From the NCBI GenBank assembly GCA_016193395.1, contig JACPSH010000033.1, forward strand, positions 1 through 38,021: 38,021 bases of DNA, read 5' to 3'. The translations under genes were made by a program, and so were the position numbers. The stretch is from Gammaproteobacteria bacterium. Lineage in GTDB: Bacteria; Pseudomonadota; Gammaproteobacteria; Eutrophobiales; Eutrophobiaceae. Each line of letters begins with the position of its first letter. Position 1 is the first letter of the stretch. This document shows positions 1 through 38,021 of this stretch, piece by piece. The notes beneath the pieces are model-generated. The model was not told the DNA's origin, ran no database searches, and worked only from the letters and a program-made list of their open reading frames with translations.

Positions 1-530
1 AGCGTGTGGATCTTCTTCATGTACGCGGAGGCCTCCGCCGCCGAGCGCATGTCCGGCTCGGTGACGATTTCGATCAGCGGCGTGCCGGCGCGGTTCAGAT
101 CGATACCGGTCTGGCTGCCGAAACCGTCATGGATGGATTTGCCCGCATCCTCCTCCAGGTGCGCGCGGGTGATGCGGATGGTCTTGCGTGTCCCGTCGTG
201 CAGTTCGATCTCCAGGCGTCCCTTGCTCACGATCGGCAGCTCGTACTGGCTGATCTGGTAGCCCTTCGGCAGATCGGGATAGAAGTAGTTCTTGCGCGCG
301 AACACGGGCCGTCCGGCAATCGTTGCCTTGACCGCGAGACCGAGGCGGATGGCCATGCGCACGGCTTCCGCGTTCAGCACCGGCAGCACGCCGGGCAGCC
401 CGAGATCGATCGCGCAGGCCTGCGTATTCGGCTCGGCCCCGTACTTCGTCGCGGCGCCGGAGAAAATCTTGCTCTTCGTGCAGAGCTGCACGTGCGTTTC
501 GAGGCCGATGACGGCTTCCCACCGGGTCAT
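1..530 (-). CDS. gatB: Asp-tRNA(Asn)/Glu-tRNA(Gln) amidotransferase subunit B, partial (N-terminal ~176 aa)
   Basis: GatB is the kinase/transamidase subunit of the GatCAB complex, which converts mischarged Glu-tRNA(Gln) or Asp-tRNA(Asn) to the amidated forms in the cytoplasm. The reading frame begins with [16 protein letters not shown] and continues through TKSKIFSGA and [20 protein letters not shown], which are hallmark N-terminal GatB segments. Later pieces include [20 protein letters not shown] and [17 protein letters not shown]. The ATG at 530 overlaps the gatA stop codon as ATGA, so the two are translationally coupled. The gene runs off the left edge, so about 300 C-terminal residues, including the tRNA-binding tail domain, are not visible. 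It is the last gene of gatC-gatA-gatB on the minus strand. Identification is secure. Confidence 0.96.
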
Positions 531-1984
531 TCGCCGTACCCCGCAGGGATGCGCGTGTGCCAGTCGCTTTGCTGCTGCCAGGCATGGGCCGCGGCCAGGA
601 TCCGCGCTTCGTCGAAGTGGTTGCCGATCAACTGCATGCCAACCGGGAGGCCGCCAATCTCGCCCGAAGGAATCGAGATCGCGGGCAGACCCGCCAAGTT
701 GACCGAGACCGTGTAGATGTCGGATAGGTACATGCTCACCGGGTCGTCCATGCGCTCCTTCAGCCGGAACGCAGTGGTCGGCGAGGTCGGGCCGGCAATG
801 AGATCCACCTGTTCAAAGGCTGCCCTGAATTCATCGCGGATCAGGCGCCGGATCTTCTGCGCCTTGAGGTAATAGGCGTCGTAGTAGCCGGCGGACAGCA
901 CATAGGTGCCGATCATGATGCGGCGCTTGACCTCGGCGCCGAAACCCTCGCCGCGCGAGCGGCAGTACAGATCGGTGAGGTCCTCCGGATTATCGCAGCG
1001 GTAGCCGAAGCGAACGCCGTCGAAGCGCGACAGGTTGGAGGAGGCTTCCGCCGGCGCAACCACATAATAGGCGGGAATCGACAGGGGCGTGCTCGGAAGT
1101 TCGATGTCTTTGAGTTTCGCCCCGCCACGCTCCAGTGTTTCCAGCACTTTGTGTATGCAATCGGCGATCGCCGCATCGAGCTGGGCATCGAAATACTGCC
1201 GCGGGAGCCCGATGCGCAGGCCTTGGACCCCTGTGGCGAGCGATCTGACGTAATCCTGCGGCGCCCGTTCGACGGAGGTCGAGTCTTTCGGATCGAAACC
1301 GCCCATCGCGCCGAGCAGCAACGCGACATCCTCCGCCGAGCGCGCAATGGGGCCGCCCTGGTCAAGGCTGGAAGCAAACGCGACCATGCCGTGACGGGAG
1401 ACCAGGCCATAGGTGGGCTTCAGACCGGTGATCCCGCACAGGGCTGCCGGCAATCGAATCGATCCGCCGGTATCCGTGCCGGTCGCGGCAGGAACGATGC
1501 GTGCGGCCACGGCGCAGGCCGAGCCTCCCGACGATCCGCCCGCCACGCGGTTTATATCCCAGGGGCTGCGCACCGGTCCTTGGAAGCCGGTTTCGCTGGA
1601 TGAACCCATGGCGAACTCGTCCATGTTGGTCTTGCCGACCATCACCATGCCCGCCGCCCTGAGTCTTTCGACCACGGTGGCGTCGTAGGGCGCAATGAAG
1701 TTGTCGAGGATCTTCGAGCCGCAGGACGTCTTGACGCCGTCCGTGCAGAAGATGTCCTTGTGGGCGATGGGAATGCCGGCGAGCGGGCCGGCCGTTCCCC
1801 TGGCATGCTGATGATCCGCGTCCCGGGCCTGCGCAAGCGCCAGGTCCGGCGTGGGCGTGATGAAACAGTTCAGCGTCGGGTTGAGGCGCTCCAGACGCTT
1901 GAGACAGGCGTGCGTCAGCTCCACGCTGCTGAAATCACGCCTGGCGAGCGACCGCGAGAGTTCCGTGAGTGATTTCCGGTGCAT
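527..1984 (-). CDS. gatA: Asp-tRNA(Asn)/Glu-tRNA(Gln) amidotransferase subunit A
   Basis: GatA is the amidase-signature glutaminase subunit of GatCAB; it releases ammonia from glutamine for the GatB reaction. The protein (485 aa from the chosen start) has the Ser-cisSer-Lys amidase core: Lys in [13 protein letters not shown], the glycine/serine-rich stretch [15 protein letters not shown] and the [15 protein letters not shown] segment with the nucleophile Ser. Length is normal for the family. I chose ATG at 1984 ([13 protein letters not shown]) because the conserved N-terminus begins there; a GTG at 2017 would add 11 proline- and glycine-rich residues. Neither has a strong Shine-Dalgarno sequence. 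The stop codon overlaps the gatB start. Confidence 0.97.
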
Positions 1985-2047
1985 GCCCTGGGTTCCGGCC
2001 GGAGGCTGAGGGACCACCCCGCGCCGGGTGGCGCGTCCCCGGTGGTG

Positions 2048-2335
2048 CTATTCGATGACCCTGGGGACGAGGTAATAGCCGTTCGCGACTGCCGGCGCGA
2101 TGGCCTGGAATTTCTCGCGCTGGTCGGTCTCCGTCACCTCGTCCGGGCGCAGCCGGGCGGTGATCTCCAGCGGGTGGGCGAGCGGCTGCACCGCGGCCGT
2201 ATCCACGCTGTTCATGGTATTCACGAGATCGAGGATCTTCGAGAGTTCGCGCTGGTAAAGCGTGATTTCCGCCTCGTCCAGAGCCAGCCTGGCGAGGCGC
2301 GCGATCTGCTCAATTTCTGTCCTGTCGAGAGACAT
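2048..2335 (-). CDS. gatC: Asp-tRNA(Asn)/Glu-tRNA(Gln) amidotransferase subunit C
   Basis: GatC is the small subunit that wraps around and stabilises the GatA-GatB interface. The 95-residue protein has the expected pattern: an N-terminal helix SLDRTEIEQIARLARLAL, then YQRELSKILDLVNTMNSVDT, the loop QPLAHPLEI, and a C-terminal YYLVPRVIE tail that ends like other GatC proteins. The ATG at 2335 is preceded by AAGGTGG at a good distance on the minus strand; a TTG three bases earlier would be too close to that site. It is the first gene of gatCAB and is divergent from mreB. Confidence 0.96.
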   Translation of the reverse strand: MSLDRTEIEQIARLARLALDEAEITLYQRELSKILDLVNTMNSVDTAAVQPLAHPLEITARLRPDEVTETDQREKFQAIAPAVANGYYLVPRVIE

Positions 2336-2369
2336 CAAGAGCCACCTTATTTCTGCTTGAATTGCCGAA

Positions 2370-2397
2370 AATTTATCACAGTCAGTGCCTTGCCCAA
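2370..2397 (-). promoter_or_regulatory. candidate sigma70 promoter for gatCAB
   Basis: On the minus strand TTGGGC (2397-2392) lies 16 bp from TAAATT (2375-2370), about 35 bp upstream of the gatC start. The match is moderate. Its -35 box shares bases with the -35 of a candidate promoter reading the opposite way toward mreB. Prediction by eye only. Confidence 0.35.
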
Positions 2398-2418
2398 AGC
2401 ATCCGCCGCTGCTAAAGT
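2390..2418 (+). promoter_or_regulatory. candidate sigma70 promoter for mreB
   Basis: TTGCCC (2390-2395) and TAAAGT (2413-2418) are separated by exactly 17 bp. The predicted start would leave an mreB leader of about 180 nt. Another TTGACC occurs at about 2525, but I see no good -10 at the right distance from it. Prediction by eye only. Confidence 0.35.
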
Positions 2419-2588
2419 GCTCACATTAACCCACTGAGATCACAGGAATTTGGTCCCCGGGCGCATGCCGATCGCACTTCCTGCCGGCAGGCGCCCAAGT
2501 ATTTAGATGTACAGCGTATCCCAATTGACCAGCCGGTTTGAGTCATTGCTGTTTCGTGGTGATCCTCGCTGCCGAATTCAGCCCGTGA

Positions 2589-3650
<1,062 letters not shown>

Positions 3651-3671
3651 CCAGACCGGGCCCCGGGGAGG

Positions 3672-3817
3672 CATACAGGGATGTATGGCCATTTTCAAAT
3701 CGCCCAGGCGTTTGGAAAATGAAGGAAAACGAAAATCACACTTTTCGTTTTCTGACCGCCAGGGATGGCGGAAATGCAGAAAATGCAGGAGCAATTTTCT
3801 GCCGTGCTTAGGCAAGC
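3672..3817 (+). promoter_or_regulatory. array of five consecutive hairpins in the mreB-mreC gap
   Basis: Read on the plus strand: CATACA-GGGA-TGTATG (3672-3687, perfect 6-bp stem); a longer bulged stem 3690-3721 (CATTTTC..GGAAAATG outside, CGC-CCAG-GCG inside); a perfect 11-bp stem GAAAACGAAAA / TTTTCGTTTTC (3725-3735 with 3742-3752, 6-nt loop); CCGCCA-GGGA-TGGCGG (3756-3771); and a perfect 9-bp stem GCAGAAAAT / ATTTTCTGC (3776-3784 with 3794-3802). A weak GCTT-AGGC-AAGC follows at 3806-3817. Two of the stems share the loop GGGA. No U-run follows any stem, so these are not simple terminators. They may stabilise or process the transcript, or control mreC translation; the function is unknown. 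Confidence 0.6.
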
Positions 3818-3858
3818 CTGGGAAGGGCTGGTCAAAGCCGAAAACGAGGGGAGCAGCC

Positions 3859-4722
3859 ATCAAAACCTTGTTTCTGAAGAGTCCGTCCGCGGGGATCCGG
3901 TTCTTGCTGTTCGTCGCCGCGTCCCTGGTGCTGATGACGGTGGATCACCGGCAGCATCACCTCGAATCGGTGCGCTCGGTGCTGAGCGTCCTCGTTTATC
4001 CCCTGCAATACCTCGTCAACCTGCCGGTGGCCGGCGGCCACTGGATGTCCGAATCGCTGGTCACCCGCGGCATGCTCATCGACGAGAACGCGCAGTTGCG
4101 CGAGGAGCGCCTGCTGCTGAATTCGAAGCTGCAGAAGTTCGACGTGCTGGAGGAGGAAAACCGGCGCCTGCGGGAACTCCTGGAATCCTCCATGCAGTTG
4201 CGCGAGCGGGTCCTGATCGCGGAACTGCTCGCCGTCGAGCTCGAACCGTTCCGGCGCCAGGTCGTCATCAACAAGGGGAGGCGCGAGGGCGCCTACCACG
4301 GCCAGCCGGTGGTCGATGCGAACGGGGTCATGGGGCAGGTGATCCACGTCGGCCCGTTCTCGAGCACGGTATTGCTGATCACCGATCCTTCCCACGCGCT
4401 TCCGGTCCAGTTGAACCGCAACGGCCTGCGCGCGATCGCGGTCGGCACCGGGCAGGACAATGCGCTGCTGCTTGAACACCTGCCGACGAATGCCGACATC
4501 CAGAAGGGAGACCTCGTGGTCACCTCCGGCCTCGGCCACCGTTTCCCGCGCGGCTACCCGGTCGGGATCGTCAGCGGCATCACGCTCGATCCCGGCGAAC
4601 CCTTTGCCAAAGTCGAAGTCACACCCAGCGCCCATATGGAACAGAGCCGCGAGGTGCTGCTGTTGTGGCCGCATGACCTGGGCGACACGCTCCGCGATGA
4701 GGGGGTCGCGTCCAACCCATGA
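3859..4722 (+). CDS. mreC: rod shape-determining protein MreC, apparent ATC start
   Basis: MreC is the periplasmic, membrane-anchored scaffold that links MreB to PBP2-RodA. From residue 1 here: KTLFLKSPSAGIRFLLFVAA (short cytoplasmic tail then a membrane helix), a coiled coil around ENAQLREERLLLNSKLQKFD and EEENRRLRELLESS, then the two beta domains with RRQVVINKGRREGAYHGQPV, NGVMGQVI, LITDPSHALPVQLNRNG and GDLVVTSGLGHRFPRGYPVG. The family usually begins with Met just before KxxF; here that codon is ATC (3859-3861), preceded by GAGGGGAG five nt upstream. The only in-frame ATG is at 3685 and would add 58 residues unlike MreC; TTG at 3868 is another possibility but is 14 nt from the SD. Overlaps mreD by ATGA. 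Confidence 0.93.
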   Translation: MKTLFLKSPSAGIRFLLFVAASLVLMTVDHRQHHLESVRSVLSVLVYPLQYLVNLPVAGGHWMSESLVTRGMLIDENAQLREERLLLNSKLQKFDVLEEENRRLRELLESSMQLRERVLIAELLAVELEPFRRQVVINKGRREGAYHGQPVVDANGVMGQVIHVGPFSSTVLLITDPSHALPVQLNRNGLRAIAVGTGQDNALLLEHLPTNADIQKGDLVVTSGLGHRFPRGYPVGIVSGITLDPGEPFAKVEVTPSAHMEQSREVLLLWPHDLGDTLRDEGVASNP

Positions 4723-5207
4723 ACGAACGGCGGCACAACGGCGGTTGGGTGATCGCGATGAGCTTTGTCATTGCCTTCATGCTTACCGCAATGCCGCTGC
4801 CGGAATGGGCGGTGAACTGGCGTCCCGCCTGGGTCGCGATGGTGCTGATCTACTGGTGCATGGCGCTGCCGCAGCGGATCGGGATCGGCGTCGCCTGGCT
4901 GCTTGGCCTCGTGCTGGACGTGCAGCAGGGAACGCTGCTCGGCCAGAATGCGCTCGGGCTGGCGCTGCTGGCCTTCATCACGATCCAGACCTACCAGCGC
5001 GTGCGCGTGTTCCCCCTGAAGCAGCAGGCGATCGTGGTCTGCGTCTGTCTGCTGCTGGCGCAGTTCATCAATCTCTGGATCCGCGGCATCATGGGCGTGC
5101 CGCCGCAGCACTGGACCTTCTGGACGCCCGCCTTCACGAGCATGCTGCTCTGGCCCTGGCTGTTCATCATCCTGCGTGACCTGCGCCGCAAGCACCATGT
5201 TTATTAA
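4719..5207 (+). CDS. mreD: rod shape-determining protein MreD
   Basis: MreD is the integral membrane partner of MreC in the elongation complex. The 162-residue protein is almost entirely hydrophobic, with about five membrane segments (IAMSFVIAFMLTAMPLPEWA, WVAMVLIYWCMALP, IGVAWLLGLVLDVQQGTLLG, LLAFITIQTYQ, and a C-terminal LWPWLFIILRDLRRK). The GLVLDVQQGTLLGQNALGLA segment is characteristic of gammaproteobacterial MreD. Its ATG overlaps the mreC stop. The stop codon TAA (5205-5207) is formed by the first bases of an inserted inverted-repeat element. Confidence 0.93.
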   Translation: MNERRHNGGWVIAMSFVIAFMLTAMPLPEWAVNWRPAWVAMVLIYWCMALPQRIGIGVAWLLGLVLDVQQGTLLGQNALGLALLAFITIQTYQRVRVFPLKQQAIVVCVCLLLAQFINLWIRGIMGVPPQHWTFWTPAFTSMLLWPWLFIILRDLRRKHHVY

Positions 5208-5381
5208 CCCGGATAATTCATGAACGGCGCTCCAGTAATCGGACGGGTGGCATCGGGTGCCGTTGTTCGCGCGCAGCGGAAGGGCCCCACTGGGGGAGGG
5301 TTGGATCGAGCACGGACAACGGCACCCGGTGACAGGACCCGTCCGCTCAGTGTCGCATTCGTTCATGAATTATCCGGGTTA
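5205..5381. mobile_element. MITE-like element with 22-bp perfect terminal inverted repeats
   Basis: The ends 5205-5226 and 5360-5381 are perfect inverted repeats beginning TAACCCGGATAATTCATGAA. Inside, the similarity resumes: CGGACGGGT (5240-5248) is inverted at 5337-5345, and CGGGTGCCGTTGT (5254-5266) is inverted at 5316-5328. Total length is 177 bp with no coding capacity. The outermost TA at each end may be a TA target duplication, leaving a 173-bp core starting ACCCGG; this would fit TA-targeting transposases such as the IS630/Tc1 type, but that is inference. No transposase gene is present in the window. It sits between mreD and mrdA. Confidence 0.75.
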
Positions 5382-5424
5382 GCAGGCTGATGCAAAACCC
5401 GGTCTCGCATCAATCTGTTCGAGC
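5380..5424. repeat. degenerate copy of the TGATGC..GCATCA hairpin repeat (copy 1)
   Basis: The sequence TAGCAGGCTGATGCAAAA is identical to the left arm of the copy at 12508-12550. The right arm GCATCAATCTGTTCGAG is a diverged version of that copy's right arm. The conserved stem here is TGATGC (5388-5393) with GCATCA (5407-5412). It abuts the right end of the MITE-like element and shares its terminal TA. Confidence 0.65.
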
Positions 5425-5439
5425 CCGCTTCCGCGCTGA

Positions 5440-7305
5440 ATGCCGCCCCGTCTGACCCTGAAAGATCCCGGCCAGGAGTACAACCTGGTCCGGCGGCGGG
5501 TCCTGTTCGCGGCTGTCGTCATGGTGCTGCTCGGGCTCGCGCTGGTCGCGCGCATCTTCTACCTTCAGGTGATCCAGCACGAGCATTTCACGACCCTCTC
5601 GCAGCACAACCGCGTCAAGATAGCCCCGATCTCGCCGATGCGCGGGCTGATCTTCAGCCGCGATGGCGTCCTGCTGGCGGACAACCGGCCATCTTTCAGC
5701 CTCGAGCTCACCCCCGAGCGCATTGAGGGGCTGGACCAGACCCTGGTCGAGCTGCGCCGCCTGATCGCGATTGGCGACGCGGATGTGACCCGTTTCCGCG
5801 AGTTGCTGAAGAAGAAGCGGCGTTTCGAGGGCGTGCCCCTGCGCTTCAACCTGAGCGAAGAAGAAGTTGCGCGGGTGTCGCTCGATCGCTACCGCTTCCC
5901 CGGCGTGGACGTCGTGGCGCGGCTGAACCGCTATTATCCGCTGGGGGCGAACCTGGCGCACATCATCGGTTACGTCGGCATGATCGACGAGCGGGACGTC
6001 GAGACGCTCGACAAATCGAACTACAGCGGCACGGCGCACATCGGCAAACTGGGCGTGGAGAAGGCCTACGAAGAGCTGCTGCACGGCAAGGTCGGCTACC
6101 AGCAGGTCGAGGTCAACGCCCAGGGCAGGGTGATCCGCGTGCTCGATCGCAGCCCGCCCACGCCCGGCAAGAACATCAGCCTGACGCTGGACGTATCGCT
6201 CCAGAACCTCGCCGTGCAGGCACTCGAGGGCCGGCGCGGGGCGATCGTCGCGATCGATCCGCGCGACGGCGGAATCCTCGCCATGGTCAGCGCGCCCGGT
6301 TTCGATCCGAATCTATTTGTGAACGGCATCGATGCCGCGTCCTACCGCCGCCTGCTCGATTCGCCTGGAACGCCGCTGGTCAACCGCGTGCTTCAGGGCA
6401 AGTATCCTCCGGGTTCGACCATCAAGCCGTTCCTCGCCCTGGCCGGCCTCCAGTCCGGCGTGCGCCACTCCGCGGATGAAACCTGGTGTCCCGGGTGGTT
6501 CGCGCTCAAGGGGAGCGAGCATCGCTACCGGGACTGGAAGAAGGGGGGGCACGGCCGCATGGCCATGCGCCAGGCCATCGCCCAGTCCTGCGACGTGTAT
6601 TTCTATACTCTTGCACACGACCTGGGCATCGAGCGCATCCACGATGCCCTGAGGCATTTCGGCTTCGGTCTGCCGACCGGGATCGACATTGGGGGCGAGG
6701 CGGCCGGCATGGTCCCGTCCCGGGACTGGAAGCGCAAGGTCTTCGAGCAGCCCTGGTACCCCGGGGAAACGCTGATTCTGGGGATCGGCCAGGGCTACAT
6801 GCTCGCGACGCCGATGCAGCTTGCTGCGGCCACGGCGACCATGGCGGGCCGGGGCTGGCGCGCCGCCCCGCACCTGTTCCTCAGTGCGCGCGATCCGATC
6901 AACAACGAGACCGTGGGCGAGGCGGAACCGCGCCAGGAAAAGCGCGTCGTGGTCGACGATGAGGCGGATTGGGATGAAGTGATCACCGCCATGTTGGAAG
7001 TTACTCACGGGGCGCGCGGCACCGCCAGGCGAATCGGCCAGGGTGCGCCGTACACGATCGCCGGGAAGACCGGGACGGCCCAGGTCATCGGCGTCGGCCA
7101 GGACGAGGACTACGTGGCGGAGGAAATCCCCGAGGAGCTGCGCGATCATGCCTTGTTCATCGCCTTCGCTCCAGTGGAGTCGCCGCGCATTGCCGTTGCC
7201 ATCATCGTGGAAAACGGCGGCAGCGGATCGGCCAGCGCCGCGCCGATCGCGCGTATCCTTTTGGACCACTACTTCGGCGCGAAAGTCCGGGAGAGCGCCG
7301 GATGA
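5440..7305 (+). CDS. mrdA: penicillin-binding protein 2, elongation-specific transpeptidase
   Basis: PBP2 is the DD-transpeptidase that cross-links peptidoglycan in the lateral wall with RodA. The 621-residue protein has one N-terminal membrane anchor (VLFAAVVMVLLGLALVARIF), the pedestal region with PMRGLIFSRDGVLLADN, and the transpeptidase domain. Catalytic motifs are visible: PGSTIKPF with nucleophile Ser326 and Lys329, SCD at 383-385 (class B PBP2 enzymes carry Asp here rather than Asn), and KTG at 543. No clear Shine-Dalgarno precedes the ATG. The gene is separated from mreD by 232 bp of repeats, so it may use its own promoter or depend on read-through. It overlaps rodA by ATGA. Confidence 0.98.
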   Translation: MPPRLTLKDPGQEYNLVRRRVLFAAVVMVLLGLALVARIFYLQVIQHEHFTTLSQHNRVKIAPISPMRGLIFSRDGVLLADNRPSFSLELTPERIEGLDQTLVELRRLIAIGDADVTRFRELLKKKRRFEGVPLRFNLSEEEVARVSLDRYRFPGVDVVARLNRYYPLGANLAHIIGYVGMIDERDVETLDKSNYSGTAHIGKLGVEKAYEELLHGKVGYQQVEVNAQGRVIRVLDRSPPTPGKNISLTLDVSLQNLAVQALEGRRGAIVAIDPRDGGILAMVSAPGFDPNLFVNGIDAASYRRLLDSPGTPLVNRVLQGKYPPGSTIKPFLALAGLQSGVRHSADETWCPGWFALKGSEHRYRDWKKGGHGRMAMRQAIAQSCDVYFYTLAHDLGIERIHDALRHFGFGLPTGIDIGGEAAGMVPSRDWKRKVFEQPWYPGETLILGIGQGYMLATPMQLAAATATMAGRGWRAAPHLFLSARDPINNETVGEAEPRQEKRVVVDDEADWDEVITAMLEVTHGARGTARRIGQGAPYTIAGKTGTAQVIGVGQDEDYVAEEIPEELRDHALFIAFAPVESPRIAVAIIVENGGSGSASAAPIARILLDHYFGAKVRESAG

Positions 7306-8393
7306 TCGAGCGCACGCTGGCCGACCGCATGCACGTGGACGTCCCGCTCCTGATCGGGCTCGTGATCCTGTGCTCGATGGGACTGGTGATCCTCTACAGC
7401 GCCAGCGGGCAGGGTACGGACATCGTGTGGCGTCAGGGGATCCGCATGTTCGCCGCATTCGGCGTGCTGCTTCTCGCGGCCCAGGTCCCGCCGGCGACGC
7501 TGGCCCGCTGGTCGATCGGGGTCTACGCACTGGGCATACTGCTGCTCGTGGTCGTCCTGCTGTTCGGAGACGTCGGCAAGGGCGCGCAGCGCTGGCTTGA
7601 TCTCGGATTCGTACGCTTTCAGCCGTCCGAAATGATGAAGGTCGTGGTACCCATGGTGCTGGCGTGGCTGATTTCGGAAGGCGGCGTGCCGCCGCGGTTC
7701 GGGCGCGTGTGCCTGTCCTGCATCCTGATCATCCTGCCGGTCCTGATGATCGCCAAGCAGCCGGATCTCGGCACCGCGCTGCTCGTCGCCTGCGCCGGTT
7801 TCTCGGTGCTGTTTGTCGCCGGTCTCAGCCTGCGCGCGATCATGGGGTTCGCGGTGGTGGCCGGCGCGGCGATGCCGGTACTGTGGCATTTCCTGCACGA
7901 TTACCAGCGCCAGCGCGTGCTGATGTTCCTCGATCCGCAGCAGGATCCGCTCGGCTCCGGCTACCACATCATCCAGTCGCAGATCGCCATCGGCTCCGGC
8001 GGGCTTTACGGCAAGGGCTGGTTGAACGGCACGCAGTCGCATCTCGAGTTCCTCCCCGAGCGCTCGACCGACTTCATCTTCGCGGTATTCTGCGAGGAAT
8101 TCGGGCTCATGGGCGCGCTGCTGCTCATCAGCGTCTATGCCTTCGTCATCGGCCGCGGGCTGTACATCTCCGTGAAATCCCAGCACACCTTCGGACGCCT
8201 GTTCGGGTGCGGCATCGTGCTGACATTTTTTGTCTATATCATTGTCAACATGGGCATGGTTTCCGGGCAGGTGCCGGTAGTCGGCATTCCGCTGCCGCTG
8301 GTCAGCCACGGCGGGACCTCGCTCGTGACCCTGCTGGTCGGCTTCGGCATGCTCATGGCCATTCATACCCACCGCCGGTTCCTCGCTGAATGA
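7302..8393 (+). CDS. mrdB: SEDS peptidoglycan glycosyltransferase RodA
   Basis: RodA (MrdB) polymerises lipid II into glycan strands in partnership with PBP2. The 363-residue protein has about ten membrane helices. SEDS signatures include GIRMFAAFGVLLLAAQ, RWLDLGFVRFQPSEMMK, AKQPDLGTALLVACAGFSVL, QSQIAIGSGGLYGKGWLNGT, the periplasmic loop LEFLPERSTDFIFAVFCEEF, which holds the catalytically important Asp, and PLPLVSHGGTSLVTLLVGFG near the end. Length is close to E. coli RodA (370). Overlaps of 4 nt with mrdA and mltB indicate one operon. Confidence 0.98.
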   Translation: MIERTLADRMHVDVPLLIGLVILCSMGLVILYSASGQGTDIVWRQGIRMFAAFGVLLLAAQVPPATLARWSIGVYALGILLLVVVLLFGDVGKGAQRWLDLGFVRFQPSEMMKVVVPMVLAWLISEGGVPPRFGRVCLSCILIILPVLMIAKQPDLGTALLVACAGFSVLFVAGLSLRAIMGFAVVAGAAMPVLWHFLHDYQRQRVLMFLDPQQDPLGSGYHIIQSQIAIGSGGLYGKGWLNGTQSHLEFLPERSTDFIFAVFCEEFGLMGALLLISVYAFVIGRGLYISVKSQHTFGRLFGCGIVLTFFVYIIVNMGMVSGQVPVVGIPLPLVSHGGTSLVTLLVGFGMLMAIHTHRRFLAE

Positions 8394-9400
8394 GGCACGG
8401 CCTTTTCGGCGGACTGTTGTGCGCCTTCTGCGCCGCGGCGTGCGCGGCGCCCGCGGCCGTCACCGATCGCGCCGATGTCAGCGCCTTCCTGTCGGAGGTG
8501 GCGGCCCGGCACGGGATCAGCATCGATGAACTCACGTCGGTGTTCAGGAAAGTGCGGTTTTCCGACCGGGTCCTGAAAGCGATCTCGGAGCCGGCTGAAA
8601 CGCTTCCCTGGTACCGGTATCGCGAGATCTTTCTCCAGCCGGACCGCATCGAGCTCGGTGTCGAATTCTGGCGGCAGAACGGCGAGGCGCTGCGGCGCGC
8701 GGAGAGCGCCTACGGCGTGCCCGCTGAGATCATCGTCGCGATTATCGGCGTGGAGACCCGGTACGGCCGCAATATCGGCGATTACCGGGTGATCGATGCG
8801 CTCGCGACGCTCGCCTTCGATTTTCCCCAGCGTGGCGAATTCTTCCGCGATGAGCTGGAGCAATACCTGCTGCTGACGCGCGAGCAGAACATGGATCCGC
8901 TCGGGCTCAAGGGGTCCTATGCCGGCGCCATGGGGATCCCGCAGTTCATCGCCAGCAGTTACCGGCGTTTTGCGGTGGATTTCGACATCGACGGGGTGAC
9001 GGATATCTGGAAGAACCCGACCGACGCCATCGGCAGCGTCGGCAATTATTTCCGCGAGCACGGCTGGCTGACCGGCGGGCTCGTGACCCTGCCTGTCTCG
9101 ACGCGGCCGGACCTGCGGCCGGCCGTGTCCTCCGGGCTCGAACCCGATCTCACGCGCGCTGATCTCGATTCGCTGGGCGTGACGTCCCCGGTTCCCCCGC
9201 CGGCGGGGGAAAAGGTCAAGCTGCTCGAATTCGAAACCGGGAACGGCCCGGAATACTGGCTCGGCTTCCGCAATTTTTACGTGATTACCCGTTACAACCA
9301 CAGCCCGCTATACGCGATGGCGGTGTTCCAGCTTGCCCGGAGCATCCGCGAGATGCACGAGGCGGCCTCGGCCAGCCGGGGCAGGGACGGCGGTGCGTGA
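8390..9400 (+). CDS. mltB: lytic murein transglycosylase B
   Basis: MltB cleaves the MurNAc-GlcNAc bond with formation of 1,6-anhydroMurNAc. The 336-residue protein has an N-terminal secretion signal (HGLFGGLLCAFCAAACAAPA) containing several cysteines; it could be a lipoprotein like E. coli MltB, but no ideal lipobox is seen. The family-3 lytic transglycosylase core is clear: PAEIIVAIIGVETRYGRNIG with the catalytic Glu in VETRYG, then DALATLAFDFPQRGEFFRDE, KGSYAGAMGIPQFIASSYRR and DGVTDIWKNPTDAIGSVGNY. It follows rodA by a 4-nt overlap and overlaps rlpA by GTGA, placing it in the elongation operon. Confidence 0.97.
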   Translation: MRHGLFGGLLCAFCAAACAAPAAVTDRADVSAFLSEVAARHGISIDELTSVFRKVRFSDRVLKAISEPAETLPWYRYREIFLQPDRIELGVEFWRQNGEALRRAESAYGVPAEIIVAIIGVETRYGRNIGDYRVIDALATLAFDFPQRGEFFRDELEQYLLLTREQNMDPLGLKGSYAGAMGIPQFIASSYRRFAVDFDIDGVTDIWKNPTDAIGSVGNYFREHGWLTGGLVTLPVSTRPDLRPAVSSGLEPDLTRADLDSLGVTSPVPPPAGEKVKLLEFETGNGPEYWLGFRNFYVITRYNHSPLYAMAVFQLARSIREMHEAASASRGRDGGA

Positions 9401-10218
9401 TTGGCAACCGGCCCGAAACGGTTCCGGTCGTGTGTGCGCTGCTCTGTGCGGTCCTCCCGCTGGCGCAGGGCTGTTCCATCCTTTCCACCCAGGATTCCGG
9501 TCCCAGGACGGGCAAGGTGGATACCTCGAGTGTCGGGGACGCCGTCCCGCGCGACGAGCCCAGGAGCCGCTACGGCAACCCGGAGTCCTACATAGTCCAC
9601 GGCCGGCGCTACCACGTCCTGAAGAACAGCGACAATTTCGCGGAGGAGGGGATCGCCTCCTGGTACGGCGAGAAGTTCCACGGCCGCCGCACGTCGAACG
9701 GCGAGACCTATGACATGTACGCCATGACGGCCGCGCACAAGACCCTGCCGCTGCCGACCTACGTCGAGGTCACCAACCTGAAGAACGGCAAAAAAGTCAT
9801 CGTGCGCGTGAATGATCGCGGCCCGTTTCACGACAACCGCATCATCGATCTCACGTACACAGCCGCCACCAAGCTGGATATACTGAATGCCGGGACGGGC
9901 CTGGTGAGAGTGCGGGCAGTCAACTCCCGCAACTACCGCGAGCCGGACCCCCACGCGGTGCCGGACACGCGGGCGGATCGGCCATCCGGTTTCTACATCC
10001 AGGTCGGCGCCTTTTCGAGCCGCATCAATGCCGAGAACCTGCGCGGGCGGCTGGGTGTTCTCGGCGACCACCTGATCAACATCCACGAGGCAGTGGTGGC
10101 CGGCAAGACGTGGTATCGCGTGCGTCTCGGCCCGATCCAGGAAGTGGATGCGGCGGACCGGATCGTCAATCGCCTGGTCGGTTTCGGGATTTTCGATCAC
10201 CAGATCGTGGTCGAATGA
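9397..10218 (+). CDS. rlpA: septal ring lytic transglycosylase RlpA, lipoprotein with SPOR domain
   Basis: RlpA is an outer-membrane lipoprotein; in Pseudomonas it digests glycan strands lacking stem peptides. The 273-residue protein begins at a GTG that overlaps the mltB stop. A signal peptide ends at LPLAQGCSIL with a plausible lipidated Cys. The double-psi beta-barrel domain carries EEGIASWYGEKFHGRRTSNG and the conserved RVNDRGPFHDNRIIDLT, holding the His and Asp associated with catalysis. A SPOR domain, which binds denuded glycans, starts at GFYIQVGAFSSRINAENL and ends the protein. It lies 44 bp before dacA. Confidence 0.96.
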   Translation: MIGNRPETVPVVCALLCAVLPLAQGCSILSTQDSGPRTGKVDTSSVGDAVPRDEPRSRYGNPESYIVHGRRYHVLKNSDNFAEEGIASWYGEKFHGRRTSNGETYDMYAMTAAHKTLPLPTYVEVTNLKNGKKVIVRVNDRGPFHDNRIIDLTYTAATKLDILNAGTGLVRVRAVNSRNYREPDPHAVPDTRADRPSGFYIQVGAFSSRINAENLRGRLGVLGDHLINIHEAVVAGKTWYRVRLGPIQEVDAADRIVNRLVGFGIFDHQIVVE

Positions 10219-10262
10219 CCCTCTGTCCAGTGCCTGGGCCTGAAGAGAGGAACTTTGCAGAG

Positions 10263-11402
10263 ATGAGTTCAAGATCCATCCTGCTGTTGCTGGCGCTGGC
10301 GTCAGCACTGAGTGGTCCCGCAACGGCCCAGCCGGTGGTGCCGGCGCCGCCGCCGATCAACGCGAAGTCCTGGCTGGTCATCGACTACCAGAGCCGCCAA
10401 ATCCTGGTGCAGGAGAAGATCGACGAGCGCGTGGAGCCGGCCAGCCTGACCAAGATCATGACCGTGTACGTCGTCGCGAGCGAGCTCGCCGCGGGCCGCG
10501 CCAAGCTCGACGACAGCGTGACGGTCAGCGAGCGGGCCTGGCGCATGGAAGGGTCGAAAATGTTCATCGAGGTCGGCAAGCAGGTCTCGGTGGCCGATCT
10601 GCTGAAGGGGGTGATCATCCAGTCCGGCAATGACGCCAGTGTGGCGCTCGCCGAGTATGTCGCCGGCAGCGAGGAGGGGTTCGTGGCCATGATGAACAGC
10701 TATGGCGCCAGGCTGGGCATGCGGACGACGCATTTCGCGAACAGCGACGGGCTGCCCGATCCGGACCATTACACGACGGCGCGCGATCTCGCCACCCTCG
10801 CCGGGGCGCTGATCCGGGATTTCCCGGACATTTACGCGCTGCACTCCATTCAGGAATTCACCTACAACGGCATCACCCAGCGCAACAGAAATGACCTGCT
10901 GTTCGACAACAGCGGGGTAGACGGCATCAAAACCGGGCACCATGACACCGCGGGCTACTGCCTGATTGCTTCCGCGGTGCGGGACGGGATGCGGATCATC
11001 ACGGTGGTCATGGGCAGCAACGGAACCCGGTCCCGCGCGCAGGCCACGGATGCGCTTTTGAATTTTGCCTTCCGCTTTTACGAGACGCACAAGATCTATT
11101 CCGGAAACGAGAAGATCGCGGGTACAAAGGTATGGAAGGGGGCGGCGGATTCGCTGGATCTCGGGATCACGGAAGACCTGTACGTGACCGTCCCGCGTGG
11201 CGGTCTCGAACGCATGCAGACGATTATCGACGTGCGCGAGGACGTCATCGCCCCGGTGGGCAAGGGCGCCGCGCAGGGCATGCTCCGGATCCAGCTCGAC
11301 GGAAACGAGCTGACCAACCGCCCGTTGATCGCGCTCAAGGAGATCCCGCCCGGAAACCTCTTTGTCCGCCTGAAGGACGACGTCGAGCTGCTTTTTCATT
11401 AG
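10263..11402 (+). CDS. dacA: D-alanyl-D-alanine carboxypeptidase (PBP5/6 type)
   Basis: DacA removes the terminal D-Ala from pentapeptides in the periplasm. From the ATG at 10263 (379 aa) there is a signal peptide SRSILLLLALASALSGPATA followed by the carboxypeptidase domain. Motifs: SLTK with nucleophile Ser61, SGN at 121-123, and KTG at 223 (DGIKTGHHDTAGYCL). The C-terminal PBP5-type beta domain ends in KEIPPGNLFVRLKDDVELLF, an amphipathic membrane-anchoring tail. I rejected an upstream in-frame ATG at 10110 because it overlaps rlpA and lacks a signal. GAGAGGAAC lies upstream of the chosen start. It sits between rlpA and dat. Confidence 0.97.
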   Translation: MSSRSILLLLALASALSGPATAQPVVPAPPPINAKSWLVIDYQSRQILVQEKIDERVEPASLTKIMTVYVVASELAAGRAKLDDSVTVSERAWRMEGSKMFIEVGKQVSVADLLKGVIIQSGNDASVALAEYVAGSEEGFVAMMNSYGARLGMRTTHFANSDGLPDPDHYTTARDLATLAGALIRDFPDIYALHSIQEFTYNGITQRNRNDLLFDNSGVDGIKTGHHDTAGYCLIASAVRDGMRIITVVMGSNGTRSRAQATDALLNFAFRFYETHKIYSGNEKIAGTKVWKGAADSLDLGITEDLYVTVPRGGLERMQTIIDVREDVIAPVGKGAAQGMLRIQLDGNELTNRPLIALKEIPPGNLFVRLKDDVELLFH

Positions 11403-11406
11403 CAGG

Positions 11407-12297
11407 ATGCTGAAATCGGAGCAGGGGACGGCAGCCTTGGCGATTGTCTATCTCAACGGCCGGTACATCCCGGAGGCGTCGGCGACCGTGTCCGTGCTGG
11501 ACCGCGGCTTCATCTTCGGGGACGGGGTCTACGAAGTCATCCCGGTATTCGGCAGCCATATACTGCGGTTCTCCGAGCACCTGGCGCGGCTCGGAAACAG
11601 CCTCGCGGGGATCTACCTCGATAACCCCCATGCGGAAGCCGAGTGGCGCGACATCGTCGCAACGCTGCTGGAGCGCAACCCCGGCGCGGAGAACCGCTCG
11701 GTCTATCTCCAGGTGACGCGCGGCGCCGGGGAACGCGGGCACGTCCCGTCGAAGGCGCTGTTGCCGACCGTGTTCGCGATGTGCAACCCTATTCCCGAAC
11801 GCGATTACACCCGTGGCGTGAGCGCCATTACCCATGAGGATATCCGTTGGCAGTACTGCAACATCAAGGTCACGAGCCTGCTGCCGAACGTGCTGCTGCG
11901 GCACCGGGCGAAGGAGCGCGACGGCTCGACCGAGGCGATCCTGCTGCGCGGCGATCGGGTGACCGAGGGCGCGGCGAGCAACGTGTTCGTCGTCCACGGC
12001 CGGCGCGTCGCGACGCCGCCGAAGGACCATTCGCTGCTGCCGGGCATCACCCGCGATCTCGTCGTGGACCTGCTGCGCGGCGCGAAGCTCGGCTGTGAGG
12101 AGGCGAAGATCACGCGCGCGGATCTCGTGTCCGCGGATGAACTATGGATCACCAGTTCCATGATGGGGATTGCGCCGGTGACGCGGCTCGACGGCAGACC
12201 GGTCGGCCAGGGCCAGCCGGGCGCGGTGTGGCGCGAGGCCGACGCGATCTATCAGGCGTTCAAGGTGAAGGGTGTCGGCGGTGCCGCGCCGAACTAG
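11407..12297 (+). CDS. dat: D-amino-acid (D-alanine) transaminase, class IV PLP fold
   Basis: Likely D-alanine aminotransferase, which exchanges the amino group between D-Ala and 2-oxoglutarate to give D-Glu. Fold-type IV features: VSVLDRGFIFGDGVYEVIPV, YLQVTRGAGERGH, the PLP lysine in CNIKVTSLLPNVL (Lys154) and EGAASNVFVV, with SSMMGIAPVTRLDG near the C-terminus. The sequence resembles Dat more than branched-chain aminotransferases or aminodeoxychorismate lyase, but specificity cannot be proved from sequence. ATG at 11407 follows dacA by 4 bp; a TTG at 11437, with GGGG about 9 nt upstream and directly before AIVYLNGRYIPE, may be the true start. Its place after dacA suggests use of periplasm-derived D-Ala. 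Confidence 0.88.
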   Translation: MLKSEQGTAALAIVYLNGRYIPEASATVSVLDRGFIFGDGVYEVIPVFGSHILRFSEHLARLGNSLAGIYLDNPHAEAEWRDIVATLLERNPGAENRSVYLQVTRGAGERGHVPSKALLPTVFAMCNPIPERDYTRGVSAITHEDIRWQYCNIKVTSLLPNVLLRHRAKERDGSTEAILLRGDRVTEGAASNVFVVHGRRVATPPKDHSLLPGITRDLVVDLLRGAKLGCEEAKITRADLVSADELWITSSMMGIAPVTRLDGRPVGQGQPGAVWREADAIYQAFKVKGVGGAAPN

Positions 12298-12343
12298 TGT
12301 GCCGTCCCGCGATGTTCTTGCGAAATTCCATGTCAGCGGGAAG

Positions 12344-12461
12344 GTCATTCCGGGCCCGCCGCAGGCGGCGCCCGGAATCCAGCCTTCGTCAAGCGCTGTC
12401 TGGATTCCGGAAGGCGGCGCAGCCTGCCCCGGACTCGATCCGGGGCCGCTTCCGGAATGAC
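12344..12461. repeat. paired-hairpin intergenic element (GTCATTCCGG..CCGGAATGAC), copy 1
   Basis: The element starts GTCATTCCGG and ends CCGGAATGAC, so the whole is an inverted repeat. It contains two hairpins: the first 12347-12378 (ATTCCGGG..CCCGGAAT around GCCGC/GCGGC), the second 12404-12458, which encloses a perfect CCCCGGA / TCCGGGG stem. The spacer carries CCAGCC near the left and CTGGATTCCGG on the right. Two further copies occur at 13608-13812 and 28073-28208. It has no coding capacity. The layout resembles paired REP/BIME elements. Confidence 0.75.
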
Positions 12462-12507
12462 GTCATCGCGACGCGGGAATTGCACAAGATCATTGCGGGA
12501 CGGGATA

Positions 12508-12550
12508 CTAGCAGGCTGATGCAAAAGCGGGTTTTGCATCAACCTGTTAG
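12508..12550. repeat. TGATGCAAAA hairpin repeat (copy 2)
   Basis: TGATGCAAAA (12517-12526), a 5-nt loop GCGGG, then TTTTGCATCA (12532-12541) form a perfect 10-bp stem. Flanking CTAGCAGGC and ACCTGTTAG extend it to about 19 bp with two imperfect pairs. It lies 27 bp upstream of the following CDS and just before its ribosome-binding site, so it could end transcripts arriving from dat. Related copies are at 5380-5424 and 26399-26432. Confidence 0.75.
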
Positions 12551-12577
12551 AGTCTTCACCAGCGGGGAGACCAGACC

Positions 12578-13600
12578 ATGAGCGCGATTCGCATCACTGA
12601 ATTGCTGGGCGACGGGATCGGCCCCGAGCTGCGGGAGTCCGTTTACGCGGTGGCCGAAGCCATGCCGCTCAAGTTCCAGTTCATCCCCATGGACCTCACG
12701 CTCGAGAACCGCGAGTCGGGGGACCGCGACCTGTTCGACAAGGTGGTCGCTTCGATGAACGACACCAAGCTCTCGATCAAGTATCCGACCATCACAAAGA
12801 CGGTGAGTCCGAACGGCATCATCCGCCGCAAGTGCAATTTCAGCGTCATCCTGAGGCCCGTGATCTCCATCAAGGGCATCAAGTCGCACTTCACCGAAGA
12901 GGTGTTCCTCTACATCGTCCGCGTCGCGACCGGCGGCACCTATGACGATCCGGGCAGAATGATCGGCAAGGATGCCGCCGTCTCCATCCGCATCGTGGAG
13001 CGCGATCCCTGCCGGCAGGCGGCGCACTTCGCATTCGAGTTCGCGCGCAAGAAGAAATTGCGCGTGACCTCTTCCTCCAAACATACCATCCAGCGGGCTA
13101 CCGATGGGCTGTTTGAAGCGGTTGTGGCCGGGGAGGGCAAGCGGTTTCCGGACATCAAGCACAATGTCGAGCTGTTCGACGCGCTGCTGGCGAAGATCAT
13201 CCTGCACCCGGAGGACTACCAGGTTGTCCTCGTGCTGAATGAATACGGAGACTTCCTCTCCGACATGGCCAGCGGCCTGATCGGCAGCATCGGCACCGGC
13301 GCCAGCGGCAATTACAGCTTCACCGGGGACGACAAGGTCGATATCGCGATGTTCGATCCCTCAGGCGGCACCGCACCGGACATCGCCGGCCAGAACAAGT
13401 GCAACCCGGCGGCCATCCTGCTGGCCTTCGGCATGCTTCTCGACCACATCGATCGCTATGACCTCGGCCACGATCTACGTGTGGCGATGCTCGGCGCGAT
13501 TGCCGACGGCGAGTGCACGCGCGACATCGGCGGCAAGCTCGGCACGCGCGAGTTCACGCGCGTCGTCGTCGATCGGATGAAGGACAAGCTGAAGAAATAA
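12578..13600 (+). CDS. divergent isocitrate/isopropylmalate dehydrogenase-family protein
   Basis: The 340-residue protein has the beta-decarboxylating dehydrogenase fold: ITELLGDGIGPELRESVY at the N-terminus, a substrate loop IIRRKCNFSVILRPVIS, RVATGGTYDD where relatives have RENTEGLY, ARKKKLRVTSSSKHTIQRAT with the catalytic Lys, and NEYGDFLSDMASGLIGSIGT with the metal-binding Asp residues. The candidate catalytic Tyr, Lys and Asp are all present. However the cofactor motif usually reading HGSAPDIAGK is FDPSGGTAPDIAGQNKCNPA here, so the His is lost, and several substrate-loop residues differ. Isocitrate, homoisocitrate or 3-isopropylmalate specificity cannot be assigned. GGGGAG lies 8 nt before the ATG. 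The gene is flanked by repeats and is convergent with the ABC genes, so it is a transcription unit of its own. Confidence 0.8.
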   Translation: MSAIRITELLGDGIGPELRESVYAVAEAMPLKFQFIPMDLTLENRESGDRDLFDKVVASMNDTKLSIKYPTITKTVSPNGIIRRKCNFSVILRPVISIKGIKSHFTEEVFLYIVRVATGGTYDDPGRMIGKDAAVSIRIVERDPCRQAAHFAFEFARKKKLRVTSSSKHTIQRATDGLFEAVVAGEGKRFPDIKHNVELFDALLAKIILHPEDYQVVLVLNEYGDFLSDMASGLIGSIGTGASGNYSFTGDDKVDIAMFDPSGGTAPDIAGQNKCNPAAILLAFGMLLDHIDRYDLGHDLRVAMLGAIADGECTRDIGGKLGTREFTRVVVDRMKDKLKK

Positions 13601-13607
13601 TTCCGCC

Positions 13608-13812
13608 GTCATTCCGGGCGGCCGGCAGGCCGCTTCCGGAATCCAGCCCTCAGGTTGCGCCAGCGGCGACGACGCAGGCGTTATACAAGGTCGTTTCCGA
13701 ACCGTGCTTTTTTCGGTTCACGCAATTTCGCGAAAAGCTGACAAGGACGCGACGGAGACCGCGCAAGGGCTGGATTCCGGACGTTCGCTTCGCGAAGTCC
13801 GGAACGACGTCA
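13608..13812. repeat. paired-hairpin intergenic element, copy 2
   Basis: It starts GTCATTCCGG at 13608 and ends with CCGGAACGACGTC. The left hairpin (13611-13642) pairs ATTCCGG-GCGGCC with GGCCGC-TT-CCGGAAT; the right hairpin (13773-13804) carries ATTCCGGAC / GTCCGGAAC arms. The spacer begins CCAGCCCT and ends AGGGCTGG, an inverted repeat, and contains its own GAACCG / CGGTTC stem with a T-rich loop. It fills the gap between two convergent genes and could stop transcription in both directions. Related to 12344-12461 and 28073-28208. Confidence 0.75.
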
Positions 13813-13829
13813 ATAGGCGGGACTCAGGC

Positions 13830-14603
13830 TCAGGTCTTGATCCCCGTCCCCCGCTCCAGCAGCAGCAGGGCGAACGCGGTCAGCGCAACCACGAAGGCCG
13901 TGATCACCAGCAGCGCCATCGTCACGTCGACATCCGAGGTCCCCAGCAGTCCGTAGCGGAAGGCATTCACCATGTAAAGCACCGGGTTTGCGCGCGAGAC
14001 CGCCTGCCAGAAATCCGGCAGCAGGTTGATCGAGTAGAAAACACCGCCGAGGTAGATGAGCGGCGTCAGCACGAAGGTCGGGATGATGGAAATGTCGTCG
14101 AACTTGCGCGCGTAGATCGCGTTGATCAACCCGGCCAGCGAGAACAGCACGGAAGTCAGCAGCACCACGGCGATCACCACCAGGAAGTGGCGTACGTGCA
14201 GGTGCGTGAACAAGAGCGCGATCCCCGAGACCACCAGCCCGACCGCCAGCCCCCGCGCGACGCCGCCGCCGACGTAACCCGCGAGGATGATCCAGTTCGG
14301 GATCGGCGCGACCAGCATCTCCTCGAGGTGTTTCTGGAATTTGGCGCCGAAAAAGGACGACACGACGTTCGCGTAGGCGTTGTTGATGATGGACATCATA
14401 ATCAGCCCGGGCGCGATGAACTGCATGTAAGTGAAGCCGCCCATCTCGCCGATGCGCGGCCCGATTAAATGCCCGAAGATCATGAAATAGAGCGCCATGC
14501 TGACCGCCGGCGGGACGATGGTCTGCGCCCAGATGCGCAGGAAGCGCCCGACCTCCTTGTCCAGGATGGTGCAGAAAGCCACGAACAATCCCTCGCTGTT
14601 CAT
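13830..14603 (-). CDS. ABC-2 type transporter permease (YadH family)
   Basis: The 257-residue membrane protein has about six helices and the ABC-2 permease pattern: RIWAQTIVPPAVSMALYFMI, FIAPGLIMMSIINNAYANVV, FFGAKFQKHLEEMLVAPIPN (the cytoplasmic coupling region), and IIPTFVLTPLIYLGGVFYSI followed by ANPVLYMVNAFRYGLLGTSD. This is the same architecture and length as E. coli YadH. The substrate is unknown; family members export polysaccharides, lipids or drugs. It lies 7 bp after the ATPase gene, so the two form one exporter. Confidence 0.9.
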   Translation of the reverse strand: MNSEGLFVAFCTILDKEVGRFLRIWAQTIVPPAVSMALYFMIFGHLIGPRIGEMGGFTYMQFIAPGLIMMSIINNAYANVVSSFFGAKFQKHLEEMLVAPIPNWIILAGYVGGGVARGLAVGLVVSGIALLFTHLHVRHFLVVIAVVLLTSVLFSLAGLINAIYARKFDDISIIPTFVLTPLIYLGGVFYSINLLPDFWQAVSRANPVLYMVNAFRYGLLGTSDVDVTMALLVITAFVVALTAFALLLLERGTGIKT

Positions 14604-14610
14604 GCCGGCA

Positions 14611-15534
14611 TCAGTTCAACTTGTTCGACTCGACCAGCCGGATGAAAAGCTCTTCCAGCCGGTTCGACTTGTTGCGCATGCTGCGGATGCGGACGTTGGA
14701 TTCCGTGAGCTTCAGGAACAGTTCGTTCATGTCCTGCTCCTTCGTCAGTTCGACTTCGACCGTGGTCGGATCGATGGCATGCAGACTGTATCCGTGCACC
14801 AGCGGGAGGGAATCGTACGGTCGGTCAAGATCCATGATGAATGTGTGCGTATTGAGCTTCGCGAGCAGGCTCTTCATTGACGTGGATTCGATGATCTGCC
14901 CCTTGTCGATGATGGCGATGTTGCGGCACAGGCTCTCCGCCTCCTCGAGATAATGCGTGGTCAGCACGATGGTCGTGCCACGGTTGTTGATGTCGAGCAG
15001 AAAGCTCCACATGGATCGCCGCAACTCCACGTCCACGCCCGCGGTAGGCTCGTCCAGGATCAGCATCTGCGGCTCGTGCACGAGGGCGCGTGCGATCATC
15101 AGGCGTCGCTTGAGCCCTCCTGACAGGGTACGGGACTGGTCGTTGCGCTTCTCCCAGAGCCCGAGCTGCATCAGGTAGCGTTCGGCGCGCTCCAGCGCCA
15201 CCCGCCGCCGGATCCCGTAATAGCCGGCCTGGTGCACAAGGATGTCCAGGCAGGTCTCGAACATGGAGAAATTGAGTTCCTGCGGCACGATCCCGAGCAG
15301 CGATTTCGCTTTCTGCGGGTCCTGGTCGAGATCCACGCCGAACACGGAAACCGTGCCGGCGCTCTTGCGCACCAGCGAGGAAATGATGCCGATGGTGGTC
15401 GATTTGCCAGCGCCGTTCGGCCCGAGCAGGGCGAGGAAATCGCCGTTGGGGACGTGCAGGTCGATACCCTTCAGGGCCCGGAAGCCGTTGGCGTAGGTCT
15501 TTTCCAGGCCGCGGATTTCGAGAGCGTTGATCAT
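14611..15534 (-). CDS. ABC transporter ATP-binding protein (YadG family)
   Basis: The ATPase partner of the downstream permease. From Met at 15534 it has 307 residues, matching the usual YadG length. Walker A is GPNGAGKST (about 38-46), the Q-loop is GIVPQELNFSMF, the signature is LSGGLKRRLMIARAL, Walker B is LILDEPTAGVD, and the switch His is in LTTHYLEEAESL. The C-terminal part (TKEQDMNELFLKL to ESNKLN) is the family extension. An in-frame GTG at 15612 would add 26 proline-rich residues; none of the candidate starts has a Shine-Dalgarno sequence. The substrate is not deducible. Confidence 0.92.
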   Translation of the reverse strand: MINALEIRGLEKTYANGFRALKGIDLHVPNGDFLALLGPNGAGKSTTIGIISSLVRKSAGTVSVFGVDLDQDPQKAKSLLGIVPQELNFSMFETCLDILVHQAGYYGIRRRVALERAERYLMQLGLWEKRNDQSRTLSGGLKRRLMIARALVHEPQMLILDEPTAGVDVELRRSMWSFLLDINNRGTTIVLTTHYLEEAESLCRNIAIIDKGQIIESTSMKSLLAKLNTHTFIMDLDRPYDSLPLVHGYSLHAIDPTTVEVELTKEQDMNELFLKLTESNVRIRSMRNKSNRLEELFIRLVESNKLN

Positions 15535-15648
15535 GCGGGAGGGGTCGGGTCGGGCCACCGGCCTGACCATGGGGTTTGCCGGAGCGGAAATCGAAGTCGG
15601 CGAAACTGACACTGTCGCGACGCGGACTGAAGCAGGTCCGCGCGGCCG

Positions 15649-16539
15649 TCAACTGTCCTTGTGTATCTGATCCCGTTGCTTCCTCTGCTGCTGTCCAATC
15701 TTGAGCAGACTCTGGGCCACGGCGCTGTCGCGGTTCAGGACCAGGCGGAAATATTCCTTCGGCACGCGGATGAGCCGCGACACGCCGTTGGTCCGCGCGT
15801 ATGCGCTGCGCTGTCCAGAGCTGCCCGGCATGAGCCCCTGTTCGCCGAAGTACTCTCCCTTGGCGTGGGTCGCCAGGATGATGATCTTGCCGTCCTCATC
15901 CAGGGTGAAAATCTCCACGGTACCGTCCAGCACTACGTACATGCAGTCGGCTCTCTCCGTCTCTTTCAGCACGAAGTCGCCCGGGCCGACCTTGATGACT
16001 TCCGTCCATGCGCCGATGCTCGCGAGCTCTGCCGGAGTGAGGCTTTGGAACAGTCGCATGCCCTTGATCATGTCGTGCACTTCGCGGGCCTGCGGGGACA
16101 GCCTCGGAAGCGTGGTTTCTTCCGGAGGAGGCGTGGGTGCCGTTTCGTCCCGATGCAATCCGAGCTGGACGTGTTTTTTGTCGATCTTGAGCAGCGTGGC
16201 GGCCTGGAGCGCCCGCACCGTGGCGCTGCGCCGCCCGGTGGTCGTGTTCTCGCTCAACGCCTGCTCGCCGAAGAAATCGCCGGGGCGCAGGGTGGCGATG
16301 GCGACTTCGCGGCCCACGAAGGCATCCGCGCCGCGCAGCAGCACTTCGACCGCGCCTTCGAGGACCACGTACATGCAATCGGCAATCTCCGCTTCGCGGA
16401 TGATGGTCTGCTTGGAGCCGTATTCCTCGATGCCGTTCTCGGGGCAATTGAGTATCCCCTCCAGCTCCGCCTTGGTCATGGAGCTGAAGATCGGGATCTT
16501 GCGCAGGACTTCAGGGTCGACCTTTTTCTTCACCGCCAT
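15649..16539 (-). CDS. protein with two cyclic-nucleotide-binding domains, no output domain
   Basis: From ATG at 16539 (GGAGCGAG upstream) the protein has 296 residues. It contains two Crp-type beta-roll domains in tandem: the first about residues 15-135 (DCMYVVLEGAVEVLLRG, ATLRPGDFFGEQALSENTTT), the second about residues 160-280 (DCMYVVLDGTVEIFTLDEDG, HAKGEYFGEQGLMPGSSGQR). Both phosphate-binding cassettes carry the GEQ stretch typical of nucleotide-binding rolls, with Arg in R-S-A positions. No helix-turn-helix, kinase or cyclase domain is seen, so it is not a Crp-like transcription factor. It resembles the regulatory subunit of protein kinase A in domain plan only. A ligand-controlled adaptor is plausible but unproved. 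It lies 114 bp upstream of the ABC ATPase gene on the same strand. Confidence 0.82.
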   Translation of the reverse strand: MAVKKKVDPEVLRKIPIFSSMTKAELEGILNCPENGIEEYGSKQTIIREAEIADCMYVVLEGAVEVLLRGADAFVGREVAIATLRPGDFFGEQALSENTTTGRRSATVRALQAATLLKIDKKHVQLGLHRDETAPTPPPEETTLPRLSPQAREVHDMIKGMRLFQSLTPAELASIGAWTEVIKVGPGDFVLKETERADCMYVVLDGTVEIFTLDEDGKIIILATHAKGEYFGEQGLMPGSSGQRSAYARTNGVSRLIRVPKEYFRLVLNRDSAVAQSLLKIGQQQRKQRDQIHKDS

Positions 16540-16679
16540 CGTGACTCGCTCCATCGCCGCGCAAGCGATACCCGCCACGGCGATAACGCGGAAAAGATGC
16601 CTGGATGGGGATTATACCGACCCCCTCCCCGGCGGGACCGGACGCCTTGCCTTTCCGTCGGGTGGCTCACAATCTTCGG

Positions 16680-16744
16680 TCTGGGCAGCTTATTCATTTT
16701 ATATATAAGCAATATATTGGTAATTCGATATCTTAATAAGTTGC
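16680..16744. other. AT-rich gap with a small inverted repeat
   Basis: A markedly AT-rich stretch in otherwise GC-rich DNA, with repeated TATAT and TAATAAG motifs. GCTTAT (16688-16693) pairs with ATAAGC (16705-16710). It lies downstream of the small secreted-protein gene and upstream of the tandem cNMP protein gene, both on the minus strand, and so may hold a terminator for one and a promoter for the other. I could not fix a convincing -35/-10 pair. Confidence 0.4.
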
Positions 16745-17113
16745 CTAGCGGCCCTTGAAGGCGCGAACGGCCTGATTGAACAAATCGGCGGTGGCCTGCA
16801 TTTCGTCGACAGTCCGGTTATGGAAAATTACAACGACGGCCTTCTGTTCCTCAGTGGCACTTTCGCCCCAACCGGCTTCCACCTGCTTCAGGCAGGCCAT
16901 GTACTCGTCGCCCTGTGCGAGGTAGGCCTTCAGCGTCTTCTGCGCCGTCAGCATTTCCTCCTCGGTCGCCGTTCTGCCATTGGGGATCTCCGGTTTCGCT
17001 CCAATCTTGCATTTCTCCATCACTTCGCCCGACGCGGACTCGGGCTGGGCGAAAGCAAGGCTGCCGAACAGCAGGCCTGACAGGACGAGAAAATGAGTGA
17101 TTAGCCGTTTCAT
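16745..17113 (-). CDS. small secreted protein of unknown function
   Basis: A 122-residue protein with a clear signal peptide (MKRLITHFLVLSGLLFGSLA, predicted cleavage after AFA at residue 22). The mature part of about 100 residues is mostly helical, rich in Glu, Ala and Lys, and has two cysteines (35 and 74) that could form one disulphide in the periplasm. I do not recognise a named family. It is divergent from ybeD and upstream of the tandem cNMP protein gene, with 205 bp between them, so co-transcription is uncertain. Confidence 0.7.
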   Translation of the reverse strand: MKRLITHFLVLSGLLFGSLAFAQPESASGEVMEKCKIGAKPEIPNGRTATEEEMLTAQKTLKAYLAQGDEYMACLKQVEAGWGESATEEQKAVVVIFHNRTVDEMQATADLFNQAVRAFKGR

Positions 17114-17278
17114 AGTCTGTATTCATACCTCGTGAATTAGGGGCCGGTTTATTCGCGGCGGCCTGACCACGGCTGCCGGGGCTTCCTCGTGCTCCGGCGC
17201 GCAATCTTATCGTCAAAGCGCGATATGTTACGCTGTTTGGCATCCAATCTGAATCGGACCGGCGGAGTCCGCATTCGC

Positions 17279-17557
17279 ATGTTGACTGACAACGAAGGAA
17301 ACGCTTCGCTCCTGTCGTTCCCCTGCGATTTCCCGATCAAGGTCATGGGGAAGGCGGCGGAGGATTTCGATGCGCTGGTGGTGAGCCTGGTCCGCCGCCA
17401 TTTCCCGGACCTGATGGAAGGGGCGGTGCGCACGCGGCTCAGCCGCCAGGGCCGGTTCATGTCGATTACCGTGACGGTCAGGGCGGAAAGCCGCGCCCAG
17501 CTGGACGCGACGTACATGGAATTGACCGCCAACGACCGAGTGATGATGGCCCTGTAA
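17279..17557 (+). CDS. ybeD: YbeD/DUF493 family protein
   Basis: A small ACT-like ferredoxin-fold protein commonly found directly upstream of lipB. From Met at 17279 the 92-residue product reads LLSFPCDFPIKVMGKAAEDF, a hallmark of the family, then VVSLVRRHFPDL, SRQGRFMSITVTVRAESRAQ and LDATYMELTANDRVMMAL. The frame is open further upstream to 17189, but those residues are arginine-rich and not family-like. The start has GGAG about 12 nt upstream. The gene lies 9 bp before lipB. Its molecular role is unsettled; a regulatory role in lipoate metabolism has been suggested. Confidence 0.92.
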   Translation: MLTDNEGNASLLSFPCDFPIKVMGKAAEDFDALVVSLVRRHFPDLMEGAVRTRLSRQGRFMSITVTVRAESRAQLDATYMELTANDRVMMAL

Positions 17558-17566
17558 TTTCGATTT

Positions 17567-18265
17567 ATGCCCGTGAATTTCAGGGAGCTGGGTCTGCAAC
17601 CGTACGCGTTCACGCATGCGGCGATGAAGCGCTTCACGGAGGAGCGCGATGATGCGACGCCGGACGAGATCTGGACACTCGAGCATCCCTCCGTGTACAC
17701 GCTCGGGCTCGCCGGCAGGCCGGAATACCTCCATGAACCGGGGAGCATCCCGATCATCAAGACCGATCGCGGCGGCCAAGTCAGCTATCACGGGCCCGGC
17801 CAACTCATCGTTTATACCCTCCTGGACCTGCGCCGACTCGGAATCACGCCGCGATCGCTGGTGCAGCAGCTGGAACAGTCGGTCATCGATCTTCTCGGGG
17901 AACTTGGGTTGGAAGGAGACAGGCGCGCGGGCGCGCCCGGCGTTTACGTGGACGGTCGCAAGATCGCCGCGCTGGGCGTCCGCATCCGGCGTGGTTGCAG
18001 CTATCACGGCCTGGCCGTGAACGTGGACGTGGATCTCGGTCCGTTTGCCGGGATCGATCCATGCGGCTACCCTGGACTCCAGGTCACCCGGCTCGCGGAT
18101 CTTGGCGTCACCCTGGATAGCACGCGTGTGGCGGAGGCGCTCCGGCCGTATCTCACATCCCGGCTTGGCCTCGATGGGCAGGCGGCCGAAGCTCCACGGC
18201 GCGCGGCCCGTTCATTTGCAACTCCCTCGCAGGCGCCACAACAGGACTCGATGCATGGCCGTTGA
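17567..18265 (+). CDS. lipB: octanoyl-[acyl-carrier-protein]:protein octanoyltransferase
   Basis: LipB moves octanoate from ACP to the lipoyl domains of 2-oxoacid dehydrogenases and GcvH. The 232-residue protein has [20 protein letters not shown], the core motif [20 protein letters not shown], the lysine in [14 protein letters not shown] and the acyl-thioester Cys in [15 protein letters not shown]. The C-terminus carries a short extra tail ending [15 protein letters not shown]. The stop overlaps the lipA start by 11 nt, which is consistent with coupled translation of the two lipoylation enzymes. Confidence 0.97.
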
Positions 18266-19235
18266 GCAGCACAGGACCCCTCCCGCTGCGGATCAGCGCG
18301 GCAAGCTGAAACTCGCGCGCATCCCGGTCAAGGTCGTGCCCATGGCCGGGCGGCCGCCGCGCAAGCCAGCCTGGATCCGGGCGCGGGCGCCGACGCATCC
18401 CCGCGTGCTCGAACTCAAGCGCCTGCTCGAAGAATACCGGCTGCACACGGTGTGCGAGGAAGCCGCATGCCCGAATCTCGGCGAATGTTTCGCGCATGGC
18501 ACTGCGACATTCATGATTATGGGCAACCTGTGCACGCGCCGCTGCCCGTTTTGCAACGTCGCGCACGGCCGGCCCCAACCGCTGGACGAACAGGAGCCGG
18601 AACACCTGGCGCAGGCGGTAGCGCTCATGGGTTTGAACTACGTCGTCATCACGTCCGTCGACCGCGACGACCTGCGCGATGGCGGCGGCGCGCATTTTGC
18701 GCGTTGCGTCGCGGCTGTTCGCCGGCGGATCCCCGGCATCCGCGTGGAAATATTGACGCCGGATTTCCGCGGCCGCATGGACCGGGCGCTCGACGCGCTT
18801 TCGGTTTCGCCGCCAGACGTCTTCAACCATAACCTGGAGACAGTCCCGCGCCTGTACCGGAAGGCGCGGCCCGGCGCGGATTACGGCTGGTCGCTGGAAC
18901 TCATTCGCCGCTTCAAGTCGCGGCATTCCATTGTGCCGACCAAGTCCGGTCTCATGCTTGGGCTCGGCGAGGAGATGAGCGAAGTGAAGGAGGTGATGCG
19001 GGACCTGCGCGCTCACGACTGCGACATGCTGACCGTCGGACAGTATCTCCAGCCAAGCCGTTATCACCTGCCGGTCGAGCGGTTCGCCTCGCCCGAGGAA
19101 TTCGATGAGCTGGCGGAGTTCGGTCGTTGCCTGGGGTTCCGCAACGTGGCCAGCGCGCCGATGGTGCGTTCCTCCTACCACGCGGATCAGCAGGCTGCCG
19201 CCAGGACGACAGGATTAGCGGCCGCGGGTGAATGA
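18255..19235 (+). CDS. lipA: lipoyl synthase (radical SAM)
   Basis: LipA inserts two sulfur atoms into protein-bound octanoyl groups. From ATG at 18255 the protein has 326 residues. The auxiliary [4Fe-4S] cluster motif [12 protein letters not shown] and the radical SAM motif CTRRCPFC are both present, as are [68 protein letters not shown] and [19 protein letters not shown]. The C-terminus contains the conserved RSSYHADQ, which supplies the Ser ligand to the auxiliary cluster. I placed the start at [10 protein letters not shown] rather than further upstream inside lipB. Confidence 0.98.
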
Positions 19236-19996
19236 TCGCGGCCCTGCGCGCCGTCATCGAGGCGGCGATCCTGCCGCCGGGCCTGTTCCTCATTTTATTG
19301 CTGGGCGCGGCGGTGTGCCTGCGTCATAGGAGGAGGATTTCGATGCTGCTCCTCTGCGCGGTCCTGTCGGTTCTTTACCTTTTATCCTCGCCGCTGGTCG
19401 CCCGCTGGCTGGCCGGTATCCTGGAGCAAGACCAGGTTCCCGCGGTAGCTACGGCGCTGCGCGGCCATGCCGATGCCATCGTCGTGCTGGGCTGCGATCG
19501 CTACAGCGACGCGCCCGAATTCGGACGCGATGATGTTTCCGCCTGTTCGCTGGTGCGGCTGCGGTATGCCGCCGAACTGGCGCAGCAGAGCGGGCTGCCC
19601 GTTCTGATCAGCGGCGGCAATCCGCGCGGTGAAACGGTGCCGGAGGCGGAGATCATGGGGCGCGTGATGCAGGAGCGGCTCGGCGTCGTGGCGCGCTGGC
19701 TGGAAGGGCGCAGCCGCAATACGGACGAGAATGCGAAATTCAGCGCCAAGCTCCTGATGGCGGACCAGGTCAAGCGCGTGGCACTGGTAACGCATGCCAT
19801 CCACATGCGCCGCGCCGCGCGCGCCTTCCGTCGCGCCGGGCTGGAGGTCACGCCCGCGCCGACTTATTACTACTCGGTGCGGGCGCGCGCGCCGGCCTGG
19901 GCGCAGGTCCTGCCCACCACGCAGTCCCTGCTTGTCTCAACGCTCGCCCTGCGCGAGCAGTTCGGACTGCTCTGGTACATCCTCACCGGCCGCTGA
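19232..19996 (+). CDS. YdcF/ElyC/SanA-family envelope protein (DUF218)
   Basis: The 254-residue protein has two N-terminal membrane helices ([18 protein letters not shown] and [17 protein letters not shown]), then a DUF218 domain: [70 protein letters not shown] and [20 protein letters not shown]. This layout is that of ElyC, implicated in lipid-carrier and envelope homeostasis in E. coli. Overlap by ATGA with lipA places it in the lip operon. The exact biochemical activity is unknown. Confidence 0.88.
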
Positions 19997-20004
19997 TACG
20001 CATT

Positions 20005-20063
20005 GGGGTCAGGCTTGCAAAATTGCGTTATGCGCGTAACGCAAGAAACGCAAGCCTGACCCC
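20005..20063. repeat. nested double hairpin (GGGGTCAGGCTTGC..) between convergent genes
   Basis: GGGGTCAGGCTTGC (20005-20018) is perfectly complementary to GCAAGCCTGACCCC (20050-20063). Inside it a second perfect stem TTGCGTTA (20023-20030) pairs with TAACGCAA (20037-20044). Short A-rich internal loops separate the two stems. It lies between the ydcF-like gene stop and the xseA stop, so it could terminate both. The form is like REP sequences mobilised by REP-associated tyrosine transposases, but no such gene is in the window. Confidence 0.7.
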
Positions 20064-20066
20064 ATG

Positions 20067-21440
20067 CTACTTTTTTATACGAAGGACCCGGGCCTCGGCT
20101 TGGCCGCGGGCGAAGCGGGTTTCGATCAGCGTCCCTGCGCGCAACTTTCCGGCATCCACGACAACGCGTTTCTGTTCATCCGTCACGATTGCATAACCGC
20201 GTTCCAGCGTGGCCAGCGGGCTGATCGCATTCAGGGCGAGACGCGACCCCGCCAGTCTCTCCCGGGCGAGTTCGAGCAGGTGGCGCATGTGCTGAACAAG
20301 TTGCGCGTGGAGGAAGCGACAAAGGTCGATTTGCTCACGCAGCTGGTAGCGCGGATCGAGCTGGTACAGGGCCGCGCCGGCGTGCTGCACTTGCGAGCGG
20401 CGCCCGGCGAACTGGGCGCGAACCGAGTGAGCCAGCCGCGCCGCCAGGTCGTCGACACGCTGGGCCAGGTACTGGAGCGGTCGGGAGGCGTCCGGCACGC
20501 GCTTGCGCAAATGATCGAGAACGCGCGCAAGGTGTTGCAGTAGTTGAACCATCGCGCGTCTGAGCTTCGCGTCGAGCGTCGTGACCCGCTGGCGCAATTC
20601 CGACTGGTCAGGGCTCACGAGCTCCGCCGCCGCGGAAGGCGTCGGCGCCCGGCGATCGGCGGCGAAGTCAGCGATGGTGAAATCGATCTCGTGACCGACG
20701 CCGGTCACGACGGGGATCGGGCAGGCGCGAATGGCGCGCGCCACGCGCTCGTCGTTGAACGGCCACAGGTCTTCCAGCGATCCGCCGCCGCGCGCGAGCA
20801 TCAACACGTCGCACTCCCGACGCCGCCCGGCGGCCGCGATCGCGTCCACGATGCTCTCCGCGGCGCCGGCGCCCTGCACCGGCGTCGGGTAGATAATCAC
20901 GCCGGCGCGCGGATAACGCCTCCCGAGCACGGTGAGGATGTCATGCAGCGCCGCACCACTGGGGGAGGTGACGACGCCGATGCGCCGCGGGTAGGCGGGC
21001 AGCGGCCGTTTAAGGGCTTCATCGAACAGGCCCTCGCTGTGCAGACGCTTCTTCAGTTCCTCGAAGGCGCGTTGCAACGCGCCGATGCCGGCGGGTTCGA
21101 GCTGCTCGACGATGAGCTGAAAATCCCCGCGTCCTTCATAGAGGCTGACCTGTGCGCGGGCGATCACCAGCGCGCCGGTCTCCAACGTGAACCTGAGCAG
21201 GCGGTTGCGTCCGCGGAACATGGCGCAGCGCACCTGGGAATGTTCGTCCTTCAGGGAAAAATAGATGTGGCCGGACGCCGGCCGCGAGAGATTCGAGAGC
21301 TCGCCCTGCACCCAGAGCAGCGGGAAACTGCCTTCCAGGACCGCTTTCGCCTCGCGGTTTAGGCGCGTGACGGAGTAAATGTCGCGTCCGGCCGGATCCG
21401 GCTCCGGCGGCTGGCGGGGATCATGAACCACGGTCGACAT
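20067..21440 (-). CDS. xseA: exodeoxyribonuclease VII large subunit
   Basis: XseA is the catalytic subunit of exonuclease VII, which degrades single-stranded DNA from both ends. From Met at 21440 ([10 protein letters not shown]) the protein has 457 residues, the usual size. The N-terminal OB fold includes [20 protein letters not shown] and [19 protein letters not shown]; the nuclease domain has [59 protein letters not shown] and [16 protein letters not shown] long coiled-coil region and [14 protein letters not shown] follow. Upstream in-frame sequence to 21578 overlaps the guaB promoter and is not family-like. xseA is divergent from guaB, as in E. coli. The small subunit xseB is not in the window. 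Confidence 0.97.
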
Positions 21441-21446
21441 TCTGGA

Positions 21447-21475
21447 TTTACCGGACTGGGGGCAATCTCTATAAT
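21447..21475 (+). promoter_or_regulatory. sigma70 promoter of guaBA
   Basis: TTTACC (21447-21452), a 17-bp spacer and a perfect TATAAT (21470-21475). The expected transcript starts near 21482, about 80 nt before the guaB ATG. It begins only 7 bp from the divergent xseA start codon, so guaB and xseA share this regulatory region. Confidence 0.7.
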
Positions 21476-21484
21476 AGCCGGCCA

Positions 21485-21511
21485 CGGGCACCCCGGCAGC
21501 GGCGGTGCCCG
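21485..21511 (+). promoter_or_regulatory. hairpin at the 5' end of the guaBA leader
   Basis: CGGGCACC (21485-21492) pairs perfectly with GGTGCCCG (21504-21511) across an 11-nt loop, right after the predicted transcription start. It could stabilise the mRNA 5' end. No terminator U-run follows, and I do not recognise a purine riboswitch. Confidence 0.5.
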
Positions 21512-21563
21512 CGTCGTATATGGGCATCACGTCGACGGGAGTATAAGGCCGTACCGTACGCAA

Positions 21564-23024
<1,461 letters not shown>

Positions 23025-23037
23025 TACGTTCTCCGTC

Positions 23038-24612
23038 ATGCCTGACCTCCACTCCGATCGCGTCCTCGTCCTCGATTTCGGCGGCCAGTACACACAGCTC
23101 ATCGCGCGCCGCGTGCGCGAGGCCAAGGTCTACAGCGAGATCCATCCCTACGACATGGGTGAATCGGCGATCCGCGCGTTCAAGCCGAGCGCCATCATCC
23201 TCTCCGGTGGGCCGGAGTCGGTCACCGAGGCGAACGGCGTGCGCGCCCCGCGGATCGTCTTCGAGTTGGGCGTGCCCGTGCTCGGGATCTGCTACGGCAT
23301 GCAGACCATGGCCGAGCAGCTTGGCGGCAAGGTTGAGACGTCCCGGGTGCGCGAATTCGGCCACGCGATGGTGCGCGCCCGCGGCCATTCGCGTCTGCTG
23401 AAGGGGATCCAGGACGAAACCAACGCCGAAGGCCACGGTCTGCTGCAGGTCTGGATGAGCCATGGCGACCGCGTGCGCGATTTGCCCCCCGGCTTCAAGG
23501 TGATCGCCAGCTCCGGCAATTCCCCCATCGCCGCCATGGCGGACGAGAACCGCAAACTCTACGGCCTGCAATTCCATCCCGAGGTGACGCATACGCGACA
23601 GGGGACGACGCTGCTCAAGCGCTTCCTGCACGAGATCGCCGGCTGCGGCTCGGCGTGGAACACGGGCAACCTGATCGAGCAGTCCGTCGCGGCAGTGCAG
23701 AACATGGTTAGAGGGGACCAGGTCCTGCTCGGGTTGTCCGGCGGCGTGGATTCGGCGGTCGTAGCGGCGCTGCTGCACCGAGCGGTGAGCGACCAGCTCG
23801 TCTGCGTCTTCGTGGACAACGGCCTGCTGCGCCTGGGCGAGGGCGACGAAGTGATGGACACCTTCGCGAGACACATGGGCGTGCGCGTGATCCGCGTGAA
23901 CGCCGAGGATCGCTTCTTCAGGGCGCTGCGGGGAATCGCCGACCCGGAGGAGAAACGCAAGGTCATCGGGCGTGAATTCATCGGCGCCTTCGAGGACGAG
24001 GCGCAAAAGCTGAAAGGCATCAAGTGGCTGGCGCAGGGCACCATCTACCCGGATGTGATCGAGTCCGCGGCCGCCCATACCGGCAAGGCCCACGTCATCA
24101 AGTCGCACCACAACGTGGGCGGACTGCCCGTCGATCTGCGCATGAGCCTGATCGAACCGCTGCGCGAGCTGTTCAAGGATGAAGTGCGCAGCCTCGGCAT
24201 CGAGCTTGGCCTGCCGCGTGAGCTGGTGTTTCGCCACCCGTTCCCCGGCCCGGGGCTCGGCGTGCGCATCCTGGGCGAGGTCAAGAAGGAATACGCGGAG
24301 TGCCTGCGCCGCGCGGACGCTATCTATATAGAGGAACTGCGCCGGCGCGGCCTGTATGAAAAGGTGAGCCAGGCCTTCGCGGTGTTTCTGCCGGTGCGCT
24401 CGGTGGCGGTGAAGGGCGACGCGCGCGCCTACGAATATGTCATCGCGCTGCGCGCCGTCGAGACCGTGGATTTCATGACCGCGCGCTGGGCGCACCTGCC
24501 GCACGATTTCCTTGAGCAGGTCTCCAGCCGCATCCTCAACGAAGTGGCCGGCGTCTCGCGCGTAACCTACGACATCTCGAGCAAGCCGCCGGCGACGATT
24601 GAATGGGAATAA
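23038..24612 (+). CDS. guaA: GMP synthase (glutamine-hydrolysing)
   Basis: GuaA aminates XMP to GMP using glutamine and ATP. From Met at 23038 the 524-residue protein has an N-terminal class I glutamine amidotransferase with nucleophile Cys85 in [16 protein letters not shown] and the His/Glu pair in [10 protein letters not shown]. The ATP pyrophosphatase P-loop is [17 protein letters not shown]. The C-terminal dimerisation domain has [18 protein letters not shown], ending [10 protein letters not shown] as in other GuaA enzymes. Length matches E. coli (525). A longer in-frame start at 22975 lies inside guaB and was rejected. Confidence 0.98.
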
Positions 24613-24754
24613 TCGGGTCGAAACTGACGCGAGCCGAATCAGGCAGATTGTCGAACGAAACCCGGAATACCTGGAACTCTATGACAACGCGCACAATCTC
24701 AGGCAGGGGATCATCGACAAGGACAGGGAGAATCAGAAGAACCAGAAGAAATAG
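24599..24754 (+). CDS. possible 51-aa protein overlapping the guaA end, or gene remnant
   Basis: A frame different from guaA is open from TTG at 24599 to TAG at 24752-24754. Its product includes [20 protein letters not shown] and then [18 protein letters not shown], a charged, helix-forming sequence that looks like real protein rather than translated noncoding DNA; the other two frames of this stretch do not. No ATG or GTG is available in frame, and there is no convincing Shine-Dalgarno, so it either starts at TTG by coupling with guaA or is the tail of a lost gene. I do not recognise the family. Confidence 0.35.
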
Positions 24755-25300
<546 letters not shown>

Positions 25301-25303
25301 GGC

Positions 25304-25804
25304 ATGGACAGGACGCTGGCAACCGCCCTTGTTGAACGGCTGGCGGCTTCGCTGCGGTTGAACAGGATGCGGCTCGTCACCGCGGAATCCTGCACCGGCG
25401 GCGGGCTCGCGTACCTGCTGACTTCCGTTCCCGGGAGTTCCGACTGGTTCGAGCGCGGCTTCGTGACCTACTCCAATGCAGCCAAGCGCGAGCTGCTGGA
25501 AGTTCCGGCCGCGGTACTGGAGCAGTTCGGCGCGGTAAGCGAGCAGGCCGCGGCGGCCATGGCGGAGGGGGCGCTCGCCCACAGCCATGCCAATGTGAGC
25601 GTGTCCATCACCGGGATTGCCGGACCGGACGGCGGCACGCCCGATAAGCCCGTCGGCACCGTTTACTTCGCCTGGAGCCGCCAGGGCGCGTCCACGCGCG
25701 CCGCCAGGATTGCGTTTGCAGGCGACCGGCAGCAGGTGCGGGAACAGTCGATATTGATGGCGCTGCAGGGATTGCTCGATCTTGTGGAAGTTGCTAGTCC
25801 CTAG
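25304..25804 (+). CDS. pncC: nicotinamide-nucleotide amidase (CinA C-terminal domain)
   Basis: PncC hydrolyses NMN to nicotinate mononucleotide and ammonia, recycling the NMN released by DNA ligase. The 166-residue stand-alone CinA C-terminal domain has LVTAESCTGGGLAYLLTSVP, GSSDWFERGFVTYSNAAKRE, FGAVSEQAAAAMAEGAL and VSITGIAGPDGGTPDKPVGT. Length equals E. coli YgaD/PncC. It lies upstream of recA as in many gammaproteobacteria, with thpR between. Its stop codon lies inside an inverted repeat. Confidence 0.93.
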   Translation: MDRTLATALVERLAASLRLNRMRLVTAESCTGGGLAYLLTSVPGSSDWFERGFVTYSNAAKRELLEVPAAVLEQFGAVSEQAAAAMAEGALAHSHANVSVSITGIAGPDGGTPDKPVGTVYFAWSRQGASTRAARIAFAGDRQQVREQSILMALQGLLDLVEVASP

Positions 25805-25837
25805 TCCCTGCTAAGACGGGACGAGGGACTCGGGACT
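25796..25837. repeat. AGTCCC inverted repeat at the pncC stop
   Basis: AGTCCCTAGTCCC (25796-25808) is the inverse complement, with one mismatch, of GGGACTCGGGACT (25825-25837). Each arm is a tandem pair of the 6-mer AGTCCC. The pncC stop codon TAG lies within the left arm. It may act as a terminator-like hairpin or be a dispersed intergenic repeat; only this copy was found here. Confidence 0.6.
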
Positions 25838-25885
25838 CGGGAAACGGCACGCGGGGCGAGACGGAGGCGAGCGGACCCTCTACAA

Positions 25886-26401
25886 ATGTCACGTTTATTC
25901 TTCGCGCTTTGGCCGGATGAGGCAAGCCGTAGCCTCCTGGCCGAGGTTGCCGAAAAGCTCCCTGCCGGCCTCGGCAAGCACGTTCCGGTGCAGAAGCTGC
26001 ACCTGACGCTGGTGTTCCTCGGGCAGGTGGACGACACGGTCCGCGATGGCCTGATCGAAGATGCGAACGCGATCGCCGTGCCGCCGTTTGCGATTGAATT
26101 CACGCATTCCGGCTGGTGGCCGCGGGCCGAAGTGGCCTGGCTTGCGCCGGACCACATCCCGGCGGAACTGCCACCGCTGGTGCAGCGGCTGCAGGATTTA
26201 CCCTGGGCGCGGCAAATCGAGGTGGACCGGCGCCCCTACGCCCCGCATCTCACCGTCGCGCGCAAGGTCAGGCGCCGGCCGCCAGCGCTGCCGTTTCAGC
26301 CGATCCGCTGGGAAATCCGGGAATTCTGCCTGGTCGAATCGACGACCGGGCAGGCCGGATCGGAATACCGGATATTGCGTCGCTGGGCCCTCAAAAGTTG
26401 A
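25886..26401 (+). CDS. thpR: RNA 2',3'-cyclic phosphodiesterase (2H superfamily)
   Basis: ThpR (formerly LigT) opens 2',3'-cyclic phosphates on RNA and can join tRNA half-molecules in vitro. The 171-residue protein has the two tetrapeptide signatures of the 2H family, HLTL in VQKLHLTLVFLGQV and HLTV in PYAPHLTVARKVRR, each in its own half of the fold. The N-terminus RLFFALWPDEASRSLL and the C-terminal REFCLVESTTGQAGSEYRIL are family-like. The stop codon TGA begins the stem of a strong hairpin. The gene lies between pncC and recA. Confidence 0.92.
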   Translation: MSRLFFALWPDEASRSLLAEVAEKLPAGLGKHVPVQKLHLTLVFLGQVDDTVRDGLIEDANAIAVPPFAIEFTHSGWWPRAEVAWLAPDHIPAELPPLVQRLQDLPWARQIEVDRRPYAPHLTVARKVRRRPPALPFQPIRWEIREFCLVESTTGQAGSEYRILRRWALKS

Positions 26402-26432
26402 TGCAAAAGTCCATCCATGGACTTTTGCATCA
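26399..26432. repeat. TGATGCAAAA hairpin repeat (copy 3), likely terminator of thpR
   Basis: TGATGCAAAAGTCCAT (26399-26414) pairs perfectly with ATGGACTTTTGCATCA (26417-26432), a 16-bp uninterrupted palindrome arm with only two bases between. Its outer ten bases are the same as in copy 2 at 12508-12550. The thpR stop codon is its first three bases. The position directly after a gene and before the recA promoter region suggests a terminating or insulating role. Confidence 0.75.
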
Positions 26433-26460
26433 CGTGCTCACCGCGCCGTAAATATTGTGG

Positions 26461-26466
26461 GATAAT
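26461..26466 (+). promoter_or_regulatory. candidate recA -10 box
   Basis: GATAAT is preceded by an AT-rich AAATATTGTGG. No convincing -35 hexamer is found 16-18 bp upstream. I see no CTGT-N8-ACAG LexA box anywhere between 26433 and 26538. Downstream, AGAAGC / GCTTCT forms a small stem in the leader at 26480-26496. Confidence 0.35.
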
Positions 26467-26538
26467 CCTGACGCGATTCAGAAGCAGCACGCTTCTTCCT
26501 GAACTCACCGTAACGCAAACGCATAGGAGAGACTGACC

Positions 26539-27573
26539 ATGGATGACAAGAGAAAACAGGCGCTCAATATCGCCCTGGGGCAAATCGAGAAGCAGTTCGG
26601 CAAGGGATCCGTCATGCGCATGGGCGATGACGGTGTCGCACGCGACATCGCCGTCGTGTCCACCGGCTCCATCGGCCTCGACATTGCGCTCGGCGTCGGC
26701 GGGCTGCCGCGCGGGCGCGTGGTCGAGATCTACGGCCCGGAATCGTCCGGCAAGACCACGCTGGCCCTGCACGTGGCCGCCGAGGTGCAGAAGGCGGGCG
26801 GGACAGCCGCGTTCGTGGACGCGGAGCATGCATTGGACGCGCAATACGCCGCCAAACTGGGCGTTTCGATCGACGATCTGCTGGTGTCCCAGCCGGACAC
26901 GGGCGAGCAGGCGCTCGAGATCACGGACATGCTGGTGCGTTCCGGGGCCGTCGACCTGGTGATCATCGACTCGGTGGCGGCGCTGACGCCGAAGGCCGAG
27001 ATCGAGGGCGAAATGGGCGACAGCCACATGGGCCTCCAGGCGCGGCTGATGTCGCAGGCGCTGCGCAAGCTGGCCGGCAACATCAAGCGCTCGAATGCGC
27101 TGGTGATCTTCATCAACCAGATCCGCATGAAGATCGGGGTGATGTTCGGCAATCCCGAGACCACCACCGGCGGAAATGCCCTGAAATTCTATGCCTCCGT
27201 GCGCCTCGACATCCGCCGCATCGGCGCCATCAAGAAGGGTGACGAGGTGATCGGCAACGAAACGCGCGTGAAGGTCGTGAAGAACAAGGTTGCCCCGCCG
27301 TTCAAGGAGGTCCTGTTCGACATCCTGTACGGGGAAGGGATCTCCCGCGAAGGCGAGATCGTCAGCATGGGCGTGCAGCAGGAGATCATCGAAAAGACCG
27401 GCGCGTGGTTCAGCTACAAGGGACAGCGCATCGGCCAGGGCAAGGACAACGTCCGCCAGTTCCTGAAGGAACACCCGGACACCCTGCGCGAAATCGAGGC
27501 GGCCATCCGCGCCAAAGCACTGCCCATGCCCTTGCGGCGCGAGGAAGCCCAGGAGGAGGAGGCCGAGGCCTGA
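26539..27573 (+). CDS. recA: recombinase RecA
   Basis: RecA forms nucleoprotein filaments, catalyses strand exchange and activates LexA self-cleavage. The 344-residue protein has the N-terminal oligomerisation helix ([20 protein letters not shown]), Walker [10 protein letters not shown] at 66-74, Walker B in [12 protein letters not shown], loop L1 [20 protein letters not shown] and loop L2 [20 protein letters not shown]. The acidic C-terminal tail [10 protein letters not shown] is encoded by GA-rich DNA that also supplies the recX ribosome-binding site. AGGAGAG precedes the ATG at good spacing. Confidence 0.99.
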
Positions 27574-28019
27574 CCGGCGGGACCGCGACCATCCGGAAGC
27601 GCGCGCTGGACCTGCTGGCGCGGCGCGAACACAGTGCCGCGGAGCTCAGGCAGAAACTCGCGTCGCGCGGGTTTGATGCCGGGTCCGTGGAGGAAGTGCT
27701 GGCGGAACTCGGCAGGGAGGGGTTGCAGAGTGACGCGCGCTTCACCGAGGCGTGGGTACATCAGCGCAAGGAACGCGGCTACGGGCCGGTGCGTATCCGC
27801 CAGGAACTCCGCGATCGCGGGGTACCCGCCGAGTTGATCGAACTGAATCTGGATGAATCCGATGCGGAATGGTATCCGCGGCTCCTCGAAGTGCGCCGCA
27901 AAAAGTACGGCACGTCCCCGCCTTCCAGCTACCGCGAACAGGCGCGGCAGTCGCGCTTCCTGTACCAGCGCGGCTTCAGCAGCGAACAGATCCAAAGACT
28001 GTTTCGATCAGACGAATAG
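27570..28019 (+). CDS. recX: recombination regulator RecX, apparent CTG start
   Basis: RecX binds RecA filaments and limits their extension. The frame contains the usual tandem three-helix repeats: [79 protein letters not shown] and [20 protein letters not shown]. There is no ATG, GTG or TTG close to the conserved start. CTG at 27570-27572 overlaps the recA stop as CTGA and is preceded by AGGAGGAGGAGG with 7 nt spacing, giving 149 residues, the normal RecX length. The nearest in-frame ATG (27405) lies deep in recA and would add 55 unrelated residues. Confidence 0.92.
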
Positions 28020-28072
28020 CCAGGTTCTATATTGTCATTTCGCACTGAGGCCGGCGATGATTCGATCAGGTC

Positions 28073-28208
28073 GTCATTCCGGACCGAGACCGGCAAAGCC
28101 GGTCGAGTGTCCGGAATCCAGGCACAACGCGCCAAGCACGCCGCGTTGTGGCCTGAAGGAACACGAGGGCTGGATTCCGGAATCGGCCTGCGGCCGTTCC
28201 GGAATGAC
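28073..28208. repeat. paired-hairpin intergenic element, copy 3
   Basis: Starts GTCATTCCGG and ends CCGGAATGAC. The left hairpin has CCGGAC / GTCCGG arms around a perfect GACCGGC-AAA-GCCGGTC stem. The spacer forms its own stem, CACAACGCG / CGCGTTGTG, nine bp and perfect. The right hairpin pairs ATTCCGGAA with TTCCGGAAT around CGGCC / GGCCG. It sits between recX and alaS. Same family as 12344-12461 and 13608-13812. Confidence 0.75.
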
Positions 28209-28262
28209 GTCGTGCAAATGAATTGCCGGATCACGGCGTGGTAATGAAATGACGAATCGAAT

Positions 28263-30872
28263 ATGACCAGCAACGAATTACGCAAGGCATTCCTGGACTA
28301 CTTCCACGGCCACGGCCACGCGATCGTGCCGAGCAGCCCGCTCGTGCCGGCGAACGACCCGACGCTGCTGTTCACCAACGCGGGCATGGTGCAGTTCAAG
28401 GAAGTCTTCCTCGGCCTCGATCGCCGTCCCTACCGCCGCGCCGCCAGCGCCCAGCGCTGCGTGCGCGCCGGAGGCAAGCACAACGATCTGGAGAATGTCG
28501 GCCACACCGCGCGCCACCACACCTTTTTCGAGATGCTCGGCAATTTCAGCTTCGGCGATTACTTCAAGCGCGAGGCGATCCGCTACGCCTGGGAATTCCT
28601 GACCGAAACCCTCAAGGTGCCGCCGAAGCGCCTGTGGATCACGGTCTATGAGGATGACGACGAGGCCGCGGACATCTGGTTGAAGGAAATCCACGTGGAC
28701 CGTAAACGTTTCAGCCGCTGCGGCGAGAAGGACAACTTCTGGGCCATGGGCGAAACCGGACCTTGCGGGCCGTGCAGCGAGATCTTCTTCGACCACGGCG
28801 CGGAAATACCGGGCGGCCCACCCGGCAGCCCGGACGCCGACAGCGACCGGTACGTGGAGATCTGGAACCTGGTATTCATGCAGTACGACCGCGACGGCGA
28901 GGGCAACTTGCAGCCGATCCCGAGCCCGGGCGTGGACACCGGCATGGGGCTCGAGCGCATCGCTGCCGTCATGCAGGGGGTGCACAACAATTACGAGATC
29001 GACATCTTCCGCCGCCTCACGGGCGCCGTACAGGAGCTGGCCGGCCGCTCCGGACTGGACGTGGTATCGACGCGCGTGATTGCCGATCACATCCGTTCCT
29101 GTGCGTTCCTGATCAGCGACGGCGTCATTCCCTCGAACGAGGGGCGCGGCTACGTCCTGCGCCGGGTCATCCGCCGCGCCGTGCGCCACGGCCGCAAGCT
29201 CGGATTCGTCGATCCGTTCTTCCATCGGCTGGTGCAGCCGCTCATCGAAGTCATGGGCGAGGCCTGTCCGGAGTTGAGCCATTCCAGGGAACTGGTGGAG
29301 CAGACGCTCCGCGCGGAGGAATCGCGTTTCGCGGAGACGCTCGACCAGGGACTGCGCGTGCTCGAAGAAGTGGTCGAGAAGCTGCGCGGCCGGATCATCC
29401 CCGGAGACGCCGTATTCAAGCTGTACGACACGTTTGGTTTCCCGGTAGACCTGACTGCGGACATCGCCCGCGAGCGCGGTCTGCAGCTCGATCTCAGGGG
29501 ATTCGATTCCGCCATGGCGGAACAGCGCGCCCGCGCGCGTGCCGCCAGCAAATTCGCGGCGGATGCCGCGCTGGGCGGGGACAGAGGCGATCTGGCATCC
29601 GAATTCCGCGGCTACGAGCAGCTGGAATTGACCTCACGGGTGCTCGCCCTCTACCGCGACGGGCGCACGGTGAATTCGCTCAAAGTAGGCGAGGAGGGCG
29701 GCATCGTGCTGGCCGCGACGCCGTTCTACGCCGAATCGGGCGGCCAGGTCGGCGATCAGGGCGAACTGGCGGCGAATGGCGTGCGCTTCGAGGTGACGGA
29801 TACGCAGAAGCAGGGCAAGGCGCACGCGCACCTGGGGCGCGTGATCGAAGGCGCCATCGCGCCCGGGATGGAACTGCGCGCCAGGGTGAACGCGGCGCGG
29901 CGCGCGGCGACGGTGCGCAACCACTCGGCTACGCACCTGCTGCATGCGGCGCTGCGCAAGCTGCTGGGGAAGCACGTCACGCAGAAGGGCTCGCTGGTCG
30001 CCCCGGACCGGCTGCGCTTCGACTTTTCCTATCCGGAAGCGCTCAACCAAGGGCAGTTACGCCAGGTCGAGCGGCTCGTGAACCACATCATCCTGGCCAA
30101 TGCCCCGACACGCGTGGAGGTCATGCCGCTCGAGCAGGCGCTCCAGTCCGGGGCCATGTCGCTGTTCGGCGAGAAGTACGACGCCCGCGTGCGCGTGCTG
30201 ACCATCGGTGGGGAATTCTCGGTGGAGCTCTGCGGCGGCACCCACGTGCCTCACGCGGGCGACATCGGCCTGTTCAAGATCGTCTCGGAGTCGGGGATCG
30301 CGGCCGGGGTGCGCCGGCTGGAGGCCATCACCGGGGAAGGCGCGCTCAGCCGCGTCGAAGAGAATGACGACCTGCTCGAACAGTGTGCGCGCATGCTGAA
30401 GACCGACAGCGGCAGCGTCGCGGTGAAGCTCGAACAGCTCATGGAACGAATGCGCAAACTGGAGAAGGAGATCGAGCAGCTCAAGGGCAGGATGGCCAGC
30501 TCGGCGGGCGACGACATGGCGGAGGAAGCCGTGGACGTCGGCGGCATCAAGGTGCTCGCCCGGACGCTGGAGGGCGCGGATCCGAAGACCCTGCGCGATA
30601 CGGTGGATCAATTGAAGAACAAGCTCGGCACGGCTGCGCTCGTTCTGGCGACGGTCAAGGATTCCAAGGTCAGCCTCGTGGCCGGCGTGACTGCGGACAG
30701 CACGGACCGCGTCAAGGCGGGCGATCTGGTGAACTTCGTCGCGCAGCAGGTCGGCGGCAAGGGCGGCGGCCGGGCGGACATGGCACAGGCCGGCGGCAAC
30801 GATCCCTCCAGGCTGGAGGAGGCGCTGGCCAGTGTCCGCCGCTATGTGGAGGAACGGATATCCAAGACGTAA
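28263..30872 (+). CDS. alaS: alanine-tRNA ligase
   Basis: AlaS charges tRNA-Ala and hydrolyses mischarged Ser- and Gly-tRNA-Ala. The 869-residue protein has the class II catalytic core ([69 protein letters not shown]), the tRNA recognition region with [20 protein letters not shown], the editing domain with zinc ligands in [17 protein letters not shown] and ELCGGTHV, and the C-terminal C-Ala domain with [15 protein letters not shown]. Full length is typical. No strong Shine-Dalgarno precedes the ATG. As in other gammaproteobacteria it lies between recX and lysC/csrA. Confidence 0.98.
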
Positions 30873-30927
30873 CGGCCGGAATCCGGACGCGGCCGGGGCA
30901 CGGACACCGGCCGAATCGCCGCCTCTG

Positions 30928-30956
30928 CTGTCCAAAAGGCCGTAATCCGCTACAAT
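30928..30956 (+). promoter_or_regulatory. candidate lysC promoter with very short leader
   Basis: TACAAT (30951-30956) with CTGTCC 17 bp upstream (30928-30933). The -10 is strong and the -35 is weak. A transcript starting about 7 bp after the -10 would have a leader of only about 7 nt before the lysC ATG at 30970, and a T-run precedes the ATG instead of a Shine-Dalgarno. Confidence 0.45.
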
Positions 30957-30969
30957 TCGCCCCTTTTTT

Positions 30970-32202
30970 ATGGCACTGATTATTCAGAAATTCGGCGGCA
31001 CCTCGGTGGGCAGCGTTGAACGCATCAACGCGGTCGCCGATAAGGTCATCCGCACCCGCAAGCAGGGGCACGACGTCGTGGTCGTGGTGTCCGCCATGAG
31101 CGGAGAAACCGATCGCCTGCTCGCCCTGGCAAACGACATCGCGCATCGGCCGGATCGGCGCGAGCTGGACGTGCTGCTGGCGACCGGCGAGCAGGTGACC
31201 ATCGCGCTGCTCGCGATCGCGCTCCGGGAGAAAGGCCAGGACGCCGTGTCCTTCACCGGGGGCCAGGTGCGGATCCTGACTGACAGCGCCCACACTAAGG
31301 CGCGGATCATGGATATCGACGCGGCGCGCGTGCGCAAGGCGCTGTCCAAAGGCCGCGTCGTGGTCGTGGCCGGTTTTCAGGGCATTGATGCCGACGGCAA
31401 TATCACGACCCTCGGCCGTGGCGGATCGGATACCACCGCGGTGGCGATGGCCGCCGCGCTCAAGGCGGACGAGTGCGACGTTTACACCGATGTGGACGGC
31501 GTCTACACCGCCGACCCGCGCATCGTGCCGGAGGCAAACCGGCTGAAACGCATCAGTTACGAGGAAATGCTGGAGATGGCGAGCCTGGGCTCAAAAGTGC
31601 TCCAGATCCGCTCCGTGGAGTTTGCGGGGAAATACCATGTGCCGCTGCGCGTCCTGTCCAGTTTCCAGGACGGTCCCGGCACGCTGATCACCGACGAGGA
31701 CAAGGAAATGGAACAGGCCCTGATCTCCGGCATCGCGCACGCGAAGGATGAGGCAAAGCTGACCATCATGGGCGTGCCCGATCGGCCCGGCATTGCGTAC
31801 ACCATCCTCGGCCCGATCGCGGATGCGAACATCGAGGTCGACATGATCGTGCAGAACGTAGGCGCCGACAATAGCACCGACTTAACCTTCACGGTGCATC
31901 GCAATGACTATGACAGGGCGATGGAGATCCTTCAGAAAACATGCAGGGAGATCGGCGCGCGCGGTGTCACCGGTGACAAGCGCATCGTCAAGATCTCCAT
32001 CGTAGGCGTCGGCATGCGCTCGCACGCCGGCATCGCCAGCCGCATGTTCAAGGCGCTGGCCGATGAAGGCATTAACATCCAGATGATTTCCACCTCGGAA
32101 ATCAAGGTGTCCGTGGTCGTGGACGAAAAGTATTTGGAATTGGGCGTAAGGGCGCTACACTCAGCTTTCGGGTTGGAGAAGGGGGCGAACGGAGCAGGAT
32201 AG
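30970..32202 (+). CDS. lysC: aspartate kinase (monofunctional)
   Basis: Aspartokinase phosphorylates L-Asp in the first step to Lys, Thr, Met and diaminopimelate. The 410-residue protein has KFGGTSVGSVERINAVADKV, VVVVSAMSGETDRLLALAND, GFQGIDADGNITTLGRGGSD, YTDVDGVYTADPRIVPEANR and EMLEMASLGSKVLQIRSVEF, then two ACT domains (KLTIMGVPDRPGIAYTILGP and KISIVGVGMRSHAGIASRMF) for feedback control. It is not fused to homoserine dehydrogenase. The 97-bp upstream gap is too short for a lysine riboswitch. Order alaS-lysC-csrA is as in Pseudomonas. Confidence 0.97.
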   Translation: MALIIQKFGGTSVGSVERINAVADKVIRTRKQGHDVVVVVSAMSGETDRLLALANDIAHRPDRRELDVLLATGEQVTIALLAIALREKGQDAVSFTGGQVRILTDSAHTKARIMDIDAARVRKALSKGRVVVVAGFQGIDADGNITTLGRGGSDTTAVAMAAALKADECDVYTDVDGVYTADPRIVPEANRLKRISYEEMLEMASLGSKVLQIRSVEFAGKYHVPLRVLSSFQDGPGTLITDEDKEMEQALISGIAHAKDEAKLTIMGVPDRPGIAYTILGPIADANIEVDMIVQNVGADNSTDLTFTVHRNDYDRAMEILQKTCREIGARGVTGDKRIVKISIVGVGMRSHAGIASRMFKALADEGINIQMISTSEIKVSVVVDEKYLELGVRALHSAFGLEKGANGAG

Positions 32203-32246
32203 GGAGGGCCAGGGGCCGCATAAGGGACGGCATTTTCAGGCAGATT

Positions 32247-32282
32247 GGCGGTCAAAGCTGTACCGCCCAAGGAAAAAGAGGA
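32247..32282 (+). promoter_or_regulatory. csrA leader: hairpin and GGA motifs
   Basis: GGCGGT (32247-32252) pairs with ACCGCC (32262-32267) just upstream of CsrA-like GGA triplets at 32271-32273 and 32280-32282; the second overlaps the ribosome-binding region of csrA. E. coli CsrA represses its own mRNA through GGA sites in the leader, so autoregulation is plausible. Not tested. Confidence 0.35.
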
Positions 32283-32289
32283 AAGAAAG

Positions 32290-32553
32290 ATGTTGATACT
32301 CACACGCAGGATTGGCGAATCGCTGATGATCGGAGATGACGTCAACGTCACGGTGCTCGGAATACGGGGCAACCAGGTCCGCATCGGAGTCAACGCCCCC
32401 AAGGAGATCGCGGTGCACCGGGAAGAGATCTACGAGCGTATCCAGATGGAGAAATCCAAGCAGGGCAAGTCGCAGCGCGCGGAGGATTATTCCAGGGAAG
32501 GTGGTGGTGGTGCCGGACCGGACGATCCTACACTGACCCGGCACGACGACTGA
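32290..32553 (+). CDS. csrA: carbon storage regulator CsrA with extended C-terminus
   Basis: CsrA is a dimeric RNA-binding protein that controls translation and stability of many mRNAs by binding GGA sites. Residues 1-55 are canonical: [40 protein letters not shown] and [13 protein letters not shown], including the RNA-contacting Arg44-equivalent in [10 protein letters not shown]. The protein is 87 residues rather than the usual 60-65; the extra tail is hydrophilic, with a Gly-rich stretch. GGAAAGAAAG precedes the ATG. An upstream in-frame start at 32245 gives no conserved sequence. It is followed by tRNA-Ser. Confidence 0.96.
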
Positions 32554-32579
32554 CAGACGCCGGGGATTTCGAACAATCA

Positions 32580-32672
32580 GGAGAGGTGGCCGAGAGGCTG
32601 AAGGCACTCCCCTGCTAAGGGAGTATGGGCCTTAAAAGTCCATCGAGGGTTCGAATCCCTCCCTCTCCGCCA
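32580..32672 (+). tRNA. tRNA-Ser(GCT)
   Basis: Acceptor stem GGAGAGG (32580-32586) pairs with CCTCTCC, followed by G and an encoded CCA (32670-32672). The anticodon stem CTCCC / GGGAG encloses CTGCTAA with anticodon GCT at 32614-32616. A long variable arm (TGGGCCTTAAAAGTCCA) marks it as a class II tRNA, and the T arm reads GAGGGTTCGAATCCCTC. Lies 26 bp after csrA, as serV does in E. coli. Confidence 0.97.
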
Positions 32673-32710
32673 TAATTAAAAGGGGGCGCAACGCGCCCTC
32701 TTTTAATTAT
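32672..32710 (+). terminator. strong hairpin terminator after tRNA-Ser
   Basis: ATAATTAAAAGGGGGCGC (32672-32689) pairs with GCGCCCTCTTTTAATTAT (32693-32710) across a 3-nt loop. It is an 18-bp stem with a single G-T pair and a T-rich 3' arm. It starts at the last base of the tRNA CCA and is nearly symmetrical, so it could act in both directions. Confidence 0.8.
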
Positions 32711-33006
32711 GGGACGGGGTGATGGGATTCGAACCCACTCTCTACCGTCTCCCCGGCCAAGGTTGCGTGAGAGCCGCCGCCCCCGCGAAAGCGGGGGAGC
32801 CGCGAGCCGGGGTCCATTGTGTAATTCCAATGCTCCAACCGCACCATGGTCCCCGGATAACTGCTTCGCAGTTTCCGGGGCGACGGGAGGGAAAGGAATT
32901 CCGGGGCGACGGGTGGTGATGACTCCGGCGCGGCGGAGGGGTTTGAACCCTCCTGCTGCACTGCAGTACACTAACCGGCCGGTCAGTCAGCAGAAGGTCC
33001 AAACCG
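32711..33006. other. noncoding gap with tRNA T-arm-like relics and hairpins
   Basis: On the minus strand 32722-32738 forms a T arm, GTGGG-TTCGAAT-CCCAT, followed by CACCCCGTCCC where an acceptor strand and CCA would be; 32933-32955 contains another T-arm-like palindrome, GAGGGTTCAAACCCCTC. Neither has a visible 5' half. A perfect hairpin CCCCCGC-GAAA-GCGGGGG lies at 32780-32797 and a bulged one, CCCCGGATAACTGC / GCAGTTTCCGGGG, at 32851-32880. I see no protein-coding gene here. It is the junction before the efflux operon. Confidence 0.5.
32943..32987 (+). promoter_or_regulatory. promoter and TetR-type operator of the efflux operon
   Basis: TTGAAC (32943-32948), 18-bp spacer, TACACT (32967-32972). 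The 18-bp near-palindrome ACTAACCGGCCGGTCAGT (32970-32987) overlaps the -10 and the expected start site. Its two halves differ at only one symmetrical position. Its placement fits repression of the operon, including the regulator itself, by the downstream TetR protein. Confidence 0.6.
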
Positions 33007-33693
33007 ATGTCTACAGTGAATGTCTTCAGCGAGCATCCAATCGCGGGCGAGAAGTCCGGTGACGGCGCGGCCGCCATACGGGACGCCGCCATCCAGCTCT
33101 TCGCTGACCGCGGCTTCGAGGCGGTTCCGCTGAGCGCGATCGCCCTGCAGGCGGGCGTCTGCAAGGCCAACATCTTTTATCACTTCGGCTCAAAGGAGTT
33201 GCTCTACGTAGCCGTGGTGCGGCATGCCTGTGACCACATGTCGCGCCTGCTCGATGACGTGACCAGCACCGGCTCGTTCGTTGATCGCGTCCGACACTTT
33301 GCCTGCGGGCACATGCGCAATCTGATGCGCTACCCGACCCTGTCACGCCTCATGCTGCGGGAGTTCCTCGATGGCGATGCGCGCCGCAGCCGGACGCACG
33401 TCGAGGAATTCATCGGCGCCAACTTCGCGAAGCTCGTGGACATCTTCCGCGCCGGTCAGAAGGAGGGCGTAGTCAGGGAGAATCTCGATCCGGCAGCGCT
33501 GGCCGTTTCGCTGGTCGCGGGCAACGTGTTCTTTTTCCAGGTGCGCAGCCTGCTGTTGCACTTCCCCGACGCCCGCTCCGTCGATGACCCGGAAGTCTAC
33601 AGCCGGGCTGTCGTCGACGTTTTCCTGAACGGCGTCCTCACCGAACAACAGTCGAAAATTCCGGGTGGAATGGATCATGCGTGCGGCAGTTAA
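33007..33693 (+). CDS. TetR-family transcriptional repressor
   Basis: The 228-residue protein has an N-terminal TetR helix-turn-helix: AIRDAAIQLFADRGFEAVPL, then SAIALQAGVCKANIFYHFGS, with KANIFYHF as the recognition helix. The C-terminal ligand-binding part is helical and ends near DVFLNGVLTEQQSK, as in regulators that sit next to RND pumps. It probably represses the adaptor and pump genes with which it overlaps or abuts. The inducer is unknown. AAGG lies before the ATG, and a fitting palindromic operator lies 20 bp upstream. The stop overlaps the next gene. Confidence 0.93.
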   Translation: MSTVNVFSEHPIAGEKSGDGAAAIRDAAIQLFADRGFEAVPLSAIALQAGVCKANIFYHFGSKELLYVAVVRHACDHMSRLLDDVTSTGSFVDRVRHFACGHMRNLMRYPTLSRLMLREFLDGDARRSRTHVEEFIGANFAKLVDIFRAGQKEGVVRENLDPAALAVSLVAGNVFFFQVRSLLLHFPDARSVDDPEVYSRAVVDVFLNGVLTEQQSKIPGGMDHACGS

Positions 33694-34780
33694 GAGCCTG
33701 ATTGTGATTGTTGTCCTGGCCGTAGCTGCAGGCGCAGCGTGGAAGCTGCATCTGTTCGGCGGACCGATACCCAACGGCAAGGCCGCCGCCGGCGATCCGC
33801 CTGGCGCGGGCGCCATGGCGATGCCGGTGCTCGCCGCGCGCGTCGAAGTGGCGCCGGCGCTCGATCGCGTGAAGGTGGTCGGTTCGCTGCGCGCCGATGA
33901 ATCGGTTGTCATGCGGTCGGAGATCGTCGGCCGCATCGCCCGCCTGAATTTCGAGGAAGGTCAGTTCGTCGAGGCCGGCGCGGTTCTGGCCGAGCTCAAT
34001 CCGGAGGAATGGCTTGCCTCCATTCGCCAGGCCGAAGCCACCGCCAGGCTTCAGGAAGTGAAGATGTCGCGCGCGACCGAGTTGCGCGAGAAGAGGGTCA
34101 TCAGCCAGCAGGAGTACGACGAAACCCGCGCCTCACTGGACGAGGCGCGCGCCGCGCTCGAGCTGGCGAGGGCGCGTTTCGCCAAGGCGGTGATCCAGGC
34201 GCCTTTCGCCGGGATCCTGGGATTGCGCAAGGTCAGTCCCGGCGATTACGTCGAGGCCGGCCAGGACATCGTCAATCTGGAGGCCATCAACCCGCTTAAG
34301 GTGGACTTCGGCATTCCGGAGCGCTTCGCCGCGCAGGTGGGCGTGGGCCAGCAGGTCGAGATCGGCGTGGATGCCTATCCCAACGACCTCTTTGTGGGCG
34401 CCGTGTACGCCGTCGATCCGCGCATCGATCCGGCGTCGCGCCGCGTCCAGTTGCGCGCCCGCATCGACAATCCCGGCGGCCGGCTCAAGCCCGGAATGTT
34501 CGCGGAAGTGGCGCTGGTTCTCGACACCCGCGAACAGGCGATGTGGGTGCCGGAGCAGGCGATCGTGCCGACGACCACGGCGCAGTTCGTCTATCGAGTC
34601 GTGGACGGGAAGGCCGTGATGACGCCGGTCAAACTCGGGTTGCGCAAGCCGGGCAGCGTGGAAATCCTCGAAGGTCTGCAAGATTCCGACGTCGTCGTGA
34701 TCGAAGGCCAGATGAAGCTGTTCGACGGAGCGCCCGTCATGGTCGGCGCGCCGCCCCCCGGCCAGGGCCCCAGGTCCTAG
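33677..34780 (+). CDS. RND efflux periplasmic adaptor subunit (membrane fusion protein)
   Basis: The adaptor bridges the inner-membrane RND pump and an outer-membrane channel. From ATG at 33677 (GGTGGA 7 nt upstream) it has 367 residues: an N-terminal membrane anchor (SLIVIVVLAVAAGAAW), a split lipoyl domain (VVMRSEIVGRIARLNFEEGQ and VIQAPFAGILGLRKVSPGDY), a coiled-coil hairpin between them (EATARLQEVKMSRATELREK), and beta-barrel and membrane-proximal domains (YAVDPRIDPASRRVQLRARI, NPGGRLKPGMFAEVAL). No lipobox is seen. A GTG at 33665 is an alternative start. It overlaps the tetR gene and lies 18 bp before the pump. Confidence 0.95.
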   Translation: MRAAVKSLIVIVVLAVAAGAAWKLHLFGGPIPNGKAAAGDPPGAGAMAMPVLAARVEVAPALDRVKVVGSLRADESVVMRSEIVGRIARLNFEEGQFVEAGAVLAELNPEEWLASIRQAEATARLQEVKMSRATELREKRVISQQEYDETRASLDEARAALELARARFAKAVIQAPFAGILGLRKVSPGDYVEAGQDIVNLEAINPLKVDFGIPERFAAQVGVGQQVEIGVDAYPNDLFVGAVYAVDPRIDPASRRVQLRARIDNPGGRLKPGMFAEVALVLDTREQAMWVPEQAIVPTTTAQFVYRVVDGKAVMTPVKLGLRKPGSVEILEGLQDSDVVVIEGQMKLFDGAPVMVGAPPPGQGPRS

Positions 34781-34798
34781 GCGCGAACGGGACAGGTC

Positions 34799-37700
34799 AT
34801 GGTGCTCTCCGATCTCTCCATCCGCCGCCCGGTCCTGGCCACGGTCATGAGCCTGATGCTCGTGCTGCTCGGGTTCCTGGCGTTCGAGCGCCTGCCGGTC
34901 CGCGAGTACCCGGATATCGACACCCCCACGGTCTCGGTTTCCACCGTGTATCCCGGCGCATCCGCGGAGGTGGTCGAAAGCCAGGTCACGCGTCCGCTGG
35001 AGGATTCGCTGGCCGGCATAGAAGGCATCGACAGGATGAAATCCGTCAGCCGCGAGGAAGTCAGCGAGATCACTATCCATTTCCGCCTGGAACGCGAGGC
35101 GGACGCCGCCGCGGCCGACGTGCGCGACCGCGTGTCCCGGGCCCGCGATGAGCTGCCCGAGGACGTCCGCGAGTCGATCATTTCCAAGGTCGAGGCGGAC
35201 GCGAACGCCATCATGTGGCTCGCCTTCTACAGCGACCGTCAGAGCGCGCTCGAGATCACGGACTTCGCCGACCGTTTCGTGAGGGACCGCCTGCAGACCG
35301 TGCCGGGCGTGGCCAGCGTGTTCATCGGCGGCGAGCGCACCTACGCGATGCGCCTATGGCTGGAGGCGCGGCGGCTGGCCGCCTATGGCATCACCGTTCA
35401 GGACGTGGAGAACGCGCTGCGCCAGCGCAACGTCGAGATCCCGGGCGGCCGGATCGAGAGCCTGGAGCGCGAATTCACCGTGCTGGCGGAGACGGACCTG
35501 CGCACGCCGGAGCAGTTCAACGATTTGATCATCCGCGAAGTCAACGGCTACCCGGTGCGGCTGCGCGATATTGGCCGCGCGGAGCTGGGCGCGCAGAACG
35601 AGCGCACCATCGTGCGCGTGGACGGGGAGCTGGCCGTCGGGCTCGGCATCGTCAAGCAGTCCACGGCCAACACGCTGGCGGTCGCCCGGGGCGTCAGGGC
35701 CGAAATACCCAACATCCAGAAGATGCTGCCGCCGGGCATGAAGCTCAAGGTCGGCTTCGACTCCTCGATCTTCATCGAGGACTCCATCTTCGAGGTGTAC
35801 AGGACCCTCGCCCAGGCGCTGCTGCTCGTCATCCTCGTGACCTTCTTCTTCCTGCGTACGGTGCGGGCCACACTGATCCCCTCCGTCACCATCCCCGTGT
35901 CCCTCATCGGGGCGTTCATTTTCATCTACGCGCTGGGGTTCTCCGTGAACGTGCTGACGCTGCTCGGGCTGGTGCTCGCCATCGGCCTGGTCGTGGACGA
36001 CGCCATCGTCATGCTCGAGAACATCCACCGCCGCATCGAGCACGGGATCGAGCCGCTGAAGGCCGCGTACGAGGGCAGCAGGGAGATTGCCTTCGCCATC
36101 ATCGCAATGACGCTCACGCTGGCCACGGTGTTCGCGCCGCTCGCCTTCATGAGCGGCAACACAGGGCGCCTGTTCCGCGAATTCGCGCTGGCGGTATCGT
36201 GCGCTGTCCTTGTTTCCGGTTTCGTCGCGCTGACGCTGACGCCGATGATGTGCTCGCGCATCCTGCGCGAAGAGGGCAGGCACGGCCGGCTTTACACGGC
36301 GATCGGCAGGGGCGTGGAGCGAATCACGGCGGGTTATCGTTCGCTGCTCGACGCCGCGTTGCGCACTCGCGCCCTCGTCATGGTGATTGGCGCGCTGGTG
36401 GCGGTCGGCAGCTTTTTCCTGATCGTCAATCTGAAATCCGAGCTGTCGCCGCTGGAGGACCGCGGTGCAATCGTCGCCGTCATCAACGCGCCGGAAGGCG
36501 CCACCTTCGATTACACCGACCGCTACGTCCGCGCCGCCGAGAAATTCATGGCGCAGATCCCGGAGATCGGGACCTACTTCACGGTCGTGGCGCCGGCCAT
36601 CTCGCCGCTGGCACCGGTCAACACCGGCATCGGCTTCATCAGCCTGAAGCCCTGGTCCGAGCGCGACCGCAGCCAGCAGCAGATCGTGGGCGAACTCCTG
36701 CCCAAGCTGCTCGGTCTGCCGGGCGTGCTGGCATTCGCGATCAACCCGCCATCACTCGGGCAAGGCTTCCGCAGCCTGCCGGTGCAGTTCGTCGTGCAGG
36801 GGCCGGATTACACATCGCTCGCCTCCTTCGTGCAGAAGATCATCGCGCGCGCGCGTGACAACCCGGGCCTGGTGAGCGTGGATACGAATCTCAAGCCGGA
36901 CAAGCCGGAGCTGCGCGTGACGGTGGACCGCGATCGCGCGGCCGATCTCGGCGTCGAGATCGAGGAAGTCGGCCGCGCGCTCGAATCGCTGCTCGGCGGC
37001 CGCCAGGTCACGCGCTTCAAGCGCGAGGGCGAGCAGTATGACGTCATCGTCAAGCTGGTCGACGAAGAGCGGCGCACGCCGCAGGACATCAGTTCCATCT
37101 ACGTGCGCGGCTCGGGCGAGCGCCTCGTGCCCCTGGCCAGCCTGATCGATACCCGCGAGAACACGGTGCTCAAGCAGTTGAACCACTTCAACCGCCTGCG
37201 CGCCGCGACGATCTCCGCGGGTCTTGCTCCCAACTACTCATTAGGCGAAGCGATCGAATGGCTGGAACAGGTCGCGCGCGAGGATCTGCCGCCCGCGGCC
37301 AAGACCGAACTGGATGGCGAATCGAAGGAATTCCGGGAATCGAGCGCGAGCCTGGTCGCGATGTTCATCCTGGCGATCATCTTCATCTATCTCGTGCTGG
37401 CGGCGCAGTTCGAGAGCTTCGTCGATCCCCTCATCATCCTGCTGACTGTGCCGCTCGGGATCACCGGCGCGTTGATCGCACTGAAGCTCTCGGGCGGGTC
37501 CTTGAACGTCTACAGCCAGATCGGGCTCGTGATGTTGGTGGGGCTCATCTCCAAGAACGGGATCCTGATCGTCGAATTCGCCAATCAGTTGCGCGAGAAG
37601 GGGCGCGGGATCCGCGAGGCCGTCGTGGAAGCCGCGACACTGCGCCTGCGGCCGATCCTCATGACCACCTTCGCGATGATCTTCGGCGCCACTCCGCTCG

Positions 37701-37885
37701 CGCTCGCCTCCGGCGCCGGCGCCGAGAGCCGGTCCCAGGTCGGGTGGGTGATCGTGGGCGGTCTCGCCCTCGGTACGCTCCTTACCCTGTTTGTGATCCC
37801 GACGGCCTACACGCTGCTGGCGCGCAAAGGTGCGCATGCGCCGCAACCGACACCCGCCGTGGGCGAATTGGCGACCGCCAAGTAA
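34799..37885 (+). CDS. RND efflux transporter (HAE1/AcrB-like inner-membrane pump)
   Basis: A proton-driven export pump of 1028 residues with twelve membrane helices and two large periplasmic loops. It starts VLSDLSIRRPVLATVMSLML. Helix 4 carries the proton-relay pair Asp400-Asp401 in GLVLAIGLVVDDAIVMLENI, and the helix 10 Lys equivalent is in LVGLISKNGILIVEFANQLR. Porter-domain signatures include VREYPDIDTPTVSVSTVYPG and TRPLEDSLAGIEGIDRMKS. It resembles hydrophobic/amphiphilic efflux pumps rather than heavy-metal CusA types, but the substrate cannot be told. No outer-membrane factor gene is in the operon, so it presumably shares a TolC-type channel encoded elsewhere. Confidence 0.96.
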   Translation: MVLSDLSIRRPVLATVMSLMLVLLGFLAFERLPVREYPDIDTPTVSVSTVYPGASAEVVESQVTRPLEDSLAGIEGIDRMKSVSREEVSEITIHFRLEREADAAAADVRDRVSRARDELPEDVRESIISKVEADANAIMWLAFYSDRQSALEITDFADRFVRDRLQTVPGVASVFIGGERTYAMRLWLEARRLAAYGITVQDVENALRQRNVEIPGGRIESLEREFTVLAETDLRTPEQFNDLIIREVNGYPVRLRDIGRAELGAQNERTIVRVDGELAVGLGIVKQSTANTLAVARGVRAEIPNIQKMLPPGMKLKVGFDSSIFIEDSIFEVYRTLAQALLLVILVTFFFLRTVRATLIPSVTIPVSLIGAFIFIYALGFSVNVLTLLGLVLAIGLVVDDAIVMLENIHRRIEHGIEPLKAAYEGSREIAFAIIAMTLTLATVFAPLAFMSGNTGRLFREFALAVSCAVLVSGFVALTLTPMMCSRILREEGRHGRLYTAIGRGVERITAGYRSLLDAALRTRALVMVIGALVAVGSFFLIVNLKSELSPLEDRGAIVAVINAPEGATFDYTDRYVRAAEKFMAQIPEIGTYFTVVAPAISPLAPVNTGIGFISLKPWSERDRSQQQIVGELLPKLLGLPGVLAFAINPPSLGQGFRSLPVQFVVQGPDYTSLASFVQKIIARARDNPGLVSVDTNLKPDKPELRVTVDRDRAADLGVEIEEVGRALESLLGGRQVTRFKREGEQYDVIVKLVDEERRTPQDISSIYVRGSGERLVPLASLIDTRENTVLKQLNHFNRLRAATISAGLAPNYSLGEAIEWLEQVAREDLPPAAKTELDGESKEFRESSASLVAMFILAIIFIYLVLAAQFESFVDPLIILLTVPLGITGALIALKLSGGSLNVYSQIGLVMLVGLISKNGILIVEFANQLREKGRGIREAVVEAATLRLRPILMTTFAMIFGATPLALASGAGAESRSQVGWVIVGGLALGTLLTLFVIPTAYTLLARKGAHAPQPTPAVGELATAK

Positions 37886-37895
37886 CGGCCGGGAA

Positions 37896-37923
37896 TTGAC
37901 TCAAGGGCGGCAAGCGGTAGACT
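37896..37923 (+). promoter_or_regulatory. promoter of tRNA-Arg
   Basis: TTGACT (37896-37901), 16-bp spacer, TAGACT (37918-37923), followed by a GC-rich discriminator GCCGCC typical of stringently controlled stable-RNA promoters. Transcription would start near 37930, about 15 bp before the mature tRNA. The same stretch can form a GGCGGCA / TGCCGCC stem (37906-37929) that might also act on pump transcripts. Confidence 0.65.
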
Positions 37924-37944
37924 GCCGCCACCCTTCAGACGCAC

Positions 37945-38021
37945 GCGCCCGTAGCTCAGTTGGATAGAGTACCTGGCTACGAACCAGGGGGTCGGCGGTT
38001 CGAATCCGTCCGGGCGCGCCA
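37945..38021 (+). tRNA. tRNA-Arg(ACG)
   Basis: Acceptor GCGCCCG (37945-37951) pairs with CGGGCGC (38011-38017), then G and an encoded CCA ending at the window edge. D arm GCTCAGTTGGATAGAGT; anticodon stem CCTGG / CCAGG around CTACGAA with anticodon ACG at 37979-37981; T arm GGCGGTTCGAATCCGTC. A34 is the TadA substrate. In E. coli the equivalent argV follows serV directly. Confidence 0.97.

Follow-up and report, generated by a model that had tools for sequence, protein, structure and literature searches.

The hairpin array between mreB and mreC of a gammaproteobacterium is very probably an old copy of a non-autonomous IS5-group element

The stretch of gammaproteobacterial DNA analysed here (the window, 38,021 nucleotides) carries a string of hairpins in the gap between mreB and mreC. 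The array is very probably a non-autonomous IS5-group element (MITE), present as an old copy that no longer moves and that was inserted between the two genes; as part of a MITE insertion, the hairpins arrived with the element. The array is ordinary in kind, being a MITE insertion, and unusual in make-up. The sequence-only reading had proposed an mre-specific device that sets the MreB:MreC ratio; this is not supported, as what lies in the gap is a dispersed MITE that was inserted in this lineage. The features of the window are as follows:

2604–3650, plus strand: mreB (PF06723, E 1.5e-146)
3651–3671, plus strand: left end of the MITE, eroded, with terminal repeat and hairpin A unrecognisable (alignment with intact copies)
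3672–3677/3682–3687, plus strand: inverted repeat 1, MITE hairpin B (6 bp, loop GGGA, CATACA-GGGA-TGTATG)
3690–3704/3707–3721 (3690–3721 as a whole), plus strand: inverted repeat 2, MITE hairpin C, imperfect in this copy (15 nt, 87%)
3725–3735/3742–3752 (3725–3752 as a whole), plus strand: inverted repeat 3, MITE hairpin D (11 bp, loop TCACAC)
3753–3805, plus strand: nested 51-bp module with two GGA-loop hairpins (3756–3771; 3776–3802), from sequence comparison
3756–3761/3766–3771, plus strand: inverted repeat 4, in the nested module (6 bp, loop GGGA)
3776–3784/3794–3802, plus strand: inverted repeat 5, in the nested module (9 bp, loop GCAGGAGCA)
3804–3838, plus strand: right-terminal hairpin E, degenerate, with the right terminal repeat eroded (alignment with copies)
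3846–3853, plus strand: Shine-Dalgarno-like stretch of mreC, GAGGGGAG, found at the same position in relatives
3859–4722, plus strand: mreC (PF04085), read from the apparent AUC start codon at 3859–3861; N-terminus aligned in 118 loci
4719–5207, plus strand: mreD (PF04093), overlapping the end of mreC
32290–32553, plus strand: csrA (PF02599), the sole CsrA gene found in the genome

Like mreB, mreC and mreD, the gene for PBP2 was verified by Pfam, and the overlap of mreC and mreD (4719–4722) is as first described. The hairpins of the gap are real and non-random. All five inverted repeats of the sequence-only reading were recovered at or next to the positions reported for them, 131 nt in total; a sixth, imperfect hairpin at approximately 3804–3838, which had been missed, is part of the same unit. 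The segment 3651–3870 folds with −84.7 kcal/mol, compared to −66.7 ± 4.7 kcal/mol for 200 dinucleotide shuffles (z −3.85), and none of the 200 shuffles was as low. The array was also correctly judged not to be a terminator: a sense-strand intrinsic terminator (stem followed by a U-run) is absent from the gap, and the sole terminator-like match is the 11-bp hairpin when read on the minus strand.

When compared to its own genome, the gap sequence gave 52 matches, spread over many contigs. Intact copies are about 155 bp in length and have no coding capacity. In the aligned copies the unit starts with TAAGGAACCTCTGAACAAGTTCAGAGGTTCC and finishes with GGACTTGTTCAGAGCTTCCTTA, each end being the inverted repeat of the other. 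The terminal inverted repeats of the intact copies are of IS5 type (GGAACCTCTGAACAAG / TAAGGAACCTCTGA...), and the copies are surrounded by 4-bp YTAR target duplications (TTAG, CTAA and TTAA). With up to three mismatches allowed, the terminal repeat pattern matched 54 times in the genome and once for the reversed control; most matches form facing pairs, which are ∼153, 201–203 or 250 bp apart. These length classes are set apart by one or two inserted copies of a 51-bp module (GACCGCCAGGGATGGCGGAA...GCAG...CTGCC), which was also found alone, in tandem and within two other palindromic repeat families. In the intact element, the terminal repeats form one hairpin each (A and E) around the internal hairpins B, C and D; in the window copy, the module places two more hairpins between D and E. 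The MITE is present in 22 of 58 relatives by DNA search and in 28 of 143 genomes of the class by covariance model, and one genome, G160, holds at least 20 near-identical copies.

Related repeats were observed elsewhere in the same genome. Repeats at four loci (L071, L078–L080) have the internal hairpins C and D of the MITE and other terminal repeats (TTAGCAGGCTGTTGAAAAA), which suggests that cores and ends are exchanged among MITE families. At L017 (G000:C55:81562-81846), the 51-bp module is repeated in tandem and interspersed with short GACCGCC(A/C)GGGAT repeats. Within the window, about 180 bp between mreD and the PBP2 gene (5205–5388) are enclosed in a long inverted repeat (AACCCGGATAATTCATGAA...TTCATGAATTATCCGGGTT); the segment 5190–5400 folds as one single long hairpin of −117.6 kcal/mol and looks like a different inserted palindromic element. 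On the minus strand, positions 26395–26440 form a near-perfect hairpin, GTGATGCAAAAGTCCATGGATGGACTTTTGCATCAA with loop CATGGATG; the same palindrome recurs in this genome as the leading hairpin of a second dispersed hairpin-string repeat.

The window copy is of the one-module form, and its assignment to the MITE was based on the body (3672–3752, ∼90% identical to an intact copy), not on the ends. No match to the terminal repeat pattern was found on the contig of the window by the scan with up to three mismatches. As neither recognisable terminal repeats nor a target duplication of its own were found for this copy, the insertion site cannot be placed to the base; with both terminal repeats eroded, the copy is probably immobile. 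In the relatives, the mreB–mreC gap is mostly 20–90 nt in length and lacks the element, as expected for an empty site. Therefore, the array is a lineage-specific insertion and not a conserved mre feature, and the earlier remark that the arrangement is foreign to other mre operons holds. The comparison contains no second genome of the same genus, so that the choice of insertion over loss elsewhere rests on the wider family. The copy would have landed between mreB and the ribosome-binding site of mreC, leaving the Shine-Dalgarno stretch and the AUC start intact, and would have lost its terminal repeats afterwards.

A source of mobility is suggested by IS5-group insertion sequences with MITE-type ends, which were found in six other genomes in all (G008, G160, G117, G127, G019 and G058). 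In G008, a 315-residue transposase with PF01609 and PF05598, the layout of IS5, lies between GGAACCTCTGA(TT/AC)AAGTCCC ends that are separated by 1.15 kb, and has a TTAG duplication, which fits YTAR. Homologues of 48–53% identity with the same ends are present in G160 (five copies), G117, G127, G019 and G058. Judging from the shared ends, an IS5-group transposase would have moved such elements in trans. In the genome of the window itself, neither a PF01609 transposase nor another autonomous partner was detected.

The hairpins of the element are conserved in structure. From 37 aligned copies of many genera, unguided RNAalifold recovered hairpins A, B and D. Both sides had changed with pairing kept in 16 of 23 pairs, and the covariation score was 0.44, whereas shuffles gave 0.158 and slid controls no more than 0.126. 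Compensatory structure, for which the sequence-only reading had proposed to examine related mreB–mreC gaps, is thus strong in the mobile element wherever it is sited, but it is not an mre feature: the related gaps contain no such structure, the outcome that the reading itself had said would count against it.

The loop letters of hairpin B are conserved as well. The loop A-N-GGA is the same in each of the 37 aligned copies, letters change at both N positions of CANGGANG while the stems covary, and 46 of 47 copies fit CANGGA or a near form. Eleven genomes outside the alignment contributed 21 further copies, of which 18 have ANGGA and one more has CAGGAUG. The loop of hairpin D is also conserved, though it is not a GGA site, and the nested module supplies the window copy with two further GGA loops. 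The SELEX consensus of CsrA is given as RUACARGGAUGU (e.g. PMC7652899), and positions 3673–3684 in hairpin B, ATACAGGGATGT (which reads AUACAGGGAUGU), fit it exactly. The A-N-GGA loop of hairpin B is the CsrA/RsmA motif and a plausible predicted site of CsrA binding.

One explanation for these loops is that the element carries CsrA/RsmA-binding hairpins, that CsrA bound to hairpin B and the module alters the stability of the mreB–mreC mRNA or the translation of mreC, and that the copies serve as portable sites or as a CsrA sponge. We put it forward tentatively, as a possibility that on balance is doubtful. The A-N-GGA loop is held across copies while stems and N positions change, and the csrA gene of the window codes for a canonical protein. 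The genome has five exact RTACARGGATGT matches, of which three are inside analysed copies and a fourth adjoins a MITE-like terminal repeat. On the GGA strand, G-U pairs exceed the mirror-image count (89 versus 46 and 40 versus 17); in the three cleanly aligned helices, however, G-U versus A-C is just ∼26 versus 15, and the copies are not independent. Other observations argue against CsrA: copies between tandem genes show no orientation bias (2:2 in the own genome and 5:3 in G160), loop D is likewise conserved without a GGA site, and a second MITE family bears the motif on the strand opposite to that of the module. Long GGA-loop hairpins in a 200-kb sample fall largely within such elements, and no enrichment was seen outside them in these 200 kb. 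A search of Rfam 15 gave nothing above the gathering score and no match to a CsrB, CsrC or Rsm RNA family.

CsrA binding may thus possibly be the reason for the loop of hairpin B, with about the same reserve as for the explanation as a whole. With the element in place, the mreB–mreC mRNA bears ∼200 nt of RNA that is structured and CsrA-site-like, and its stability or coupling may be altered by this. An effect of the window copy on mreC through RNA processing, mRNA stability or CsrA binding is possible; that the array has a real regulatory effect at mreB–mreC we consider unlikely. The broadest proposal is rather improbable in our judgment: IS5-derived MITEs in at least 28 sampled gammaproteobacterial genera would spread CsrA-binding hairpins, with insertions like that at mreB–mreC wiring unrelated operons to CsrA or titrating it, and with selection at the RNA level keeping the stems and GGA loops.

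The complementarity of the hairpins may also be kept by mutation and not by selection, with template switching during replication restoring palindromes and each genome amplifying its recent master copies. Palindrome correction is a known process, and the MITE copies within one genome are near-identical, as in G160. This process leaves unexplained why A-N-GGA is fixed across genera in which the stems and the adjacent loop positions differ, and we regard it as an unlikely account of the hairpins.

A dedicated mreBC regulatory element, be it a processing site, a shield of the 3′ end or a translation gate, is more improbable again. Its location in the operon and a stability above that of shuffled sequence speak for it, but the array is missing from all related mreB–mreC gaps examined, and copies of the same sequence are dispersed through the genome, for the most part outside tandem operons; this explanation is already largely refuted. 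An origin as a REP/BIME cluster that a RAYT (Y1) transposase mobilised is very improbable: the 51-bp module is REP-like in occurring single and in tandem and the genome has one Y1 transposase gene, but that gene is flanked by another repeat (AAATAAATCTGTCCCC) and not by the module, and the main element is marked by terminal repeats of DDE type together with target duplications. A RAYT/REP origin was rejected on account of these different flanking repeats. The Y1 gene itself (L091 1255–2180; G000:C22 near 56000) is of RAYT type, lies between AAATAAATCTGTCCCC palindromes and represents a separate REP-like system.

With the array read as a MITE insertion, the conserved control feature at the mreB–mreC junction is, from the alignments, a non-AUG start of mreC, which is a better candidate than the hairpins for setting MreC output. 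In the alignment of MreC N-termini, ATC (3859–3861) is located at the position of the Escherichia coli ATG, and mreC appears to start at this AUC. At 118 loci with a clear N-terminus, the aligned start is ATT, ATC or ATA in 109 and ATG in two. An SD-like stretch precedes 100 of the 109, and in 96 of them no ATG, GTG or TTG occurs from the upstream in-frame stop to the ATT/ATC/ATA codon. Under the same treatment, mreB and mreD start mostly with ATG. Named genomes with such an mreC codon include Methylobacter, Thiocystis, Methylophaga and Thiodiazotropha. Of 89 gammaproteobacterial families sampled evenly, at least 47 have an AUU, AUC or AUA codon at the aligned position and 10 have a standard start, with 32 left unassigned by position; 38 of the 47 lack any standard start codon from the stop to codon 6. 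The inserted element brings an in-frame ATG at 3685, from which MreC could be extended by 58 residues; this start is considered less likely.

Taken together, a supposed mre riboregulator gives way to a mobile element of wide distribution, with hairpins that covary as those of a functional RNA do and that keep a loop of CsrA type. If CsrA does bind the element, a global post-transcriptional regulator could acquire new targets directly by transposition. The conserved AUU/AUC/AUA start points to a brake on MreC synthesis in many Gammaproteobacteria, in the form of a start codon disfavoured by IF3, and this would keep MreC below MreB. A search of the open-access literature, which covered few subscription papers, returned no description of this MITE, no link of MITEs or REPs to CsrA and no report of a non-AUG mreC start.

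Like known IS5-family MITEs, the element shares its terminal repeats with IS5-group insertion sequences, makes 4-bp YTAR duplications, is ∼155 bp in length, non-coding and present in many copies. Different from them, it consists almost entirely of hairpins, in which the stems covary and loop letters are fixed, its ends are hairpins themselves, and it houses a nested 51-bp module common to other MITE families. With REP/BIME palindromes it has in common that it is intergenic, dispersed and palindromic, with a module that is single and in tandem, but its ends are of DDE type and it has no tie to the Y1 transposase of this genome. Compared to CsrA-binding RNAs of the CsrB/RsmZ type, it likewise has a series of hairpins whose loops contain GGA, among them exact matches to the CsrA consensus; it differs in being mobile and intergenic, with several loops that lack GGA, putative binding and no Rfam match above the gathering score. 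The mreC start resembles the AUU start of infC (IF3) in E. coli, an AUU-type codon behind a good SD that is conserved across taxa. Here, however, the gene is mreC, the codon is AUU, AUC or AUA, and no autoregulatory link is known; E. coli mreC itself uses AUG.
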